From Candidatus Limnocylindrales bacterium (GTDB lineage: Bacteria; Moduliflexota; Moduliflexia; Moduliflexales; JAUQPW01), in contig DATMBG010000058.1 of assembly GCA_035559535.1 (NCBI GenBank), positions 248,001-312,000 of the forward strand: a DNA stretch of 64,000 nucleotides, written 5' to 3'. How positions within the stretch are numbered: the first letter of the stretch is position 1; each line of letters starts with the position of its first letter. A program made the position numbers and the translations under genes. Positions 1 to 64,000 of this stretch are shown here, in pieces. The notes under the pieces were generated by a model. That model did no database searches. It saw only the letters and a program-made list of their open reading frames with translations, and was not told where the DNA came from.

Positions 1-692
1 TAAATGCCGATGAGAACGCCGGCTGCACCTCCTAAAGCGGAGCCGATTAAGAACGTCAAGGAGATAATCCGATTGATAGGGATCCCCATAGAGCTTGCCA
101 TTTCCCGGTCTTCCGCTACAGCTCGCATAGCACGTCCCAGTGTGGTTCTATGAACCAGGTAATAAAGCCCCATCATGATTCCCAACGAGACCAGGGTGAT
201 AACGATAACAATGGCAGATATATTCACCCCTCCCACCTGAATTCTCCAGGAGGGTGGGAAGAGGAGCCGGCTACTGTAAACCTTCATGCGGGCTCCCTGG
301 GTAAGCATAACGGCATTTTGTAGGAAGATAGAAGCTCCAATGGCACTGATTAGAGGGGCAAGTCGGGAAGCTCCCCGTTTATAAAGGGGACGATAAGCTA
401 AAAACTCCAGAGTTACTCCAACAAACGCAGATCCCAGCATGGCGATTCCTAACAACAAGGGGAGAACCCAAATAGGATGGAGAAAGGATAGCTTTAGGGA
501 CAAAAGCCAGGTGAGAACCCCCCAACCCAGGTAAGCCCCGATCATAAAAACCTCCCCATGGGCAAAATTGATCATGAACAGGATCCCATAAACCATGGTA
601 TATCCCAGGGCGATCAATCCATACACGCTCCCCAGGGCGAATCCAAAGACCAGTTGTTGGGGAAGAATTTGAAGAGTCTGTTCAAAATTCAT
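1..692 (-). CDS. livH: LivH-type branched-chain amino acid ABC permease, C-terminus cut by window edge
   Basis: Inner-membrane permease of a high-affinity branched-chain amino acid ABC importer. About 230 N-terminal residues are present; the C-terminus lies beyond position 1. The protein begins MNFEQTLQILPQQLVFG and continues with a GSVYGLIALGYTMVYGI segment and NFAHGEVFM, the usual LivH N-terminal signature, followed by several hydrophobic helices. Its ATG (690-692) overlaps by one base the TAA stop (692-694) of the binding-protein gene upstream on the same strand, so the two are translationally coupled. The remaining liv genes probably lie to the left of the window. The family call is firm; the exact substrate is not shown by the sequence. 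Confidence 0.93.
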   Translation of the reverse strand, partial: MNFEQTLQILPQQLVFGFALGSVYGLIALGYTMVYGILFMINFAHGEVFMIGAYLGWGVLTWLLSLKLSFLHPIWVLPLLLGIAMLGSAFVGVTLEFLAYRPLYKRGASRLAPLISAIGASIFLQNAVMLTQGARMKVYSSRLLFPPSWRIQVGGVNISAIVIVITLVSLGIMMGLYYLVHRTTLGRAMRAVAEDREMASSMGIPINRIISLTFLIGSALGGAAGVLIGI

Positions 693-1888
693 TATTTCAC
701 CACAATGGTCTTCACCTGCTCAAAGGCATTATTTTTGACCTGGTAAAAGTAAATAACTCCTCCGGCCACATCCCCTTTTTCATCAAAGGAGATGGGAACC
801 CCCAGAATTCCTCTATAATCCTTTGTGGCACGGACTGCATCCCGGATAGCTGCACGATCGGCCTTACCGACCTTTTGAATAGCCGTCAGGATAATATTTG
901 CGGCTTCATAAGCCAGAGGACCATAAGAACTTAAAGGTCCGTATTGGGCTTCAAATTTTTTAACAAATTCGGCGGCTTCAGGAACTTTTCTCATATCCGG
1001 AGCCAGAAAACTTACGTAATTTCCCTCTGCAGCTCCTCCGGAAGCCTGAATATAATCCACAGGCTCAAATTGACCATCGGGCCCAATCATACGAACATCC
1101 AGGCCCACCTCCGGCAGTTGCTTAGCCATCAGGGAAGCCTCTGGTGACCATAGGCTGGCATAAATGACCTGTACATCTTTCGGAACGGTTCCCAGTATGG
1201 AACGGAGGTCTTTATCTCCGGCCTTAATAACAAAACGAAAGGTTTGGGCTCCCAACTCTTTAGCTTTTTTCTCGAATTCATCGGCGGCTCCCCGAGGCCC
1301 AGTCGTTCCATCGTCAAAGATAGCAATTTTTTTGGCTTTTAGCTCTTCCACTGCAAAGATAGCCCCTGCAGGACCCTGGGCATCATCCCGTGCACAAACG
1401 CGGTTGACAACCTTCAGGCCTCGATCCGTCACCTTAGGATTGGTACATCCGGGGGAGATCATAACCAGATTGGCAGCCTCAAATTTTTCCGATGCAGGAA
1501 TACAGGTTACACTGGTTATTCCATAAACTACTCCCATGACCGCCGGATCCGCTATGATTTTTTCAGCTGCGGTAACTCCCATTTGGGGATTTCCCTGATC
1601 ATCGGCTTCCAGAACCTCAATCCTGGCTCCCAGTACACCCCCCCGTTCATTCCATTCCTCAGCAGCCAGCTTAACTGCGTTGGCCACCTCTTGCCCCTGT
1701 TTAGCCAGAGGACCTGTCAGGGGAATTCCCACCGCAATCTTAATGACCTCTGTAGCATAAGAAGTTTCTAAAACCAGCGTCATCTGAACAAGAAAGCTTA
1801 AAGCTAAAGCAAGAATCCTTAAAATTCTCGGAGAATTCTGAGTTTTTTTCATGGCTCTTAAAACCATACAGCGTAATGTATAAAACAT
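692..1888 (-). CDS. livK: Branched-chain amino acid ABC transporter substrate-binding protein (LivK-like)
   Basis: Periplasmic type I binding protein of about 398 residues, the usual length for LivJ/LivK. An N-terminal hydrophobic stretch (about residues 25-45, ending ...ETSYA) is a signal peptide; the mature part starts near TEVIKIAVGIPLTGPLAKQG, the typical first strand and ligand loop. Later hallmarks are the VVYGITSVTCIPASEKFE and YGPLAYEAANIILTAI regions. The first ATG (1886-1888) has a GGAGG 11 bases upstream; an internal ATG at 1852 gives a more ordinary signal-peptide length but has no clear ribosome site. It precedes livH with a one-base overlap. LivK-type proteins bind Leu/Ile/Val, but relatives bind amides, urea or aromatics, so the ligand is open. 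Confidence 0.93.
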   Translation of the reverse strand: MFYTLRCMVLRAMKKTQNSPRILRILALALSFLVQMTLVLETSYATEVIKIAVGIPLTGPLAKQGQEVANAVKLAAEEWNERGGVLGARIEVLEADDQGNPQMGVTAAEKIIADPAVMGVVYGITSVTCIPASEKFEAANLVMISPGCTNPKVTDRGLKVVNRVCARDDAQGPAGAIFAVEELKAKKIAIFDDGTTGPRGAADEFEKKAKELGAQTFRFVIKAGDKDLRSILGTVPKDVQVIYASLWSPEASLMAKQLPEVGLDVRMIGPDGQFEPVDYIQASGGAAEGNYVSFLAPDMRKVPEAAEFVKKFEAQYGPLSSYGPLAYEAANIILTAIQKVGKADRAAIRDAVRATKDYRGILGVPISFDEKGDVAGGVIYFYQVKNNAFEQVKTIVVK

Positions 1889-1943
1889 AGCCTTTAAAAC
1901 CTCCTATTTATGACGCTTTGTTTACTTGGTTTTGCTTGACTTT

Positions 1944-2075
1944 TAGACGACCCCCCCCGGTTCCTCTCCCACGCTGCGGGCGAGGGGAGTTGAGGAGTTG
2001 GTCTGGAGATTTACCGGCTCTCCTCCTACCCTGGGGGAGGGGCCGGGGGAGGGAAAAGAACCCTGCCCCTTTAGC
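1944..2075. repeat. GC-rich dispersed repeat with inverted CCTCTCCC/GGGGAGGG blocks
   Basis: The gap 1889-2425 holds no convincing gene. Within it this stretch is made of alternating C-rich and G-rich blocks that can fold. A segment at about 2003-2060 (CTGGAGATTTACCGG followed by CTCTCCTCC and a G-rich block) resembles one at about 39750-39800 (CTGGAGATCCGCCGG followed by CCTCTC), so both are copies of one degenerate family. Apparent short ORFs here on both strands are by-products of the repeat. Confidence 0.6.
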
Positions 2076-2425
2076 TTTACAAAACCACCCGATCGGTAGT
2101 ATTTCCCGAAGAAATAATTTGTCCTTGTAAGAGGCCCCTTCAGCAGACTCAGGATAAACTCCACAAAGAAACAATCCCAGGAAAAATCGCTTCGCCGGGT
2201 TTATTCCGATATATCCAGGAACTCACCAGGGCCTCCCACCTGTTTACTTACAAGTCGATATAAAACCTGTTTTTTATACCTGACCGAAGGAAGGTTAGAT
2301 ACGTCTTATACATTACGTGGTACGTTTTACTTCTTACCTTTAAGGATATGCGTCAAGTAGTTAAATCTTTTCATATCGGGTTTTAAGAGGGATTGTCAAC
2401 ACTTTTTTCTGAATATCTTTATTCC

Positions 2426-2454
2426 TTGACAGGGGACGGTAGAAACGATATAGT
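2426..2454 (+). promoter_or_regulatory. Sigma-70-type promoter for the TPR lipoprotein operon
   Basis: TTGACA at 2426-2431, a 17-base spacer and TATAGT at 2449-2454 form a near-consensus vegetative promoter. Transcription would start near 2461, about 55 bases before the preferred ATG at 2517. Confidence 0.75.
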
Positions 2455-2516
2455 GTCTTTAATGAATGGGTTAATGGGCTTTTATGAACACCAACTCTAT
2501 CTTTAGAAGGGATCAC

Positions 2517-4328
2517 ATGGATACGATTAAACGTTTATTTAAAAGTAAGGGGACTTTCTGGATTTTGATTGTCCTTTTAAATTCATGTAGTTCAACGGCT
2601 AAGTCAACACCTCCTTCATTGGAATCTCAAGCGGAGGTGGTTAGCATAGGGCATGATAAAGTCAAAGAGAATTCAGAGAAAAAACTTGAAAATGTAAAGG
2701 CGATCGATGCTCAAGCTTATTATCACTATCAACTCGGGGTCTTAGCCCTCGCCTCAGGGGATATTGAGCAGGCGATTACTCACTACTCCGATGCCCTTAA
2801 GTTAGATGATAAATCCCCCTTTTTATACGTAGAGCTTGGAAAAGCTTTGGCTCGTAAAGGAGACTTCTATAGGGCTAAAGAAGTCTGCGAGAAGGCTTTG
2901 GTTTTAGATGCTTCCTATCTCCCCGCTCGAACATTACTAGCGGCTGTGTATTCCGGGCTTAATGAAAAGGAACAGGCTATCCAGGAATATCAAAAAGTCA
3001 TCGAACTCAATCCGAAAGACGCACAACCTTATATTGCTTTAGCAGGTTTATATAAAGAAAAGAAGGACTATACCAAGGCTTTAGAGGTTTTAAATCGGTT
3101 AACCGATCAGCCTGAAAATGCTCAAGTCGGGTTCTATCAGATGGGGCAAATCTATCTCGAAATGAAGGATCTGGACCGGGCTATCCAGAGCTTCGAGAAG
3201 GCCATCGAAGTCGATTCTGATTTTATTCAGGCCTATGCGACTTTGGCAGCTCTCTATGAGACACAAAAACAATATAAAAAGGCGGCAGAAACCTACGAGA
3301 GGGCCTTACATGCCATCGGGGAAGAGCCCCGTATAATGGATCGGCTCATGAGACTTTATACCCAATTGAAGGATTATACCAAAGCTTTACAATATGCCGA
3401 GAAACTTAAAAGTGTGGATCCCGATAATGATGAAATCGATATCGATATCGGCGTTATTTACTACGAATCCAAGCAGTATGAAAAAGCTGAGAGTCTTTTC
3501 AAGGATTATCTGGCCCTCCATCCGGAGAATATTGAGGTTCGAGCTTATCTTGCAGCCACCTTGGAGGAGAATCAAAAGTACAATGAAGCGCTGGGGGAAT
3601 GGGAAAAGGTTCTGGAACAGGATCCTAAATCTTTTGATACCCGGATTCGAATCGGAATGCTCCTTTCTCAACAGGGTAAACAGGATCAGGCGATAAAAAT
3701 GTTTGAGAAAACCCTGGAACTATTTCCGGACAAGACCCGGGCTTATATTTTATTGGGAATTGCTTATAGCCAGGCCAAACGCTATGAAGATGCTTTAAAG
3801 GTTCTTCAAAATGGCCTCCAGCAGAATGAAAAGGATCCTGCTTTACTGGCCACCTTACAATTTCATACCGGGGCCGTGTTGGAGCGCCTGGGCCGATTTG
3901 ATGAAGCCCTTGAGATGTTCAAAAAGGTTATGGATCTGGATCCTACCTACAGTAATGCCTTCAATTACTATGGTTATATGCTGGCCGAAAAGGGGATCCG
4001 CCTCGATGAAGCCCTTACGGCAATTCAAAAAGCTTTGGAGCTGGAGCCGGACAATGGGGCCTACATCGATAGCTTGGGCTGGGTGTATTATCAAAAAGGG
4101 ATGATTGATGAGGCGATTCGGGAACTGGAGCGTGCCGCAAACTTAATTAAGGATGATCCAACCGTTCAAGAACATCTGGGAGATGCCTATTCTAAAAAAG
4201 GCTGGTTCCAGAAAGCTATCGATGCCTATGAAAAGTCCTTAAAGTTAAAACCGGAAAACGAGAAGCAAGTCCAGAAAAAGTTAGATGAAATCCGACTCAG
4301 ACTAAAATCAGAAGCAAATCAGAAGTGA
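2517..4328 (+). CDS. TPR-repeat lipoprotein, 15 tandem TPRs
   Basis: Exported scaffold protein of 603 residues. The preferred start is the ATG at 2517, which has AGAAGGG just upstream; an in-frame ATG at 2484 lacks a ribosome site. The N-terminus is basic, then hydrophobic, ending in the lipobox LLNSC with Cys24 as the likely lipidation site. From about residue 58 to the end, fifteen 34-residue TPR units can be counted with the W/L-G-Y-A-P pattern, which usually marks protein-protein interaction. It overlaps the next gene (GTG 4325 / TGA 4326-4328), a LolB-like lipoprotein, so the two probably act together in envelope lipoprotein or polysaccharide handling. The exact partner is unknown. Confidence 0.88.
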   Translation: MDTIKRLFKSKGTFWILIVLLNSCSSTAKSTPPSLESQAEVVSIGHDKVKENSEKKLENVKAIDAQAYYHYQLGVLALASGDIEQAITHYSDALKLDDKSPFLYVELGKALARKGDFYRAKEVCEKALVLDASYLPARTLLAAVYSGLNEKEQAIQEYQKVIELNPKDAQPYIALAGLYKEKKDYTKALEVLNRLTDQPENAQVGFYQMGQIYLEMKDLDRAIQSFEKAIEVDSDFIQAYATLAALYETQKQYKKAAETYERALHAIGEEPRIMDRLMRLYTQLKDYTKALQYAEKLKSVDPDNDEIDIDIGVIYYESKQYEKAESLFKDYLALHPENIEVRAYLAATLEENQKYNEALGEWEKVLEQDPKSFDTRIRIGMLLSQQGKQDQAIKMFEKTLELFPDKTRAYILLGIAYSQAKRYEDALKVLQNGLQQNEKDPALLATLQFHTGAVLERLGRFDEALEMFKKVMDLDPTYSNAFNYYGYMLAEKGIRLDEALTAIQKALELEPDNGAYIDSLGWVYYQKGMIDEAIRELERAANLIKDDPTVQEHLGDAYSKKGWFQKAIDAYEKSLKLKPENEKQVQKKLDEIRLRLKSEANQK

Positions 4329-5299
4329 GAAACAGGACGCAAAGAGCATCTATAAAAGGGGCACAAGGAGTAAAGGCCAGAGAGCTGAAGTTGTGGAAGT
4401 CTATTTATTTTCATCTCTCTTCCTCGATTCCTTGTTACCTGCTTCTTGTTTCTTGGTTTTTGCTTCTCATTGAGGGTTGCGCAAAAAAACTACCTCCCCC
4501 TCTTACCCCGCTTTCTACACCGGCTAAATTATCTACCGGGGAGTTATACCAGTTGATGGAACAACGTATGGCCGGTTTTCAAAACTTCCGAGGTATTGCC
4601 AAGATCCGGCTGGTCAGCGAGAACAAAAAGTATCGATTTACGGAGGTCATCGTTCTTGAGAAACCGAACTTGTTCAGGTTGGAGACCCTGGGATTTTTAA
4701 ATCAACCTGCTTTATTTGTTGTTTCCAACGGTAAGTCCCTATCCCTTTATTCTAAAAGAGATAATCAGTATTATTCGGGTACGGCTTCTCAGGCAAATCT
4801 GTTTAAGTTGACCGGCCTTAATCTGGCTGTTGAAGATGTGGTTCGCGTTTTATCGGGCAATCCTCCTCGATTGGAAAAGATCAGCTCAAAACAATCCCGT
4901 TATTTTCCAGATCAAAAGGTATACCAGTTGGAGTTGATCTCGACCCGGTCTCAAATCCGGCAGTTGATTTCTTTAGATGCGACCACCAACACCTTCTCCC
5001 AGATGGAATCTTATCGACTTCCCGACGGGGTCCTGCTTCTTAAAGTTATGTGGGAAGATTATCGAAGTGCAGACGGCTATCCCGTTCCGGGAAAGGTAAT
5101 TATCGATAAACCTTTAGATAAAACCCGTATCGAGCTGACGTATCAGAGTTTTGAGGTGAACCAGAGTTTAGATGGCGATCTTTTTTATTTGAAACCTCCT
5201 GAAAATGTCACCGTTCGTCTGTTAGATAGTCCTGCAGAAGAACCCTTAGAGCATCTGGCCCCTTTTAAAGAATTTGAACGCCCGGATGGGTCGGACTAA
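4325..5299 (+). CDS. LolB-like / DUF4292 outer-membrane lipoprotein
   Basis: Predicted lipoprotein of up to 324 residues. After a hydrophobic segment the lipobox reads LLIEGC (Cys about residue 52), followed by a proline-rich linker and a beta-rich domain with the motif FRGIAKIRLVSENKKYRF, LEKPNLFRLETLGF and later PDGVLLLKVMWEDYR, as in the DUF4292 / LolB-like fold that carries lipoproteins or lipids. The start is uncertain: GTG 4325 gives an unusually long N-region, and CTG/TTG codons at about 4385-4392 would give a normal signal peptide. It is translationally coupled to the TPR lipoprotein. The bases coding the signal region look like low-complexity words seen in intergenic repeats nearby. 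Confidence 0.75.
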   Translation: MRNRTQRASIKGAQGVKARELKLWKSIYFHLSSSIPCYLLLVSWFLLLIEGCAKKLPPPLTPLSTPAKLSTGELYQLMEQRMAGFQNFRGIAKIRLVSENKKYRFTEVIVLEKPNLFRLETLGFLNQPALFVVSNGKSLSLYSKRDNQYYSGTASQANLFKLTGLNLAVEDVVRVLSGNPPRLEKISSKQSRYFPDQKVYQLELISTRSQIRQLISLDATTNTFSQMESYRLPDGVLLLKVMWEDYRSADGYPVPGKVIIDKPLDKTRIELTYQSFEVNQSLDGDLFYLKPPENVTVRLLDSPAEEPLEHLAPFKEFERPDGSD

Positions 5300-5327
5300 T
5301 AAGGCTTCCCCGGAGGCTGAAGATAAT

Positions 5328-6182
5328 TTAAGATGAAGAAGCAGAAATCAGGCGAACCACAAGAATAATCCCTATCAGGGCATAAAGAAAAAATAAGAAT
5401 AAAGCATACGGCGCGAAGACCAGAAGGACTATCAGCATCCCACAGAGAAGATCATGTTGCCAGGTTAATCTGGGATAATCCCAGAATAAAACCCTTTTAA
5501 TACCCTGGAAGACTCTTTCCAGGGGAGTGGAGGGTGTATACGTTTCATCCAGGGATAGAATAGGTTCGGGACTTACGCCTGCAGGAACTTTAGCTAATTG
5601 TCTTCGGGTTTCGAAGATACGATGGATCACCGTGAGGTTTGTGAAGAAAGCCAGAATCCAGACAACCATGTAGAGGTGGTTGGTTAGAGAGCCGATAATA
5701 ATGGTGACGGTTCGCTCCGGTCTTTCCATGAAACCTACCTTACAACTGGGAATGATGCACTCAGCTCGGGCCCGTACATAGCTGGTCATAATAGTTCCTA
5801 TCAAGGCGATGACCGAAAGGGTTATATAGAACTTGCTTTTCTCTAAGGCGTAGTAGATGATGATACCGATAAAGATGGCTATATCCGAATATCGATCGAT
5901 AACCGAATCAAAGAAAGCTCCAAAACTGGTAACCCTTCCGGACATTCTCGCTACGGCCCCATCCAGGACATCAAAAGCTCCGGCAATAATCAAGATAACT
6001 CCGGCCAATATAGGGCGTCGATAACCAAAGGCTATGGTGGCAATCACATTAATCCCTAATCCGATGAGCGTGAGCGTATTGGGGGTAAATCCAGCCTTGA
6101 TTAAGAGTCGAGCCAGGCTATCTCGCCATCTGGCAAAAAGTCCACCTACTTTCTTTCCGACTATATTTTTATCTATCCTCAT
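5328..6182 (-). CDS. CDP-alcohol phosphatidyltransferase family membrane protein
   Basis: Integral membrane enzyme, about 284 residues, that transfers a phospho-alcohol from a CDP-activated donor. The family signature D-G-x2-A-R-x8-G-x3-D-x3-D is intact (LDGAVARMSGRVTSFG followed by AFFDSVIDRYSD). Six or more hydrophobic helices follow, and a soluble loop of about 45 residues (HRIFETRRQLAKVPAGVSPE onward) interrupts the C-terminal half. I prefer the ATG at 6182 over the TTG at 6224, because a promoter-like element lies between them. The acceptor alcohol (glycerol-phosphate, inositol-phosphate, other) cannot be read from sequence. It is convergent with the LolB-like gene and divergent from the PASTA gene. 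Confidence 0.88.
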   Translation of the reverse strand: MRIDKNIVGKKVGGLFARWRDSLARLLIKAGFTPNTLTLIGLGINVIATIAFGYRRPILAGVILIIAGAFDVLDGAVARMSGRVTSFGAFFDSVIDRYSDIAIFIGIIIYYALEKSKFYITLSVIALIGTIMTSYVRARAECIIPSCKVGFMERPERTVTIIIGSLTNHLYMVVWILAFFTNLTVIHRIFETRRQLAKVPAGVSPEPILSLDETYTPSTPLERVFQGIKRVLFWDYPRLTWQHDLLCGMLIVLLVFAPYALFLFFLYALIGIILVVRLISASSS

Positions 6183-6191
6183 TACTGCGCT

Positions 6192-6221
6192 ATGATATAA
6201 ATTCAATTCAAGGGTTGTCAA
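6192..6221 (-). promoter_or_regulatory. Promoter for the CDP-alcohol phosphotransferase; would give a nearly leaderless mRNA
   Basis: On the minus strand TTGACA (6216-6221), an 18-base spacer and TATCAT (6192-6197) lie directly before the ATG at 6182. The expected start site falls within a few bases of the ATG. Confidence 0.5.
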
Positions 6222-6245
6222 CAATAAAATCTTAGAGCTTTATAC

Positions 6246-6273
6246 TTGACATTGTCCGTTTAAATGCTAACAT
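6246..6273 (+). promoter_or_regulatory. Promoter for the PASTA-rpe genes
   Basis: TTGACA (6246-6251), a 16-base spacer and TAACAT (6268-6273), about 50 bases before the ATG at 6326 and divergent from the promoter of the neighbouring minus-strand gene. Confidence 0.55.
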
Positions 6274-6325
6274 TTAATAACCGGTTTTTTCATTTTACCC
6301 GGTTGTAGTAAACCGGTTGTAGTAA

Positions 6326-7312
6326 ATGGCCATGATTTTGAAATTTTTCAAAGACCTGCTTAAGCTTATTTTCTTTGTTGTTTTCCTGGTTGGATTGAGT
6401 TTCCTGAGTGGTTTTATTGTCATGAAACTTTATCTGGCCGGAGGTGAAGTCGAAGTACCCGACTTAACCGGAAAAGAAGTTGAGGAAGCCAAACAGCTTT
6501 TATACAAGAAAGGTCTCAACCTTAAGCTGGTGGATGAGAAGAATGATACCAGCATACCTAAAAATCATGTTCTTTCTCAGGACCCTGCACCGAATTCCCG
6601 AATAAAACAAAACCGAACGGTTCGTGTGGTTCTAAGTCTGGGACCCGAGGAAGTAACCGTTCCCACCGTGGTAGGAAAGCCTCTGCGAAATGCCCAAATC
6701 CTTCTTAGACAGAATGGGCTTTTAGCGGGAAGAACGGTTTACATTCATTCAGATCAGGTTCCTATGGATAGTGTTATTGCTCAAAATCCTCCGGGCGAGT
6801 CTAAATATAGTAAGAAGGGGAAAGTAGATCTTTTACTGAGCCGGGGACCTTCTGAAAAGTCCTACATCATGCCGGATTTAATTGGAAAGAAGCTTGACTT
6901 TGCCAAAAAAGTTTTAGAAGAAATCGGGCTTGTGGTAGGACGGGTTGAGCGGGAAGCCTATGAAGGGGTTGAGTTCGATGTGGTTATCAGTCAAACCCCC
7001 AAACCGGGTACGATTATTAAAAAAGAGAACCTGGTCAATCTGGTGGTAAGTGAAGGGTCTTCTGGACTGGGAGCAGAGTCCAGATTTATTCCAACCAATC
7101 CGGTTACTCAGGTTTCCCTTGAGTATGTAGTTCCAGAAGGTCCTCCTACTCAGGAAGTTCGGGTGATTGTCAACAATGATGAGGGAGTTTCTGAAATTTT
7201 TAGACAATTCCTTCCTCCTGGGATGCGCATTCAGGTGGCTGTGCCGGTTATTGGGGAGACTTTAGTAGGAATTTATATCGATGGCATGTTGGTCCAACAA
7301 CGACGATTTTAA
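6326..7312 (+). CDS. Membrane-anchored protein with three PASTA domains
   Basis: 328-residue protein: one transmembrane helix (about residues 12-33), then three PASTA domains at roughly 38-106, 107-176 and 177-246, each opening with a VPDLTGK / VPTVVGK / MPDLIGK motif and closing with VVLSLGP-like strands. An 80-residue tail without a recognised fold follows. PASTA domains bind muropeptides or lipid II and usually sit on Ser/Thr kinases or penicillin-binding proteins; here there is no kinase or transpeptidase domain, so this is a stand-alone envelope PASTA protein. It is followed by rpe on the same strand, an arrangement seen in several Gram-negative lineages. Role beyond peptidoglycan binding is not known. 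Confidence 0.87.
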   Translation: MAMILKFFKDLLKLIFFVVFLVGLSFLSGFIVMKLYLAGGEVEVPDLTGKEVEEAKQLLYKKGLNLKLVDEKNDTSIPKNHVLSQDPAPNSRIKQNRTVRVVLSLGPEEVTVPTVVGKPLRNAQILLRQNGLLAGRTVYIHSDQVPMDSVIAQNPPGESKYSKKGKVDLLLSRGPSEKSYIMPDLIGKKLDFAKKVLEEIGLVVGRVEREAYEGVEFDVVISQTPKPGTIIKKENLVNLVVSEGSSGLGAESRFIPTNPVTQVSLEYVVPEGPPTQEVRVIVNNDEGVSEIFRQFLPPGMRIQVAVPVIGETLVGIYIDGMLVQQRRF

Positions 7313-7380
7313 AATTGGAGATGAGAGACCAGAGGTCTGTAAAACGGGCCTGGGGTCTTTAGTCTCAAGCCACCCGTTTC

Positions 7381-8046
7381 ATGATTAAAGTTGCTCCTTC
7401 CATATTATCGGCGGACTTTGCCAGGTTAGCCGAAGAAGTTAAGATCGTCGAGGCCGGGGGGGCAGATCTCATTCATGTGGATGTAATGGATGGTCATTTT
7501 GTTCCTAATCTGACCATAGGACCGATTGTGGTGGAAGCCTTACGAAAAAGGACTTCCCTTCCCCTGGATGTGCACCTGATGATTGAAAATCCAGATGCCT
7601 ATATTCCGGATTTTATCAAGAGTGGTGCGGATTCTATTACTGTTCATGTCGAAGCCTGTACCCATCTCCACCGAACGGTTCACCTTATTAAAGAAAAAGG
7701 GGTCAAAGTAGGGGTTGCCTTAAATCCTGCTACTCCTCTGACAAGCCTGCAGGAGATTGTCCAGGAGATCGATATGGCCCTTTTAATGTCTGTCAATCCC
7801 GGATTTGGTGGGCAAAAATTTATTCCTTCGGTACTTTCTAAGATTCAGCGATTCCGGCGAATCTTGCAGGATATGAATATTCTCCGGTTGGAAATTGAGG
7901 TGGACGGAGGAATTAAAGTCGACAATGCGGCTCAAATAGCCCTGGCAGGTGCAGATATTTTAGTGGCTGGATCGGCTGTCTTTGGATCTTCGGATCCAGC
8001 CGGTGTGATACGAAAAATAAAGGAAGCCTGTGCTATTCAGGTTTAA
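7381..8046 (+). CDS. rpe: Ribulose-phosphate 3-epimerase
   Basis: Cytosolic pentose-phosphate enzyme interconverting ribulose 5-phosphate and xylulose 5-phosphate. At 221 residues it is the standard length. All hallmarks of the TIM barrel are present: [10 protein letters not shown] at the N-terminus, [17 protein letters not shown] with metal-binding His/Asp residues, DVHLMIENP, the phosphate loop [13 protein letters not shown] and [11 protein letters not shown] near the C-terminus. The ATG at 7381 opens directly on the first conserved strand. It lies 68 bases after the PASTA gene and 75 before a UDP-sugar dehydrogenase; the second gap is a GGAGTCAG-type inverted word array. Confidence 0.97.
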
Positions 8047-8108
8047 TCAGGAGTCAGAATCCAGGAGTCAGAAACTAACTTCCTGACTCCTGACTCCCGA
8101 CTTCTATC
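8041..8108. repeat. Inverted word array (GGAGTCAG / CTGACTCC)
   Basis: The gap between rpe and the UDP-sugar dehydrogenase gene is built from the word AGGAGTCAG on the left and its complement CTGACTCCTGACTCC on the right, able to form an imperfect hairpin. One of more than a dozen intergenic arrays with this architecture in the window. Confidence 0.7.
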
Positions 8109-8121
8109 ATTAAAAAATAGA

Positions 8122-9423
8122 ATGGATTTAAAAGAAAAGATTCTCCAACGAAAAGCTGTTGCCGGCGTGATCGGACTGGGCTATGTAGGCCTCCCCTTAG
8201 CCTTAGAGTTCTGTAGGGCTGGTTTTCAGGTCATTGGGTTTGATGTAAATATCAACAGGGTTAATGCCATTAACCGGGGCGACTCTTACATTCAGGATAT
8301 TTCTCCAGAAGCGGTCCAGGCGGCATTGCAGCAAAAGCGGTTACTGGCCTCCACAGATTTTTCTCTTCTGAAAGAAATCGATGCCGTCAGTATCTGTGTG
8401 CCGACCCCTTTGAGGAAGACAAAAGATCCGGATATTTCCTATATCGTAGCTGCTGTGGAGCAGATTACCCGGTATTTACATAAAGGGCAACTGATCGTTT
8501 TGGAAAGTACTACCTATCCGGGAACGACCGATGAGGTGATCTTACCCGAATTAAGCAAAACGGGCCTTAAAGTTGGAGAAGACTTTTATCTGGCTTTCTC
8601 CCCGGAGAGAGTGGATCCCGGAAATACCCGGTTTACCACACGAAATATTCCCAAGGTCATCGGTGGAATTACCCCCCAATGTACCGAAATGGCCATGACG
8701 CTCTATGAGCAGATCATTGAAAAGGTGATTCCTGTTTCTTCGACCAAAACGGCCGAAATGGTTAAACTTCTGGAGAATACCTTTCGCAGCGTTAATATTG
8801 CCCTGGTTAATGAAATTGCACTGATGTGTGATAAGTTGGGTATCGATGTGTGGGAAGTCATCAATGCTGCAGCCACTAAGCCTTTTGGCTTTATGCCTTT
8901 TTATCCGGGACCGGGTTTAGGAGGTCATTGTATTCCGCTGGATCCTTTTTACCTGGCATGGAAACTTAAAACCCTTAATTATACGGCACGATTTATTGAA
9001 CTGGCCGGAGAGATCAATGCCTTCATGCCCAATTATGTGATTAGTAAAGTTGCCGGAGTTCTCAATGATAAGGAGAGAAGTGTCAAGAACTCAAAAATTC
9101 TCATTATCGGGGTAGCCTATAAAAAGGATGTTAACGATATTCGAGAGTCTCCCGCCTTAGATATTATCCGTCTTCTAGAAAAGCAGGGAGCCAGGGTGTA
9201 CTACCATGATCCTTATATTCCTGAAATTACAGAGGAAGGAATCGTTTTAAAATCGGTAAACTTAACAGAATCTCTTCTGGCCGAAATGGATTGCACCGTC
9301 ATCGTAACCGATCATAGTGCTTATGATTACCAATGGCTGGTAGATCACTCTAACGTTGTGATTGATACCCGGAATGCTACGAAAAATGTTCGAGATTCTG
9401 GCAGGGTGATTCGGAAATTATAA
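8122..9423 (+). CDS. wbpA: Nucleotide-sugar dehydrogenase, UDP-GlcNAc 6-dehydrogenase (WbpA) type
   Basis: 433-residue NAD-dependent enzyme oxidising the C6 hydroxyl of a UDP-sugar to the uronate. The Rossmann motif GVIGLGYVGLPLA is at residues 14-26; SPERVDPG and the catalytic cysteine motif GPGLGGHCIPLDPFYLAWK follow; the C-terminal UDP-binding domain contains ILIIGVAYKKDVNDIRESPA. The HCIPLDP form of the active site points to the UDP-N-acetylglucosamine / UDP-ManNAc dehydrogenase branch rather than UDP-glucose dehydrogenase. The product would feed surface polysaccharide. A GalE-like epimerase gene lies 10 kb away at 18650-19612, so a WbpA/WbpP-like route is possible but not proven. Confidence 0.92.
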   Translation: MDLKEKILQRKAVAGVIGLGYVGLPLALEFCRAGFQVIGFDVNINRVNAINRGDSYIQDISPEAVQAALQQKRLLASTDFSLLKEIDAVSICVPTPLRKTKDPDISYIVAAVEQITRYLHKGQLIVLESTTYPGTTDEVILPELSKTGLKVGEDFYLAFSPERVDPGNTRFTTRNIPKVIGGITPQCTEMAMTLYEQIIEKVIPVSSTKTAEMVKLLENTFRSVNIALVNEIALMCDKLGIDVWEVINAAATKPFGFMPFYPGPGLGGHCIPLDPFYLAWKLKTLNYTARFIELAGEINAFMPNYVISKVAGVLNDKERSVKNSKILIIGVAYKKDVNDIRESPALDIIRLLEKQGARVYYHDPYIPEITEEGIVLKSVNLTESLLAEMDCTVIVTDHSAYDYQWLVDHSNVVIDTRNATKNVRDSGRVIRKL

Positions 9424-9427
9424 AAAC

Positions 9428-9475
9428 CCAAGGTTAAAGTCTCGGGTTTTGTTAACCTGAGACTTTAACCTTTGG
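9428..9475. terminator. Bidirectional hairpin between convergent genes, overlapping the rbfA stop
   Basis: CCAAGGTTAAAGTCTCGGGT at 9428-9447 pairs with a near-perfect complement at 9454-9475 around a five-base loop, a stem of about 20 bp. The right arm includes the last codons and stop of rbfA. It likely ends transcription from both sides, although there is no long T run. Confidence 0.65.
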
Positions 9476-9848
9476 ATTCGGAACTGATTTTATCCAGTAG
9501 CTGAAGAACCCGATGGGTCTCTTCCAGGGCTTCATCGAAAACAAATTTGATATCCGGAATATATTTTAAATCTAATCTTTTACCTAATTCGCCCCGAATA
9601 TAGCCACTAGCCCTCTCTAACCCCCCTAAAATTTCCCTTTTCTTTTCCTCAGCTATCGTAACCCCTTGGATCTGGGTAATCGAGGGAATTGTTACATAAA
9701 ACTTGGCATATCGAAGGTCTTCTGTCAGGTCTACCCGGGTAATGATCACTAGCTTGACTCGAGGATCTTTTATTTCTCGTTGTAAGATAAGGCTAACCTC
9801 CTGATGGAGGAGATCCCGAACCCGGTCTGCTCGTTTATACCTGCGCAT
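9465..9848 (-). CDS. rbfA: Ribosome-binding factor A
   Basis: Small KH-fold factor, 127 residues, needed for maturation of the 16S rRNA 5' end of the 30S subunit. Family features are RYKRADRVRDLLHQEVSLIL at the N-terminus, the KDPRVKLVIITRVDLTEDLRYAKFYVT strand-helix core and the C-terminal LKYIPDIKFVFDEALEET. The start at 9848 is supported by GGAG nine bases upstream; a longer in-frame ATG at 9863 lies inside the preceding gene. It begins one base after the DUF503 stop and closes the rimP-nusA-infB-DUF503-rbfA operon. Confidence 0.95.
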   Translation of the reverse strand: MRRYKRADRVRDLLHQEVSLILQREIKDPRVKLVIITRVDLTEDLRYAKFYVTIPSITQIQGVTIAEEKKREILGGLERASGYIRGELGKRLDLKYIPDIKFVFDEALEETHRVLQLLDKISSESKG

Positions 9849-9849
9849 A

Positions 9850-10152
9850 TTACAATTCTCCATGGTTTAAGCTGGTTAATTCGATTCCATAATCCAGAAT
9901 ACTGACTATTCCCGAGCCTTCTATATGATTTATGACTTTGTTCAATTCCTGATTCACGTAATTTTTATCGTTGCTGACCATAGCAATCCCAATGGTAGAA
10001 CGCTGCCAGGTTTCCAGATGCCCTATTTCCGCAATGGAAACATTGAATCGATTTTTAATTCGGCTTTTGATGCTGTTAAGTACCTGTCGCTTTCCTTTTA
10101 AGGAGTGATTGCTTGGAAGATAAAGTTCTACTCTGCAAATTCCGATAATCAT
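9850..10152 (-). CDS. ylxP: DUF503 family protein (YlxP-like)
   Basis: 100-residue protein of the DUF503 family, recognisable from MIIGICRVELYLPSNHSLKG at the start, the KRQVLNSIKSRIKNRFNVSI helix and the VAEI/GHLETWQRSTIGIA region. In many bacteria it lies between infB and rbfA, as here. The family folds as a small alpha-beta domain and is suspected to take part in ribosome assembly, but its activity is not established. Gene order and length are as expected. Confidence 0.9.
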   Translation of the reverse strand: MIIGICRVELYLPSNHSLKGKRQVLNSIKSRIKNRFNVSIAEIGHLETWQRSTIGIAMVSNDKNYVNQELNKVINHIEGSGIVSILDYGIELTSLNHGEL

Positions 10153-10212
10153 TATGAATTATCAATTATCAATTAAAAAATATTAATTGATAATTGTTAA
10201 TTTATAATTTAG
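10153..10212. repeat. AT-rich inverted word array (AATTATCAATT / AATTGATAATT)
   Basis: The 49-base gap between infB and the DUF503 gene and its borders are copies of ATTATCAATT followed after a short A-rich loop by the complement TAATTGATAATT. It has the same architecture as the other word arrays in the window, but lies inside the translation operon, where it may fold in the mRNA between two cistrons. Confidence 0.65.
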
Positions 10213-12319
10213 AGGCCACTTCTTCATAAGAAAAGGCTTCAATGATATCTCCTCTTTTGATATCATTGTAATTTTCCAAGCTGATCCCACATTCAAACCC
10301 GCTGGGTACTTCTTTAACATCTTCCTTAAATCGTTTCAAGGAAGCAATTCGACCCTGATGAACCACGACCCCGTTTCGAATGAGACGAATTTCGGCGTTT
10401 CGGACCATTTTACCCGAAAGGACTCGACACCCGGCGACCATCCCTACTTTAGATATGGAAAAGACTTCTTGAATTTCGGCCTGTCCCAGAATCACTTCTT
10501 TATAGGTAGGTTTGAGGAGTCCTTCCATAGCCTTTTTCACATCCGATATGGCATCGTAAATAACACTATACAGGCGAATATCTACTTTCTCTCTTTCTGC
10601 CGATATTCTTGCTTTGACTTCGGGTCGAACATTAAATCCCAGGATAATGGCATTGGAGGCTGAAGCTAACATTACATCTGTTTCAGTAATGGCTCCCACT
10701 GCGCCATGGATAACCTTTAGCCGGACCCGTGGGGTACTTAATTTCTCCAGAGATTCCTTGATAGCTTCTACAGAACCCTGGGTATCTGCTTTGACCACTA
10801 ACCTTAATTCTTGAACATCTCCTTCTTGAATCTTTCGGTATAGATCTTCCAGAGAAACTTTAGCCGATTTTGAGAGTTCTTCCTCCCGTTGTTTTTCTTG
10901 ACGGCTTAAGGCAATTTGACGTGCTTTACGTTCATCGCTGACAACGATAAAGGAATCTCCTGCAGAAGGTACACCGGTCAGGCCAAGAACCTCTACCGGG
11001 GTAGAAGGACCCGCTTCTTTGACTTTGTGACCCATGTCATCGATCATGGCCCGCACCTTTCCATAGTAGAGCCCGCATACAAAAGGATCTCCAATTCGCA
11101 AGGTTCCATTTTGCACCAGGACGGTTGCAACCGGGCCACGTCCTTTATCTAATCGAGCTTCTAGAATAGTTCCTTTGGCAGGCCTATCCGGATTGGCTTT
11201 GAGCTCCATGATTTCAGCCTGAAGCAAGATCATCTCCAGCAGAAGATCCAGGTTAATACGCTGTTTGGCGGATATTTCCACGAAAATGGTATTTCCTCCC
11301 CAGGCCTCGGGCAACAAATCATATTTAGTCAATTCATTTTTAACGCGCTGAGGGTCGGCATTGGGTTTATCGATCTTATTGATGGCCACAATAATGGGAA
11401 CTCCCGCTGCTTTTGCATGATCAATGGCTTCTATGGTTTGAGGCATCACGCCATCATCTGCAGCTACCACCAGGACCACAATATCGGTAACTCGGGCTCC
11501 TCGGGCCCGCATCGCCGTAAACGCCTCGTGACCAGGTGTATCCAGGAAAACAATCTCCCCTTTATCCAATCGAACTTTGTAAGCTCCAATATGCTGGGTA
11601 ATCCCGCCAGCTTCTGTAGCGGCAATCCTGGATTTTCTAATGGCATCTAACAAAGAGGTTTTACCATGATCTACATGGCCCATAATGGTTACAACCGGAG
11701 GCCTTGGTTTCAGTAAACTTTCATCCTCCTGCTCACCGGGGAACAATTTCTCCCCTTCTAAATCGATGGATTTTACGTTGAAACCAAATTTATCTGCAAC
11801 CGAAACAGCCGCATCGATATCTAAGATCTGATTAATATTGGCCATGATTCCCATCTTAATCAGGGACTTAATAACTTGAGGAGGTGGAACTCCCATTTTT
11901 TCTGCTAATTCTTTCACCGTGATAGCTTCTGTCATTTCAATGGTAGGTCTTGCAGGAGGCGTTGGTTTATCGGGTTTTTTCGTTTCTGGTTTTACGTCCG
12001 GCTTTACCTCGGGTTTTATTTCCGGCTTTTTTTCCTTTACAGCCTCTGCCTTCACATCTTTCTTTCCCTGGACCTTTTTCTCCTGGACCTTGAGAGTCTC
12101 TGGTTCTTGAGTTGGAGTGGGCTTTACAGCTACTTCCATTCCCTTTTTAGTCTCAGCCGAGGAGCTAAATATATCCATGATTAGATCCGCCGTATCACTA
12201 TCTACCGAACTCATGTGGCTGGTGACCTCGATCCCTTCCCCCTGGACTAGCTTTACAAGATCCTTGCTGGCGATTCCAAGCCTTCTAGCAAGATCATAAA
12301 GTCTCACGTTTTTTCCCAT
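10202..12319 (-). CDS. infB: Translation initiation factor IF-2
   Basis: GTPase that places initiator fMet-tRNA on the 30S subunit. The 705-residue form is compact. Domains in order: IF2_N ([21 protein letters not shown]) at 1-55; a charged linker of repeated KPE/KPD units at about 75-125; a second IF2_N ([18 protein letters not shown]) at 128-180; the G domain with [12 protein letters not shown] (G1), [10 protein letters not shown] (G2), DTPGHEAF (G3), NKID (G4) and SAK (G5); and C-terminal domains II-IV. GGAGG lies 11 bases before the ATG at 12319. It is transcribed between nusA and the DUF503 gene. Confidence 0.98.
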
Positions 12320-12347
12320 AATGCATCTTCCCTCCTATCCCTACAAA

Positions 12348-13625
12348 CTAAGGCTGAGAATCCGGAGGTTCAGGGGGCTTTATGAGCTCCTGAGCGCTGT
12401 GTAGGATCCTCTCTGCTATTTCTCTTTCATTACCTAAAACTTCTGATAACTTTTCAAGCGAACTTCGGGCAATTTCTTTGGCAGACAAAAACCCTGCTTC
12501 GGTTAGTTGCCTGGCAATCTTTGGGTTCATCCCGGGAATTTGTAAAAACTCTTCTGGAATTTCCGCTTCATTTTCAGCTTTTTCCAATTTATCCTTTTTC
12601 CCTGATTCCGGTTTGATCACGACCCGCCACCCGGTCAACTGAGTAATCAACTTTATATTCTGCCATTTTCTTCCAATAGCCAATGAAAATTGATCATCGG
12701 GTACGATAACCTCTACACAATGTTCCTCTTTATTGACCGAAGCATGCACCGCTTTAGCCGGGCTTAAAGCCCGGGTAACCAGGATGGCCGGATCTTCATC
12801 CCATTCAATAATGTCGATCTTTTCTCCACGGAGCTCCCTTACAATCGATTGAACACGTGAACCTCGCAATCCTACGCAAGCTCCAATAGGATCCACATTT
12901 TTATCTAAAGATATCACTCCAATTTTAGCTCGAACTCCTGGCTCCCTTGCAACCCCTTTAATTTGAACAATCCCTTCTGAGATTTCGGGAACCTCGATTT
13001 CAAAAAGTTTGGTTAAAAACTCCGGACAGGCCCTGGATAAAACAACCTGAGGACCTTTACTTCCCATCTTCACCTCTTGAATATAAGCCCGAAGCTTCTC
13101 CCCCCGACGATAAAATTCTTTAGGTAACTGTTCTTTTTTAGGTAAAATGGCTTCTGCATTTCCCAGGTCTACAATAATTAAGTTTTTTTCAACCTGATAA
13201 ACGGTCCCTAAGACAACTTCCCCTTCACGGGCTTTATATAAGTTATAAATTTTTTGCTTCTCAGCCTCTTTAACTTTTTGAATAATAATTTGCTTGGCCC
13301 TTTGGGCAGAAATACGCCCAAAGACCGTCATATCTGCCGGTAATTTAATGTCTTCTCCTTCTTGAACTTCCGGTGAGATTTTCCTGGCTTCCTCCAAAGA
13401 GATTTCTACTTTTGGATTGGTAACCTCTTTAACAACCTTCTTAATACTGAAGAGCTGGATTTGGCCACTTTTCTCGTCATATTCTGCCTTGAAATTATAC
13501 CCGGAATTATACTTTTTTCTGGCTGCCGATTCAATGGCGGCTTCGACAGCTTCTATTAAAATATGGATAGGGAGCCCCTTTTCTCTCCCTACCTGTTCTA
13601 ACGCTTGTACTAATTCGCGGCTCAT
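12348..13625 (-). CDS. nusA: Transcription termination/antitermination factor NusA
   Basis: RNA polymerase-associated elongation factor. The ATG at 13625 is preferred, with GGAGGGAG four to five bases upstream, giving 425 residues; an upstream in-frame extension to 13682 overlaps rimP. The N-terminal polymerase-binding domain (MSRELVQALEQVGREKG) is followed by an S1 domain with GTVYQVEKNLIIVDLGNAEA (about 135-200), two KH domains (KIGVISLDKNVDPIGACVGL and PDDQFSLAIGRKWQNI) and a C-terminal helix-hairpin-helix region (residues about 360-420, EEFLQIPGMNPKIARQLTEA). It lies between rimP and infB, the standard order. Confidence 0.97.
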   Translation of the reverse strand: MSRELVQALEQVGREKGLPIHILIEAVEAAIESAARKKYNSGYNFKAEYDEKSGQIQLFSIKKVVKEVTNPKVEISLEEARKISPEVQEGEDIKLPADMTVFGRISAQRAKQIIIQKVKEAEKQKIYNLYKAREGEVVLGTVYQVEKNLIIVDLGNAEAILPKKEQLPKEFYRRGEKLRAYIQEVKMGSKGPQVVLSRACPEFLTKLFEIEVPEISEGIVQIKGVAREPGVRAKIGVISLDKNVDPIGACVGLRGSRVQSIVRELRGEKIDIIEWDEDPAILVTRALSPAKAVHASVNKEEHCVEVIVPDDQFSLAIGRKWQNIKLITQLTGWRVVIKPESGKKDKLEKAENEAEIPEEFLQIPGMNPKIARQLTEAGFLSAKEIARSSLEKLSEVLGNEREIAERILHSAQELIKPPEPPDSQP

Positions 13626-13671
13626 GGTCTCCCTCCAGTCCTTCTCTTTAGGAAAGTCGATCTCCTCCCAC

Positions 13672-14133
13672 CTAAAATTCAACTTCTAATCTAGACTTCG
13701 AGATATTCTCATAAGGTATTTCGATCTCTTGGTTTGATTTGGTCCTAATCCGTACCTTGTCATCCTGCATACCCTGCAAGTATCCAGAGAAGACCTTCTG
13801 TCCATTAATGGAAGAGAAGGTTTTTATTTTCACTAATTTGCCTTGAAATCGAAGATAATCCTCTTTTGTCTTCAAGGGCCTATCTAATCCAGGAGAAGAG
13901 ACTTCTAGTGTATAAGATCGGTCGATAATATCTTCAATATCCAGCAGAACCTCAACCTCCCGGCTGACTTTTTCACAATCCAAGAGGGTAACTCCACCCG
14001 GTTTATCAATAAAAATCCGAAGATACCAGATTTTACCTTCTTTTTTAAATTCAATATCCACCAGCTCCATCCCCTCAGATTCCACAACCGGAGTCACTAA
14101 AGTTCTTACGGAGTTAATTATCTCGTTCTTCAT
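13672..14133 (-). CDS. rimP: Ribosome maturation factor RimP
   Basis: 153-residue 30S assembly factor. Typical segments are LVTPVVESEGMELVDIEFKK in the N-terminal alpha-beta domain, WYLRIFIDKPGGVTLLDCE, the YTLEVSSPGLDRPLKT signature and a C-terminal Sm-like barrel (KLVKIKTFSSINGQKVFSGY). First gene of the rimP-nusA-infB-DUF503-rbfA operon; its coding end lies 46 bases upstream of the preferred nusA start. The upstream gap holds a minus-strand terminator for the polyprenyl synthase gene, so the operon must have its own promoter within 14134-14170 or read-through. Confidence 0.95.
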   Translation of the reverse strand: MKNEIINSVRTLVTPVVESEGMELVDIEFKKEGKIWYLRIFIDKPGGVTLLDCEKVSREVEVLLDIEDIIDRSYTLEVSSPGLDRPLKTKEDYLRFQGKLVKIKTFSSINGQKVFSGYLQGMQDDKVRIRTKSNQEIEIPYENISKSRLEVEF

Positions 14134-14169
14134 ACCTTACAAACCTCAAACTCTTTTTAGAGAGACAAT

Positions 14170-14196
14170 AAAAAAGTGGGCTTTTTGCCCACTTTT
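14170..14196 (-). terminator. Rho-independent terminator downstream of the polyprenyl synthase gene
   Basis: A perfect 10-bp stem (AAAAGTGGGC and GCCCACTTTT, 14172-14196) around a five-base loop is followed on the minus strand by a T run at 14170-14175. The T run is present only in the minus-strand reading, which fixes the orientation. Confidence 0.8.
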
Positions 14197-14299
14197 AAGT
14201 GAAAAACTTTTTTATAATAAAAATTACTATATCTGATTTGCAATTGCAAGGAGAAAATATAAATTTTTCACTTCGCTTCTCTAATCTTTAGAAGAGATT

Positions 14300-14385
14300 A
14301 AGAATGCGGGAGTGTGGAGGTATGGAGGTATGGAAGTGTGGAAGTATAAAAAATAGACTCCCATACTCCCCTACCTCCCTACTTA
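14300..14385. repeat. Inverted word array (GGAGGTATGG type)
   Basis: Tandem degenerate GTGTGGAGGTATGGAGGTAT words followed by the complement CCCATACTCCCCTACCTCCC. The same word recurs in the arrays at 16590-16672, 31598-31737 and 48303-48415. Confidence 0.75.
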
Positions 14386-15356
14386 TCCCGGGTTAATACC
14401 AGGTAGGTAAGATCTGATAAGATTTGCTTGGCGGTGCAGTCTTCAAATTCCTCCAGATAATCCCTGGCCATACTTGCGTATTGTTTAGCTTCCTGTAAAC
14501 TCAATTCAATGGCGTTATACTTATGAATAAGATCCAGGACGGTTTTAAAATCCTCTTCTTTGAGTTCTCCAGAGTTTTGAATCACGTGTTCTAAAAGAAC
14601 CCTTTCTTTAGGGGTGGCCTTCTCTAACAAAATAAGAAGGGGAAGGGTGACTTTCCCTTCCTTTAAGTCTGTTCCTGGAGTCTTACCAAACTTCTCGATA
14701 GGGGCAATAAAATCTAAGGTGTCATCGGTAATCTGGAAGGCAAGTCCCAGGTGGAGGCCGTAATTTCTTAAAGCCAGTTCTTTTTGTTGGGTAGCCTTCC
14801 CCAAAATGGCTCCCAACTGACAACAGGCTGAAAAAAGATACGCTGTCTTTAATTTGATAATTTCTAAATAATCAGCCCGTTGCATTCGGATATCTCGACT
14901 CCGAATCGATTCCATCACTTCTCCCTCGGTCATCCGCATGGTCAAATCCGCAATCACCCGCATAATGTTCATATCTCCGTCATGGACCGCAAGGAGCATG
15001 GACTTGGAGTAAAGGAAATCTCCTACAAGAATCGGAAGCGTATTGCCCCATACCGAATTGGCCGAAAGCTTTCCTCTTCTTAATTCCGCCCGGTCAATCA
15101 CATCGTCATGGAGTAGCGTGGCGGTATGGATGAATTCTACCACGCTCCCTAAAATATATTTTCTTTTACCCCGGTAGTTGGAAAGCTCTGCACTTAGCAA
15201 TACTAAAGCCGGACGTAAGCGTTTACCGCCACTTTTACAAATATGCCGGCCAATTTCCGTAATTAACTCCACATCCGATTGAAGTTGCCGTTCAATCTCA
15301 GCTTCTACTTCCTGGAGATCCTTCTGAAGATCTTTAAATAGCTGGTCAAGGGTCAT
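14379..15356 (-). CDS. ispB: Polyprenyl diphosphate synthase (octaprenyl/heptaprenyl type)
   Basis: 325-residue trans-prenyltransferase that builds the side chain of quinones from farnesyl/geranyl donors and IPP. The two aspartate-rich motifs are intact: LLHDDVIDRAELRRG (FARM, about residue 85) and LAFQITDDTLDF (SARM, about residue 212). GGKRLRPALVLL near the N-terminus binds IPP. The residues before the first DDxxD (FIHTATLLHDD) are small, consistent with long-chain products, but the exact length cannot be stated. Single gene, divergent from the Fur-family regulator and followed by its own terminator. Confidence 0.93.
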   Translation of the reverse strand: MTLDQLFKDLQKDLQEVEAEIERQLQSDVELITEIGRHICKSGGKRLRPALVLLSAELSNYRGKRKYILGSVVEFIHTATLLHDDVIDRAELRRGKLSANSVWGNTLPILVGDFLYSKSMLLAVHDGDMNIMRVIADLTMRMTEGEVMESIRSRDIRMQRADYLEIIKLKTAYLFSACCQLGAILGKATQQKELALRNYGLHLGLAFQITDDTLDFIAPIEKFGKTPGTDLKEGKVTLPLLILLEKATPKERVLLEHVIQNSGELKEEDFKTVLDLIHKYNAIELSLQEAKQYASMARDYLEEFEDCTAKQILSDLTYLVLTRDK

Positions 15357-15501
15357 CTATCACCTCGGTGATCTTTGCAGGAAACCTATTAAGTGTCTGA
15401 AAGATAAAGGGATTTCTTCTAAAGATTTAAGTTAAATATATGTGAAATTTACCCTCCGTCAATAGGGTTTCCCGTCCTTTACAGAATTTTTTTAAAAATC
15501 C

Positions 15502-15545
15502 TTGACAACTCACCGAAGAGATGACTATTTATTATTAGTAATAGT
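15502..15545 (+). promoter_or_regulatory. Promoter with Fur/PerR-like operator
   Basis: TTGACA (15502-15507) is followed after 17-18 bases by TATTTA. Over and just after the -10 lies ATTATTAGTAATAGT (15531-15545), a 7-1-7 inverted repeat with six of seven arm positions matching, the layout of Fur/PerR boxes. It suggests autoregulation of the regulator encoded at 15582. Confidence 0.6.
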
Positions 15546-15581
15546 AACTACTCCTAATAAGGAATAAGGAAAAAGTTAAGA

Positions 15582-15992
15582 ATGAAAATGAAAAATAAAC
15601 GAACTCGGCTAACGCGCCAGCGCAAAATTATACTGGAAACCCTTCAACAAACAAGGTCTCATCCAACTGCTGACTGGATCTACCAAAAAGTTCGGGAACA
15701 ACTTCCTCATATCAGTTTAGGGACGGTTTATCGTAACCTGAACGTTTTGAAAAAGGAAGGTAAAATTCTAGAGCTCAAATACGGAAAGGATGTCAGTCGC
15801 TTTGACGCTTTAACCACAGATCATTACCACTTTACCTGTGAAAAGTGTCATAGGATTTACGATCTGGATGTGGCCTTGAACAAGGATCTGGAGCAGATGG
15901 TTGCCCAGAAGACCGGTTTCAGTATTACCTATCATCGGGCCGAGTTCTATGGAATTTGTTCAGATTGCCAAAAGTCTGATGCATCCAACTAA
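15582..15992 (+). CDS. Fur-family regulator, PerR-like
   Basis: 136-residue metal-dependent repressor. An N-terminal winged helix (RLTRQRKIILETLQQTRSHP through ISLGTVYRNLNVLKKEGKI) is followed by the metal-binding dimer domain with FTCEKCHRIYDL and YGICSDCQKS, two CxxC pairs that hold structural zinc, and HYHFTCEKC-type histidines of the regulatory site. The company of rubrerythrin, an Fe-S oxidoreductase and DUF3501 directly downstream suggests peroxide sensing (PerR) rather than iron uptake control. A matching operator overlaps its own promoter. Confidence 0.88.
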   Translation: MKMKNKRTRLTRQRKIILETLQQTRSHPTADWIYQKVREQLPHISLGTVYRNLNVLKKEGKILELKYGKDVSRFDALTTDHYHFTCEKCHRIYDLDVALNKDLEQMVAQKTGFSITYHRAEFYGICSDCQKSDASN

Positions 15993-16013
15993 CTTATAAG
16001 GATGACTCGATCT

Positions 16014-16090
16014 GGTACCTTCAGAGAGGGATCTGTCTCTAACTCCTTACTTCGGAGGCAGGTTTGCTCTAGAGTAAGGTTACCAGGTAG
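16014..16090 (+). other. Structured leader upstream of rubrerythrin
   Basis: CTGGTACCTT (about 16014-16023) can pair with AAGGTTACCAG (about 16077-16087), enclosing further short complementary words (AGAGAGG, CTCCTTAC). It could be a transcript leader or the downstream boundary of the regulator gene; no known riboswitch pattern is recognised. Confidence 0.3.
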
Positions 16091-16127
16091 GAGTATCTTA
16101 ATTTAAAGAAGAAGGAGGGAGAATTTC

Positions 16128-16574
16128 ATGAATAAATCACTCAAAGGAACCAAAAGTTTAGAGAATTTAAAGGAAGCTTTTGCCGGGGAGTCCCAGGCCA
16201 ATCGGAGATACTTATATTTTGCTCGAAGGGCTGATATCGAGGGATATCCTGATATCGGTGGACTTTTCCGAGATACTTCGGAGGCTGAGACGGGCCATGC
16301 CTTTGGTCATTTAGATTTCTTAAAAGAGGTCGGTGATCCGGTCACAGGAGTTCCTATTGGAACTACCGAGCAAAATCTCCGATCGGCTATAGAAGGGGAA
16401 ACCTACGAATATACCCAGATGTATCCGGGATTTGCCAAGGTTGCCCGTGAAGAAGGTTTCCAGGAGCTTGCCGAATGGTTTGAAACCCTGGCCAAAGCAG
16501 AAAAATCCCATGCCGGAAGATTCTCCAAAGGGCTTGAGAAGATAACCGGTAAGGAACCTGCGGCAGCCATCTAA
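16128..16574 (+). CDS. Rubrerythrin-family diiron protein (no rubredoxin domain)
   Basis: 148-residue ferritin-like four-helix protein that reduces peroxide at a diiron site. The ExxH-type ligand pairs are visible: [16 protein letters not shown] and [14 protein letters not shown] in the first half, [18 protein letters not shown] and [11 protein letters not shown] in the second. The C-terminal rubredoxin-like Cys4 domain of classical rubrerythrin is absent, so electrons must come from another protein; the adjacent Fe-S oxidoreductase is the obvious candidate. A strong ribosome site (GAAGGAGGGAG) precedes the ATG. It lies between the PerR-like regulator and the Fe-S gene. Confidence 0.93.
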
Positions 16575-16589
16575 CCACAGAAGAGAAGT

Positions 16590-16672
16590 ATAAGAGAGTA
16601 GGAGTGTGGGGGTTCGGGGGTATGGGAGTAGGGGAGAAATTCTATATTCCCATACCCCCTACATTTTACACC
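16590..16672. repeat. Inverted word array (GGGGGTATGGGAG type)
   Basis: GTGTGGGGGTTCGGGGGTATGGGAG-type words are followed by the complement CCCATACCCCC, reaching to the ATG of the Fe-S oxidoreductase gene, which consequently has no visible ribosome site. Confidence 0.65.
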
Positions 16673-16673
16673 T

Positions 16674-17942
16674 ATGGGGTTTGATTTTAGCTCAAGGGAA
16701 TTCTGGAATGAATCGGCTTTGGAAAAAGAAATTCGCCGGGTATTCGATATCTGCCATGGCTGCCGGCGTTGTTATAATCTTTGCCCATCTTTTTCCGATC
16801 TCTTTAATCGCATCGATGAGGAACGGGTGGATGGAGATGTAGATAAATTGGATAAGGAGGATTTCAAACAAGTTACAGACCTTTGCTACCAGTGTAAACT
16901 CTGCTACAACCACTGCCCCTATACGCCCCCACATCGATGGGATATCGATTTTCCCAGACTTATGCTCCGGTCTAAAGCCGTTCATGGAAGGTATCAGGGA
17001 ATTACCTTCCAGGATAAAATTCTAGGGAGAACCGATCTGATAGGTCGAATAGGAAGTACCTTTGCTCCGGTGGTTAACTGGGTCAACCGAAATAAGATTC
17101 TGCGACGCCTCATGGAGAGATTTCTCGGTATTGCAGCAGAAAGAAATCTCCCCCCTTATCATCGAGATACCTTTGTGGCGTGGTTCCAGGATCGACCTGT
17201 TCGTTTGCGGCAACCCGGCGTTGGTACAAAGGGTAAGATCGCTTTATTTTACACCTGCCCGGTTAATTACAATTACCCGGAGGTCGGAAGAGCCAGTGTG
17301 GAAGTTTTGGAAAAAAATGGGGTTGCAGTTAGCTGCCCGGAACAGAAGTGCTGTGGCATGCCTTATTTAGATGGGGGAGATATCGATTCGGCCCTTCAGA
17401 ATGCAAGATTTAATGTCAATTCCCTCCATCAAGCAGTTCGAGATGGCTATATCATCCTTTCTCCAGGACCTACCTGTACCTATATGCTTAAACAGGAGTA
17501 TCCTGTTTTAGTTGGAACCCCAGAAGCCAGGGAGGTTGCCCAAAACACCTATGATATTTGTGAATATCTGATGAAATTGAAAGAGCAGGGGAAGTTAAAT
17601 ACCCGCTTTACCCAGGCTGTCGGAAAAATAGCCTACCATCTCCCCTGTCATCTAAAAGCTCAAAATATCGGATTTAAGTCCAGAGATCTGATGAAGTTGA
17701 TTCCGGGAACAACCGTTGAGCTGCTGGATCATTGTTCTGCTGTGGATGGAACCTGGGGATTAAAGAAGGAATATTTTAAACTTTCTCTCAAAGTAGCTAA
17801 TCCTCTTTTAAAAGGCATCCAACAACTCCAACCCGATGCCGTAGTTACCGACTGCCCTCTGGCAGGGCTTCAAATTCAATACGGAACCGGCATTAAACCA
17901 CTTCATCCGATTGAAGTATTGAAGAAGGCGTATGGAATTTAA
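16674..17942 (+). CDS. Fe-S oxidoreductase with two 4Fe-4S clusters and CCG domains (GlpC/HdrD-like)
   Basis: 422-residue electron-transfer protein. Two ferredoxin-type clusters near the N-terminus: CHGCRRCYNLCP (about residue 27) and CYQCKLCYNHCP (about residue 73). The C-terminal half carries cysteine-rich CCG-type domains: CPEQKCCGMPYLDGGD and LPCHLKAQ with LLDHCSAVDGTWG, as in GlpC and heterodisulfide reductase subunit D. It is not a true glycerol-3-phosphate dehydrogenase subunit by context, as no glpA/B lies nearby. Families like this commonly sit between rubrerythrin and DUF3501, as here, and may deliver electrons to the rubrerythrin. Confidence 0.88.
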   Translation: MGFDFSSREFWNESALEKEIRRVFDICHGCRRCYNLCPSFSDLFNRIDEERVDGDVDKLDKEDFKQVTDLCYQCKLCYNHCPYTPPHRWDIDFPRLMLRSKAVHGRYQGITFQDKILGRTDLIGRIGSTFAPVVNWVNRNKILRRLMERFLGIAAERNLPPYHRDTFVAWFQDRPVRLRQPGVGTKGKIALFYTCPVNYNYPEVGRASVEVLEKNGVAVSCPEQKCCGMPYLDGGDIDSALQNARFNVNSLHQAVRDGYIILSPGPTCTYMLKQEYPVLVGTPEAREVAQNTYDICEYLMKLKEQGKLNTRFTQAVGKIAYHLPCHLKAQNIGFKSRDLMKLIPGTTVELLDHCSAVDGTWGLKKEYFKLSLKVANPLLKGIQQLQPDAVVTDCPLAGLQIQYGTGIKPLHPIEVLKKAYGI

Positions 17943-18020
17943 GTCAAAGGTAGGAAGCCGGAGACAAGAGGTAAGGAGTGAGATTTCTTATTTCTTGCTT
18001 CTTGCCACCGGCTTCTTAAG
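17943..18020. repeat. Inverted word array (GAAGCCGG ... CCGGCTTC)
   Basis: AGGAAGCCGGAGACAAGAGG on the left is matched by TTCTTGCTTCTTGCCACCGG with CTTCTTA on the right, forming a long imperfect hairpin in the gap before the DUF3501 gene. Confidence 0.65.
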
Positions 18021-18025
18021 TTTCG

Positions 18026-18619
18026 GTGAAAAAGATAGAGTTCGGAGACATTAAAAACATTCTGGAATACGAAAAAATTCGAGATGCGTTCCGTAATCAT
18101 CTGATAGTACTTAAAAAGAATCGGCGAATTCAGGTGGGGGATCTTATCTCCTTTCTGTTTGAAAACCGGGAAACCGTCCTGTTTCAAATTCAGGAAATGA
18201 TGCGTGCTGAGCGAATCGTAGAAGACGCTAAAATCCAGGAGGAAATCGATGTCTACAATGCCTTGATTCCTGATAAAGGAGAACTCAGTGCGACCATGTT
18301 CATTGAAATAGATGAGAAGAATAAAATTAAAGAAGAGTTGGATCGGATGATGGGGATCGATCAAGAAGGGACTGTCTATTTTAAAATTGGTGAGCAAGAA
18401 AATGTACCTGGATTTTTCGAAGCCGGACACAGCAAAGAGGATAAAATCAGTGCCGTTCATTATGTTCGGTTCCGATTTACTCCGGAGCAAATAGAAAAGT
18501 TTAAAAACGAGCAGGAAGAAGTTTTTCTGGTCATAGATCATCCGAACTACCGGCAAAGGAAAGAGGTTCCCTTGGAAGTTCGAAGAGAGTTGATAAAAGA
18601 TTTACTTGAAGAGGAGTGA
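18026..18619 (+). CDS. DUF3501 family protein
   Basis: 197-residue soluble protein with no assigned activity. It matches the DUF3501 pattern: KIEFGDIKNILEYEKIRDAFR at the start, VGDLISFLFENRETVLFQIQ, EMMRAERI and the C-terminal VFLVIDHPNYRQRKEVPLEV segment. The start is a GTG. In many bacteria it follows a rubrerythrin and a GlpC-like Fe-S protein, so it is probably the third part of a peroxide or redox module. Charged, no membrane helix and no cysteine cluster, which argues for an accessory or regulatory rather than electron-carrying role. Confidence 0.85.
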   Translation: MKKIEFGDIKNILEYEKIRDAFRNHLIVLKKNRRIQVGDLISFLFENRETVLFQIQEMMRAERIVEDAKIQEEIDVYNALIPDKGELSATMFIEIDEKNKIKEELDRMMGIDQEGTVYFKIGEQENVPGFFEAGHSKEDKISAVHYVRFRFTPEQIEKFKNEQEEVFLVIDHPNYRQRKEVPLEVRRELIKDLLEEE

Positions 18620-18649
18620 GCACGTTGGGGAGTGGGCGGTTAGATATTT

Positions 18650-19612
18650 TCATTGCCCACCAACCGCCGGCTCTGACTCACTTTTATTCACAAACCAGGC
18701 AATCGAACGTCTTAATCCTTCCTCTAAGGTGACGGTCGGGGAGAAGCCTAAAATCTGTCGTGCCTGGGAGATATCGGCCAGAGAATGGCGAATGTCCCCA
18801 GGTCGTGAAGATTCATAAACAGGCTGGATATTCTTCCCTAAGAGGGTATTCAAGGTTTTGATTAATTCATTCACAGTAATCCGCTTTCCATAGGCAATAT
18901 TAAAGATCTTACCAGGAGCCTCCGGCGCCTTTATGGCCAGGATATTGGCCTGAACCACGTTCTCTACATAGGTAAAATCCCGGGACTGCTCACCGTCTCC
19001 ATACACTAAAGGGGGTTTGTTGACCAATAGGGCGTTGATAAATCTGGGAATGGCAGCAGCATACTGGGAAGTGGGATCCTGTTTTGGACCAAAGACATTA
19101 AAATACCTTAAACAAACGGTCTCCAATCCATGGATTTTATAGTAAACTTTGCAATAGTATTCACCAGCCAATTTGGTAACGGCGTAGGGAGAAAGTGGAT
19201 TGGGAACGGCATCCTCCCGTTTGGGAAGTAGGGGACTGTCTCCATAGACCGAAGAGGAGGAACTGAAGATAACCCGCTTGACCCTCATTTGTCTGGCTGC
19301 TTCCAATACGTGGAGTGTTCCCTGGATATTAACCTCATTGGAGGTAATGGGATCCTGGATGGATCGAGGAACTGAAGGAAGCGCACCCAAATGAAAAATA
19401 AAATCAACCGCTTCCGCAGCTTTTCGAACCGTTTCAAAATCTCTCAAATCTCCCTCTATAAATTGAATATGGGAAAGGATGGAAGAAATATTCTGCCGTT
19501 TACCGGTCATAAAATTATCTAAAACGCGTACCCGATAATTAATTTTTAAAAGAGCTTCTACCAGGTGGGAGCCTATAAACCCTGCTCCCCCCGTTACCAG
19601 ACAGGTAATCAC
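18650..19612 (-). CDS. NAD-dependent nucleotide-sugar epimerase (GalE / WbpP-like SDR)
   Basis: 320-residue extended short-chain dehydrogenase. The NAD motif TGGAGFIGSHL opens the protein; the catalytic SSSSVYG serine region and YAVTK (Tyr-x3-Lys) follow, with RYFNVFGPKQDPTSQYAAAIP and DGEQSRDFTYV in the substrate domain. These fit UDP-glucose or UDP-GlcNAc 4-epimerases. The start is a GTG with GGAGG eight bases upstream. With the WbpA-type dehydrogenase in the same window, a UDP-N-acetylgalactosaminuronate route is conceivable. The 30-base gap to the convergent DUF3501 gene contains a GGGCGGTT/AACCGCC hairpin. Confidence 0.88.
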   Translation of the reverse strand: MITCLVTGGAGFIGSHLVEALLKINYRVRVLDNFMTGKRQNISSILSHIQFIEGDLRDFETVRKAAEAVDFIFHLGALPSVPRSIQDPITSNEVNIQGTLHVLEAARQMRVKRVIFSSSSSVYGDSPLLPKREDAVPNPLSPYAVTKLAGEYYCKVYYKIHGLETVCLRYFNVFGPKQDPTSQYAAAIPRFINALLVNKPPLVYGDGEQSRDFTYVENVVQANILAIKAPEAPGKIFNIAYGKRITVNELIKTLNTLLGKNIQPVYESSRPGDIRHSLADISQARQILGFSPTVTLEEGLRRSIAWFVNKSESEPAVGGQ

Positions 19613-19625
19613 TGAGAATTCCTCC

Positions 19626-20459
19626 CTATTCTTTCGGATATTTATACTTAATTAGGGTTAATTCATTGCCCCGGTCATTATAGACTACTTCGTCCATGCT
19701 TAACCTCATAAACAAGATCCCACGCCCACTCATTTTAAGAAAATTTTTGGGATCAGTGGGATCCGGTACTTCTTGAACTTTAAATCCTTCTCCTTCATCT
19801 TTTATAACAATTTTAATCTTTTCGGTATCAATATCCACCTGAATTTTAACTTTTTTACTTTCATCCCCTTTATTTCCATGTTTAATCGCATTGGTAACCG
19901 CTTCATCAATGGTTACCGGTATTTTATCCCTTAGTTCCCTTTCATTATATCCCATGAGCCTGGCTTCCTGAATGATGTTATGGGAAATACCCTTAATAAA
20001 CCTGATCTGACTGGGTATCTCCATATAAAGCGTTCGCGTCATAAAAGGAATCAGCTCTTCACTCTCGAAGGATAACTCTTTAAGCCGAGAAGCCCGCCAG
20101 ACTACATCGAGGATTTCTCTGGAGTCGGGAGGTTTTCGGAGGAAGTTAGTTGCCCCAAGATTAAGCGCCCGAATCGCCGTTTCTATGGTAGTTTCACTGG
20201 TAATCACAATAATAATAATATCCCGATTAATCTCTTTGACCTTTTGGAGAAGCTCCAGGCCATCCATTTCCGGCATAACCACATCGGTGATCACGATATT
20301 AAAGGCGTTATTAAGCCGCTGACTTTCTTCTATGGCTTCTAAGGCTTCTTTGCCGTTGGAAGCCGTTTCAATCAAATAGCCCTCCTTTTTAAGCAGATCC
20401 CGCAGGTAAAACCGCATGGTTTTACTATCTTCAACCACAAGTATTCTGGGTGTTGCCAT
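19626..20459 (-). CDS. Response regulator with C-terminal anti-sigma-type HATPase domain
   Basis: 277-residue two-domain regulator. The receiver domain (residues 1-125) has ILVVEDSKTMRF, the phospho-acceptor Asp in NIVITDVVMPEMDG and the conserved Lys in NFLRKPP. The C-terminal half (about 150-277) is a RsbW/SpoIIAB-like ATPase: VTIDEAVTNAIKHGN (N box), KDEGEGFKV (G1) and SGRGILFMRLSMD (G2). Such proteins control anti-sigma or partner-switch pathways by phosphorylation. The ATG at 20459 is preferred over a TTG at 20537. It sits 13 bases upstream of the epimerase gene on the same strand. No anti-anti-sigma gene is visible in the window. Confidence 0.85.
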   Translation of the reverse strand: MATPRILVVEDSKTMRFYLRDLLKKEGYLIETASNGKEALEAIEESQRLNNAFNIVITDVVMPEMDGLELLQKVKEINRDIIIIVITSETTIETAIRALNLGATNFLRKPPDSREILDVVWRASRLKELSFESEELIPFMTRTLYMEIPSQIRFIKGISHNIIQEARLMGYNERELRDKIPVTIDEAVTNAIKHGNKGDESKKVKIQVDIDTEKIKIVIKDEGEGFKVQEVPDPTDPKNFLKMSGRGILFMRLSMDEVVYNDRGNELTLIKYKYPKE

Positions 20460-20662
20460 AGAACCGAGATTATCTCCCTTTCTCCTTTTGGCTAATGGCC
20501 TGAAAAGATGGTTATAAGAATCTTTTACGATCCACAATGAATTCTCCCCAGATTAGTCTAAACTGGTAAATAAAGTCAAGTCTTTTTTGATAGCTTCCTG
20601 TTTCCCGCGAAATTTTGAACTTGACGACTAAGGTAAAAACAGATCTAATTTTTATAGTTAGA

Positions 20663-21979
20663 ATGATCCGGTTAAGGAAAAATAAAAAGGGTCCAGGTTC
20701 ATTTATTCAGCTGACTGAATACATTACCCAGGCCGACGTGTTTCTGACCCGGGAGGAAGCTCTCTTTTTAAAAGAGAACTATAAAGATTATTTATCTATT
20801 TCTCCGTCCTTCCACAAAGAAGGATGCTATGATTTAACTCCCCGACATTATGTGGGCCATCTGGTCTTACCTACCGGACGAACTTTAGTGATAGTTCCCA
20901 AATTTAGCTTATTGAACCTGTTTTATCTCCTGACTTACGCCTATGATCTGGTGGATTTCAGATCGGATTGGGTTGGATACGAGGAATCCTCGGATCTTTT
21001 GGAGGTTTTGGTAAAAATTTTTGTTGAAAGCACCGGGGATCTTATCCGAAAGGGTCTCTATAAAGCCTACCTGGCACAGGAAGAAAATCAAAAATTTATT
21101 CGAGGAAAGATTTTATTTCCGGCTCAGCTCAAAGAAAATCAATGGCGAAAAGATCGAATCTATTGCCAGTATGCAGAAGCTACCCCGGATGTTTTAGAAA
21201 ATCAAATTTTAAAGTTTACCACAGCGCTTTTGTTCCTGCCTGCTTATCACCATACCGATCTTGTTGAAAAGCTTAAGGCCAACTACAAGCATCTGAATGG
21301 AGTTTCTTGGGTTCCTGTTTGGGCGGAGGATGTATCTCGAATTGCTTACAATCGACTCAATCAACATTATAAATCTGTCCTCTCCCTGTGCGAGTTGTTT
21401 TTACAACATATCTCCATCCGGAATTATACAGGGGACATTCCCTTTTTTTCTTTTCTTCTGGATATGAATCGAGTTTTTGAACGGTTTGTTGCCGGAGCGC
21501 TGAGAGAGAAGTTGGCGGATTATCCTTCTTTAAGCTTAAGCTACCAAGAATCCAGATGGTTAGATCGGGGGGCCACGCGGAGTTTCTCACCCGACCTTAT
21601 TCTGTATGAAAAAGATGACCCAATTTTGGTTTTAGATATGAAATATAAGCGTAACAACGACCCTACGCAACGGTCTGGTAATTCTATGGAATTACCCCGG
21701 GACCCTTTCCTCTCTTTTCAAAAAGACCCGGATAGCGAAGATATCTATCAAATTCTTGTTTACTGTCAGAGTTTAGGGGTAAAAACCGGGGTTCTCCTTT
21801 ATCCCGAACCCATAGACCAAGAATTGGAAACCTGGTATGGTGTTACGGTTCAAACTTGGGGCGTAGGCCTTCAAGGGAATCCCCTCGAAGTGGAGGAACA
21901 TATTAAAAATCTTACCAGGAGGATTTTAGAGATTGTTCGCAGGAACAAAAAGGTCATTTCGGGTTCGCAGGTTTTTTGA
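20663..21979 (+). CDS. Solitary McrC-like restriction subunit (PD-(D/E)xK nuclease)
   Basis: 438 residues from the ATG at 20663 (TTG 20615 would add 16). The N-terminal half matches the McrC family (LTEYITQADVFLTREEALFL, YVGHLVLPTGRTLVIVPKFS, FIRGKILFPAQ) and the C-terminal half carries the nuclease core SFSPDLILYEKDDPILVLDM with the lysine motif DMKYK. In McrBC systems McrC is the nuclease driven by the McrB GTPase, which recognises modified cytosine. No McrB gene is adjacent: the upstream gene is a divergent response regulator and the next gene is a permease. A strong terminator follows, so it is a single-gene unit. It may be an orphan relic or act with a distant McrB. Confidence 0.87.
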   Translation: MIRLRKNKKGPGSFIQLTEYITQADVFLTREEALFLKENYKDYLSISPSFHKEGCYDLTPRHYVGHLVLPTGRTLVIVPKFSLLNLFYLLTYAYDLVDFRSDWVGYEESSDLLEVLVKIFVESTGDLIRKGLYKAYLAQEENQKFIRGKILFPAQLKENQWRKDRIYCQYAEATPDVLENQILKFTTALLFLPAYHHTDLVEKLKANYKHLNGVSWVPVWAEDVSRIAYNRLNQHYKSVLSLCELFLQHISIRNYTGDIPFFSFLLDMNRVFERFVAGALREKLADYPSLSLSYQESRWLDRGATRSFSPDLILYEKDDPILVLDMKYKRNNDPTQRSGNSMELPRDPFLSFQKDPDSEDIYQILVYCQSLGVKTGVLLYPEPIDQELETWYGVTVQTWGVGLQGNPLEVEEHIKNLTRRILEIVRRNKKVISGSQVF

Positions 21980-22076
21980 GAAAATTTTTGTTTGCAAGCT
22001 GGACATCCAGGATATAAATTGAGGGGTTGAAATAGGAAATAGAAGATATTTGATTTTAAAAAAGTTAGGACAAAAA

Positions 22077-22123
22077 AGGAGTCTATCTTTATCCCTTTAA
22101 AGAGGATAGACTCCTATTTTTTT
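22077..22123 (+). terminator. Rho-independent terminator after the McrC gene
   Basis: AGGAGTCTATC pairs with GATAGACTCCT across a short loop and is followed by seven T residues (22117-22123). Confidence 0.85.
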
Positions 22124-22140
22124 GAGGTAGCTGGAGATGT

Positions 22141-23865
22141 ATGGTGCTGATTAAACGCCCGAGAAATGTAAGCTCTTCCCGGGCTGCTGCGATGCTGTAT
22201 GGAGACTGGGGAACCAGTAAGGCCTACGTAACAGGAATTGCCTTTGCCCTGGCCGGTTACTCTTCTTTCTATCTTATTCTGGCCATGGCCCTTCTGACTA
22301 CCCTCGTAGGGATTAATTACATCTGGATCTGTAAATACTATCCCGATGGAGGTGGGGTTTATTCTTCGGTTAGAAATCGTTCACGTACTTTAGCAGTTAT
22401 TGGCGCCCTTCTTCTAACGGCGGATTATACCGTAACCGCTTCTCTGAGTAGCCTGGATGCTTTTCATTATTTAGAGTTCCCGCACCCGCATTGGTGGGCT
22501 ATAGGTTCCCTGGCTTTACTTGGGGTTGTGAATATTTTTGGACCACGTCATAGTGGTGGAATGGCCATATTCCTAGCGGTTCCTACTGTTCTGGTAGTTG
22601 CCGTTCTCTTGGGAGCTTCTTTATCCCATTTATCGGAAGTCCAATTAACTCCTTTGAGTGGAGGATTCCTGAATAACTGGCTTAATTTTGTGGGAATTGT
22701 TCTGGCACTCTCGGGAGTGGAAGCCATTGCCAACATGACCGGGGTGATGAAATTAGATCCGGGCAGTACCGAAGACAACCCTTCCGTCCATAAGACAGCC
22801 AGAAATGCTATTCTTCCTGTACTGATAGAGGTCACCGTATTTACCACAGCTTTAGGACTTATTATGCATGCCGTTCCCAATCTATCGGATCACACGGAAG
22901 ACATGATTCGTTTTCTAGGGGAGTATTATATCGGAGAGGGTTTTGCCAATGTGGTCAGTATTGTTTTTGGATTGCTTCTTCTGTCAGCCTGCAATACGGC
23001 TATTGTGGGAATGATCGCTGTTTTCTACATGATGTCTAGAGATGGAGAAATGCCTCAAGCTTTCAGCCGCCTCAATAAATATGGAGTTCCCTGGATTCCT
23101 CTTCTGCTGGCCACTATAATTCCCATTTTAGTTCTTCTCTTTGAAAGTGATTTAACCCACCTGGCGGCTTTATATGCCATTGGCGTTGTGGGAGCCATTA
23201 CCATCAATCTGGGAGCTACCGCCACGAATTTTCAACTCGGGTTGTCTCCCCTGGAACGGGGGGTCATGCTGGGAACTTTTGGTTTGATGGCCTTCATTGA
23301 AGCTACCATTGCCTATGAAAAGCGAAATGCCCTAATTTTTGCGGTAATTATGTTGACCACCGGGCTGGTCATCCGATATGGCGCCAAGACTTACGAGCGA
23401 AAACGGCAGATGGCTGTTTCAGAAAGGATTCCCACACCTACGCCTCATCTGGTTTCTACAAGGCCGGTAACTTCCATCCTGGTAGCGGTTCGAGGCGTTA
23501 CGGATACCTTGCGCTTTGCAATCGAAGAGGCTAAATTGCGTCAGGCTACCTTGTATGTGCTTTTTATCAGGGAAATAGCCATCAGCTTATTGCCCAGTGT
23601 TGCCAAGCTTCCAGAGGATAAAGAAGCCCAGGAAGTTTTCTCAACGGCTAAAGCCCTCAGTAATGGACTCAAAGTCATTCCGGTCTATGCAGTCAGCAAT
23701 TCCCCTGCAGAGGTTATCCTCGATGAAGCCGCTACCCTGGGTGTTGATTACTTAATCCTCGGCAGTTCTACACGGAATGCCTTAGTCAAGCTCCTTAAGG
23801 GAAACGTCATTGAAGAGGTCGCCAGACAACTTCCTGAAGAAATTAAGTTGGTTATTTACGGCTAA
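22141..23865 (+). CDS. APC-family amino acid permease with C-terminal universal-stress (UspA) domain
   Basis: 574-residue inner-membrane transporter. The first about 420 residues form roughly twelve hydrophobic helices with APC features (GTSKAYVTGIAFALAGYSSF, YYPDGGGVYSSVRNR). Residues about 435-574 are a cytoplasmic Usp fold: TSILVAVRGVTDTLRFAIEE, then PAEVILDEAATLGVDYLILG and GSSTRNALVKLLKGNV, a variant of the ATP loop. Fusion of Usp domains to permeases is known and usually serves nucleotide-dependent control of transport. The start codon ATG 22141 follows the McrC terminator by 18 bases, so its promoter must lie in or before the terminator. Substrate unknown. Confidence 0.9.
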   Translation: MVLIKRPRNVSSSRAAAMLYGDWGTSKAYVTGIAFALAGYSSFYLILAMALLTTLVGINYIWICKYYPDGGGVYSSVRNRSRTLAVIGALLLTADYTVTASLSSLDAFHYLEFPHPHWWAIGSLALLGVVNIFGPRHSGGMAIFLAVPTVLVVAVLLGASLSHLSEVQLTPLSGGFLNNWLNFVGIVLALSGVEAIANMTGVMKLDPGSTEDNPSVHKTARNAILPVLIEVTVFTTALGLIMHAVPNLSDHTEDMIRFLGEYYIGEGFANVVSIVFGLLLLSACNTAIVGMIAVFYMMSRDGEMPQAFSRLNKYGVPWIPLLLATIIPILVLLFESDLTHLAALYAIGVVGAITINLGATATNFQLGLSPLERGVMLGTFGLMAFIEATIAYEKRNALIFAVIMLTTGLVIRYGAKTYERKRQMAVSERIPTPTPHLVSTRPVTSILVAVRGVTDTLRFAIEEAKLRQATLYVLFIREIAISLLPSVAKLPEDKEAQEVFSTAKALSNGLKVIPVYAVSNSPAEVILDEAATLGVDYLILGSSTRNALVKLLKGNVIEEVARQLPEEIKLVIYG

Positions 23866-23869
23866 TTGT

Positions 23870-23945
23870 AAATCCTTAAACCCTAGATCCTGAACCTTGA
23901 ACCGAGGACAACGGACAGATGTCCGTGGTTCGTGGTCCAGAGAGG
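23870..23945. repeat. Inverted word array (GGACAACGGACA / TGTCCGTGGTTC)
   Basis: GGACAACGGACAGATGTCCG and TGGTTCGTGGTCC form a compact inverted array ending at the ribosome site of the aminotransferase gene. Related words occur at 30482-30644. Confidence 0.65.
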
Positions 23946-23949
23946 ATAT

Positions 23950-25119
23950 ATGCCTAAGTTTTCTGAGCGAATGAACTTACTGGGAACAGAGTCGGCTTTT
24001 GAGGTTTTGGCCAAAGCAAAAGCTCTGGAGCGCCAGGGCCGGGATATCTTACACTTTGAGATAGGAGAGCCGGATTTTGATACCCCTGAACATATTAAGG
24101 AAGCAGCCATCAAAGCTTTAAGGGAGGGTTATACCCATTACTGCCCGGCTCCTGGAATCCCTATACTTCGAGAGGCCATCGCAGAACATATCTCCAACAC
24201 CCGTAAGATTCCCGTTAGTCCAGAAGAAGTCGTGGTCACCCCTGGAGCAAAGCCGATCATGTTCTATGGCATTATGGCCTGTGTAGATCCGGGGGATGAA
24301 GTTATTTATCCCAATCCCGGATTTCCCATCTATGAATCGGTGATTAACTTCGTAGGCGCCAAACCTATTCCGGTTCCACTCCTGGAAGAGAAGGGATTTA
24401 GCTTTGATATGGAGGTCTTTGAGAAAAGTATTACGCCCAAAACCCGTATGATTATCCTGAACTCTCCCCAAAATCCCACCGGTGGAATTCTTTTGGAATC
24501 GGATTTGAAACGAATTGCAGAAATTGCCAGGGAAAAAAATATCTGGATTTTATCCGATGAAATTTACGATCAGATTTTATATACCGGTCGGTTTGTGAGT
24601 ATTACCAGCCTGGCGGACGTAAAAGACCAGACCATCTTACTAAATGGATTTTCTAAGACCTATGCCATGACAGGGTGGCGACTGGGATACGGGGTCATGC
24701 CGAAAAAGCTGGCAGAGCTTGTGACCCGATTGATTATCAATTGTAATTCCTGTACGGCCACTTTTGCTCAAATGGCGGCTTTTGAAGCCTTGAAGGGTCC
24801 TCAAGACTCGGTTGCCAGGATGGTAGCCGAATTCAAACAAAGGCGGGATCTCATCGTATCCGGGCTGAATCAGATTCCGGGCATAAGCTGTCAGGTTCCC
24901 CAAGGGGCTTTTTATGTATTTCCCAATGTGAAGAGTTTTCAAAAACCTGCCAGTCAACTGGCCGATTATCTTTTAGAGGAAGCCGGTATTGCCGTTTTAT
25001 CCGGTACCGCCTTCGGAAAGTATGGGGAAGGTTATCTACGTTTTTCCTATGCCAATTCCCAGGAGAATATTAAAAAGATGTTAAAACGTTTGGAAGAAGC
25101 CCTGGCTCGTTTCAAATAA
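23950..25119 (+). CDS. PLP-dependent aminotransferase, aspartate aminotransferase type (class I/II)
   Basis: 389-residue fold-type I transaminase. The ATG at 23950 has GAGAGG five bases upstream and is preferred over the GTG at 23932. Visible hallmarks: HFEIGEPDFDTPEHI, TPGAKPIMFYGIMA, the cofactor-stacking NSPQNPTGG, LSDEIYDQILY with the PLP-ring Asp, the Schiff-base lysine in NGFSKTYAMTGWRLGY and the C-terminal RFSYANS arginine that binds the substrate carboxylate. Probably aspartate/2-oxoglutarate or a broad-range aminotransferase; exact amino donor not readable. The gene before is a permease. Confidence 0.93.
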   Translation: MPKFSERMNLLGTESAFEVLAKAKALERQGRDILHFEIGEPDFDTPEHIKEAAIKALREGYTHYCPAPGIPILREAIAEHISNTRKIPVSPEEVVVTPGAKPIMFYGIMACVDPGDEVIYPNPGFPIYESVINFVGAKPIPVPLLEEKGFSFDMEVFEKSITPKTRMIILNSPQNPTGGILLESDLKRIAEIAREKNIWILSDEIYDQILYTGRFVSITSLADVKDQTILLNGFSKTYAMTGWRLGYGVMPKKLAELVTRLIINCNSCTATFAQMAAFEALKGPQDSVARMVAEFKQRRDLIVSGLNQIPGISCQVPQGAFYVFPNVKSFQKPASQLADYLLEEAGIAVLSGTAFGKYGEGYLRFSYANSQENIKKMLKRLEEALARFK

Positions 25120-25184
25120 AAAAGGTTATTTGGTGTTTGGATAGTAAACCTCCGGACGGTATACCTTTGTGGAAAGGTTCATCC

Positions 25185-25312
25185 ACCCAAGGTCCCGAAG
25201 GAATTAAGGAATAAAGGGGCTCAACCCCTCCAGGAGATCCCTGGGATCTTAACCCAAGGTCCCGAAGGGAACGGGGTTTTTTCCTGCTTAAAGGTCCCTC
25301 GTGGCCTCCGGT
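25185..25312. repeat. Word-array with direct and inverted copies (CCCAAGGTCCCGAAGG)
   Basis: The word CCCAAGGTCCCGAAGG occurs twice in direct orientation (about 25187 and 25254), with CAACCCCTCCAGG and GGGATCTTAACCC complements between. It fills most of the gap between the aminotransferase and SDR genes. Confidence 0.6.
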
Positions 25313-25328
25313 GGATCCATTAAAATCT

Positions 25329-26081
25329 ATGCAAGAAAAAGGAAGAGTCGCTCTCATTACAGGTGGAGGAACGGGTATTGGCCGTGCTTCAAGTTTGGCC
25401 CTGGCCCGCCAGGGGATTCAGGTAGCCATCAATTATTCTAAATCCGCTCGAGAAGCCCAAGAAACCGCTCAAGAAGCCGAGAAGATGGGTGTTTCAGCCA
25501 TGACGATTCAGGCAGATGTTTCCAAGGATGCAGAAGTTCGAGCCATGGTCAAAAAGGTTATGGATACCTGGGGACGTATCGATATGTTGATTAACTGTGC
25601 CGGATGGTCCCAGCGAACCCCCTTTAATGACCTGGAAGCCCATACCGAGGAGCTTTGGGACAGGAATCTGGCTATTAACCTCAAAGGTGTCTTCTTTTGC
25701 TCGCGGGCGGTAGCCGATATCATGAAGCGTCAGGGACAAGGTGCTATTGTCATTATAGCCTCGGTAGCCGGAATTACAGGAGTTGGAAGTTCCATTGCCT
25801 ATGCTGCTTCAAAGGCCGGGGTTATTTGCCTGACCAAATCTCTGGCTAAAATCTTAGCCCCCGAGGTTCGGGTCAATGCCATTGCCCCAGGGCTTGTAGA
25901 AACTCGATGGATTGAGGGCTGGGCCGATGCAGATGAAATACGCGATCAGACCCTTAAGACGACTCCTTTAAAAAGGATTTCAACCCCTGAAGATATCGCA
26001 GAAGCCGTCTGTTTTCTGGCAACTGACGCCCGAATGATTACCGGCCAGGTTCTGGTAATCGATGGGGGAAAAATTATGTAA
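25329..26081 (+). CDS. Short-chain dehydrogenase/reductase, FabG-like
   Basis: 250-residue NAD(P)H-dependent oxidoreductase. TGGGTGIGRAS binds the cofactor, NCAGWS lies at the NAG position, the catalytic triad is Ser in IIASVAG and Tyr/Lys in YAASKAG, and VRVNAIAPGLVETRW gives the conserved C-terminal substrate loop. The ATG at 25329 is preferred; a GTG at 25311 would add six residues and lies in the repeat. FabG-like by overall pattern, but with no acp or fab genes near it the substrate stays open. Confidence 0.9.
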   Translation: MQEKGRVALITGGGTGIGRASSLALARQGIQVAINYSKSAREAQETAQEAEKMGVSAMTIQADVSKDAEVRAMVKKVMDTWGRIDMLINCAGWSQRTPFNDLEAHTEELWDRNLAINLKGVFFCSRAVADIMKRQGQGAIVIIASVAGITGVGSSIAYAASKAGVICLTKSLAKILAPEVRVNAIAPGLVETRWIEGWADADEIRDQTLKTTPLKRISTPEDIAEAVCFLATDARMITGQVLVIDGGKIM

Positions 26082-26162
26082 GCTTTCTTGGTTTGCTCTG
26101 TTCTGCCCGGATGGATTTCAGATTCTGGTAATCCAGGACAGAAAGACTCTGTAAGGGTTGAT

Positions 26163-26229
26163 GTTCCGGGTCTGTTGTTTAGAGCCCAGGCCTTGCTAAT
26201 GTATCCCCGGCCAACAACGGACCCGGAAC
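26163..26229. terminator. 17-bp hairpin between convergent genes
   Basis: GTTCCGGGTCTGTTGTT (26163-26179) pairs with AACAACGGACCCGGAAC (26213-26229), 16 Watson-Crick pairs and one G-T, around a 33-base loop. It lies between the convergent SDR and PepSY genes and may end both transcripts, though no T run follows. Confidence 0.5.
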
Positions 26230-26248
26230 TACCGAGGGCTTTTCAAAT

Positions 26249-26803
26249 TTATCTTACCATCTCATCAGGTTCTCTTCCGATCTGGTAAATTTTTTCGCTT
26301 GACTCGGTAATCTCTGCGGTAGCCGTATCGACTTCTACCTTGATCTCCTTGCCACCCTCTCCGGAGGTTCTCACATCAAATTCATAAACGGCCCTGCCAT
26401 CCGGCTTCATTTCATACTCGGTTTGCAGAATCTTACCGGGGTAGGTAGTGAGTACCACTTTCTTAGCCTCGGCATCGGTTACCTTTATCCTGGCCTTGAA
26501 AAGCGGGTCTCTTAAATTAACTTCTCGATCTTCTCCCACAATCTCACCGGTATTTGCATGGCAGGTATACTCCCATTCTGTGGTATCGTTATCTCTAATC
26601 TCGATTTCATAAGCCGGACCGTCTTTTTTAACCGTAAATTCCAACTTTTCAATGTCTCCAGCCCGCTTGGTCAGGGCTGCTCTCAGACAGGTTTCCATAC
26701 TTACTTTGGTTTCCGGCATTTTGAAATCTTTATTCATGGCCACAACAGGACCTGTAGATAAAACCATAACCCCCCCAAGCAGCATTTTTTTAAGGATTCT
26801 CAT
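26249..26803 (-). CDS. Periplasmic protein with two PepSY domains
   Basis: 184-residue secreted protein. A signal peptide (MRILKKMLLGGVMVLSTGPV) is followed by two PepSY-type repeats: about residues 34-100 (METCLRAALTKRAGDIEKLE, AYEIEIRDND, ANTGEIVGED) and about 110-175 (DAEAKKVVLTTYPGKILQTE, AVYEFDVRTS, DTATAEITESS). PepSY domains often inhibit proteases or bind the envelope. A purine-rich stretch (GGGAGGTTAATCC region) precedes the ATG at 26803. No neighbour points to a specific role. Confidence 0.85.
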   Translation of the reverse strand: MRILKKMLLGGVMVLSTGPVVAMNKDFKMPETKVSMETCLRAALTKRAGDIEKLEFTVKKDGPAYEIEIRDNDTTEWEYTCHANTGEIVGEDREVNLRDPLFKARIKVTDAEAKKVVLTTYPGKILQTEYEMKPDGRAVYEFDVRTSGEGGKEIKVEVDTATAEITESSEKIYQIGREPDEMVR

Positions 26804-26887
26804 CGGATTAACCTCCCTTCTTTGAACGCGGAGCGCAAACTCAAAGGGTTCTTTAGAACCCTTTCCGAATCCGCGCTATTAAAAAAC

Positions 26888-29227
26888 TTATTGATTTCCA
26901 TAGATTCGTTTGTACTCTTCATAATACCATAACACCCGTTGAACGTATTTCTTGGTCTCCCGATAAGGAATACCGGCAATGAACATCTCAGGGTCTTCTC
27001 CAGACTGTTGCCGCAACCAGGCCTCTACCCGATCCTCTCCAGCGTTGTAACTGGCAATGACCGGAACAATATTCCCTTTAAACCGGATTAAGAGTTCTTC
27101 CAGGTAAGAAACCCCCAAAGCAATGTTCAATTCGGCATTCAGGAGCATCTCCTCAGAAAACTGGGTAATCCCCATGTTTTGAGCCAGCCGGTTGGCGGTG
27201 CTGTAAATAAGCTGCATCAATCCAGTCGCAGCCGCAGGGGAGCGTACATCAGGATTAAATTCGCTTTCCGCCATCATAATGGAGTAAACCAGAAAAGGAT
27301 CGATCTGAGGGGTGGTATATCGCCTGACTAATTCTTCATATCCAAGTGGATAAGCCATTTTCCAGAAGTTACCGGGTACTGAGGAATCTCCTCGACGCAG
27401 CCAGTCTGAAAAATATTGTCGGGAGAATTGAACCAATTTACGGTAATTCCGGGCTTCGTAATACAGTTCAAGCAATCGGTAAATTTCAGAAGATATCCTC
27501 ATCTTATTTTCGCTCTGTAAAGCCTTTTCCAATTCCCGGGCAGCTTCCTCATAAAGGGCCAGTTTCGTAAGCTCTTGGGCTTTGAGAAGTTGTTGACGAT
27601 AGGTGGTTGAGGAGAGCTGATTGGCGGTCGGTTTTAGTTTGAGTTGCCCGGGAGAGTCTGGATTTTGAACCTTGAGATTTTGAAGCCCCGGGTGTTCTTT
27701 GAAAAGAGAGGTCAGATGGTCTAAACTTCGGATACCGTAGTAAGACCTGGGATGGGTAAGATGGGCTCTCTGGAAAAACTCTACGGCTTTTCTCCAATCT
27801 CTCAACTTTTCAGAAGCCCTCCCGGCCCAATATAAGGCTTCTTCGTAGTAATAAGAATGCGGGTATTTACGTATAAGTTCTATCAGAATATTCCGGGACT
27901 TTTGATACTCTCCAGATCGGTAGTAGATCCAGGCACTTCGCCAGAGGGCATCCTCCTGGCGAGGGCCTCGCGGGGATCTTTTTAAAAAAATTTCATAGGT
28001 ACTCAGGGCCTTCTTGAAATTCTGTTGGTTTTCTTCATAGAAGGTCCCGAGCAAATAAAGGGTATCTAAGGTCCATTTATCGTGGGGATAGGTCGTATTC
28101 AGTTTCTGATAGATTGTTAAAAATTTATCTCCATTCTCCATCCGAAGATAGATTCTGGCCATGAGATTTAGTACTCGAGGGATTTCTTTATTCTGAGTAT
28201 AACGGGTCAGGAAGTTTTCGAAGATTTTGAGGGCTTCCTCGTTTTCCCGGAGGTTATAGGCTATTTTCCCTGACAGGAGAAGGGCTTTTTCCAAAAAAGG
28301 GCTTTCAGGAAATTTTTTAATCAGCCGGTTGAGGGTCTCTTGAGCCTGGGAAAATAAATTTAAGTTGTAGAGGCGTTCCCCCTCCTGGTAGAGTTCCTGA
28401 TCATTCCATTCAGGTTCTAAAGTTGGATACTGGGCATAGATTTCTTTTTCCCGCTTATAGGCCTGGGCTGCCCAGAATGAGTAAGGATAGCTTCTCTGCA
28501 GGTTTCGGTAGGTTTCCAGGGTAATCTTAAAGCTATGCTGCTCTTCCAAAAGACGGGCCGAGTCCCAAAGGGCTTTGGGAGCCAGGGGGTGATCTGAAAA
28601 TTTTTTAGAAAATTGGATATAGGCCGCGACAGCTTCCGGGTATTTTTTTAGAAGTTCTAAAACCTTTGCAATCTGAAACCGGGCCTCCGCCTGGAGAAGA
28701 CTGGAGGGGTAGCGATCGATCAGAGTTTGATAAGCCTGGAGGGCTTCAGGATAAAGTTCTTGTTTTCGATAACTTTCTGCCAGGTAATATTGGCCGTAAT
28801 CGTTCAGGATAAAGGAAGGAATCCGGGTGATTAAAAGATTCCAGACTTCAGAAGCTTTTAAGAACCTGCCCTGCTGGAAATAGAGATACCCGGCCAGGAA
28901 GAGAAACCGGGCTTTCCAGATCGGATCTTGCAGGTGGGAAAGAGGGGTGTTTTCTGGAGAGGTCGTAGGAGATGCCTCTACGCTGTTCAAGGTGTCCTGG
29001 AGTCGAAATAGATACGGTTCCAGTTCCTGGAGAGCCTCTTGAAAGTTGCCCTTTTTATATTTGGCTATCAAACTCTGCAGGAAAGGTTCTGGTTCGGGGA
29101 ATGTGGCTTCTCCGGAGTAGGGATTCCCGGACGGATCTGTTGGGGCTGATAGGGCCGGTTCCAACCTGAATAGATTAAATAAGATAAGCAGGAAAAAAAT
29201 AAGATAGTATCGATGATATTTTTTCAT
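26888..29227 (-). CDS. slt: Soluble lytic murein transglycosylase (Slt-like) with TPR superhelix
   Basis: 779-residue periplasmic enzyme cleaving the MurNAc-GlcNAc bond with formation of anhydro-MurNAc. An N-terminal signal peptide (about residues 1-27) is followed by a long helical TPR region with about ten units (for example FLAGYLYFQQGRFLKASEVW, DALWRSAWIYYRSGEYQKSR) and a C-terminal SLT domain (about 625-760). The catalytic Glu lies in MMAESEFNPDVRSPAAATG, with GLMQLIYSTA and PVIASYNAGEDRV as the other signatures. The TPR part is longer than in E. coli Slt70. Single gene with its own promoter. Confidence 0.95.
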   Translation of the reverse strand: MKKYHRYYLIFFLLILFNLFRLEPALSAPTDPSGNPYSGEATFPEPEPFLQSLIAKYKKGNFQEALQELEPYLFRLQDTLNSVEASPTTSPENTPLSHLQDPIWKARFLFLAGYLYFQQGRFLKASEVWNLLITRIPSFILNDYGQYYLAESYRKQELYPEALQAYQTLIDRYPSSLLQAEARFQIAKVLELLKKYPEAVAAYIQFSKKFSDHPLAPKALWDSARLLEEQHSFKITLETYRNLQRSYPYSFWAAQAYKREKEIYAQYPTLEPEWNDQELYQEGERLYNLNLFSQAQETLNRLIKKFPESPFLEKALLLSGKIAYNLRENEEALKIFENFLTRYTQNKEIPRVLNLMARIYLRMENGDKFLTIYQKLNTTYPHDKWTLDTLYLLGTFYEENQQNFKKALSTYEIFLKRSPRGPRQEDALWRSAWIYYRSGEYQKSRNILIELIRKYPHSYYYEEALYWAGRASEKLRDWRKAVEFFQRAHLTHPRSYYGIRSLDHLTSLFKEHPGLQNLKVQNPDSPGQLKLKPTANQLSSTTYRQQLLKAQELTKLALYEEAARELEKALQSENKMRISSEIYRLLELYYEARNYRKLVQFSRQYFSDWLRRGDSSVPGNFWKMAYPLGYEELVRRYTTPQIDPFLVYSIMMAESEFNPDVRSPAAATGLMQLIYSTANRLAQNMGITQFSEEMLLNAELNIALGVSYLEELLIRFKGNIVPVIASYNAGEDRVEAWLRQQSGEDPEMFIAGIPYRETKKYVQRVLWYYEEYKRIYGNQ

Positions 29228-29286
29228 AGAGCCTGCAATGATTTAAGGCTGGTATTATCCAGATAAGGGGACTTGAATTTTAATCT

Positions 29287-29315
29287 AACTTAGAAATAGG
29301 TATTTAAGTTGTCAA
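29287..29315 (-). promoter_or_regulatory. Promoter for slt
   Basis: On the minus strand TTGACA (29310-29315), a 17-base spacer and TAAGTT (29287-29292), about 60 bases before the slt ATG. Confidence 0.55.
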
Positions 29316-29641
29316 TAAAAATCGACTTAGCTTGAGGTCGATGAGCCATTAATTTCTCCTTGACGGAGATCTTAACCCTATGTTAAAGATCATAGAATGA
29401 GAATTTAAGCATAGTTTGGAACTTTCTCGGTCAGGTTAAAATACCTAAGGTAAAGCTGCCTGTCTTAGAGAATTAAAAAGAGTCGTTATAAGGAAGGAAA
29501 ACCCATAAACCTACCGTCTTCAAGATAAATTATTTTCCAATTTATCCTAAGGACAGAGCAGGGGGTAGAAAATAAACTAAGAATCTGTTACTGGTTTTTG
29601 GTTTCTAATGACCAGTTGCCAGTTATCCGTTTACCAGGACC
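29316..29641. other. Gene-free gap upstream of the deoxysugar genes
   Basis: No coding frame is convincing. A weak plus-strand promoter (TTGACG 29360-29365, 17 bases, TTAAAG) is possible. GATAAATT and AATTTATC (about 29524-29546) form an 8-bp hairpin, and GGTTTTTGGTTTCTAATGAC words with a partial complement precede the ATG at 29642. Confidence 0.4.
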
Positions 29642-30478
29642 ATGAAAATATTTATAACCGGTGCCGGGGGCATGCTAGGCACAGATTTAATGCGGGAATT
29701 AGGAAAAACTTATGAGGTTTCAGGAGCGAATGCCATAGAATGTGATGTGACGGATTATTACAGAGTCAGTGAGATTATATCTGCTCAGAAGCCCGATGTG
29801 ATTATCCATACGGCGGCTTACACAGATGTAGATGGAGCTGAAATCCATCACGAAAGGGCTTTTAAAGTTAACCAGGAAGGAACCCGAAATGTAGCTTTGG
29901 CCGCCAGAGAAGTAGGAGCAAAAATGTTCCATATCAGTACCGATTATGTCTTTGGGGGAGCTAAGAAAATGCCCTATGTAGAAGATGATCCACCTAATCC
30001 ATTGGGTATTTATGCTAAATCTAAGCTACAAGGGGAACTTGAGGTTCAAAAACACCTTCAGAATTATTTAATTATCCGAACTGCCTGGCTATATGGGAAA
30101 CATGGTGATAACTTTGTTAGATCTATCCTAAGACTGGCTCAAACCACCGATACCCTTCGGGTTGTAAATGATCAGATTGGATCACCCACTTATACTAAAG
30201 ATCTCTGTTGGGGAATTGAAAAGTTACTGGAAAAGGATATTACAGGAATTATCCATTTAACCAACAGCGGCTCTTGTAGCTGGTACGAGTTTGCCCTGGC
30301 CATTCTCAAATATGCCAACATCTCCAACGCCCAGGTGCTTCCTATCAGTACCAGCCAGTTAAGACGTCCGGCGCCGCGTCCCTATTATTCCGTTTTAAGT
30401 AATGCAAAGTTTAAAATGATAACCGGTTATGAAATGCGACCCTGGGAAGCAGGATTGAAAGAGTATCTGAGCTCTTAA
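29642..30478 (+). CDS. rfbD: dTDP-4-dehydrorhamnose reductase (RfbD)-like
   Basis: 278-residue extended SDR. TGAGGMLGTDL opens the Rossmann fold; HTAAYTDVDGAE and STDYVFGG carry the conserved serine/threonine, YAKSKLQGE the catalytic Tyr/Lys, and RTAWLYGKHGDNFV, DQIGSPTYTKDL and RRPAPRPYYSVL are RfbD signatures. The family reduces dTDP-4-keto-rhamnose to dTDP-rhamnose, or an equivalent 4-keto sugar. No rfbA, rfbB or rfbC gene lies near it in the window, so they must be elsewhere or the substrate differs. A second nucleotide-sugar SDR follows. Confidence 0.9.
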   Translation: MKIFITGAGGMLGTDLMRELGKTYEVSGANAIECDVTDYYRVSEIISAQKPDVIIHTAAYTDVDGAEIHHERAFKVNQEGTRNVALAAREVGAKMFHISTDYVFGGAKKMPYVEDDPPNPLGIYAKSKLQGELEVQKHLQNYLIIRTAWLYGKHGDNFVRSILRLAQTTDTLRVVNDQIGSPTYTKDLCWGIEKLLEKDITGIIHLTNSGSCSWYEFALAILKYANISNAQVLPISTSQLRRPAPRPYYSVLSNAKFKMITGYEMRPWEAGLKEYLSS

Positions 30479-30481
30479 ATG

Positions 30482-30644
30482 GAATTGTCCGTTGTTTTTT
30501 GTTTGTTATCGGTTGTTCGTTGTTTTTGGATGGGAATCACGATTTTAACTATCTGGCTCAGTTCAAAAGATGAACGTTTTAACTGAATGCTCCAGGAAGG
30601 CAAAGGACAACGGTTGATGAACAACGAACAACGGGCAAAGCAAA
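30482..30644. repeat. Inverted word array (TTGTTCGTTGTT / AACAACGAACAAC)
   Basis: The left arm carries TTGTCCGTTG, GTTATCGG and TTGTTCGTTGTT; the right arm carries GGACAACGG and GAACAACGAACAACGG. An inner TTCAAAAGATGAACGTTTT block is also self-complementary. It ends at the TTG start of the next gene, which has no ribosome site. Confidence 0.75.
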
Positions 30645-31595
30645 TTGAAAGTTCTTATTACAGGTATTACAGGTTTTGTAGGTGGTTATCTTACGGAACT
30701 CCTTGCCAGAGAGTCCTATCAAATTTACGGAACTTATCTGGATCCCTTTAATCTTAAAAACTTATCCCCCTCCCAACAAAAGGCTACCTTTTATCCATGT
30801 GATTTAACCCAGCCGGAGGCTATTGAGGCGGTCGTTAAGGCAGTTCAACCTGACGTAGTTTACCATCTGGCCGGCATGAGCCATGTCCAAAAATCCTGGT
30901 CTATTCGAGAGACTACCTTAAAGGTCAACCTTTTTGGTGCCTTAAATCTTCTTGAATCCCTCCGGAAATTTGCCCCTTCTGCCAAAACTCTTATGGTAAG
31001 TTCCAGTGAAGTGTATGGAAATGTCCCTTTGGATCTTCAACCTATTTCTGAAAACGCCCCGCTTCGGCCCTTGACTCCCTATGCTGCCAGTAAAGCTTCC
31101 CTGGAATTGCTTTGCCATCCTTATATTTACGGGGATAAGCTTCACATCGTTATTGTCAGACCTTTTAATCATACGGGTCCACGCCAGGATCCCTCCTTTG
31201 TCTGTTCAGATTTTGCCAGACAAATTGCCGAAATTGAAAAGGGTTTACGAGAACCCAGGATTTATGTTGGCAACTTAGATGCCCGGCGAGATTTCTCCGA
31301 TGTTCGTGACGTGGTAAGGGGTTATCAGATGATTATGAAAAAGGGGCAGACCGGTGAGATCTATAATATCGCTTCCGGCAAAGCTTATGCTATCGGAGAA
31401 CTTCTGGATATCTTACTCAGTTTAAGTCCGGCTAAAATCCAAATAAGTCCGGATCCCGACCGGGTAAGACCTTCAGATATCCACCTGCTCCTGGGAGATA
31501 ACACAAAAGTTCGTCGTCAAATTGGCTGGGAACCCGAAATTCCCATCCAGGATACGCTACGGGATATTTTAAGCTATTGGAGAGAAAGGATTTAA
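30645..31595 (+). CDS. GDP-6-deoxy-D-mannose reductase (RMD)-like nucleotide-sugar SDR
   Basis: 316-residue extended SDR. KVLITGITGFVGGYL at the N-terminus, VSSSEVYGNVP, YAASKASLELLC (Tyr-x3-Lys) and the RPFNHTGPRQDPSFV motif fit GDP-4-keto-6-deoxymannose reductases (RMD) or closely related GDP-mannose 4,6-dehydratases. The product would be GDP-rhamnose, used in A-band-type O-polysaccharide. The start appears to be TTG at 30645, directly after the word array. Downstream is another word array, then threonine synthase. Family firm, substrate likely. Confidence 0.82.
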   Translation: MKVLITGITGFVGGYLTELLARESYQIYGTYLDPFNLKNLSPSQQKATFYPCDLTQPEAIEAVVKAVQPDVVYHLAGMSHVQKSWSIRETTLKVNLFGALNLLESLRKFAPSAKTLMVSSSEVYGNVPLDLQPISENAPLRPLTPYAASKASLELLCHPYIYGDKLHIVIVRPFNHTGPRQDPSFVCSDFARQIAEIEKGLREPRIYVGNLDARRDFSDVRDVVRGYQMIMKKGQTGEIYNIASGKAYAIGELLDILLSLSPAKIQISPDPDRVRPSDIHLLLGDNTKVRRQIGWEPEIPIQDTLRDILSYWRERI

Positions 31596-31597
31596 AG

Positions 31598-31737
31598 GGC
31601 CTGTGGAAGTATGGGGGTGTAGGAGTGGGGAAGTAGGGGAGTGTGGGAGTTCTATTTCTTATACTTCTACTTTCATACCCCCATACCTCCATACTTTCAT
31701 ACCCCCATACTTCCCCACTCCCACACTCTCTTACATA
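31598..31737. repeat. Inverted word array (GGAAGTATGGGGGT / CCCCCATACCTCC), longest copy
   Basis: About 140 bases of degenerate GTATGGGGGTGTAGGAGTGG words on the left and CCCCCATACCTCCATAC words on the right. Two spurious ORFs run through it. Same word as at 14300, 16590 and 48303. Confidence 0.75.
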
Positions 31738-31750
31738 GATCCTTTAAAAA

Positions 31751-33601
31751 ATGCGCCTGGTTCAAAGATTTTATACATTACAGTGTGTCAGGTGTGATAC
31801 ATTTTGGGATGAGCATCAGACCACTACAGTGTGTCTGAGATGTCGGAATGCTCTGGATGTCAAATATGATTATGACTATATCCGAGACCGGCTTAACCTC
31901 TATTCTCTTAAAAATTCTCCGTTAAGTGCCCTCAAATATATGGATTTTTATCCCATTGAGAACCGTCGCCGGGTGGTTTCTTTGGATGAAGGTGCTACCC
32001 CCCTTCATCGGTCTCAGAATTTATCTAAAGCTCTGGGGTTGAAAAATCTCTATGTGAAAGACGAGGGGGCCAATCCCACAGGAGTATTTAAAGATCGAGG
32101 CTCAATGGTAGAGTTTACCAAGGCCCTGGAATTAGGAGCTCAGGCTGTTTGTGTGGCTTCCACAGGAAATATGGCGGCTTCTTGTTCTGCTTATGCGGCT
32201 ATTGCAGGTCTTCCTTGTTATGTCTTGGTTCCTGAGGGAACAGCCATTGGTAAGTTATCTCAGACCCTGGCCTATGGCGCTCGGGTGTTACAGGTTCGGG
32301 GGACGTATGGAGATGCCGTGAGATTGACCGAGAAGATGGCCGAAGATCATAAATTTTATCTGGCAGGGGATTATGCCTTTCGGGCCGAAGGACAAAAATC
32401 AATCAGCTATGAAATTATCGAACAACTCTACTGGAAAGCCCCTGACTTTGTCATCGTTCCCATAGGCTGCGGGACTAATCTGGCTGCTATTTGGAAGGGG
32501 TTCGTAGAATTTAAAAAATTAGGATTCATCGATACCCTGCCGAAGTTGATCGGGGTACAACCCGAGGGGTGTTCTACCATTTGTGAGGCCTTTAAGCGAA
32601 ACATAGATCGGGCAGTTCTCATAGAAAAACCTAAAACCATTGCCTCGGCCGTAGGCATTGGAGTTCCCCAGGACGATATCAAAGCCTTGAGGGCCCTGAG
32701 AGAATCCAAAGGATACTGCTTAACGGTTACAGATTCTGAAATTTTAGCCTCTCAACAGGAGCTGGCCAAAACGGAATCCATCTTCGTAGAACCTTCTGCA
32801 GCTATTCCTATCGCAGTTCTTCCAACCCTCCTGAAGGAGAAAATTATTCATGAGGAAGACGTGGTCGTCTGTATTGCCACGGGAAATGGCTTAAAAGACC
32901 CCCATGCAGTTCTGAAGATCCTTCCTTCTCCTCCCTCTATAGAGGCTTTGAGCAGCGAAGTAGATAAATTTCTAAAGAACCGTTTGTATGAAATTCAGGG
33001 AATTAAACTTAAAGATCAAGGAGAGATCCTCTTTCAACAGGTTCCCGAGAAAGACAAGCTCTTGGATCTGGTGGAACAGGAGTTCAAGGTAAACTTGAGA
33101 AATCCCTATGGAGACCATCTTTATATCCTGGCTCGGGAATTTGAAGAAAAGGGAAAAGCAGTGACACGAACGGATCTACAGAACCTGGTGGAAACGGTTC
33201 TAAAGAGTACCAGCCCGCATAAATTTCTCAAGGTTTTGGATTATCAGGTTGTTGCGACAAAACATGCCCGTCCCAGGGCCACTGTAACCCTGGAATTTGA
33301 AGGGAAGCGGACCATTTCAGAGAGCGAAGGGGTGGGTCCTGTGGATGCTGCTATCCAGGCTCTTCGGAAGGCGGTTCAGGAAACCCATGACTTTGAATGC
33401 CACCTGGTGGATTATCAGGTTCATATCGATACCTCAGGGACAGATTCTGCCGTTGAAGTGACCATGACCTTGAAAGATAAAGAAAACAACCAGGTGGTAG
33501 CGGTGGGGACTTCTCCGGATATCATCGTAGCCTCTATCGAAGCCTTCGAGGAAGGTTACAATGTACTTTACGGAAAGAATCAGACCCCGCTGGAGACTTA
33601 A
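31751..33601 (+). CDS. thrC: Threonine synthase fused to a LeuA-type allosteric domain
   Basis: 616-residue PLP enzyme making threonine from O-phosphohomoserine. An N-terminal zinc ribbon (CVRC and CLRC) is followed by the fold-type II core, residues about 65-400, with the Schiff-base lysine K114 in NPTGVFKDRGSM, the CVASTGNMAASCSAYAA loop and the PIGCGTNLAA phosphate site. A linker of about 90 residues leads to residues about 490-605, which match the regulatory C-terminal domain of 2-isopropylmalate/citramalate synthases: RATVTLEFEGK, EGVGPVDAAIQALRKAV, LVDYQVHIDTSGTDS, TSPDIIVASIEAFEEG. This implies feedback control by leucine or isoleucine. Family length without the tail would be about 400-480. 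Confidence 0.9.
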   Translation: MRLVQRFYTLQCVRCDTFWDEHQTTTVCLRCRNALDVKYDYDYIRDRLNLYSLKNSPLSALKYMDFYPIENRRRVVSLDEGATPLHRSQNLSKALGLKNLYVKDEGANPTGVFKDRGSMVEFTKALELGAQAVCVASTGNMAASCSAYAAIAGLPCYVLVPEGTAIGKLSQTLAYGARVLQVRGTYGDAVRLTEKMAEDHKFYLAGDYAFRAEGQKSISYEIIEQLYWKAPDFVIVPIGCGTNLAAIWKGFVEFKKLGFIDTLPKLIGVQPEGCSTICEAFKRNIDRAVLIEKPKTIASAVGIGVPQDDIKALRALRESKGYCLTVTDSEILASQQELAKTESIFVEPSAAIPIAVLPTLLKEKIIHEEDVVVCIATGNGLKDPHAVLKILPSPPSIEALSSEVDKFLKNRLYEIQGIKLKDQGEILFQQVPEKDKLLDLVEQEFKVNLRNPYGDHLYILAREFEEKGKAVTRTDLQNLVETVLKSTSPHKFLKVLDYQVVATKHARPRATVTLEFEGKRTISESEGVGPVDAAIQALRKAVQETHDFECHLVDYQVHIDTSGTDSAVEVTMTLKDKENNQVVAVGTSPDIIVASIEAFEEGYNVLYGKNQTPLET

Positions 33602-33776
33602 ATTGTTTCAAATCAGTACCTTATGGCTCATCTACGCCTGGTACAAATCCTGCTCTATTCAATAAGGTGTACCATAATATGACATTATCGAATAAGGGAA
33701 TTGGGAAAATTCTCGAATTTAGTTTTCAAAAACTCGGGGTTATCCAACGCCCGTTCATCCAGAGGAGTTGATGCCT

Positions 33777-33923
33777 ATGATGTACCTGATTGCCTTAAGT
33801 TTAGTGGTAGGGTTTTGTATGGGCCTGGCTTTTTTTGCCCTCTTGAGTATCTCCGAAGGAAGCGATGAGGAAGAGAGTTCCTCTAAGGAGGAGGGTTATT
33901 ACCAAAACTTAATCTGTAGGTAA
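33777..33923 (+). CDS. Small single-span membrane protein, unknown function
   Basis: 48 residues from the ATG at 33777 (ATG 33771 would add two). It reads MMYLIALSLVVGFCMGLAFF and continues ALLSISEGSDEEESSSKEEG to end in YYQNLICR: one membrane helix followed by an acidic cytoplasmic or periplasmic tail. AGAGGAG lies nine bases before the chosen start, a good ribosome site. The shape recalls small assembly factors such as CcoS, but there is no oxidase gene near and no sequence match I can name. It stands alone between threonine synthase and a convergent phosphatase gene. Confidence 0.5.
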   Translation: MMYLIALSLVVGFCMGLAFFALLSISEGSDEEESSSKEEGYYQNLICR

Positions 33924-33982
33924 AGAAGGAATAGAGAGTAAAAGATTGTGAAGTGTGCGGGAGCAGGGTATCTGCGTCTTCG

Positions 33983-34786
33983 TCATAGCAAACCCTGAGT
34001 TCGTAAAGTCTTCAAAGTCACCGGATGTAAGATTTTATTTCCTGCGCATAAACCCAGGATATGACCTGGATTTTTGTCAGTATAAAGAATAGGAAGTCCT
34101 GCTAAGTCTGTTAAAACCCCTCCGGCTTCCCGGATCAGAAGATCTCCGGCAGCAATATCCCACTCACAGGTGGGCCCCCGTTTAAGATAAATATCTACCT
34201 CTCCACTGGCTATCAGGGCCGCTTTTAACGAAAGACTGGCCTTTAAAAGGATCGGTTTTGTTTCAAGAACCTGGAGAATCTTTTGATAGATCTTCTTCCG
34301 GAACTGTTCGGGAGTCAGTAATTGTCTGGCCTCTTTTAAGGTTTGTTTAGAACTAACCTGGATGCGCTGATCATTCAGGAAAGCCCCGTCTCCTCGTGTG
34401 GCATAATAAAGCTGTTCAAGGGCCGGAGCATAGATAACGCCGGCCAGGACTTCCCCATGATACGTATAAGCGATGGAGATGGAAAAGTACTTTCCGCCGG
34501 AGATAAATTCCTCGGTTCCATCTATGGGATCTATAATCCAGGTCTCCGGAGAGTCCTTGCCAAGGAAAATTCCTTCTGTCGGGGGGAGTTCTTCACTTCG
34601 GATTTGATGATTAAAATATCGTCGGATGGTTGAGATAATAACTTCCTGTGCAGCTAGATCAGCTTGAGTGACCGGAGAGTTATCTTCTTTAAATCGGATC
34701 CTCAGATCGGGACGATTGCGAATTTCGGTGATGATTTTACCGGCAATTAGGGCTGCTTCTCGCGCTACGTTCAGAAATGGATTCAT
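33983..34786 (-). CDS. cysQ: 3'(2'),5'-bisphosphate nucleotidase / inositol monophosphatase family (CysQ-like)
   Basis: 267-residue Mg-dependent, Li-sensitive phosphatase. The metal motifs are intact: RSEELPPTE (Glu), WIIDPIDGTEEFISG (DPxDGT) and CEWDIAAGDLLIREAGG (WDxAAG). CysQ hydrolyses PAP to AMP in sulfate assimilation; the TEEF form after DGT is the CysQ variety, whereas inositol monophosphatases have TxNF. The ATG at 34786 is followed upstream by a 238-base gap with no gene. Single gene. Confidence 0.88.
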   Translation of the reverse strand: MNPFLNVAREAALIAGKIITEIRNRPDLRIRFKEDNSPVTQADLAAQEVIISTIRRYFNHQIRSEELPPTEGIFLGKDSPETWIIDPIDGTEEFISGGKYFSISIAYTYHGEVLAGVIYAPALEQLYYATRGDGAFLNDQRIQVSSKQTLKEARQLLTPEQFRKKIYQKILQVLETKPILLKASLSLKAALIASGEVDIYLKRGPTCEWDIAAGDLLIREAGGVLTDLAGLPILYTDKNPGHILGLCAGNKILHPVTLKTLRTQGLL

Positions 34787-35024
34787 GCTAATAAGTAAAC
34801 GGTCGTAAATAATTATTATTTACCATCATTTCCATGGAAATCGAGATGGGATACAAACCAGAGTTTTAAACTTAAGTTAAACTTTTCCGTTGGTGACAGC
34901 CTGTCGAACCCCGAACGGCAGGGATAACGACCGACCCATTTTAATCAAAAATCACCCTTACAAAGGTTTAGAATCGATTACTTAATATAATTACCCGGGG
35001 AAGTTTTGTAAAGGAAGGGAGATT

Positions 35025-36086
35025 TCAATCAAAAAGCTGGGGTTGATAAGGATCCTGTAGAGAGATCAGATTGGATACAGAAAGACCGATCCGGCGAATC
35101 TTCTTTCCTTTCAGGTCTATTTTGTTCAGTAACGGCAAGGCGATTTTCAACAATTCTTCTTTTTGTTGTAGCTTTCCAAAAACGGTTCGGCTTCGGGTCA
35201 TCTGCCGCTGGTTATCTAAGCGTACCTTCACGGTTACCGTCCTGGCCCAGTAACCTTCTTTTTTGAGATGATCCTCAATATCCTCGGCTAAAGAAGTCAA
35301 AATCTGGTGGATGGAATCCATGGGAATCCGGTTCCCCAGAGTCGTTTCTCGGCTGATCTGCATGTGGCTGCGGGCTGGCATCACCGGACGCAAATCAATT
35401 CCATTGGCAAAGTCATAGAATTGCAGCCCGAGTTTTCCAAAACGTTCTTTAAGCTGGGTTCGGTCAAAAGCGGCAAGTTGTCCAATGGTGAAGATTTTCA
35501 AGCTATTCAGTTTCTTTTGAGTAACCGGTCCAACTCCCAGGATACTTTCTACCGGCAGATCTCGCAAAAATTCTTGAACCTGATGGGGTCTGACTACGGT
35601 CAGTCCATCCGGTTTATGCATTCCCGAGGCCAGCTTGGCAATGAATTTATTGGGTCCGACCCCGGCCGTAGCGGTGAGGTTCAGTCGAGATTTAATCTCC
35701 TGTTTGATGGCTATGGCAATATCCACGGCATCTTGGGAATTTGCCGTAACATCCAGGTAGGATTCGTCAATGGAAACCGGTTCAATCAGAGCGGTATACT
35801 GGGAGAGGATTTCCATAACCTGTCGAGAAACCTGGCGGTAGTATTCCAGCCGTACAGGCAGAAAGATTCCTTGGGGACAGAGCCTGGTGGCCTGGGCTAA
35901 GGGCATGGCAGAGTGCACACCGAATTTTCGGGCCTCATAGGAGGCTGTGGCGACCGCTCCGTGGCGATGGGGGGCATCCAATCCCATGACTACGATGACC
36001 GGTTGTCCCTTTAGGGCGGGATTGTCTCTTTGCTCGATGGAGGCGTAGAAAGCATCCATGTCCAAATGGATAATCTTCCGCAGCAT
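35025..36086 (-). CDS. dinB: DNA polymerase IV (DinB, Y family)
   Basis: 353-residue translesion polymerase. IIHLDMDAFYASIEQRDNPA contains the first catalytic Asp and steric-gate region; SIDESYLDVT holds the second acidic pair; GVGPNKFIAKLASGMHKPDG and the helix-hairpin-helix DLPVESILGVGPVTQKKL follow; the little-finger domain includes ARSHMQISRETTLG. The C-terminal PQLFD (Q-x2-L-F pattern in QPQLF) is a plausible sliding-clamp peptide. The ATG at 36086 has no clear ribosome site. An inverted word array separates it from the upstream gene. Confidence 0.95.
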   Translation of the reverse strand: MLRKIIHLDMDAFYASIEQRDNPALKGQPVIVVMGLDAPHRHGAVATASYEARKFGVHSAMPLAQATRLCPQGIFLPVRLEYYRQVSRQVMEILSQYTALIEPVSIDESYLDVTANSQDAVDIAIAIKQEIKSRLNLTATAGVGPNKFIAKLASGMHKPDGLTVVRPHQVQEFLRDLPVESILGVGPVTQKKLNSLKIFTIGQLAAFDRTQLKERFGKLGLQFYDFANGIDLRPVMPARSHMQISRETTLGNRIPMDSIHQILTSLAEDIEDHLKKEGYWARTVTVKVRLDNQRQMTRSRTVFGKLQQKEELLKIALPLLNKIDLKGKKIRRIGLSVSNLISLQDPYQPQLFD

Positions 36087-36178
36087 GGAAGATAAAGATG
36101 CAGAGATGTGGAAATGCGGAGGTTCTTTCTTTCCCTGTTCGGGATCCTCCGCATCCCCTGAATTCCCGCATCTTTATA
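36087..36178. repeat. Inverted word array (GATGCAGAGATGTGG / CCGCATCCCCTG)
   Basis: AAGATGCAGAGATGTGGAAA and ATGCGGAGG on the left face CCTCCGCATCCCC and TTCCCGCATCTTTAT on the right, between the dinB start and the quinone reductase stop. Confidence 0.65.
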
Positions 36179-36194
36179 GCCTCGTGTTTCCTTT

Positions 36195-37160
36195 TTAAGG
36201 AATCAACAACAACTTACCCGAGGTTTTACGCCCTTCCAGAGCCTGATGGGCTTTATCTGCTTCCGCAAGGGGATAAGTATGGTCAATCCGAAGCTTTAAC
36301 TCTCCGGAAGTAATCCATCGAAAAAGATCGCCAGCCCGCTGCAGAAGCTCTGCTCGATTGGCTGCATAATGGGAGAGAGTAGGTCGGGTTAGAAAATAAG
36401 ACCCCTTTGCAAGGATGCGGAGATCCACCGGGGGAACCGGACCGCTGGATTGACCGAAGAGGGCGAGATAACCTCGAGGTTTCAAACAGTTAAGACTCTT
36501 GTCAAAGGTAGTTTTCCCAACCGAATCATAGACTACTTCAACCCCTTGCCCGTTGGTCAATTTCTTAATCTCTTCTTCAAAATCAGATTGAGTGTAAAGA
36601 ATGATGGCGTCGGCACCTGCTTCCTTTGCCAGAGAAGCCTTTTCCTCTGTGGAGACAGTACCGAATACTTTAGCCCCCCGGCGTTTAGCCATCTGAATAA
36701 GAAGTAAGCCAACCCCTCCGGCAGCCGCATGGATCAGCACGGTGTCTCCTGTCTTGAGAGGATACGTGCTATGGGTCAGGTAATGAGCGGTCATTCCTTG
36801 AAGCATAGCCGCAGCGGCAGATTGGGTACTTAAATTATCCGGCAAGGGAACCAGCTTCCAGGCAGGTACAATGGCATACTCTGCATAAGAACCCTGCTGC
36901 ATCGCATAGGCGACCCGATCTCCTACCTTTATTTCTGAAACCCCAGGTCCTACCTCATCGACTACACCGGCCCCTTCCATACCCGGAGTGAAGGGAAGCT
37001 GACCGGGATAGAGACCGGTTCGATGATAGATATCGATATAATTAACCCCTGCGGCTTCGATTTTAACCCGCGCTTCTCCGGGGCCCGGTTTGGGAGTGGG
37101 AACTTCCTCATACTTGAGAGCTTCCGGACCTCCATAACTATGGACTCGAATGGCTTTCAT
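36195..37160 (-). CDS. qorA: Zinc-independent quinone oxidoreductase (NADPH, MDR family)
   Basis: 321-residue medium-chain dehydrogenase without zinc ligands. [40 protein letters not shown] and [13 protein letters not shown] are the QOR signatures, and [19 protein letters not shown] is the NADPH-binding motif. The enzyme family reduces quinones or 2-enones by one or two electrons. The gene is monocistronic in appearance; the gap upstream (37161-37471) contains no gene. Confidence 0.92.
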
Positions 37161-37471
37161 AACACTCAGGTAACTTAAAACCGTGCAAGACTGCTCGACC
37201 CAGTCTTACCCTGCATAGTTCCAGTTACCTCCTTCCTTTAGCGTTAAGAACTTCTTCCCTACCGAACCAAAAAAAGAGAATTTTTAACGGAATTTATTTT
37301 ATCCCTTTATGGGATATTTTATCTTGAATGATTCAGACCATAACCCGAACAGATGAAAGTTTTACCTTTTAACCCTACTCATACTTCCTCAAGTTGCATC
37401 CTTGTAGGCGCTCTGTCAAGGGATATGTACAGAATATCCAGGGCTTCTGGGGTAAGGAACTCTTTAACCCT
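37161..37471. other. Gene-free gap, possible promoter region of the quinone reductase
   Basis: Short frames on both strands have no family features. No clear terminator or -10/-35 pair is seen; the 3' part contains a direct continuation of the glycosyltransferase gene's downstream sequence. Confidence 0.4.
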
Positions 37472-38551
37472 TCATGCCCGATTCGTAGGATTTTTCAAAA
37501 GCCCAGAGAGATGTTCAACGACGGCTTCATAGACTTCCTCAACGGTAATGGCCTGCATACCTCCGGAGAATCCTCGGCGGGGTTTGTAGATGAGTCGATG
37601 ATAGGAGCCTGGATACGGATAGGGGCCGTATAAGGTCGGTGACCCGGAACCAAAGAGCGCCACACAAGGAATTCCAACGGCGGCTGCAATATGCATAGGG
37701 CCGGAATCGGTACCGATGAATATACAGGCCCGACGGAAGAGTTCTATGAGATCCAGAAGGGTCTTGGTAGGCAAAGACAGTAAAGCTTTTCCATCGGAAG
37801 CTGCTACAATCCTTTCGGCCAGCCTTCGTTCACCGGGTCCGTAGCAGACCACACAGCGAAGTCCCTTCTCTATGGCAAGTCTTCGTGCAACCTCTGCAAA
37901 GTATTCCGGTATCCAGCGCTTATCCTTCCGGGCCTCACTACTTCCCGGATGAAGCACGGCGAAGGTTGTCAGTCCACAGTCCTGAAGGAATGCTTCGACA
38001 CGCTTCCGACTCTCCGGTGATTCAGGAAATGGAAATCGCAAGCAATCCGGGCGGGCTCCAAGAAATTCGGCTACGGCCAGGAACTTCTCGACCAGATGCA
38101 AAGGCCATCTCGGAGGGGTCACCTGCAGGTGTGAAAACCAGTAATTCCCTTCGCGACAATAGCCACGGGCGAATCCCACCCGTATGCGGGCACCGCTTAA
38201 AATCGAAAGAAAGGCTCCTTTCAGATTGGCCTGTAAATCCAAAACTATATCGTAGCGCTCGGACCGCATTTCTCGGGTCAACGCAAAGATCTCACGGAGG
38301 GTTGCCGGCCATCGCCAGGGTCTGAAAATCGTAGCTGCCCAACGCTTACGCGGAAAAAAATGCACACGATCTACAAAAGGATGCGAGGCAATAAGATCGT
38401 AGGGGCGTTCATCGACGATATAGCCAATCCTTGCCTGGGGGAAGGAAGATCGGATGGCATCCAATGTCGGAAGTGTCAGAACGACATCCCCCACAGCACT
38501 CGAGCGAACAATCAGGATACGATTGAAACGCAAGGAACAGGTTTCCTTCAT
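37472..38551 (-). CDS. Glycosyltransferase family 9 (ADP-heptose:LPS heptosyltransferase-like)
   Basis: 359-residue GT-B enzyme adding heptose-type sugars to the LPS core. ILIVRSSAVGDVVLTLPTLD is the GT9 N-terminal acceptor motif; the C-terminal half has VLHPGSSEARKDKRWIPEYF, GERRLAERIV and the nucleotide-sugar loop FIGTDSGPMHIAAAVGIPCV. The gene starts two bases after the stop of the Kdo hydroxylase gene on the same strand (TAA-CC-ATG), so the two form an operon for LPS core modification. Whether it adds heptose or another sugar cannot be read. Confidence 0.92.
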   Translation of the reverse strand: MKETCSLRFNRILIVRSSAVGDVVLTLPTLDAIRSSFPQARIGYIVDERPYDLIASHPFVDRVHFFPRKRWAATIFRPWRWPATLREIFALTREMRSERYDIVLDLQANLKGAFLSILSGARIRVGFARGYCREGNYWFSHLQVTPPRWPLHLVEKFLAVAEFLGARPDCLRFPFPESPESRKRVEAFLQDCGLTTFAVLHPGSSEARKDKRWIPEYFAEVARRLAIEKGLRCVVCYGPGERRLAERIVAASDGKALLSLPTKTLLDLIELFRRACIFIGTDSGPMHIAAAVGIPCVALFGSGSPTLYGPYPYPGSYHRLIYKPRRGFSGGMQAITVEEVYEAVVEHLSGLLKNPTNRA

Positions 38552-38553
38552 GG

Positions 38554-39492
38554 TTATGTTGTGGTAGGTCTGGAACCCGGCGTGGTAATCACACCTGAGG
38601 GACCGTACTGAAGAATATAAAATGGAGAAAGTTCCGGATACCGACAGTTACCAAGTGGAATAATAAAAGTACTCACAAAGGCAAATTGCCCCGAGATACA
38701 GGCATGACTTACCATATCTGTAAAGGCCATCCAGGCCGTATACGGTTTGAATCTGAATTCCTGATGCCCTTCCAGGCTCTGCTGGAAAACTGAAGAGTCT
38801 TTCATGAAATTATGGAAACGACGCATAGTTCGGTCATAGGGTGAGCTATCCATGAACTGAACGGGTGGCATAAACTTAGAAAGCTCCCGTAAAACACCGG
38901 TGTAGAGACGCTGCAAGGGTCCTTCGGTTAATAATTTGGGCGGAGCAACTCCGGCGGTTTCTCCCCAACGCGTATATATCTCCGGAAAAGTACCTTTCGT
39001 AATCCAAACCCGATCCCTGCCGGGATTTATATTCACAAAGAAACGTAAAATACGATCTCCATGGGTAGCCCCATAAGCACCGGCATCAATGTGGACCAGT
39101 TCATTGGATGCGTGGGCCGGCAAGTTACGGCCTTGTTCCTCTATGGGACGAAAACTGCAGGTCGCCACCACCCATCCCTGGATGAGATGGGAAATCACCC
39201 GGTGGAGGAATTCCTGAACATGATGGCTATGTTCCTTAAGAATTCGTGTGATACGGGCAGTCTCTTGGGTCGTACCCCGAAATCCGTATACACGATCGGA
39301 CTCCCGGTGATAGCTGATATTCTTAAGCTTCAGGCGCCAGGGTAGCTCTTCGAGCAAAAACCTCATATCGTCATGTTTCGGTAGCGGCACTGGGCAGGGA
39401 TCAAACACAACAATGTGACCCTGCTCAAGTTCGTCGGAGATCGCATGGGGAGCCAGCATCTCCAGTTGTTGGGTGGTATAAGTTGTTAACAT
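38554..39492 (-). CDS. kdoO: Kdo hydroxylase (Fe(II)/2-oxoglutarate dioxygenase, Kdo_hydroxy family)
   Basis: 312-residue enzyme of the family that converts Kdo in lipid A-core to the 3-hydroxylated acid Ko. The match rests on ATCSFRPIEEQGRNLPAHAS, the metal-binding HxD motif VHIDAGAYGATHGDRILRFF, NINPGRDRVWITKG, and the downstream region MRRFHNFMKDSSVFQ with a later His. It precedes a GT9 heptosyltransferase-like gene by two bases. Known homologues are in Burkholderia, Yersinia and relatives; the modification stabilises LPS. The ATG at 39492 follows GAGG closely. Family call good; activity inferred. Confidence 0.82.
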   Translation of the reverse strand: MLTTYTTQQLEMLAPHAISDELEQGHIVVFDPCPVPLPKHDDMRFLLEELPWRLKLKNISYHRESDRVYGFRGTTQETARITRILKEHSHHVQEFLHRVISHLIQGWVVATCSFRPIEEQGRNLPAHASNELVHIDAGAYGATHGDRILRFFVNINPGRDRVWITKGTFPEIYTRWGETAGVAPPKLLTEGPLQRLYTGVLRELSKFMPPVQFMDSSPYDRTMRRFHNFMKDSSVFQQSLEGHQEFRFKPYTAWMAFTDMVSHACISGQFAFVSTFIIPLGNCRYPELSPFYILQYGPSGVITTPGSRPTTT

Positions 39493-40290
39493 ACCTCAAT
39501 CTTATTAAAAGGCATTACCTTGTAAATTTTAACTGTTTTGCCCTCACCCTAACCCCTTTCAGGGCAGGTTTTTGAACCTACCCCCCTTCGACTCCCCTTC
39601 CAGGGAAGAGGAAAGTAGGAATCCAGACAATCCCCAAGTACCCCCTTCCCGAATCGGGAAGGGGGTTAGGTTAGAAGAAACCTGTCTTTGTAAACCTCCC
39701 AACCCCTTCTCCCGACGCTTCAGGAGAGGAGATACCGGGGAAGTTGACCTGGAGATCCGCCGGTTCCTCTCTTCCACAGCATGGGAGAGGAGCCAGGGAT
39801 GAGGGAAGAAAACTACGCAGAATTAACTTTACAAAGTAGTCTACGCTGATATAGAAATAAGACCTCTTTCATTCAAGGAAAAATCATCTTAACCACCAAA
39901 GTACCCGATTCACTAGCGGGATCCATCAACTCGTGTATTCAGAATTCTATCTATTAAACAGGGACGTTTGACCTACTGTTTACCCATAACCGTCCTCTGA
40001 CTTTGACATTCTTTAACCTTTTCAAGAATTTTAGGTAGGTCTCCTCGCAGAGTCAAGGAGATTTACAGGAATCTTTAGATAAAGCTTTTCTGTAAAAATT
40101 CCCCATCTCTCATGCCTGTTCATAACCCTTAGATCGACTTTATATTGAAATTTGACCTGAGCGTAGGGGTCTGTTACAACGGGCCCCTAACATCCAGGGA
40201 TAATTTCAAAATGAATTTAATATGACTTCCCTGGTCATTCACTTTGAAGGAAAGAAATCCATTAAAATTTAAATTTATTCCATTTTCATA
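39493..40290. repeat. Gene-free gap with GC-rich dispersed repeats
   Basis: Nearly 800 bases without a convincing gene. From 39541 to 39820 it is a mosaic of C-rich and G-rich blocks, including a perfect 12-1-12 inverted repeat, CCCCCTTCCCGA / TCGGGAAGGGGG (39641-39665), and a CTGGAGATCCGCCGG segment shared with 2003-2060. Beyond it TTGACA at about 40003-40008 and TTGACC at about 40155 could belong to promoters of the liv genes, but partners are weak. TAGGGG/CCCCTA forms a small hairpin near 40165-40190. Confidence 0.5.
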
Positions 40291-40317
40291 TTGCTAATAA
40301 TTCCTTCTCTCTATAAA

Positions 40318-40512
40318 ATGGATTTAGATTTTGAAAGAACCTATACTTCAGATGAAATTTTAGAGTGCCTGGATCACTTTACCAGACAGGCAGGAATGGG
40401 GTTAGAGGAAGAAAAAATTTCCGGAGATCTACGGATAGATTTCACAAAAAGGAGTAACCTCAGGTATCTTTACAGATCAAAATGGAACGCCATCACAAAA
40501 CTTCCTTATTGA
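40318..40512 (+). CDS. Possible small protein upstream of livG
   Basis: 64 residues from ATG 40318 (MDLDFERTYTSDEILECLDH at the start, ending SKWNAITKLPY). The composition looks coding, with an acidic amphipathic first half, but there is no ribosome site, no family match, and its last 31 bases overlap livG in another frame. It may be a small leader-type protein translated before the transporter, or chance. Low confidence. Confidence 0.3.
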   Translation: MDLDFERTYTSDEILECLDHFTRQAGMGLEEEKISGDLRIDFTKRSNLRYLYRSKWNAITKLPY

Positions 40513-41258
40513 CTGTTCGTAATCTGACCGTTAAATTTGATGGGATTGTGGCACTGGATGATGTTTCCTTTGATGTGGAAGAAGGACAGATTGTCGGCTT
40601 GATTGGGCCGAACGGGGCCGGTAAGACTACGCTCTTTAATTGCTTAAGCCGTCTCTATACGCCACATCGAGGGGAAATTCTCTTTGAGGGCCGATCGATT
40701 TTATCTCTGACTCCTCATCGTATTGCCCGGCTCGGTATTGGCCGTACCTTCCAAAATCTGGCGTTGTTCCACACCATGACGGTTCTCCAGAACATCCTGG
40801 TAGGTATGCATAGTCGAACCCGGAGTGGTTTTCTGAGTAACGCCTTGAGGCTACCTGGGGTAGCCCGTGAGGAGCGTAGGATACAGGAGGTAGCCCGGGA
40901 ATTGCTCTTTTTTCTGGATCTTGATGCTGTTGCCAATCATCCGGCTATCGGTCTTCCCTATGGGACTCTGAAACGAGTGGAATTGGCCCGTGCTTTAGCC
41001 GGCAGGCCTAGACTTCTGCTGCTGGATGAACCGGCTGGAGGCCTGAACCATGAAGAGGTAGTGGCATTGGCTGGTCTTATTCGTAACATCCGAGACAACC
41101 GGCGAATAACCCTATTGCTGGTCGAGCATCACATGAATCTGGTTATGGGAATTTCGGACAAAGTTGTGGTATTAGATTTTGGGCGTAAAATCGCTGAAGG
41201 TCCACCTGGAGAGGTACAGAGGAATCCCGAAGTAATTCGGGCCTACCTGGGGAGTTAG
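40482..41258 (+). CDS. livG: Branched-chain amino acid ABC transporter ATPase LivG
   Basis: 258-residue ABC ATPase. Walker A GPNGAGKTT (residues about 45-53), the Q-loop in GIGRTFQNLALF, a degenerate signature (LPYGTLKRVELARALAGRPR), Walker B LLLLDEPAGGLN, and the switch histidine in LLVEHHMNLVMG. The YGTLKRVELARAL form of the signature and the C-terminal VIRAYLGS are typical LivG. It is followed by livF and a fused LivHM permease gene, so it is the first ATPase of a Liv importer. No binding-protein gene is adjacent. Confidence 0.95.
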   Translation: MERHHKTSLLTVRNLTVKFDGIVALDDVSFDVEEGQIVGLIGPNGAGKTTLFNCLSRLYTPHRGEILFEGRSILSLTPHRIARLGIGRTFQNLALFHTMTVLQNILVGMHSRTRSGFLSNALRLPGVAREERRIQEVARELLFFLDLDAVANHPAIGLPYGTLKRVELARALAGRPRLLLLDEPAGGLNHEEVVALAGLIRNIRDNRRITLLLVEHHMNLVMGISDKVVVLDFGRKIAEGPPGEVQRNPEVIRAYLGS

Positions 41259-41310
41259 TCCGGTGTTAATCCTCTCTGAAATCCGGGTTTTGAAGGATTG
41301 AATATCGAAA

Positions 41311-42024
41311 ATGGCAACCTTGTTAGAGGTCGAAAATCTTGAATCCTTTTATGGACAAACCAAAGTCCTCCGAGGCATAAGCTTTCGGGTAGAAAAAGGG
41401 GGCATAACCGCTATTCTTGGGGCTAATGGGGCCGGTAAAACAACGACCCTGAGAGCTGTTTGCGGTATGGTGCAGACTTCTGGAAAGATCCTCCTGGATG
41501 GCCATCGAATAGATAAAAAGGCTACGGAGGATATAGTTCGACTGGGTGTTGGTCATGTACCGGAAGGAAGGGGAACCTTCGGGAATCTGACGGTAGAAGA
41601 AAACCTTCGGCTCGGTGGGTATACCCGTAAGGAAAAGTGGCTCATGATGGAAGACTTGAACAGGATGTACGAGTATTTTCCTGTACTGGGAAAGCGGCGC
41701 AGACAGTTGGCGGGCACCCTTAGTGGAGGCGAACAGCAAATGCTGGCCATAGCCAGAGCTTTAATGTTGCGCCCCAGGTTATTGCTCCTCGATGAACCTT
41801 CCCTGGGATTGGCTCCCCGCATAGTCCAGGAAATCTTCCGTATTGTGCGAAAGATTAACCAGGAGGAAGGGGTCAGTGTGCTGCTGGTGGAGCAGAATGC
41901 CTCCATTGCCCTGGATCTGGCAGATCAGGCATTTCTATTGGAAACAGGTAGGGTTGTCCTGTCAGGGCCCTCTGCCATTTTCCGGGAAGATGACTCCATT
42001 CGACGATCTTATCTGGGTTACTGA
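41311..42024 (+). CDS. livF: Branched-chain amino acid ABC transporter ATPase LivF
   Basis: 237-residue ABC ATPase, the usual LivF length. LEVENLESFYGQTKVLRGIS opens the domain; Walker A GANGAGKTTT, VGHVPEGRGTFGNLTVEENL (the LivF-specific segment after the Q-loop), signature LSGGEQQMLAIARALM, Walker B LLLLDEPSLGLA and LLVEQN follow. It lies 52 bases after livG and 414 before the permease gene; the long gap carries GC-rich repeats, which is unusual within one transporter operon. Confidence 0.95.
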   Translation: MATLLEVENLESFYGQTKVLRGISFRVEKGGITAILGANGAGKTTTLRAVCGMVQTSGKILLDGHRIDKKATEDIVRLGVGHVPEGRGTFGNLTVEENLRLGGYTRKEKWLMMEDLNRMYEYFPVLGKRRRQLAGTLSGGEQQMLAIARALMLRPRLLLLDEPSLGLAPRIVQEIFRIVRKINQEEGVSVLLVEQNASIALDLADQAFLLETGRVVLSGPSAIFREDDSIRRSYLGY

Positions 42025-42438
42025 CCTGGTGTTTTTCAAATCATTCTTGCAACCTTAACCGGGTCGTTCTGAGCTTTGACTCTTATCGTTCCTTGCAATG
42101 ACAAATTCCATATTACAACCTTAATCTGAAAGAGTACGGGTGGGCAATGGGTAGGAAGATCTGTAGAATCAAGTTATCTGTCAGTGTCCATTCAATGCAA
42201 TAAATACACTGTTACCTTAATTTTGAAATTTTGACCACCTAAGGCTGCTTTCACTCCCCAACTCCCCTCTCCGCCCCCACCCCTTCCTTCCCCGTGGACG
42301 GGGAGGGTGAGGGAGGGGGAGAAGGACTGGGGGGAGGGTGAGGGCGCTTAAAAAGCAGGCAAAACGAAGTAAGCAGTGTAAAATTCTATTCTTACAAGCC
42401 TTGATAACTTACTGCCCGGTGCCTGCAACCCACGGTTT
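42025..42438. repeat. Gap inside the liv cluster with GC-rich repeat
   Basis: No gene is seen. Between about 42255 and 42350 lie C-rich blocks (CCCCTCTCCGCCCCCACCCC) and G-rich blocks (GGGGAGGGTGAGGGAGGGGG) able to fold around CCTTCCCCGTGGACGGGGAG. It belongs to the family at 1944-2075, 39541-39820 and 60084-60147. Confidence 0.55.
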
Positions 42439-44328
42439 ATGGATACTTTTCTCCAACAAATTGTATCCGGTCTGGCAACCGGAGGTATTTATGCGAGCCT
42501 CGCCTTAGCCCTGGTCATGATTTATCAGGCCACAGACGTTGTCAATTTTGCCCAGGGTGAGATGGCCATGTTTAGTACTTACCTGGCATGGTCCCTTCTT
42601 AATGCCGGAGTACCCTACTGGATAGCATTCTTTTCCACCCTTGCCATTGCCTTTATAGGAGGTCTTTTGATTGAACGGACGATTATCCGACCTATGGAGA
42701 ATGCTCCGGTTCTTTCCATTGTAATCGTTTGTATTGGACTTTTGGTCATCTTTAACAGTTTAGCCGGATGGATCTATTCCTATGTTATTCAGTCCTTTCC
42801 AAGTCCCTTCCCAAGAAAACCCTTAAAAATCGGGAATATCGTCTTCGGTTTGCACGATTTAGGCATCATCGGGATTACCCTTATCCTCTTGATTTTTCTT
42901 TACCTGTTTTTCAAATATACCTCCCTCGGCCTTGCCATGCGAGCAGCCGCCCAAAATCCGGTATCCAGCCGACTGGTTGGAATTCGTGTAAGCTGGATGC
43001 TGGCATTGGGTTGGGGATTGGCTGCTATGATCGGGGCCGTGGCTGGTATGATGATAGCTCCCATTGTCTTTCTAGAACCCAACATGATGGGAGGTATCAT
43101 GATCTATGCCTTTGCTGCTGCAACCCTGGGTGGATTTAACAGTCCCCTGGGGGCCGTAATAGGCGGGATTTTAGTCGGTATTACCGAAAATCTGGCGGGT
43201 ACCTATATTCCGTTTATCGGTACAGATCTCAAACTCACGGTTGCCCTGATGGTAATCCTTATGGTCTTGCTGGTAAAACCTACGGGATTGTTCGGTAAGG
43301 CAAGGATCGGTAAGATATGGGAAATGAAAAGAACCACTCAGATACCGGAATTTGCCGGGGTGGGGGCACCCTCGATCCCTTCCTATTGGAAAATGATCGG
43401 CCTGCTTGGGGTGTTAACCGTTGCCGTTTTATTGCCCTTCGTTGTGAGCAGTTATCGCCTGTTTCAGTTTACAATGGCCTATGTCTATGCCATTGCTCTC
43501 CTAGGGCTTAATATGCTTACCGGTTATAACGGTCAGATCTCTCTGGGGCACGGAGCCTTCTATGCCCTTGGAGCTTATACTACGGCTATACTCATTGAAC
43601 GTGGGGAGATGGCGTACGGTTGGACGATCCCCATAGCAAGTTTTATTTGTTTGATAACGGGTTTTCTGTTCGGAATTCCGGCCCTCCGGCTGGAAGGCTT
43701 ATATTTGTCCCTGGCTACCTTTGCCCTGGCCCTTTCCATTCCTCAGATCTTAAAATACTTTGAATCCTGGACGGGCGGTGTACAGGGGATCATTCTCTCC
43801 AAGCCCGAAGTGCCTTTTGGCCTGTCGCTCAACCCGGATCAGTGGCTCTACTTTCTGGTTTTAGGGATTCTGGTCATATCCTTTGGAATCGGCTGGAATT
43901 TGCTTCGTGGACGTGTCGGTCGCGCCATCATCGCCATACGAGATCATCCCATAGCAGCTGAAACCCTGGGAATTCCTAATGCCCTTTACAAATCCCTAAC
44001 CTTTGGTGTGAGCGCCATGTATACCGGTACTGCCGGAGCACTGGGAGCCCTTGTCGTCCAGTTCGTGGCTCCGGATAGCTTCAATGAATTTTTGTCGATT
44101 TCCTTTCTGGTGGGGATCGTCATAGGAGGTCTTTCTTCAATTTCCGGAGCCCTTTTCGGAGCCTTCTTCATTCAATTCGTACCAACCTATGCCCAAAACA
44201 TTTCAAAAGCAGCTCCGTGGGCCATTTACGGGATCTTTTTGATTGTATTTATGTATGTGATGCCGACAGGTATTGCAGGTTTTTTGCAGAAAGTCTGGGG
44301 CCGGCTTGGCCGGTTTAGGAGGAAGTAA
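42439..44328 (+). CDS. livHM: Fused LivH-LivM branched-chain amino acid permease
   Basis: 629-residue inner-membrane protein joining both permeases of a Liv importer. Residues about 5-290 are LivH (FLQQIVSGLATGGIYASLAL, DVVNFAQGEMAMFS, FAAATLGGFNSPLGAVIGGI). A short hydrophilic linker (about 293-320) leads to LivM (about 325-615) with NMLTGYNGQISLGHGAFYAL, IPALRLEGLYLSLATFALAL and RDHPIAAETLGI. About 17 hydrophobic helices can be counted. The fused protein presumably forms the whole membrane channel with LivG and LivF. No periplasmic binding protein is encoded next to this cluster; the one at 692-1888 belongs to another Liv set. Confidence 0.93.
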   Translation: MDTFLQQIVSGLATGGIYASLALALVMIYQATDVVNFAQGEMAMFSTYLAWSLLNAGVPYWIAFFSTLAIAFIGGLLIERTIIRPMENAPVLSIVIVCIGLLVIFNSLAGWIYSYVIQSFPSPFPRKPLKIGNIVFGLHDLGIIGITLILLIFLYLFFKYTSLGLAMRAAAQNPVSSRLVGIRVSWMLALGWGLAAMIGAVAGMMIAPIVFLEPNMMGGIMIYAFAAATLGGFNSPLGAVIGGILVGITENLAGTYIPFIGTDLKLTVALMVILMVLLVKPTGLFGKARIGKIWEMKRTTQIPEFAGVGAPSIPSYWKMIGLLGVLTVAVLLPFVVSSYRLFQFTMAYVYAIALLGLNMLTGYNGQISLGHGAFYALGAYTTAILIERGEMAYGWTIPIASFICLITGFLFGIPALRLEGLYLSLATFALALSIPQILKYFESWTGGVQGIILSKPEVPFGLSLNPDQWLYFLVLGILVISFGIGWNLLRGRVGRAIIAIRDHPIAAETLGIPNALYKSLTFGVSAMYTGTAGALGALVVQFVAPDSFNEFLSISFLVGIVIGGLSSISGALFGAFFIQFVPTYAQNISKAAPWAIYGIFLIVFMYVMPTGIAGFLQKVWGRLGRFRRK

Positions 44329-44583
44329 GCAGCCTTATATCTATCCTGAACTCCGTGTAACTTATGCCCGGGTGGAGCCCAAAAGATCCCAACCGACCAC
44401 GATCCATACATATTATAGAACAAGAGGTCCCTATCCTTGCCTTGCAAGGATTACCGGCCCGGATATCCTTCTATTCATGACGGTATATCCTTTTTGGAAG
44501 ATTGGGAAGAAGGATTTTTGCCTTCCAGATCCCTCATCCTTCCGGTCGATGGAATCCAAATCCAGGATTTCAATTCCCTTTGT

Positions 44584-45699
44584 CTATTTATAGAAATTTT
44601 TAAAGAATCCGGTTTTTTTAGGTGGAGCCACGGGTTCGTTACTGATGCGGGCAAACTCCCGAAGCAACTCTTCTTGTTTCTCGGTTAAATGGGTAGGTAC
44701 GCTGACAACCACCCGGACATACTCATCTCCTCGTCCATTCCCTCTCAAGTGAGGAATACCTTTACCTTCCAGGGTAAAGACCTTCCCGGTTGGTGTTCCG
44801 GGTGGGATTTTAAGTTTTGTGGTTCCCTCCAGGGTAGGAACCTCGATTTCTGCACCCAGAGCTGCCTGGGTGAAGGCTATGGGGACTTCACAGTAGATAT
44901 CGTTACCGTCCCTTTTGAAAATTTCATGGGGTTCTACCGAGATGAAAATATATAAATCTCCAGGTGGTCCCCCCCGGAGGCCCCCTTCCCCTTCTCCTTG
45001 GAGTCGTAGTTGAGCTCCGGTATCCACGCCTGCCGGAATTTTTAGACTGAGCTTTTTCTTCTTCTGAACTTTCCCCGACCCTTTACACTCTTTACAGGGC
45101 TCTTCGATGGTACTTCCAACTCCTCCACAGCGGCTACAGGTAAGGCTAACGGTGAAGAATCCTTGAGATCGACTTATAGTACCGGTCCCACGACAGGCCG
45201 GACAGGTAATTCGTCCCGTACCGGGTGCAGCACCCGTCGCCCCACACGTCTCACAGGATTCAGCTTTTTCTATCTGAATTTCCTTTTCTGTTCCGAGGGC
45301 AGCCTCCATAAAGGAAATACTTAAATCGTACCTTAAATCAGATCCCCGCTGAGGACCTGCCCGTCTCTGTCTGGAACTTCGACCTCCAAATCCTACATTG
45401 AAGAAATCCTCAAAGATATCCCCAAAGCTGGAAAAAATATCTTCAAATCCACCAAATCCACCAACACCGGCCCCTCTTAGACCTTCATGGCCGTATTGAT
45501 CATATAAACGTCGTTTTTCAGGATCACTTAAAACCTGATACGCTTCCGCTGCTTCTTTAAACTTTTCTTCGGCTTCTTTGCTACCTGGATTCTTATCCGG
45601 GTGGTACTTTAAAGCTGCTTGCCTGTAGGCTTTCTTTATTTCAGCTTCTGTAGCATTTCGAGATACACCCAGAACCTTATAATAGTCACGCTTTTCCAT
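44584..45699 (-). CDS. dnaJ: Chaperone DnaJ
   Basis: 371-residue type I Hsp40. J domain residues 4-70 with the HPD motif in [11 protein letters not shown]; a G/F-rich stretch ([20 protein letters not shown]); four zinc-finger CxxCxGxG motifs ([32 protein letters not shown]); and C-terminal substrate domains with [19 protein letters not shown]. It stimulates DnaK ATPase. GAGG precedes the ATG by five bases. dnaK and grpE are not in the window. A sigma-70 promoter precedes it. Confidence 0.97.
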
Positions 45700-45795
45700 A
45701 AAAACCTCTCTTCATTTTGATTTCTAAGCAGAAGGGTTTGTACCAGAGTGGGATGTGTTTTATTCTCTGGGGACATCGATCCATTTGACATTTAT

Positions 45796-45824
45796 AAGAT
45801 AAATTCCAGGGGGGTATTCGTCAA
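45796..45824 (-). promoter_or_regulatory. Promoter for dnaJ
   Basis: On the minus strand TTGACG (45819-45824), a 17-base spacer and TATCTT (45796-45801), about 95 bases before the dnaJ ATG. It is not a clear heat-shock promoter and no CIRCE element is seen. Confidence 0.5.
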
Positions 45825-45865
45825 GATATTCCCCTTTTTAAGGACGGTAACGTTGATCCGGGTGG

Positions 45866-47413
45866 TTAAGGGGATGTCAGGGCTTGATGAAGTTCTCGGA
45901 AGCTTTCTTTGAGGTTCGGATAAAGGGCCTTATAAACTTCAAAAAAGCGGGTATATAGGGGATACAACTCAGGGTTAGGAAGGTAAGTTTGAAACGGAGA
46001 AGCAGCCGCCAGTTTAACAGCCTCCCGGTAATCTCTATAGATACCTGCAGCTAAGCCACCAAGCAGGGCCGCCCCCAGAACGGCAGTTTCTTTAATATTC
46101 AGGGTATGAACTACTTTGTTCATGGCGTCGGCCTTAATTTGGTTCCAGAGATCGCTTTTAGCGCCGCCCCCAACGGTATGGAAGGCATTAACAGAAAATC
46201 CCAATTCTTTCTCCACAATCTCCACATTCTGACGGAGGCCATAGGCAGTTCCTTCCAGGATTGCCCGGATAAAGTCCCCTCGGGTAGTGCTGAGAGAAAA
46301 TCCGAAAAACAGGCCCCGGGCCAGGGGGTCCCAGATAGGGCATCGTTCCCCTGCCAGATAAGGGAGGAAAAGAACCCCACCGGCTCCGGGTGGGGATTTT
46401 TTGGCTTCCAAATCCATGAGCTCATAGGCACTTATTCCCAGCTTTTCACCGACTTCTTTTTCATACCGGCAGAACTGTTCCCGAAACCATTGATAGGCTG
46501 CCCCCGGTGCGACCATGGCTCCCATGAGCAACCAGCGATCCGGGACGACGTGACAGCGGTTCATGAGGCGAATATCAAATTTAGGCTGATCCGAACATAC
46601 CGAGATCACATCCGAAGTGCCGGTTGTTTCAAAAACCTGGCCCGACTCTGTAATCCCAGAGCCAAAAGCCGAACAGGCTGTATCGGCTCCACCTATAGCT
46701 ACTGGAATGCCTGCAGGTAATCCGGTTACCCGGGAGGCCTTGGAAGAGACTTTTCCGATAACTGTGGGAGAGGATAGGGCCGGAGGTAGCTTATCCTGAT
46801 TAAGTTCCAGTTCTTCAATCAGATCAAAACACCAATCTCTACATCCACCTGTATCGAAAATCCCGGTAAACGAGGCATTGGTCCAGTCTATACCAAACTT
46901 TTCTGTCAGACGGAAGGCCAGAAAAGTATTGCCATGCCCTAATACCCGGGCCTTCTGATAAGTATGGGGTTCATTTTCTTTTATCCAGAGCATGCTGGTG
47001 ACCGAGAAGGTTCCAGGGGCTATACGGTTTCCTACCCTTCGAAAGATTTGTTCTAAACCGCATCTTTTGATGATCTGCTCGCTTTGTGCCACGCTACGAC
47101 GATCCAGGTAAAGGATAGCAGGCCGAAGAGGATTCCCCTCTTTATCCAGGGCAACCAGGGAGGGGCACATGTTACTGATTCCAATCCCCACAATCTCCCT
47201 CTTTTTAATCTGGGCTTGCTGACAGGCCAGATCCAGTCCTTTTAAAAACGCCTGCCACCATATCTCCGGGTCTTCTTCTGCCCAGGAAGGATGAGGATGC
47301 TGAATGTCATAGCCTATCTGACCCAGACCGCGGATTTTACCTCGCTCATCCACCAGGGCTACTTTGGCACTTTGAGCCCCCAGGTCTATACCTAACAGGT
47401 AGGAGTTTTTCAT
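45866..47413 (-). CDS. xylB: FGGY-family carbohydrate kinase (xylulokinase-like)
   Basis: 515-residue sugar kinase. The N-terminal ATPase motif is YLLGIDLGAQSAKVALVDER; the FGGY signature regions appear as PAGIPVAIGGADTACSAFGS, TGTSDVISVCS, GGVLFLPYLAGERCPIWDP and VGGGAKSDLWNQIKADAM. It phosphorylates a ketose or polyol at the end of a catabolic step. It is third on the minus strand after a zinc polyol dehydrogenase and a DhnA-type aldolase, so the three likely oxidise, phosphorylate and cleave one sugar. The sugar is not readable; LsrK of AI-2 breakdown is also an FGGY kinase. Confidence 0.88.
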   Translation of the reverse strand: MKNSYLLGIDLGAQSAKVALVDERGKIRGLGQIGYDIQHPHPSWAEEDPEIWWQAFLKGLDLACQQAQIKKREIVGIGISNMCPSLVALDKEGNPLRPAILYLDRRSVAQSEQIIKRCGLEQIFRRVGNRIAPGTFSVTSMLWIKENEPHTYQKARVLGHGNTFLAFRLTEKFGIDWTNASFTGIFDTGGCRDWCFDLIEELELNQDKLPPALSSPTVIGKVSSKASRVTGLPAGIPVAIGGADTACSAFGSGITESGQVFETTGTSDVISVCSDQPKFDIRLMNRCHVVPDRWLLMGAMVAPGAAYQWFREQFCRYEKEVGEKLGISAYELMDLEAKKSPPGAGGVLFLPYLAGERCPIWDPLARGLFFGFSLSTTRGDFIRAILEGTAYGLRQNVEIVEKELGFSVNAFHTVGGGAKSDLWNQIKADAMNKVVHTLNIKETAVLGAALLGGLAAGIYRDYREAVKLAAASPFQTYLPNPELYPLYTRFFEVYKALYPNLKESFRELHQALTSP

Positions 47414-47498
47414 TTTGAAGCCACCCCGGCACGGAAAACATTAAGATTCTATTTTTACTTCTCCATGAATCCAGTGCCTCCGGTAGCTTTAGGTTCCC

Positions 47499-48299
47499 TT
47501 ATCCCTTCAAAATTTCCAGAGCTTCCTGGACACTTTTATTTTCATGAATAATCGCCTTTAAAGCCTTAATAATCCCTATGACATTCTGATGATCCCAGAT
47601 ATTTCGTCCGTAAGCAACCCCCAGTGCGCCGGCATCCATGACCCCTTTGGTCATTTGAAGCAGTTGCTCATCGCTATCCATCTTCGGACCTCCTGCAGCC
47701 ACTACCTTTCCAGGAGCTACCTCTACCACTTTTCGGAAAGTTTCGGGATCTCCAGAATACCAGGTCTTGATTACATCTACACCTAACTCCTCTCCCGCGC
47801 GAACACAATAGCTGAGGTTAGGAACCGAATAACGTTCCTCATCCTTAATGAGTTCCCCTTTGGGATACATATGAGCCATGAGAACTAATCCGGCCAGTGA
47901 AGCATCCCGGGAGAGGGCTCCTAAATTTCTTAACATCTCCGCCTGTCGCTCACCCCCCAGAATAACTCCCATGGAAATTGCATCGGCTCCTAATCGAATA
48001 GCCTCATCCACCTGGGTTACCCAGGTATCATAGGTGGGATGATACGGCGAAAAGCTGGAAGCTTTTATAAGCAGAGGAATTTCTCCGGCATAGGGATAAA
48101 AAAATCGTTCGGCAATGCCTTTATGCATGAGAAGGGCATCGGGACCTCCCTGAATGATCTTCTCCATGGTATCCTCCATCTTAACCAATCCCGGAAACAG
48201 ACCCCGGGTAATGGGATGGTCCACGGTTACAATGAAAAGCTTCCCGGATTTCGGGTTTAAGATTCTTTTGAGTCGGACTTTTTTACCTAAAGATAACAT
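47499..48299 (-). CDS. DhnA-type class I aldolase (LsrF / FbaB-like)
   Basis: 266-residue TIM-barrel aldolase. FIVTVDHPITRG, ADAISMGVILGG, LVLMAHMYPKG and the Schiff-base lysine in VDVIKTWYSGDPETF match the DeoC/FbaB/LsrF family, and AGGPKMDSDEQLL is the conserved phosphate loop. Members are class I fructose-bisphosphate aldolase, 2-amino-3,7-dideoxy-heptulosonate synthase or LsrF thiolase. The context (polyol dehydrogenase upstream, FGGY kinase downstream) favours cleavage of a ketose phosphate. The ATG at 48299 is preceded by a word array. Confidence 0.85.
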   Translation of the reverse strand: MLSLGKKVRLKRILNPKSGKLFIVTVDHPITRGLFPGLVKMEDTMEKIIQGGPDALLMHKGIAERFFYPYAGEIPLLIKASSFSPYHPTYDTWVTQVDEAIRLGADAISMGVILGGERQAEMLRNLGALSRDASLAGLVLMAHMYPKGELIKDEERYSVPNLSYCVRAGEELGVDVIKTWYSGDPETFRKVVEVAPGKVVAAGGPKMDSDEQLLQMTKGVMDAGALGVAYGRNIWDHQNVIGIIKALKAIIHENKSVQEALEILKG

Positions 48300-48302
48300 A
48301 AT

Positions 48303-48415
48303 TTATAGGATGGAGGTATGGAGGTATATTCTCCCTCCTACACCTCTATACTCCCATACCCCCATACCTCCATACCTCCATACGCCCATACTCCCATACC
48401 CCCACACTCATCAGG
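48303..48415. repeat. Inverted word array (GGATGGAGGTATGG / CCATACCTCC)
   Basis: AGGATGGAGGTATGGAGGTA on the left and CTCCCATACCCCCATACCTC with further CCATAC words on the right, between the alcohol dehydrogenase and aldolase genes. Shares its word with 14300, 16590 and 31598. Confidence 0.75.
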
Positions 48416-49448
48416 GTATTACAACCACTTTAATTCCTTTACTTTCTACAACGGTTTTAAGGGCCTTATCGATTTCTTCCAGGGGGAATCGATGGGTAAT
48501 GAGCTTATCGAGTTTAATCTGTCCGGAGATGACCAGTTTCATAGCCTCGTTAAAATGCCAGGGGGCTGCAGAAGCGGTACCTGTTACATTAAGTTCATTG
48601 TAGTGAATCAAATTGGCCTCGATGGTCGATTCTCCTTTACCACTAAATCCGGCAAAGAGATTGATATTTCCCTGCTTGCGGGTTATTTTAAAGGCCTCAT
48701 TAATCAAGGAGGGGACACCAATGGCCAAGAGAGTCACATCTGCCCCAATACCCTGGGTCTCTTGCATGACCACTTCTTGGAGACTGGTCGTTTTAGGATT
48801 TACACAAATATCGGCTCCCAGTTCCTTGGCAAGAGCTAAACGTTCTTCGACAGGCTCACTGACTATCACTCTGGTTGCACCCGCTTGTTTAGCGAGTTGG
48901 AGGTGCATCAATCCAATAGGACCCGCCCCCATGATGACGACTGTATCTCCCAACTTGATCTGAGAACGGCGATTTCCATTATAACAGCAGGCCAGCGGTT
49001 CAATCAACGCAGAGACTTCGAAGGGAATATCTTCCGGTACTTTAAATATATTACCCTGACGGATGGCTATGCCTGGGATTCGCAAGTACTCCTGGAGCCC
49101 CCCATCATATTCATAACCGATGGCCGTTCGATTCATACAGATATTATCCATGCCTCTTTGGCAGGCATAACAGACCCCACAAGGAATTACAGGACAGATG
49201 CTGACATGATCGCCTTCTTTAAAATCTCGAACCTGACTTCCCAGGGCTTCCACAATTCCAGAAATCTCATGGCCGATTACCGAAGGATAGTGAACCCCTT
49301 TGGTTTTGGTACCGTAGTAGATCCGGGTATCGGTTCCACAGATCCCACAAGCTTTAACCCGTACCAACATTTCATCAGAGTTAATAGAGGGGATTTCTAT
49401 TTCTTCTACCTTTATGTCATTGGGTTTGTGGAGTACCGCAGCTTTCAT
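48411..49448 (-). CDS. Zinc-dependent alcohol/polyol dehydrogenase (Tdh / sorbitol dehydrogenase-like)
   Basis: 345-residue MDR enzyme from the ATG at 49448 (a GTG at 49475 would add nine residues). Catalytic zinc ligands are in KACGICGTDTRIY and VIGHEISGIVE; the structural zinc lobe has CPVIPCGVCYACQRGMDNIC; VVIMGAGPIGLMHLQLAKQA binds NAD(P). The family covers threonine 3-dehydrogenase, sorbitol and other polyol dehydrogenases. It heads a minus-strand cassette with an aldolase and an FGGY kinase, which points to polyol or sugar-alcohol oxidation. Confidence 0.9.
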   Translation of the reverse strand: MKAAVLHKPNDIKVEEIEIPSINSDEMLVRVKACGICGTDTRIYYGTKTKGVHYPSVIGHEISGIVEALGSQVRDFKEGDHVSICPVIPCGVCYACQRGMDNICMNRTAIGYEYDGGLQEYLRIPGIAIRQGNIFKVPEDIPFEVSALIEPLACCYNGNRRSQIKLGDTVVIMGAGPIGLMHLQLAKQAGATRVIVSEPVEERLALAKELGADICVNPKTTSLQEVVMQETQGIGADVTLLAIGVPSLINEAFKITRKQGNINLFAGFSGKGESTIEANLIHYNELNVTGTASAAPWHFNEAMKLVISGQIKLDKLITHRFPLEEIDKALKTVVESKGIKVVVIP

Positions 49449-49454
49449 ATAAGA

Positions 49455-49620
49455 ATGATGTCTCGCAAAGCTCACAAAGCCGCCAAGTTTTTGATTTTTC
49501 GCAATGTGGCCGACGTATTTTATCTAAACGGAAGCTATCTACTATAGGGATCTTCAACTCGAACTGACGATTTCTGCGGTATTGCGATTTTCTTTGCACC
49601 TTTGCGCCTCTGCGAAGGAT
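49455..49620. repeat. Inverted word array (CGCAAAGCTCACAAAG / CTTTGCACCTTTGCG)
   Basis: TCTCGCAAAGCTCACAAAGC at 49458-49480 is answered by TTTCTTTGCACCTTTGCGCC and TCTGCGAAGG at about 49588-49618. It lies between the dehydrogenase gene and tRNA-Sec. Confidence 0.55.
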
Positions 49621-49647
49621 CCCACAGGTCGAATATCAAAATAAATA

Positions 49648-49745
49648 TGGCGGGAATGTGTGGGAATCGAACCCACCGCGGACTTGATTAGAGCCCGCCA
49701 CTGGATTTGAAGTCCAGGAGGCCCACCAGGGACCTAGCCATTCCC
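49648..49745 (-). tRNA. selC: tRNA-Sec (anticodon UCA)
   Basis: Selenocysteine tRNA of 98 bases including an encoded CCA. The anticodon arm CTGGA-CTTCAAA-TCCAG gives UCA (plus-strand TGA at 49708-49710). The features special to tRNA-Sec are present: a 6-bp D stem (AGGTCC/GGGCCT), a long variable arm with a 7-bp stem (GCGGGCT/AGTCCGC), and a T arm GTGGG-TTCGATT-CCCAC. The acceptor begins GGGAATGG and ends ACATTCCC before the G discriminator and CCA, so seven pairs are perfect and the eighth is G/A. selA and selB are not in the window. Confidence 0.96.
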
Positions 49746-50075
49746 GCAGAGTTAATCATTTTACTACAATATAGACTTTGATCTTTATAGCTTGTCAATA
49801 GGTTTTTATTCTTCCCATGACCCGGGGTAAAAGCCTGGGAGCCAGATAAGAAGGGTAGCTCCAGTGGGGCGATCTGTTTACCAGAACGCTGCTACGGAGC
49901 TTAAAAAATTCTGGATTTCTGAAACCCTCGACGGAAGTTGAAGGTTACAGGTCGTTGGCTCCTGATTGGACTTTTACCCTTATCCTGGCGTGTATGGGGA
50001 AGGGGAGTAGGGTGGCGAGCCGCCCGCGTTCCCAGGCAATGGGGTCAAGCTTTTCTACCTTTTCCCGGCTTTCCA
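49746..50075. other. Gene-free gap with a GGCGAG..CGCC repeat
   Basis: No convincing gene. It holds GGTGGCGAGCCGCCCGCGTT followed by CCC (50011-50035), a palindromic repeat with a relative at 62671-62693. No integrase or attachment-site duplication is seen next to selC. Confidence 0.45.
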
Positions 50076-51350
50076 TTAACACATACATCCACTGGCGGTA
50101 GCAAAACGGGTTACGGTCATGGCTACCTGGGCCGGGGTAACCTTTGCAGGGACACCCAGAGGTTCTTCTATATTCAGTTGTACAGATCGACCTTCCTTAA
50201 ACACATAGGTAGGACGTCGTAACACATCCAGGTTGCTGAGGGGATCTCCATCTACGACGATCATATCGGCCATTTTACCGATTTCGATGGTTCCTGTAAC
50301 TTCATCCAATCGCAGGGCTTCAGCGCTGGTCTTGGTGGCTGCTATAATCGCTTCCATGGGAGTCAGTCCGGCCTGCTGCATTTGCTCGAGTTCCGTGACC
50401 GTTTCACCCGGTATATTGAAGGGGGTTCCGGCATCTGTCCCGCAAATGATTTTTACTCCCATCCTTTTTGCCATCTTAAAGCTCTCTATATGGTCCCGAT
50501 ACATGCTTTTGATTTTCTCTACCACATAGGGGGCCATCTTCCCGCCCTCTGCATGTTTTAGAATGAAATAAGGTGCTGCCAGTGTGGCATCCAGATAGAC
50601 TCCGCGGTCTACCATCATTTGACAGGCCTCTTCATCCAACCAAACCCCGTGTTCAATTGTACGAACTCCGGCTCGGATGGCATTCTTAATTCCTTGGGTA
50701 GACTGAGCGTGGCTGGCGGTCAGTTTCCCGGCTTTAATGGCTTCTTCAAATCCTGCTGCCAACTCTTCAACTGTAAGGGAGGGGGAACGTGGATTGACGT
50801 TTGGGGTCAACACCCCTCCCGAAGCCATCATCTTGATATTATCTGCACCCATTTTAAGGTTAAGTCGGGCATATTTACGGGCTTCATCGGGTCCATCGAT
50901 TTCTTGTCCGATGAACCAGCCATGTCCACCGGTCATGGTCAGGAGTTTACCCGAGGAAAGCATCCGCGGACCCGGAATGATCCCTTCGTTGATGGCTTGC
51001 TTAATGGCGGCGTCTGCAAAATCCATAGCCCCAACATCCCGAATCGTGGTGATCCCCCGACGTAACATCCTCCAGGCATTCACAGCCCCTAAAATAGTCA
51101 TATAAAACACCGACTTCGTCTGATAGGCTGCAAAGGGATCGGGTCCTGCATCGCTCATAAGATGTACGTGACAATCAAATAAACCCGGCAAGACGGTCTG
51201 TCCGTTCAAATCAAGTGCATCCCGGGCCGACATTTTGGCTTCATTGCCGGTCCAAAGTTGCTCGATTCGACCCTGGTCATTGATGGTTAAGGCAGCATGC
51301 TCATAAAACCGCCCGGTTCCATCGATTAGACGAAAATTTACCAGTTTCAT
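50076..51350 (-). CDS. Amidohydrolase family metal-dependent hydrolase
   Basis: 424-residue TIM-barrel hydrolase of the imidazolonepropionase/prolidase-like branch. GLFDCHVHLMSDAG (HxH metal site), TGGHGWFIGQEIDG, SGGVLTP, ASHAQSTQGIKNAIRAG and EHGVW with metal-site histidines, and IICGTDAGTPFNI (Asp) are present, with a C-terminal beta domain containing GKMADMIVVDGDPLSNL. Such enzymes hydrolyse cyclic amides or peptides; Xaa-Pro dipeptidases of this fold are close. Neighbours do not show the substrate. The protein ends unusually in CMC. Confidence 0.88.
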   Translation of the reverse strand: MKLVNFRLIDGTGRFYEHAALTINDQGRIEQLWTGNEAKMSARDALDLNGQTVLPGLFDCHVHLMSDAGPDPFAAYQTKSVFYMTILGAVNAWRMLRRGITTIRDVGAMDFADAAIKQAINEGIIPGPRMLSSGKLLTMTGGHGWFIGQEIDGPDEARKYARLNLKMGADNIKMMASGGVLTPNVNPRSPSLTVEELAAGFEEAIKAGKLTASHAQSTQGIKNAIRAGVRTIEHGVWLDEEACQMMVDRGVYLDATLAAPYFILKHAEGGKMAPYVVEKIKSMYRDHIESFKMAKRMGVKIICGTDAGTPFNIPGETVTELEQMQQAGLTPMEAIIAATKTSAEALRLDEVTGTIEIGKMADMIVVDGDPLSNLDVLRRPTYVFKEGRSVQLNIEEPLGVPAKVTPAQVAMTVTRFATASGCMC

Positions 51351-51420
51351 TTTTACCTCCCTGTGAGAAACTCAAACCGGTTTATTCAAAAGAACTCTCT
51401 TCTGGCTACCCGTTCATCAA

Positions 51421-51449
51421 ACTACATACCGATTCCTCTTATCTGTCAA
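51421..51449 (-). promoter_or_regulatory. Promoter for the amidohydrolase
   Basis: Minus strand TTGACA (51444-51449), 17-base spacer, TGTAGT (51421-51426), about 70 bases upstream of the ATG. Confidence 0.55.
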
Positions 51450-51486
51450 GGTTAAAATTTCGAGGGAATAAGGTAGTGATTTACTC

Positions 51487-51515
51487 TTGACAGAACGGTT
51501 TTTTTAACCTACAGT
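51487..51515 (+). promoter_or_regulatory. Promoter for the M50 protease-trpS genes
   Basis: TTGACA (51487-51492), a 17-base spacer and TACAGT (51510-51515), divergent from the amidohydrolase promoter. Confidence 0.6.
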
Positions 51516-51629
51516 CAAAGTAATTACGAAAGAATTTCGCCTCACACCTTTATCGCTTAATACAAAAGGAATCTGGCAGGTTCTCTACAGTAAATAAATT
51601 AAAAAACTTTACAAATAGAAGGAGATTTT

Positions 51630-52265
51630 GTGCTAACTTTAAATATTTCTGATTGGATTATCCAGGGTGTAGCCTTTTTAATGGCTCTTACCTTTCATGA
51701 GTGCGCCCACGCCTGGGCAGCTAAAAAATTAGGGGACTCTACGGCTGAAGCAGAAGGGAGATTAACCTTGAACCCGATTCCTCATATTGATCCGGTGGGA
51801 ACCGTTATTCTTCCTTTGCTGGCCATTATAACCCATTCACCTTTTTTTATCGGGTGGGCCAGACCGGTTCCCATTAATGCCCGTAATTTTCGGAATCCAA
51901 GGAGAGGCCTGGTATGGTCGGCGGCAGCAGGCCCCGGAATGAATCTGGCCCTGGCTATTCTCAGTGTACTGGGGCTTAAACTTTTCCTCTTTTTAGGACT
52001 TTATACCCAGGCCATTGGAACGCTTTTCGTTTCAATTATGCTCGTAAATGTGGGACTGGCCGTCTTTAATATGTTACCTATTCCACCCCTGGATGGGGGT
52101 ACGGTTCTTACGGGCCTTTTACCCAGGAAGCAGGCCTATGCTTTGAGTTCCCTGGAACCTTATGGATTTTTTATTATCTTAGGTCTTAGTTATTTTGGAC
52201 TCTTGAGGTTTGTTTTGTATTATCCAACAACGATCATTTTACGTTTTCTGGATAGTTTAATTTAA
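51630..52265 (+). CDS. Site-2 protease family (M50) membrane metalloprotease
   Basis: 211-residue multi-span membrane protein. The zinc site is HECAH in ALTFHECAHAWAAKKLGDST and the second metal motif is NMLPIPPLDGGTVLTGL with the Asp ligand. Four to five hydrophobic helices surround them; there is no PDZ domain, as in the short YwhC/YfhO-like branch. The substrate is unknown; M50 proteases cut transmembrane segments. The start is GTG with GAAGGAG six bases upstream. trpS follows after 40 bases, a pairing seen in other bacteria. Confidence 0.92.
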   Translation: MLTLNISDWIIQGVAFLMALTFHECAHAWAAKKLGDSTAEAEGRLTLNPIPHIDPVGTVILPLLAIITHSPFFIGWARPVPINARNFRNPRRGLVWSAAAGPGMNLALAILSVLGLKLFLFLGLYTQAIGTLFVSIMLVNVGLAVFNMLPIPPLDGGTVLTGLLPRKQAYALSSLEPYGFFIILGLSYFGLLRFVLYYPTTIILRFLDSLI

Positions 52266-52305
52266 ACGAACTGATCTCAAAGCTGCTGGGGAGGAGAACG
52301 GATCT

Positions 52306-53295
52306 ATGTCAAAGGGTAGAATTTTAAGTGGGATGCGACCGACCGGGAAATTGCATCTGGGAAATTTATTGGGAGCGCTGGAAAACTGGAAAGCCCTTCA
52401 GAGTGAAGGGTATGAATGTTTTTACTTTGTGGCGGATTGGCATGCACTGACCACAGACTATATGGATACCCGCCATATCCGATCTAATATTGTGGATATG
52501 GTTACGGATTGGTTGGCTTCTGGATTAGATCCTGAAAAGAGTGTTTTGTTCATTCAATCGCTGGTACCGGAGCATACCGAACTTCATTTGATGTTGTCTA
52601 TGATTACCCCGGTCTCCTGGTTAGAGCGGAATCCAACCTATAAGGAACAAATGCAAGAGCTCTCTAACAAGGATATCTCCACATACGGTTTTCTGGGATA
52701 TCCGGTCCTCCAGGCAGCAGACATTCTCATTTATAAGGCTAATTATGTCCCCGTAGGTATTGATCAGGCACCCCATGTGGAACTGACTCGGGAAATTGCC
52801 CGTCGATTTAATTATTTCTATGGGGAAGTCTTTCCCATCCCGGACCTTAAACTGACGGATTTTCCCAAAGTGTTGGGGACCGATGGTCGAAAAATGAGTA
52901 AGAGCTATCAGAACGCTATTTACCTGGCAGATTCTCCGGAAGAGGTACGTAAAAAAGTCAGTATTATGGTTACAGATCCCCAACGGGTTAGAAGAACCGA
53001 CCCTGGAAATCCAGAAGTCTGTCCGGTATTTTCTTTGCATAAGATATTTACATCTGTGGAAACCCAGAAAATCCTTGATAGGGATTGTCGAACGGCTCAA
53101 ATTGGGTGCGTGGATTGTAAAAAAATCCTGGCAGGAAATTTAATAACGACCCTTTCTCCGGTATACGAAAAACGTCAAACCCTTTCACAAAAACCTGATG
53201 TGGTTATGGATATTTTAACCAAAGGATCTGAAAAAGCACGTCAGATGGCGAGAAAAACCTTGGAGGAAGCCAAAGCTGCCATGAAGATGTTATAG
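52306..53295 (+). CDS. trpS: Tryptophanyl-tRNA synthetase
   Basis: 329-residue class Ic synthetase charging tRNA-Trp. SGMRPTGKLHLGNLLGALEN contains the HIGH-like motif (HLGN), DWHALTTDY and PVGIDQAPHVELTREIA are substrate loops, and DGRKMSKSYQNAI is the KMSKS motif. A short insert with Cys residues (RDCRTAQIGCVDCKK) near 265-275 could bind zinc or a cluster. GGAGGAGAA precedes the ATG. No T-box or other leader is seen. Confidence 0.97.
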   Translation: MSKGRILSGMRPTGKLHLGNLLGALENWKALQSEGYECFYFVADWHALTTDYMDTRHIRSNIVDMVTDWLASGLDPEKSVLFIQSLVPEHTELHLMLSMITPVSWLERNPTYKEQMQELSNKDISTYGFLGYPVLQAADILIYKANYVPVGIDQAPHVELTREIARRFNYFYGEVFPIPDLKLTDFPKVLGTDGRKMSKSYQNAIYLADSPEEVRKKVSIMVTDPQRVRRTDPGNPEVCPVFSLHKIFTSVETQKILDRDCRTAQIGCVDCKKILAGNLITTLSPVYEKRQTLSQKPDVVMDILTKGSEKARQMARKTLEEAKAAMKML

Positions 53296-53372
53296 AGGAG
53301 TTGAGGGTTAAGGCGTAAATATGTATTTATAAGATGAGGGGATAAAGATTTATTTAGTAGTATGATAACATT

Positions 53373-53420
53373 TAGCTACCTTATTCGTCTATCTTTATAA
53401 ATATAAATAGGTAGCTAGGT
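53373..53420 (+). promoter_or_regulatory. Hairpin leader before prkA
   Basis: TAGCTACCTTATT (about 53373-53385) pairs with AAATAGGTAGCTA (about 53405-53418). A T-rich run follows some 15 bases later, and the upstream ATTTATAAGAT / ATCTTTATAAAT words are also complementary. It could be the trpS terminator or an attenuating leader of the prkA operon. Confidence 0.4.
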
Positions 53421-53467
53421 GTTCCCTGGTCTTTTTTTAACTTACTTTTTTAAGAGGTGATTTTATC

Positions 53468-55528
53468 ATGGTGGATAGCATAATATCCCTAATCAGAGAG
53501 AAACAGGATCTGCGTCGGTTTAAGGAGCAGAATTGGGAGGGAAGTTATGCAGAGTATTTAGAGATTGTGCGGCGAAATCCAAAAGTGGCCAGATCTGCGT
53601 TCCAGAGGATTTACGACATGATCCTTTCTTATGGGGTTGAGGAGTACACGGAACATAAAGAGAAGCTGATACGATATAAATTCTTCAGTGATCCTCAGTT
53701 TGCTGGAGAAGACGCCATTTATGGCCTCGATCGCACCCTCATGAAGTTAGTCAACGTCTTTAAATCCGCTTCTCGGAGATATGGTACAGAAAAACGGGTT
53801 ATTCTCCTTCATGGTCCTGTGGGAAGTTCAAAAAGCACCATTGCCCGTCTTTTAAAACGGGGTCTGGAGGAGTACTCTAAGACCGATGAGGGTGCTTTGT
53901 ATTCTTTTGGTTGGAAGCAGACGGAGAAAACCGGGTTAGAGACCTCGGATGGTAAGCCTTCTGTTGTTAAATGTCCCATGCATGAGGAGCCGCTCCATTT
54001 AATACCCCCGAACTTCCGATCCATTGTCTTGGAGGAGATTAATCGAACCCTTCCGGAAGAGGAGAAGATCGTCATAGAGGGTAATTTATGTCCTTTTTGT
54101 AGATATATGTATAAGGAGTCCTTGAAGAAATACGGTGGAGACTGGACGCGGGTCATGGAGGATGTGGTGGTTTATCGTCTTATCCTTTCAGAGGAGGATC
54201 GCATTGGAATCGGGACTTTCCAGCCCAAGGATGAAAAAAATCAAGACTCTACAGAACTCACCGGGGATATTAACTATCGTAAAATCGCCGAGTATGGTTC
54301 TGATTCAGACCCTCGGGCCTTTAATTTTGATGGGGAATTTAACATTGCCAACCGGGGAATCGTTGAGTTCATTGAAGTCCTTAAATTGGATGTGGCTTTT
54401 CTATACGATCTGCTAGGAGCTTCTCAAGAACATAAAATTAAACCGAAAAAGTTTGCCCAAACGGATATCGATGAGGTAATCATCGGTCACACCAACGAAC
54501 CGGAGTATAAAAAACTTCAAAATAACGAATTTATGGAGGCCTTGAGGGATCGGACGGTTAAAATCGACGTTCCTTATATTACCAAGTTGAGTGATGAGAT
54601 TAAAATCTATGAGAAATATTACAATCCCTCAAAGATTAAAGGGAAACATATTGCCCCTCATACCATCGAGATGGCCGCTATGTGGGCAGTACTGACCAGA
54701 TTGGAAGAGCCTAAAAAAGCCCAGTTGAGCCTCATGCAAAAACTGAAGCTTTACAATGGAAAAACTCTTCCCGGCTTTACTGAAGATAACATTAAAGAGC
54801 TGCAAAAAGAAGCTCCCCGGGAAGGTATGGAGGGGATCTCTCCCCGGTACATTCAGGATAAAATTTCCAATGCGCTGGTCAGCGATGAAGGAGCCGGTTG
54901 TGTGAATCCCTTTATGGTCATGAACGAACTGGAAAATGGACTGGAACATCATGCACTCATTACGAGCCCGGAACTCCGGAAACGATATAAAGAACTGCTG
55001 GCTCTGGTAAGAGAGGAGTATGAAGACATCACGAAAAATGAAGTCCAGCGGGCCATCTCAGCCGACGAAGAAGCACTCACCAGACTTTGTGCCAACTATA
55101 TCGATAACATCAAGGCGTATACCCAACGGGAAAAGGTTAAGAATAAATATACCGGTCAGTACGAGCCTCCCGATGAACGGCTCATGCGCTCCATTGAGGA
55201 GAAGATTGATATTCCGGAAAGCCGTAAGGATGATTTCCGGCGGGAGATCATGAATTATATTGGAGCTCTGGCTGTGGATGGAAAAAAATTTGATTATAAA
55301 ACCAATGAGCGCCTGCAAAAAGCTCTGGAACTTAAGCTCTTTGAAGATCAAAAGGATTCCATCAAACTGACCAGCCTGGTCTCCAGTGTCGTCGATAAGG
55401 AAACCCAAGAAAAAATCGATGTGGTTAAAAATCGACTGATCAAAAATTACGGCTACTGTGAGATCTGTGCTACCGATGTTCTGAACTACGTGGCCAGTAT
55501 TTTTGCCCGGGGCGATACCAAGCGATGA
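53468..55528 (+). CDS. prkA: PrkA/YeaG serine protein kinase with AAA domain
   Basis: 686-residue cytosolic protein, full family length. The N-terminal AAA module carries Walker [21 protein letters not shown] (about residue 115) and [16 protein letters not shown] with arginine-finger region following; the C-terminal part (about 430-680) is the PrkA kinase-like domain with [15 protein letters not shown] Cys pair CPFC in [14 protein letters not shown] is noted. PrkA/YeaG is induced by nitrogen, carbon and sporulation stress. It leads the operon prkA-yeaH-spoVR, the standard trio. AGAGGTGA precedes the ATG. Confidence 0.96.
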
Positions 55529-55535
55529 GATAAAC

Positions 55536-55628
55536 CCAGAGGATCCAAAGTGCTTTATGTTTTAAGGGTTCTGAAGGGTCCAGTCCTTAGGCCCTTCAGG
55601 CCCTTAAAAACTTTAGGCCCTTAAAAGA
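55536..55628. repeat. Inverted word array (TTAAGGGTTCTGAAGGG / CCCTTCAGGCCCTTAA)
   Basis: The 121-base gap between prkA and yeaH consists of TTTTAAGGGTTCTGAAGGGT followed by CCTTCAGGCCCTTAAAA and AGGCCCTTAAAAG copies. Confidence 0.6.
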
Positions 55629-55649
55629 TCCTTCAGTCTGTTTTAAGTT

Positions 55650-56750
55650 ATGTCTAGCAAAATTGAAAGAGACCACGCACGATTTAATCAGATTATTCGA
55701 GGTAAGATCAAGAAGGAACTACGCCGATATATGACGCGTGGAGAACTGATCGGGAAGAAGGGAAAAGATCTGGTTAGTATTCCGATTCCTCAAGTGGAGA
55801 TTCCCCATTTTGAATTTGAAACCCGAAAACTCGGGGGGGTAGGTCAAGGAGAGGGTGAGCCTGGAACCCCTATTGGTCGAGGAGATGCCGAACCCGGGCA
55901 AGGTGCCGGAGAAACTCCCGGGGATCACATTCTGGAAGTTGATCTTTCCCTGGAGGAATTGGCTAAAATCTTGGGTGAAGAGCTGGAACTGCCCCGGATA
56001 GAGCCCCGAGGTAAGAAGAACATTGTTAACGAAAAAGAAAGATATACCGGCATCCGTCAGGTTGGACCTGAAAGTCTTCGTCACTTCAAAAGAACCTATA
56101 AGGCGGCTCTCAGACGTCAACTGGCCACAGGAACGTATGATCCCAATCACCCCCTTGTGATTCCCATTCAAGAAGATAAACGCTACCGTTCCTGGAAATT
56201 GACCAAGGAACCAGAAAGCAATGCCATTATTTTTTATATTATGGATGTATCGGGTTCTATGGGTGATGAACAGAAGGAAATTGTTCGTATAGAATCCTTC
56301 TGGATCGATACCTGGTTACGTTCTCAGTATAAAGGGATTGAATCCCGTTACATTATCCATGATGCGGTAGCCAGAGAAGTCGATAGCCACACCTTTTATC
56401 ATACCCGGGAAAGTGGAGGAACCATCATCTCCTCTGCCTATGAGTTATGTAACCGACTCATCGAGGCACATTATAATCCCTCCGAATGGAATATATATAT
56501 TTTCCATTTTTCCGATGGGGATAACTGGTATGGGGATACCGATAAGTGTCTTTCGATTCTTGAAAATCACCTGCTCCCCAAAGTTAATCTCTTCTGTTAC
56601 GGACAGGTCCGAAGTTTTTATGGAAGCGGTCAATTTAAAGGTGAGATCGATGAGTACTTTGGAGATACGGAGAATGTAGTAACTTCGGAAATTAACAGTA
56701 AGGAAGGGATTTACGATTCCATTAAGGAATTTCTCGGAAAAGGGAAATAG
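55650..56750 (+). CDS. yeaH: DUF444 protein YeaH/YhbH (vWA-like)
   Basis: 366-residue protein of the DUF444 family. Residues about 45-110 are a Gly/Pro-rich low-complexity stretch ([20 protein letters not shown]). The C-terminal von Willebrand A-like domain has the MIDAS motif [15 protein letters not shown] (about residue 197) and [28 protein letters not shown]. It is always found between prkA and spoVR and acts with the PrkA kinase in stress survival; in B. subtilis YhbH is a sporulation protein. Exact activity unknown. Confidence 0.93.
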
Positions 56751-56835
56751 AAGCGACACAGAGACACGGTGACAGGGGGAGGCGGCCTTTTTCCCCTCAT
56801 CGTTGTATCTCCGTGTTGCTCTCTCTTAGCAGTAC
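56751..56835. repeat. Inverted word array (ACACAGAGACACGGTGAC / GTATCTCCGTGTTGC)
   Basis: Words of the ACACGGAGA type on the left and their complements on the right fill the gap between yeaH and spoVR and end just before the spoVR ATG. Confidence 0.6.
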
Positions 56836-56842
56836 CGGTTTT

Positions 56843-58327
56843 ATGAGTCTTACCCCTGAGTTAGAAGCTATCCGTAAAGAGGTCGAGGGCTACGCCCGGG
56901 AGTACGGTTTGGATTTCTTTGAGGTAATCTTTGAGATCCTGGATTTTGACAAGCTCAATGAAGTAGCCAGTTATATGGGCTTTCCAACCCGATATCCCCA
57001 CTGGCGGTTCGGTATGGAGTATGAACAACTCCAGAAAAGCTATACCTATGGCCTTCAGAAGATCTACGAAATGGTCATTAACAATGATCCTTCCTATGCC
57101 TATTTGCTCAAGTGCAATAACGATGTGGATCAAAAACTGGTTATGGCCCACGTATACGGTCATGTAGACTTTTTTAAAAATAATATCTGGTTTTCACAAA
57201 CCAATCGAAAAATGATGGATGGCATGGCCAATCATGGAGCCCGAATTCGTCGCTATATTGATAAGTATGGGGAGGAAAAAGTCGAGCGTTTCCTGGATTG
57301 CTGCCTGTCTCTGGAGAATTTGATAGATCCCCATTCCCCCTTTATTAAACGCCAGGATGAAAAGCCCCGGTTTAATTTTCAAGAAGAAGAAGAGGAGAAG
57401 ACCGTCAAAAAACTCAAAGTTGAAAGACCTTACATGGATAGCTACATCAATCCGTCAGATTTTTTGGAAAGTCAGAAAAAGAAGTTAGAACAGGAAGCCG
57501 AAAAAAAACAAAAATTCCCGGAGAATCCCGAGCGGGATGTTCTCTTGTTCCTCATTAACCATGCCCCTCTGGAAAACTGGCAACTTGACATTTTGTCCAT
57601 TATTCGAGATGAAGCCTATTATTTCGCTCCCCAAGCCCAGACAAAGATAATGAACGAAGGATGGGCCTCCTACTGGCATTCTAAAATTATGACCCAGAAA
57701 TGCCTGAAGGATTCTGAAGTGATTGATTATGCCGATCATCACTCTGGAACCCTCAGTACCCGACCTGGGCGGATTAATCCTTATAAGCTCGGTATAGAAT
57801 TGTTTCGGGATATCGAAGATCGGTGGAATAAGGGAAAATTCGGTAAGGAATATGAGGAATGTGATGATCTGGAGAAAAAGAAAAATTGGGATAAAAAGTT
57901 GGGTCTGGGGCTGCAAAAAATCTTCGAGGTTCGGAAAATTTATAACGATGTGATGTTTATCGATGCCTTTTTAACGGAGGAGTTTTGCCGGGAACAGAAA
58001 CTTTTTACTTATAGATATAATGAACAGACCCAGATGTATGAAATTGCCGATCGAGATTTCAAAAAAATAAAGGCTTCCTTACTCTTCAGTCTGACCAATT
58101 TCGGTCAGCCTTTTATTTATATTACCGATGCCAATTATGGGAATCGAGGTGAACTTTACCTCCAACATCGCTACGAAGGGGTTGAACTTCGGATTGACTA
58201 TGCCAAGGATACCCTTCAAAACCTTTATACCCTGTGGAAACGCCCCGTTCATCTGGAGACTGTGGTCAATGACAAAGGAATTCTCTTTACGTTTGATGGG
58301 AAAAGTCATGAGGAGAGACGAATTTAA
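56843..58327 (+). CDS. spoVR: SpoVR family protein
   Basis: 494 residues from the ATG at 56843; a GTG at 56813 lies within a repeat. Conserved regions: LDFFEVIFEILDFDKLNEVA, GFPTRYPHWRFGMEYEQL, NDVDQKLVMAHVYGHVDFFK, INHAPLENWQLDILSIIRDE, NEGWASYWHSKIM and the C-terminal YANYGNRGEL/LYLQHRYEGVELR region. SpoVR was named for spore cortex formation in Bacillus but is widespread in non-spore-formers as YcgB, linked to PrkA-YeaH. Biochemical role unsolved. Immediately followed by a sensor kinase gene. Confidence 0.95.
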   Translation: MSLTPELEAIRKEVEGYAREYGLDFFEVIFEILDFDKLNEVASYMGFPTRYPHWRFGMEYEQLQKSYTYGLQKIYEMVINNDPSYAYLLKCNNDVDQKLVMAHVYGHVDFFKNNIWFSQTNRKMMDGMANHGARIRRYIDKYGEEKVERFLDCCLSLENLIDPHSPFIKRQDEKPRFNFQEEEEEKTVKKLKVERPYMDSYINPSDFLESQKKKLEQEAEKKQKFPENPERDVLLFLINHAPLENWQLDILSIIRDEAYYFAPQAQTKIMNEGWASYWHSKIMTQKCLKDSEVIDYADHHSGTLSTRPGRINPYKLGIELFRDIEDRWNKGKFGKEYEECDDLEKKKNWDKKLGLGLQKIFEVRKIYNDVMFIDAFLTEEFCREQKLFTYRYNEQTQMYEIADRDFKKIKASLLFSLTNFGQPFIYITDANYGNRGELYLQHRYEGVELRIDYAKDTLQNLYTLWKRPVHLETVVNDKGILFTFDGKSHEERRI

Positions 58328-58359
58328 TTAACGGGGAATCAATGAATGGGGAGTGGGGA

Positions 58360-60063
58360 ATGAGAAAGACAAAACTTCAAACTCTCATCTGGATTGCAAC
58401 GGCCTGTATAGCCTTATTCCTTTCAACCGGTGCGTATATTGCGTATCGTAGCATGGAAGGAGAAATTGCGAATCAATTTAATAAACAACAGGAGATGCTG
58501 GCCAAGCAGGCGGCTTCCGGAATCGAAGCCCATTTTCAAGAAATTCTCTTTACCCTAAAATTGGGGACTTCCTTGGAAAATGAAGGAATGGGGGTTAATT
58601 CGATTAACCTCAAAACCCTCTATGATCGACTCAACGGAAAAGTGATTAGCCTGGTTCGGGTAGATGAGTCCGGAATCCCAAAGCAAGCCTATCCTGAGGA
58701 AATCCTTGAACAGGTTAAAAACCGAAATTACCACGGAGTAGATTATTTTCGGGTCTGCTGGATTACCGGCCAACCCTACATATCTAAATGGTTAACAGAT
58801 AAAACCCAGCCAAGGAAGATCATCGTAGCCGTTCCGGTTTTTAATCGGGAAGTACGGGATGGTCTTTCGGCTTTCAAAGGGATTCTCCTGGCCGATGTAG
58901 ATCCCAATATTATTATCGATACCTATATTAAACCCATAAAATCCGGTAAGTCGGGATTTGCCTGGCTCATCGATAGTAATGGAACTCTTTTATATCATCC
59001 CTTTCATCCGGATAGTAAGGATTCGGCAGATCATTCTTATAGTGAGAACGAGGATAGTTGTAGGGAATGTCATCAGTCCTTTGACCTTGAGACCAAGATG
59101 GTGACCGGGGAAGCCGGTCACACCCGGCTAAAGACTCATACCGGTCAGGAATATTTAATTGCCTATTCCCCGGTTCATATCGATGGGGCGATGTGGGCTG
59201 CTATCGGGGTCAATGTTCCTTACTCGGATGTAACCAATTCGGTTCGAAGAAGCTTCATCTGTATTTTCATCCTGGTCATTATGACCGTAGCCATTATTAT
59301 CATCGGAGCCGCAGCCATCATCCGGCTTAACAATAAACGAATCAAGGCCGAGGAAGTCCTTGCATCGGAAAGATTGGTTACCATTGGAAAAATGGCGGCT
59401 CAAGTGGCCCATGAGATTCGTAACCCCCTCAGTTCTATTAGCTTAAACGCCGAACTCCTGGAAGAGGAAATTAATAGTTATGAAGGGGTATCGACGGAAG
59501 AGGCCAGATCGCTTTTAACGGCAATTATGTCTGAAGTCGATCGATTAGCCTCTATTACAGAGGATTATCTCAAATTTGCCCGGTTACCCAGGCCGGTCTG
59601 GGAAAAGGAAAATATCAACCATATTCTCCTGGACTTACTCAACTTTTCCAAGGAAGAAATTGCAAAACATGGGATTCAGGTTATGACCCAATTTGATCCT
59701 TCGATTCCGGAGATCAAGTTAGATGAAAAACAACTGCGGGAGGCTTTTCTGAATATTTTGAAGAATGCCTTCGAAGCCATGCCCCAGGGCGGTGAGCTTC
59801 AGATTACCACAGCCAGGACGGGTGAGCAAATCGAAGTGATCATCTCGGATACCGGAATCGGCATAGAGGAAAAAAATCTGGAGAAGATCTTTACTCCCTT
59901 TTTCACAACCAAAGAGGACGGTACCGGACTTGGCCTGGCTTTAACTCAGCAAATTATCCACGAACACGGAGGTACTATCCAGTGTAGAAGTCAGGTGGGC
60001 AAAGGAACAACTTTTGTCCTACAATTTCCTGTGGTGGGTCAACGCGTGAAAATGGATAAGTAA
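58360..60063 (+). CDS. Cache-domain sensor histidine kinase with a periplasmic CxxCH motif
   Basis: 567 residues from ATG 58360 (GGGGAG upstream; ATG 58342 would add six). Order: membrane helix (about 5-30), periplasmic double-Cache domain (about 35-295), second membrane helix (about 300-325), dimerisation/phosphoacceptor helix with His in AAQVAHEIRNPLSSISLNAE, and a HATPase domain (NILKNAFEAMP, SDTGIGIEE, GTGLGLALT). Inside the sensor domain SCRECH at nucleotides 59059-59073 is a CxxCH c-type haem-binding motif, rare in Cache domains and suggestive of redox, oxygen or NO sensing. It follows spoVR by 32 bases and precedes its likely partner NtrC regulator by 197 bases. Confidence 0.93.
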   Translation: MRKTKLQTLIWIATACIALFLSTGAYIAYRSMEGEIANQFNKQQEMLAKQAASGIEAHFQEILFTLKLGTSLENEGMGVNSINLKTLYDRLNGKVISLVRVDESGIPKQAYPEEILEQVKNRNYHGVDYFRVCWITGQPYISKWLTDKTQPRKIIVAVPVFNREVRDGLSAFKGILLADVDPNIIIDTYIKPIKSGKSGFAWLIDSNGTLLYHPFHPDSKDSADHSYSENEDSCRECHQSFDLETKMVTGEAGHTRLKTHTGQEYLIAYSPVHIDGAMWAAIGVNVPYSDVTNSVRRSFICIFILVIMTVAIIIIGAAAIIRLNNKRIKAEEVLASERLVTIGKMAAQVAHEIRNPLSSISLNAELLEEEINSYEGVSTEEARSLLTAIMSEVDRLASITEDYLKFARLPRPVWEKENINHILLDLLNFSKEEIAKHGIQVMTQFDPSIPEIKLDEKQLREAFLNILKNAFEAMPQGGELQITTARTGEQIEVIISDTGIGIEEKNLEKIFTPFFTTKEDGTGLGLALTQQIIHEHGGTIQCRSQVGKGTTFVLQFPVVGQRVKMDK

Positions 60064-60083
60064 CTAGAATGGATTTTTGTAAC

Positions 60084-60147
60084 CCTACCTCACCCCCCTT
60101 CCCCCTTTCCTGAAGCTTCAGGAAAGGGGGAAGGGGGGTGAGGTAGG
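60084..60147. repeat. Perfect 64-bp palindrome between sensor and regulator genes
   Basis: The 32 bases 60084-60115 (CCTACCTCACCCCCCTTCCC onward) are matched exactly by their complement at 60116-60147 with no spacer; the centre is AAGCTT. Belongs by composition to the GC-rich repeat family of the window. In RNA it forms a very stable hairpin that could restrict read-through from the kinase gene to the regulator gene. Confidence 0.9.
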
Positions 60148-60260
60148 AAGATCTCTTACGCCTTATTCTTCTTTATTTGAAATTTTGGGAAAGGGGTTAG
60201 AAAGAAGGAATTGATTTTTACTTTATCTTTTTTATTCTTTGTTTTTATTCTTTGTTAATT

Positions 60261-61739
60261 ATGGATACCAGCTCAGAATCTACTATTCTTATCGTAGATG
60301 ATCATAAGGAAACTCAAGAATCCCTCATAAAGATTCTTCAAAAAGAGGGTTACACCGTACTTGCTGCGGAAAGCGGTGAAATGGCTTTGGATATTATCCG
60401 AAAACGCCCGGTCCACGTCGTCGTGACCGATTTAAGGATGCCCGGGATGAGTGGAATCGATCTACTCCGGGCCTGTAAGGCCATAGCCCCTGAAATAGAG
60501 ATTGTTTTGATTTCAGGTTATGGGACTATAGAGACGGCTGTAGAGGCTATGAAAGAAGGGGCCTATGATTTTGTGGCTAAGCCTTTCAAAAAGATCATGC
60601 TGACCAAAACCATCAAGAAGGCTCTTGAAAAACAGTCATTAGCGGCTGAAAATCGTTATCTTAAAGAGCAGATCAAAGACTTGAAGAGTTTGGGTTCAAG
60701 AAAACAAGTTATTGGTACCAGTCTGGCCATGCGTCGGGTTCTGGAGATTGTTTCCCAAGTGGCCTCCAGTTCAGCAACGGTACTCATCCAGGGTGAGAGT
60801 GGGACAGGTAAAGAAGTTATTGCCAATGCCCTTCACTATTACAGTTCTCGAGCCGATAAACCCTTTGTGAAGGTAAGCTGTGCCGCCTTACCTGAAACTC
60901 TATTAGAAGCCGAGCTCTTCGGACACGAGCGGGGTGCCTTTACAGGAGCAATAGCCCGTAGGGAAGGAAGATTCGAAGTCGCCAATGGAGGAACCCTATT
61001 CCTGGATGAAATTGGCGAGATGAGTATGGCGACCCAGGTTAAACTCCTTCGGGTTCTCCAGGAAGGTGAGTTTGAAAGGCTTGGCTCTTCCAAGACTATC
61101 AAAGTAGATGTCCGTCTTGTTGCGGCGACGAATGTGGATTTGCTGGAAGCTATCAAACAGAAAAAGTTTCGAGAGGATCTCTATTACCGGTTAAATGTAA
61201 TTACGCTTACCCTTCCTCCTCTTCGGGACCGAAAAGAAGATATTCCCTTACTGGCCGAGCATTTCTTAAATATCTATCGGGAGAAAAATCATAAATCTAT
61301 CAAAGGAATCTCCAAAGAAGCCATGGATATTCTGTTAGCCTATTCCTGGCCTGGGAATGTTCGCGAGCTGGAGAATACCATAGAACGTGCCGTGGTTCTG
61401 GCAAGAACTGATCTAATCACCCTGGAGGAGCTCCCTGAAAATCTTAAACGGTCTGTCGTCTCCCTGGGGGCCGATCCCATTACTCCGGAAGAACTCTCTG
61501 AAACCCTTAAAGGAGAAAACTTGAACAAGAATTATTTGATCGTTCCTCTGGGAACTCCCTTGGAAGAGATAGAACTTCAGGTAATTCATGAAACTCTGCG
61601 GCGGGTCAAGGGGGATAAGAACCTGGCGGCCAAACTTTTAGGAATTGCCTCCAGAACCATTTATCGAAAGTTAGGTGAGTTGGAAAAGATGGACTCGCCT
61701 TCGGAGCATAAAGAAGAGATCATCCTGGATCAGACCTGA
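60261..61739 (+). CDS. NtrC-family sigma-54-dependent response regulator
   Basis: 492-residue transcription activator. The receiver domain (1-120) has [13 protein letters not shown] and the phospho-acceptor Asp in [13 protein letters not shown]. The AAA domain (about 145-385) has Walker [10 protein letters not shown], the sigma-54 contact GAFTGA in [14 protein letters not shown], Walker [11 protein letters not shown] and [10 protein letters not shown]. The C-terminal helix-turn-helix is Fis-like ([18 protein letters not shown]). ATG 60261 is preferred over TTG 60252. The gene is downstream of its likely sensor kinase; a predicted sigma-54 promoter with an inverted-repeat enhancer lies just after it. 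Confidence 0.95.
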
Positions 61740-61855
61740 AACTCAAGATCCTTTAGATCGCTAGACAATATAAAGGGAAGGTAACTCTTTAAGCTTTCTC
61801 AGGCAATGGGGATCCCCACCCTAACCCTCCCTATGGACAGGGTGGTCAATTCGTT

Positions 61856-61886
61856 ACCTGACTTTTGACAAAGTGTCAAGTCAGGT
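61856..61886. promoter_or_regulatory. Inverted repeat, likely upstream activating site
   Basis: ACCTGACTTTTGACA (61856-61870) and TGTCAAGTCAGGT (61874-61886) are complementary over 13 bp with a two-base bulge. It lies about 130 bases upstream of the predicted sigma-54 promoter, the distance typical of NtrC enhancers. A second hairpin, GCTTAAGAG / CTCTTAAGC (61956-61984), lies between them. Confidence 0.55.
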
Positions 61887-62000
61887 CGGAGAAGATGGAA
61901 AAAAAGCAAGATTGTAAAAAGACTTTAGAATCAGAAAAGACCGCATTTCATCCAGGCTTAAGAGGTTTTTCTCCTCTCTTAAGCGGGTAAGTTCAAGGAA

Positions 62001-62016
62001 TGGCTTGTATCTTGCA
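62001..62016 (+). promoter_or_regulatory. Sigma-54 promoter for the downstream receiver gene
   Basis: TGGCTTGTATCTTGCA has the -24 GG and -12 GC exactly ten bases apart (GG-N10-GC), the sigma-54 rule. Transcription would start near 62027, about 95 bases before the ATG at 62121. Confidence 0.65.
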
Positions 62017-62120
62017 CTTTAAAAAATCGTTCTCACTATATTACCGGTAAAACAAGACCTCTCCCAAATAGCATCAAAGGAAAGGTTTCACTGTCAGCTT
62101 AACCTAAAGATTTCAAATTT

Positions 62121-62552
62121 ATGCTCCAACATTCAACACCTTGCATCTTAGTGGTAGATGATGATAAAGAAATTCGCTGCGCACTAACCCGAATCTTCTC
62201 GAAGGAAGGCTACCAGGTAGCTGCAGCAGCCAGTGGAGAAGAAGCCCTTGCGCTTTTTCAAAAAAATAAATTTAACCTGGTCATTACGGATTTACGCATG
62301 CCCGGCATAGGGGGTTTAGAACTCCTGAAGAAAATCAAAACAGACAAGCCTGAAACGGTGGTAATCATCCTGACCGCTTTTTGCGATGAGATTACCTATA
62401 CCGATATGAAAGCCCTCGGAGTCTATACCTACCTCTGTAAGCCCATCAAAAAAAATGAAATGCTGACGGCAGTCAAAAAGGCCCTCTTACCTACCCCGGG
62501 TTACAATCAACCCTATTCCATCGTGTTTCCTCAACCGTCCCCTAGTCCCTAG
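62121..62552 (+). CDS. Stand-alone receiver-domain response regulator
   Basis: 143-residue CheY-like receiver. CILVVDDDKEIRCALTRIFS, phospho-acceptor Asp in LVITDLRMPGIGG, Thr in IILTAF and Lys in TYLCKPIKKNEML are all present. A short proline-rich tail (YSIVFPQPSPSP) replaces an output domain. Its likely control by sigma-54 (promoter at 62001) and its position after an NtrC system suggest it is a target gene of that system or a relay in the same pathway. Confidence 0.9.
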   Translation: MLQHSTPCILVVDDDKEIRCALTRIFSKEGYQVAAAASGEEALALFQKNKFNLVITDLRMPGIGGLELLKKIKTDKPETVVIILTAFCDEITYTDMKALGVYTYLCKPIKKNEMLTAVKKALLPTPGYNQPYSIVFPQPSPSP

Positions 62553-62670
62553 TTTTTAGTTTTTTTCCTTTAAGTTAAAAATTCCCTTGATTAAATTTTC
62601 TATTCTCAATACATATACCTCAAATTCCGTTTCCAGATTTTGTTATGGATGAGAAGGTTATTCTGCTAAA

Positions 62671-62693
62671 GCAGGCGAGACGCCTGCGTTCCT
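62671..62693. repeat. Palindromic GCAGGCG-AGA-CGCCTGC repeat
   Basis: GCAGGCGAGACGCCTGCGTT with CC following resembles the unit at 50011-50035 (shared GGCGAG, CGCC and GCGTTCC); the stem bases differ in parallel between the two copies. Confidence 0.5.
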
Positions 62694-62756
62694 AAGCTGC
62701 GTTAGATTTTGTTATCGATTGGATGGTCATTACCGTATGAAGGAGGTAAAGCTGTT

Positions 62757-64000
62757 ATGCCAACACCCCTATCACTGGATGAGCGCATCGCTTCTCTGGT
62801 TCCAGAGGTTGGTGAAGAATTTCGGGTGGAACTCAGGCATGCCTTACAAACGTTACGGGCGTCAGAGAATCCCATTGGGGTTTTATTGGGTATGCCCCAT
62901 TTGATTTGGCGATTAATCGAGGAGATTCTAAAATGCGCAGGGTATAGACGACCCAGCAATAGTCTTTATGACTGTATCCTTATGGCCGCTCACGGGGATC
63001 CCGAAAAAAAGATTAAGGGATTGAATATCCTGCCCGATGAGATGGCTTCCCATTTCCATAGGCTCTATAAGCTTTCTAACCGGGCCGACCATGTTACTGA
63101 ACAAGCCACCCTGACGGTTGCCGATGCCGAAAATGCTTTGCATCTTTTCCTGCGTGTGCTGGAATGGTTTTATTGTGAAAGCGAGCCGGGTCCCCATTTA
63201 CCTACCATTTACGGGGAAATAACCGATGGGAGTTATAAAGCTCCCGAAAAGTTACAGGAAATATCCCAAAAAAGGGCCCGATTGGAAAAACTCTTGAAGG
63301 AAAGGTATACAAAACCCGTTGCAGTCATGTTTATTACCCTGGAAGGTACTGGAAAGTCTTTTGGAGGATCGAGTGATCTCATGGATTTTAAAAGGCTCCA
63401 ACCATATCGCGCGCTGCTTCTTCCTATCACGGAAGGGCAGGGTAGGGTTATCCAAACCACCGGGGATACTCTGATAGCTTGTTTCAATAATCCTGAAAAA
63501 GCTGTTAAAACAGCTATCGAAATGCAAAAGATTCTTCGGGAAACCGCCGGTCAGGGGGAAGAAACTTATCTGTGTATTGGAATTAACTATGGGATCGGTA
63601 TGGTAGAGCAGAAAGAAGACGGCACCCTGGAGGTATCTGAAGCGGCTGTGAACCCGGCAGCCTGGGTCAAAGAAGAGGGAAAAAAGATTAGTCAGGTTTT
63701 TATCTCTCAATCTGTTTATAAAGCTATCCAAAATTCTAAAGAGATTACCCGCCTCTCTAAGGAGAGAGAAAAAACCGAGAAGAAAATAAAACCTTCCCCT
63801 ATTTATCCGGTTGTTCTGAGAGCTATCCTGGGGATCACCCTTATAGGACTTGTTCTGATTGTAGGGTTCTTCAGCTATAAGCACCGGCTTTCCCCACGAC
63901 TCCCGTCCCATGAACCTGCAATAAGACTGCCTTACGATCAAGTTTCTCAGGAACCCGGATCTTATAAGCCGGAGAGTATCGAAGCTATCGTTAAAACTCC
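62757..64000 (+). CDS. HEPN-like / degenerate class III cyclase membrane protein, C-terminus cut by window edge
   Basis: At least 414 residues, open to the right edge. AAGGAGG precedes the ATG by ten bases. Residues about 30-150 resemble a HEPN/DUF4145-type helical bundle (IWRLIEEILKCAGYRR, HFHRLYKLSNRADHVTEQAT, ALHLFLRVLEWFY). Residues about 183-320 follow the class III nucleotidyl cyclase pattern: VAVMFITLEG, TTGDTLIACFNNPEKAVKTA, IGINYGIGMV, VNPAAW. The first metal Asp is replaced by Thr (FITLEG instead of FxDxxG) and the VNxAAR arginine by Trp, while the second Asp (GDT) and the Asn are kept, so catalysis is doubtful. A membrane helix at about 351-374 follows. Domain call inferred from motifs. 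Confidence 0.6.
   Translation, partial: MPTPLSLDERIASLVPEVGEEFRVELRHALQTLRASENPIGVLLGMPHLIWRLIEEILKCAGYRRPSNSLYDCILMAAHGDPEKKIKGLNILPDEMASHFHRLYKLSNRADHVTEQATLTVADAENALHLFLRVLEWFYCESEPGPHLPTIYGEITDGSYKAPEKLQEISQKRARLEKLLKERYTKPVAVMFITLEGTGKSFGGSSDLMDFKRLQPYRALLLPITEGQGRVIQTTGDTLIACFNNPEKAVKTAIEMQKILRETAGQGEETYLCIGINYGIGMVEQKEDGTLEVSEAAVNPAAWVKEEGKKISQVFISQSVYKAIQNSKEITRLSKEREKTEKKIKPSPIYPVVLRAILGITLIGLVLIVGFFSYKHRLSPRLPSHEPAIRLPYDQVSQEPGSYKPESIEAIVKT

Follow-up and report, generated by a model that had tools for sequence, protein, structure and literature searches.

A tRNA-Sec gene with a G·A eighth acceptor pair and the selenocysteine machinery encoded elsewhere in the genome

The bacterial tRNA-Sec is described with an 8+5 acceptor and T branch, as well as in a 7+5 variant, in the accessible part of PMC5330540, where no statement on the eighth pair was found. 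A long variable arm, in some cases together with a UCA anticodon, is also common to the allo-tRNAs and selC*-type tRNAs, which have a branch of 12 bp according to the portion of PMC7609411 available to us; in the same portion, the selC*-type tRNA-Cys is given a Cys (GCA) or UCA anticodon, U73 and an 8/4 branch with an A51a bulge, with selB* downstream in some groups. On the protein side, a table seen in PMC13188914 includes a Sec-containing peroxiredoxin (PF00578, TxxU) and a Prx-like thiol:disulfide oxidoreductase (UxxC). Here, we compare with these systems a tRNA-Sec gene (selC) found in a 64-kb window, which is the whole stretch of DNA analysed (contig C58:248001-312000 of genome G000). Our sample of the phylum consists of four genomes, G000 itself, one of the same genus (G001) and two of the same order (G002 and G003).

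Structure, surroundings and eighth acceptor pair of selC

The window contains a single tRNA, which was called tRNA-SeC (tca) by ARAGORN, and RF01852 is the only Rfam family to reach its gathering score within the 64 kb (74.5 bits compared to a gathering score of 47, E 2e-13). Together with the predicted fold, these matches confirm the identity that the original prediction had read from the UCA anticodon, the 6-bp D stem and the long variable arm, and they supply the strand, minus, which it had not given. The fold is a cloverleaf with a 7-bp acceptor, a 5-bp anticodon stem, a 7-bp variable arm and a 5-bp T stem, while the D stem of 6 bp is made up of 3+3 with one bulged U, and G73 is followed by CCA at the 3′ end. 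The acceptor and T branch comprises 13 positions (8+5), of which 12 are Watson-Crick pairs and the eighth is a mismatched G·A whose two bases are unpaired in the predicted fold. selC thus has the RF01852 score, the anticodon, the variable arm, the D stem and the G73 of a bacterial tRNA-Sec, as well as the CCA end and a 13-nt branch like the 8+5 branch of E. coli selC, and differs from this type in its G·A eighth pair and the one bulged U of its D stem.

The eighth pair had been read correctly as G/A, and was said to be unusual. A tally of tRNA-Sec genes contradicts the latter claim. RF01852 had matches in 52 of 97 genomes (62 rows), from which 45 rows were used and 17 weak rows (<54 bits) left out; removing one duplicate (the gene of G001, the same as that of G000), one tRNA-Cys and two rows that were not tRNA-Sec by ARAGORN gave 41 distinct tRNA-Sec genes, to which three more were added from SelA-bearing loci. 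With the T loop as the anchor, the eighth pair of these 44 genes is Watson-Crick in 19, G·A in 13, G·G in nine and A·A in three. Every mismatch seen is therefore purine-purine (25/44), and G·A is the commonest of them. The picture is similar without the seven rows whose acceptor is poorly registered (score 6 or less), where 15 Watson-Crick, 11 G·A, eight G·G and three A·A pairs were counted among 37 genes (purine-purine in 22 on a recount). Among the relatives, G·G occupies this position in the two order mates, G002 and G003. The G·A pair is common in this sample. It could still be imagined that selC is a special variant of tRNA-Sec peculiar to the lineage, with the G·A pair as its mark, given that position 8 of selC forms no Watson-Crick pair, but the 13 G·A genes come nearly all from different families and the order mates carry G·G, which makes such a variant highly improbable.

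The ORFs on either side of selC resemble an alcohol dehydrogenase and an amidohydrolase (both named by eye), and the gene lies between the same two ORFs in G001, where all 98 of its 98 bases are identical. In the 60 bases downstream, 56 are identical to G001, compared to 82 of the 100 alignment columns upstream, in which about 65 bases align closely and the alignment is poor beyond. The conserved upstream block contains two hexamers (Table 1) which, judged from their sequence, may be the selC promoter; they were picked by eye, and are absent from the output of a consensus scan limited to 16- to 18-base spacers.

Two repeats were observed in the neighbourhood. The CGCAGAGGCGCAAAG motif lies directly downstream of the tRNA, with an expected count in the window of 0.05, and the exact copy recurs next to selC in G001 but is absent from the other loci compared. 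An array of the 8-base unit ATACCCCC adjoins the dehydrogenase ORF. Repeats related to it occur elsewhere in the window, and the corresponding position in G001 (L053) has a similar shadow ORF rich in proline and histidine.

Table 1. Location of the features described here; positions given without a contig are those of the window, and U stands at an in-frame TGA
Feature	Location	Strand	Details
selC, tRNA-Sec	49648..49745	minus	UCA anticodon, G73, encoded CCA, eighth acceptor pair G·A (ARAGORN, Rfam, fold)
RF01852 match	49652..49745	minus	
Conserved upstream block, candidate promoter	49746..49813	minus	TTGACA 49798-49793, TATATT 49773-49768, spacer 19; well alignable with G001
CGCAGAGGCGCAAAG motif	49592..49614		one exact copy and one with 2 mismatches, overlapping
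ATACCCCC array	48348..48404		7.1 copies
Repeats related to the ATACCCCC array	31605..31714		
AhpC/TSA-family gene	C42		PAAFTKVU
AhpC/TSA-family gene	C44		NKTPGU
AhpC/TSA-family gene, ResA/TlpA-like	C32		WATWUGIC
AhpC/TSA-family gene	C10		LDWTPTU
AhpC/TSA-family gene	C22		LDWTPVU
Two-domain redoxin (L111)	G001 C64:21180-21527		UxxC (WYYGUPFC) in first domain, CxxC in second
CMD/AhpD-like match	G001 C83:73726-73926		one TGA inside
tRNA-Cys (L052)	G003 C16, L052:6009-6105	minus	97 nt, GCA, U73, tRNA-Sec-like long variable arm

Sel machinery and UGA-containing genes elsewhere in the genome

The original prediction had seen no selAB genes in the window and had concluded that the organism has selenoproteins elsewhere, and the search of the whole genome agrees on both points. 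selA (622.1 bits), selB (408.6 bits) and selD (388.6 bits) each score above their curated cut-offs, and all three lie outside the window, since they are located on contigs C43, C32 and C29. The three genes that together define the Sec-decoding trait are thus present in one genome. Neither a low covariance score nor a lack of selA or selB, the two outcomes named in the original prediction as counting against it, was observed. The C-terminal part of SelB retains winged-helix domains, and SelD carries the motif ECGGUAAKL with U at an in-frame TGA, and is therefore itself predicted to be a selenoprotein. As the assembly (5.6 Mb, 95.76% complete) consists of 58 contigs with 4.07% contamination, it is an assumption that the tRNA and the sel genes, which are spread over four contigs, belong to one organism.

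Five of the 14 AhpC-TSA matches in G000 contain one TGA inside the domain match, and similar genes occur in the relatives (6/22 in G001, 2/6 in G002 and 2/8 in G003). Four of the five proteins are peroxiredoxin-like and one is ResA/TlpA-like, with the TGA at the position of the expected active-site cysteine; a search with two of them, the C42 and C10 proteins, placed the UGA opposite a cysteine of the best-matching solved peroxiredoxin in each case. The TGA is retained in all five G001 orthologues (5/5), and the codons after the UGA show 76 synonymous and 16 non-synonymous differences between G000 and G001, with 17, 2 and 75 changes at codon positions 1, 2 and 3, these being sums over five genes that are not fully independent, since the C10 gene resembles the C22 gene. 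The TGA is kept throughout and the downstream changes are mostly synonymous, which makes read-through of the UGA very probable. Of the other conserved TGA frames next to these genes, most resembled frame shadows by eye.

The four proteins with U in a TxxU context score above the AhpC-TSA cut-off and are like the Sec-containing peroxiredoxin in the part of PMC13188914 seen. Unlike PrxU (NF040737), they reach 35.8 to 80.8 bits compared to a curated cut-off of 270, and were not filed as PrxU for this reason; the scores of all five proteins with this model are 67.3, 35.8, 29.4, 80.8 and 77.7 bits. The C32 protein resembles the Prx-like thiol:disulfide oxidoreductase of the same table and has ResA as its best NCBIfam match, at scores below the cut-offs of both ResA (120.9 against 170 bits) and WAxxUGC_long (59.2 against 300). 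A two-domain redoxin with a UxxC motif was also seen in G001.

Folding the 48 bases from the UGA in six genes of G000 gave weak z values (+0.1 to -1.7, mononucleotide shuffles) and no clear SECIS hairpin, with short hairpins formed after the UGA in SelD and in the C44 gene. Compared to G001, seven of 70 codons are changed in the first 14 after the UGA and 76 of 430 further on. This weak difference is in the direction expected for SECIS elements, yet constraint on the active site would produce it equally.

The tRNA, the three sel genes and the in-frame UGAs, followed in the five AhpC/TSA-family genes by codons under protein-level constraint, are all observed, and we consider that selC is a functional bacterial tRNA-Sec gene with its machinery and UGA genes elsewhere in the genome (probability about 0.96). 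By analogy with described bacterial systems, SerRS would charge the selC tRNA with serine, SelA would convert the seryl-tRNA to selenocysteine using selenophosphate from SelD, and SelB would deliver the charged tRNA to the in-frame UGA codons of SelD and of the five AhpC/TSA-family genes, presumably with SECIS elements in the mRNAs and a redox function of the products.

The long variable arm and the UCA anticodon would also suit an allo-tRNA or a selC*-type tRNA-Cys, which would insert serine or cysteine, rather than selenocysteine, at UGA. However, selC has a branch of 13 nt and G73, compared to the 12 bp and, for selC* tRNA-Cys, the U73 described in the accessible text of PMC7609411, and the genome has selA, selB and selD and its UGAs are at redox-active positions, so that we regard this possibility as very slight. 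That the lineage has lost the trait and selC is decayed or no longer used is the least probable of all, since selC, although unlinked to the other sel genes (which are on other contigs), is fully identical in the same-genus genome while the intergenic DNA further upstream diverges, and both the sel genes and five UGA genes under constraint are present. The selC gene is thus real but ordinary.

Other selenoprotein families and the relatives

Counts of TGA-containing matches were made for six families in addition to the selA, selB and selU searches. TGA was found in 0/7 matches of G000 to CMD (PF02627), in 0/1 to Rdx/SelW-like (PF10262) and in 1/10 to thioredoxin (PF00085), the latter being the C32 protein already counted. 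selU (TIGR03167) is above its cut-off in none of the four genomes of the phylum, with one weak match in G000 at 21 bits. A CMD/AhpD-like match with a TGA was noticed in G001. Sec-containing formate dehydrogenase often sustains the selenocysteine trait. The molybdopterin matches (PF00384) contain TGA in 0/9 cases in G000, 1/12 in G001, 0/1 in G002 and 2/3 in G003, with U in the motif U-H-S in the proteins of G001 and G003. The formate dehydrogenase of G000 does not appear to be a selenoprotein, and, since one is present in the same-genus genome G001, the absence of a Sec-containing one could be due to an assembly gap. Across the tested families, the selenoproteome consists of SelD and the peroxiredoxin- and thioredoxin-like proteins, SelD plus five being a lower bound, as only those families were covered.

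In the window itself, frames interrupted by a TGA were scanned for, with 10 or more codons required between start and TGA and 60 or more after it (limits at which a selenocysteine near the C-terminus would be missed); of the 21 candidates, none had a selenoprotein motif by eye, in line with the earlier impression that the window holds no recognisable selenoprotein.

A tRNA-Sec match above the cut-off is present in all four genomes of the phylum and selB in three of them, and the SelA comparison gives 'MAG: bacterium isolate JZ-2.bins.100.201901' (94% identity) as the nearest record with a name. The second G001 row of the selB search was EF-Tu by eye, and not selB. In G003 (contamination 11%), selB was not found, since the only row with E<1e-40 also reads as EF-Tu. 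This genome has UGA-containing formate dehydrogenases, SelD and AhpC-TSA genes, and its selB may have been missed through an assembly gap.

G003 also has a tRNA-Cys (L052) that scores 58.1 bits with RF01852 and adjoins genes named by eye as YedF-like, selD (with an in-frame UGA) and cysteine-desulfurase-like. Its anticodon and U73 are like those of selC* tRNA-Cys as far as the part of PMC7609411 seen goes, whereas it folds with a 6-bp acceptor and a 6-bp T stem, unlike the 8/4 branch given there. No selB* was recognised by eye among the ORFs of at least 100 aa in 12 kb around it.

Significance for the lineage

We put forward tentatively, as a joint proposal to which we give slightly less than even odds, that an eighth pair of two purines (G·A, G·G or A·A) is generally available as a structural alternative at the junction of the acceptor and T stems of bacterial tRNA-Sec, and that selenocysteine is retained in this lineage mainly for the chemistry of peroxides and thiols, by means of SelD and at least five AhpC/TSA proteins, with no recognised Sec-containing formate dehydrogenase in G000. 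The selC finding settles no long-standing question. The tally of eighth pairs corrects the impression that a mismatch at position 8 is odd, and selenocysteine machinery is documented in a sparsely sampled lineage, with four genomes for the phylum. The UGA genes listed here are candidates for re-annotation, as taking the UGA for a stop truncates or splits them.

Follow-up and report, generated by a model that had tools for sequence, protein, structure and literature searches.

The gene that begins at position 62757 of the window (the whole stretch of 64,000 nucleotides analyzed here) encodes what is probably an inner-membrane protein, with an envelope domain outside and two cytoplasmic parts that are similar to an RNA-cleaving domain and to a second-messenger-producing enzyme, each without its known catalytic residues. 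It probably has a non-enzymatic role, in signaling or as a scaffold, and is less likely to be a toxin or an active cyclase. From sequence comparisons we read it as a degenerate offshoot of a cyclase-CHAT-membrane-CsgG family, without CHAT and with a HEPN-like head. We give a probability of about one in two to the reading that it serves as an envelope-coupled, non-enzymatic relay or scaffold derived from that family. The earlier note on this DNA saw 414 of the 666 residues and missed the C-terminal third; the full gene has now been obtained, and its features are as follows.

Contig C58 310757-312757 (L002:4758-6758), forward strand: whole gene, 666 codons and 666 amino acids, starting at window position 62757
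62740..62746, forward strand: ribosome-binding site AAGGAGG of the gene, read in the sequence
62757..64000, forward strand: first 414 codons, the part within the window; the remainder extends about 760 bases past the window end
62757..63185, forward strand: residues 1-143, putative helical bundle of DUF4145-like (HEPN-clan) type that lacks the catalytic Arg of HEPN, from hhalign against a DUF4145 profile with shuffled and real-protein controls
63078..63092, forward strand: residues 108-112, NRADH, aligned with the 'GN...H' of DUF4145; NQADP in the sister species
63309..63761, forward strand: residues 185-335, degenerate class III cyclase homology domain, from residue alignment, phmmer, the tree and Foldseek of a low-confidence model
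63807..63869, forward strand: residues 351-371 (about), single predicted membrane helix, hydropathy peak 2.59
63870..64000, forward strand: start of the presumed periplasmic part, before the CsgG/LpoB-like domain
L002:6057-6752, beyond the window: C-terminal module, residues 434-666, holding CsgG/LpoB-like (434-585) and FlgT_C-like (590-648) domains

The ATG at 62757 is preceded by the ribosome-binding site. The membrane helix, which had been recognized earlier, is borne out as one strong hydrophobic segment: residues 352-370 reach the Kyte-Doolittle peak of 2.59, against 1.3 for the next best segment elsewhere in the protein. About 15 residues separate it from the end of the cyclase domain.

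The C-terminal 233 residues match FlgT_C directly (E 7e-4), at a score of 20.4 bits, which is under the curated cut-off of 27. CsgG and LpoB were reached only via relatives, each being matched in five of the seven aligned C-terminal members. An AA_kinase match in Pfam (E 0.05) was taken as chance. The module recurs behind other signaling heads, namely an intact cyclase with CHAT, CHAT alone, and a Ser/Thr kinase. Longer proteins of other lineages (L034, L075, and L077) combine it with the cyclase domain; they consist of an intact cyclase, a caspase-like CHAT domain, a membrane helix, TPRs, and the CsgG/FlgT_C module. More distant relatives include L202 and L204, in which cyclase and CHAT are followed by a diverged C-terminal module, and proteins that carry the module with CHAT alone or with a Ser/Thr kinase. 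The five proteins with the order cyclase, CHAT, membrane helix, CsgG/FlgT_C come from several lineages and are located as follows.

L034:4390-7626
L075:115-3675
L077:12216-15131
L202:1456-4758
L204:1125-4049

All five have D, K, D, N, and R in the catalytic columns of the cyclase, and the His and Cys motifs of CHAT are present in 12 of 12 CHAT copies checked. Identity of our protein to the cyclase-CHAT proteins is 30-37% in the cyclase domain and 28-34% in the C-terminal module. In a cyclase tree of 68 rows, our protein and its only orthologue, described below, lie on a long branch (1.27) within a group that contains the cyclase-CHAT proteins, with a support of 93/91 that is just under the program's star threshold and a bootstrap that is not fully settled. 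No match to CHAT was found between the cyclase domain and the membrane helix of the gene product. We infer that the protein gave up CHAT and the TPRs and acquired its N-terminal head, and not the reverse. Full-text searches of the literature found no report that joins a class III cyclase, CHAT, and a CsgG-type envelope module in one chain.

We note two further arrangements of the C-terminal module. In L074, L076, L077, and L196, CHAT genes lie beside or near another gene whose product also ends in the CsgG/FlgT_C-like C-terminus and is of a secreted TPR type in L074, L076, and L077; this suggests a two-protein envelope system. L080:2896-5427 encodes a Ser/Thr protein kinase with TPRs, whose C-terminus is related to the module.

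The cyclase domain had been recognized in the earlier note from the motifs FITLEG, TGDTLIACF, IGINYGIG, and VNPAAW, which are all present in the sequence; the coordinates of that note hold as well. The cyclase fold is supported by a phmmer comparison with cyclases of the PDB, in which the best E is 3.4e-5. AlphaFold2, working from two sequences only, gave low-confidence models (pLDDT 57 for the N-terminus and 37 for the full length), too poor to serve as fold evidence for HEPN; Foldseek of a low-confidence model still places cyclases first (E 6e-6). The score against the Pfam class III cyclase family (PF00211) is 13.1, below the cut-off of 21.9 bits. The full residue set of two metal aspartates and the Asn/Arg pair is not present in the alignment. 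The first metal Asp is replaced by Thr194 and the transition-state Arg by Trp303 in both species, as had been claimed for this copy; the term pseudo-cyclase is apt. The second metal Asp is kept as D237 in this copy and is Gly in the sister species, while the transition-state Asn is kept as N299 in both.

Of the single-domain class III cyclase genes in the same genome, which number 15 including this one, five are without a metal Asp or the Arg, and so are their five counterparts in the sister genome. In two further genomes of this order, all 15 of the single-domain genes retain these residues; tandem cyclases, whose halves share residues, were set apart from these counts. The four further degenerate genes are L131, L141, L146, and L165 in this genome and L130, L140, L134, and L168 in the sister, and those of this genome fall elsewhere in the tree. 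On these small numbers, the genus seems to lose cyclase residues frequently.

Class III cyclases build their active sites from two chains. The main rival to a relay or scaffold is a role as regulatory partner to one of the other class III cyclases in the genome, in which the pseudo-domain would pair with an intact cyclase, form or block its half-sites, and so couple that cyclase to the envelope. The intermolecular site, the approximately 15 cyclase genes in the genome, many of them intact, and the retention of N299 in both species are all in keeping with such a role. However, a chain that lacks both the full metal pair and the Asn-Arg pair could complete no half-site alone, no cyclase gene is adjacent, and the nearest relatives are found in other lineages and not among the cyclases of its own genome, except for a looser grouping with L149. 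We regard a regulatory partner as rather unlikely.

A full-length orthologue is present in one other genome of the same genus (L033:8001-10061), with 83% identity and the same genes on both sides. The sample of orthologues therefore comprises two copies from one genus, both from assembled metagenomes. Both copies are full length, without a stop or a frameshift, and in both the first metal Asp and the Arg are missing. By domain, dN/dS is 0.12 for the N-terminus, 0.32 for the cyclase domain (bootstrap 0.21-0.56), 0.53 for the linker and membrane helix, and 0.15 for the C-terminus, making the cyclase domain and the linker the least constrained parts. The bootstrap interval excludes neutrality for the cyclase domain, which on these two sequences is under weaker constraint than both ends, yet not free of it. 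Purifying selection on the gene continues, and the comparison reveals no visible decay.

The earlier note had proposed that homologues with an intact cyclase site would mark this copy as a decayed gene. Five such relatives do exist, but plain decay does not follow from them, since two species keep the gene at full length and under constraint. In a slower form of decay, an inherited cyclase-CHAT-CsgG protein would be shedding its cyclase domain after the loss of CHAT. The long branch of the cyclase domain and the intact relatives agree with this, as does the whole-gene dN/dS of 0.26, compared to 0.05-0.13 for five neighboring genes; against it stand two species without a stop or frameshift, the strong constraint on the N- and C-terminal domains, and a cyclase interval that excludes neutrality. 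We consider slow decay distinctly unlikely.

The N-terminal domain was compared by hhalign to a profile built from 14 DUF4145 domains taken from other genomes, giving a score of 32.4 and a probability of 70. None of 200 column-shuffled controls reached this score (all at most 19.3); the reversed sequence gave 21.9, and real-protein segments that do not overlap the N-terminal domain gave at most 16.5. The alignment spans helices 3-4, where the 'GN...H' of DUF4145 falls on N108 and H112. It suggests, with moderate confidence, that the domain is akin to HEPN/DUF4145. The isolated N-terminus had no match in Pfam, a profile search of the PDB gave nothing below E 0.2, and the N-terminal model (pLDDT 57) found the HEPN entry 4nqf at E 2.6. 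The region was seen in two of 240 genomes sampled, both of this genus, and a profile search of 335 genomes gave convincing matches only in the two known copies. The best other matches were a short one in a 479-residue protein whose sequence resembles a class III aminotransferase (E 0.001) and a 109-residue frame in G267 (E 0.012).

The kinship to HEPN/DUF4145 claimed in the earlier note therefore stands at this moderate level, but the R-x2-H that it took as typical does not: the HEPN RNase motif is Rx4-6H (PMC3710099), it is absent from the alignment of both species, and R109 and H112 are Gln and Pro in the sister. The position of Arg in DUF4145 members is occupied by Tyr104 in both species. 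These substitutions also count against the suggestion that the protein is an RNase effector, switched by nucleotide binding in the pseudo-cyclase domain, and the N-terminal domain has no match to defense models. That suggestion can draw on the DUF4145-like fold, on the description of membrane-linked DUF4145 proteins as proposed stimulus-controlled RNases, and on the toxicity of some HEPN proteins that lack the motif (PMC3710099); in our judgment it is very unlikely. A search against defense models led us to reject a defense annotation. A Pycsar-type cyclic-nucleotide defense system, which pairs an active cyclase of the PycC family with an effector gene next to it, was rejected as well, given a PycC match confined to one of the two orthologues (E 0.0094), the degenerate site, and neighbors that comprise a receiver, a GNAT protein, and metabolic genes. 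That the domain is still an active cyclase, working with a non-standard site, is scarcely tenable: D237 and N299 are kept in this copy and some cyclases with non-consensus residues are active, but the sister lacks both metal aspartates and the Arg.

Upstream of the gene are a DUF444 (YeaH-like) gene, SpoVR, a dCache histidine kinase, an NtrC-type regulator, and a stand-alone receiver, so that the gene does follow an NtrC-type regulator and a receiver, as described earlier. Downstream are a GNAT protein and then metabolic genes, and the gene order is the same in the sister. The genes from DUF444 to the NtrC-type regulator occupy 55650-61739 of the window; in the sister PrkA lies upstream of them (L033:5-859), and thus a PrkA/YeaH/SpoVR cluster adjoins the NtrC-type pair. 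There are 204 bases between the receiver and the gene, which may be transcribed alone; no promoter is supported for it. Sigma-54 control of the receiver, put forward in the earlier note, was rejected: there is one sigma-54-type site with a single mismatch (62001-62016), and sites with up to two mismatches are not above chance in the window. A perfect palindrome, GCAGGCG-AGA-CGCCTGC, lies between the receiver and the gene (62671-62687); it is the only copy in the window and is not followed by a T run. A plasmid search gave no match.

We propose the following mechanism for an envelope-coupled relay or scaffold. The protein would cross the inner membrane once, a topology taken from its relatives and the single helix. 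Outside, the periplasmic CsgG/LpoB-like and FlgT_C-like domains would contact or sense something in the envelope, acting as an input or an anchor. Inside, the cyclase homology domain, having lost residues required for cyclic nucleotide synthesis, would act as a dimerization and relay module, because class III cyclases are dimeric. The N-terminal DUF4145-like bundle would serve as a head for binding or output that lacks the known RNase site of HEPN, given Tyr104 at the Arg position in both species and Pro for His in the sister. A more specific version, which we hold only tentatively, is a receptor in which a pseudo-cyclase and a pseudo-HEPN domain have replaced the working cyclase and CHAT protease of an envelope sensor, giving a protein- or RNA-binding switch instead of a second-messenger or protease sensor. 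The combination of DUF4145-like, pseudo-cyclase, and CsgG-like parts is seen in one genus, in two assembled genomes, and a combination of DUF4145, cyclase, and CsgG-like domains was not found in the literature searched. These observations suggest how the enzymes inside a membrane sensor can be swapped or silenced with its outer module left in place; they point to a family in which one chain unites class III cyclase, caspase-like CHAT, and CsgG-type envelope parts; and working and dead versions of a cyclase-CsgG protein are available for comparison.

Each part of the protein has known counterparts. The cyclase domain matches solved class III adenylyl/guanylyl cyclases (PF00211) such as Ma1120 (4wp3, 5d0g) in sequence, and differs in lacking the first metal Asp and the transition-state Arg and in falling below the Pfam cut-off. 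The N-terminal domain appears to share with DUF4145 (PF13643), of the HEPN superfamily, a helical bundle, the pattern of helices 3-4, and the Asn of 'GN...H', whereas it has no catalytic Arg, its His is not conserved, and the bundle is fused to a cyclase domain and a CsgG-like module; like the membrane-linked DUF4145 proteins (PMC3710099), it would be a cytoplasmic domain tied to a membrane helix. The C-terminal 233 residues resemble the periplasmic CsgG, LpoB, and FlgT_C domains, which here would be tethered by a membrane helix to cytoplasmic signaling domains and not be part of a lipoprotein or secreted protein. Further counterparts are the cyclase-CHAT proteins with a membrane helix, TPRs in most, and CsgG/FlgT_C, which have a related cyclase domain and a related C-terminal module with a membrane helix between them. 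They retain the intact cyclase residues, a CHAT domain with His and Cys, and mostly the TPRs, all of which our protein lacks; it carries a DUF4145-like head instead.
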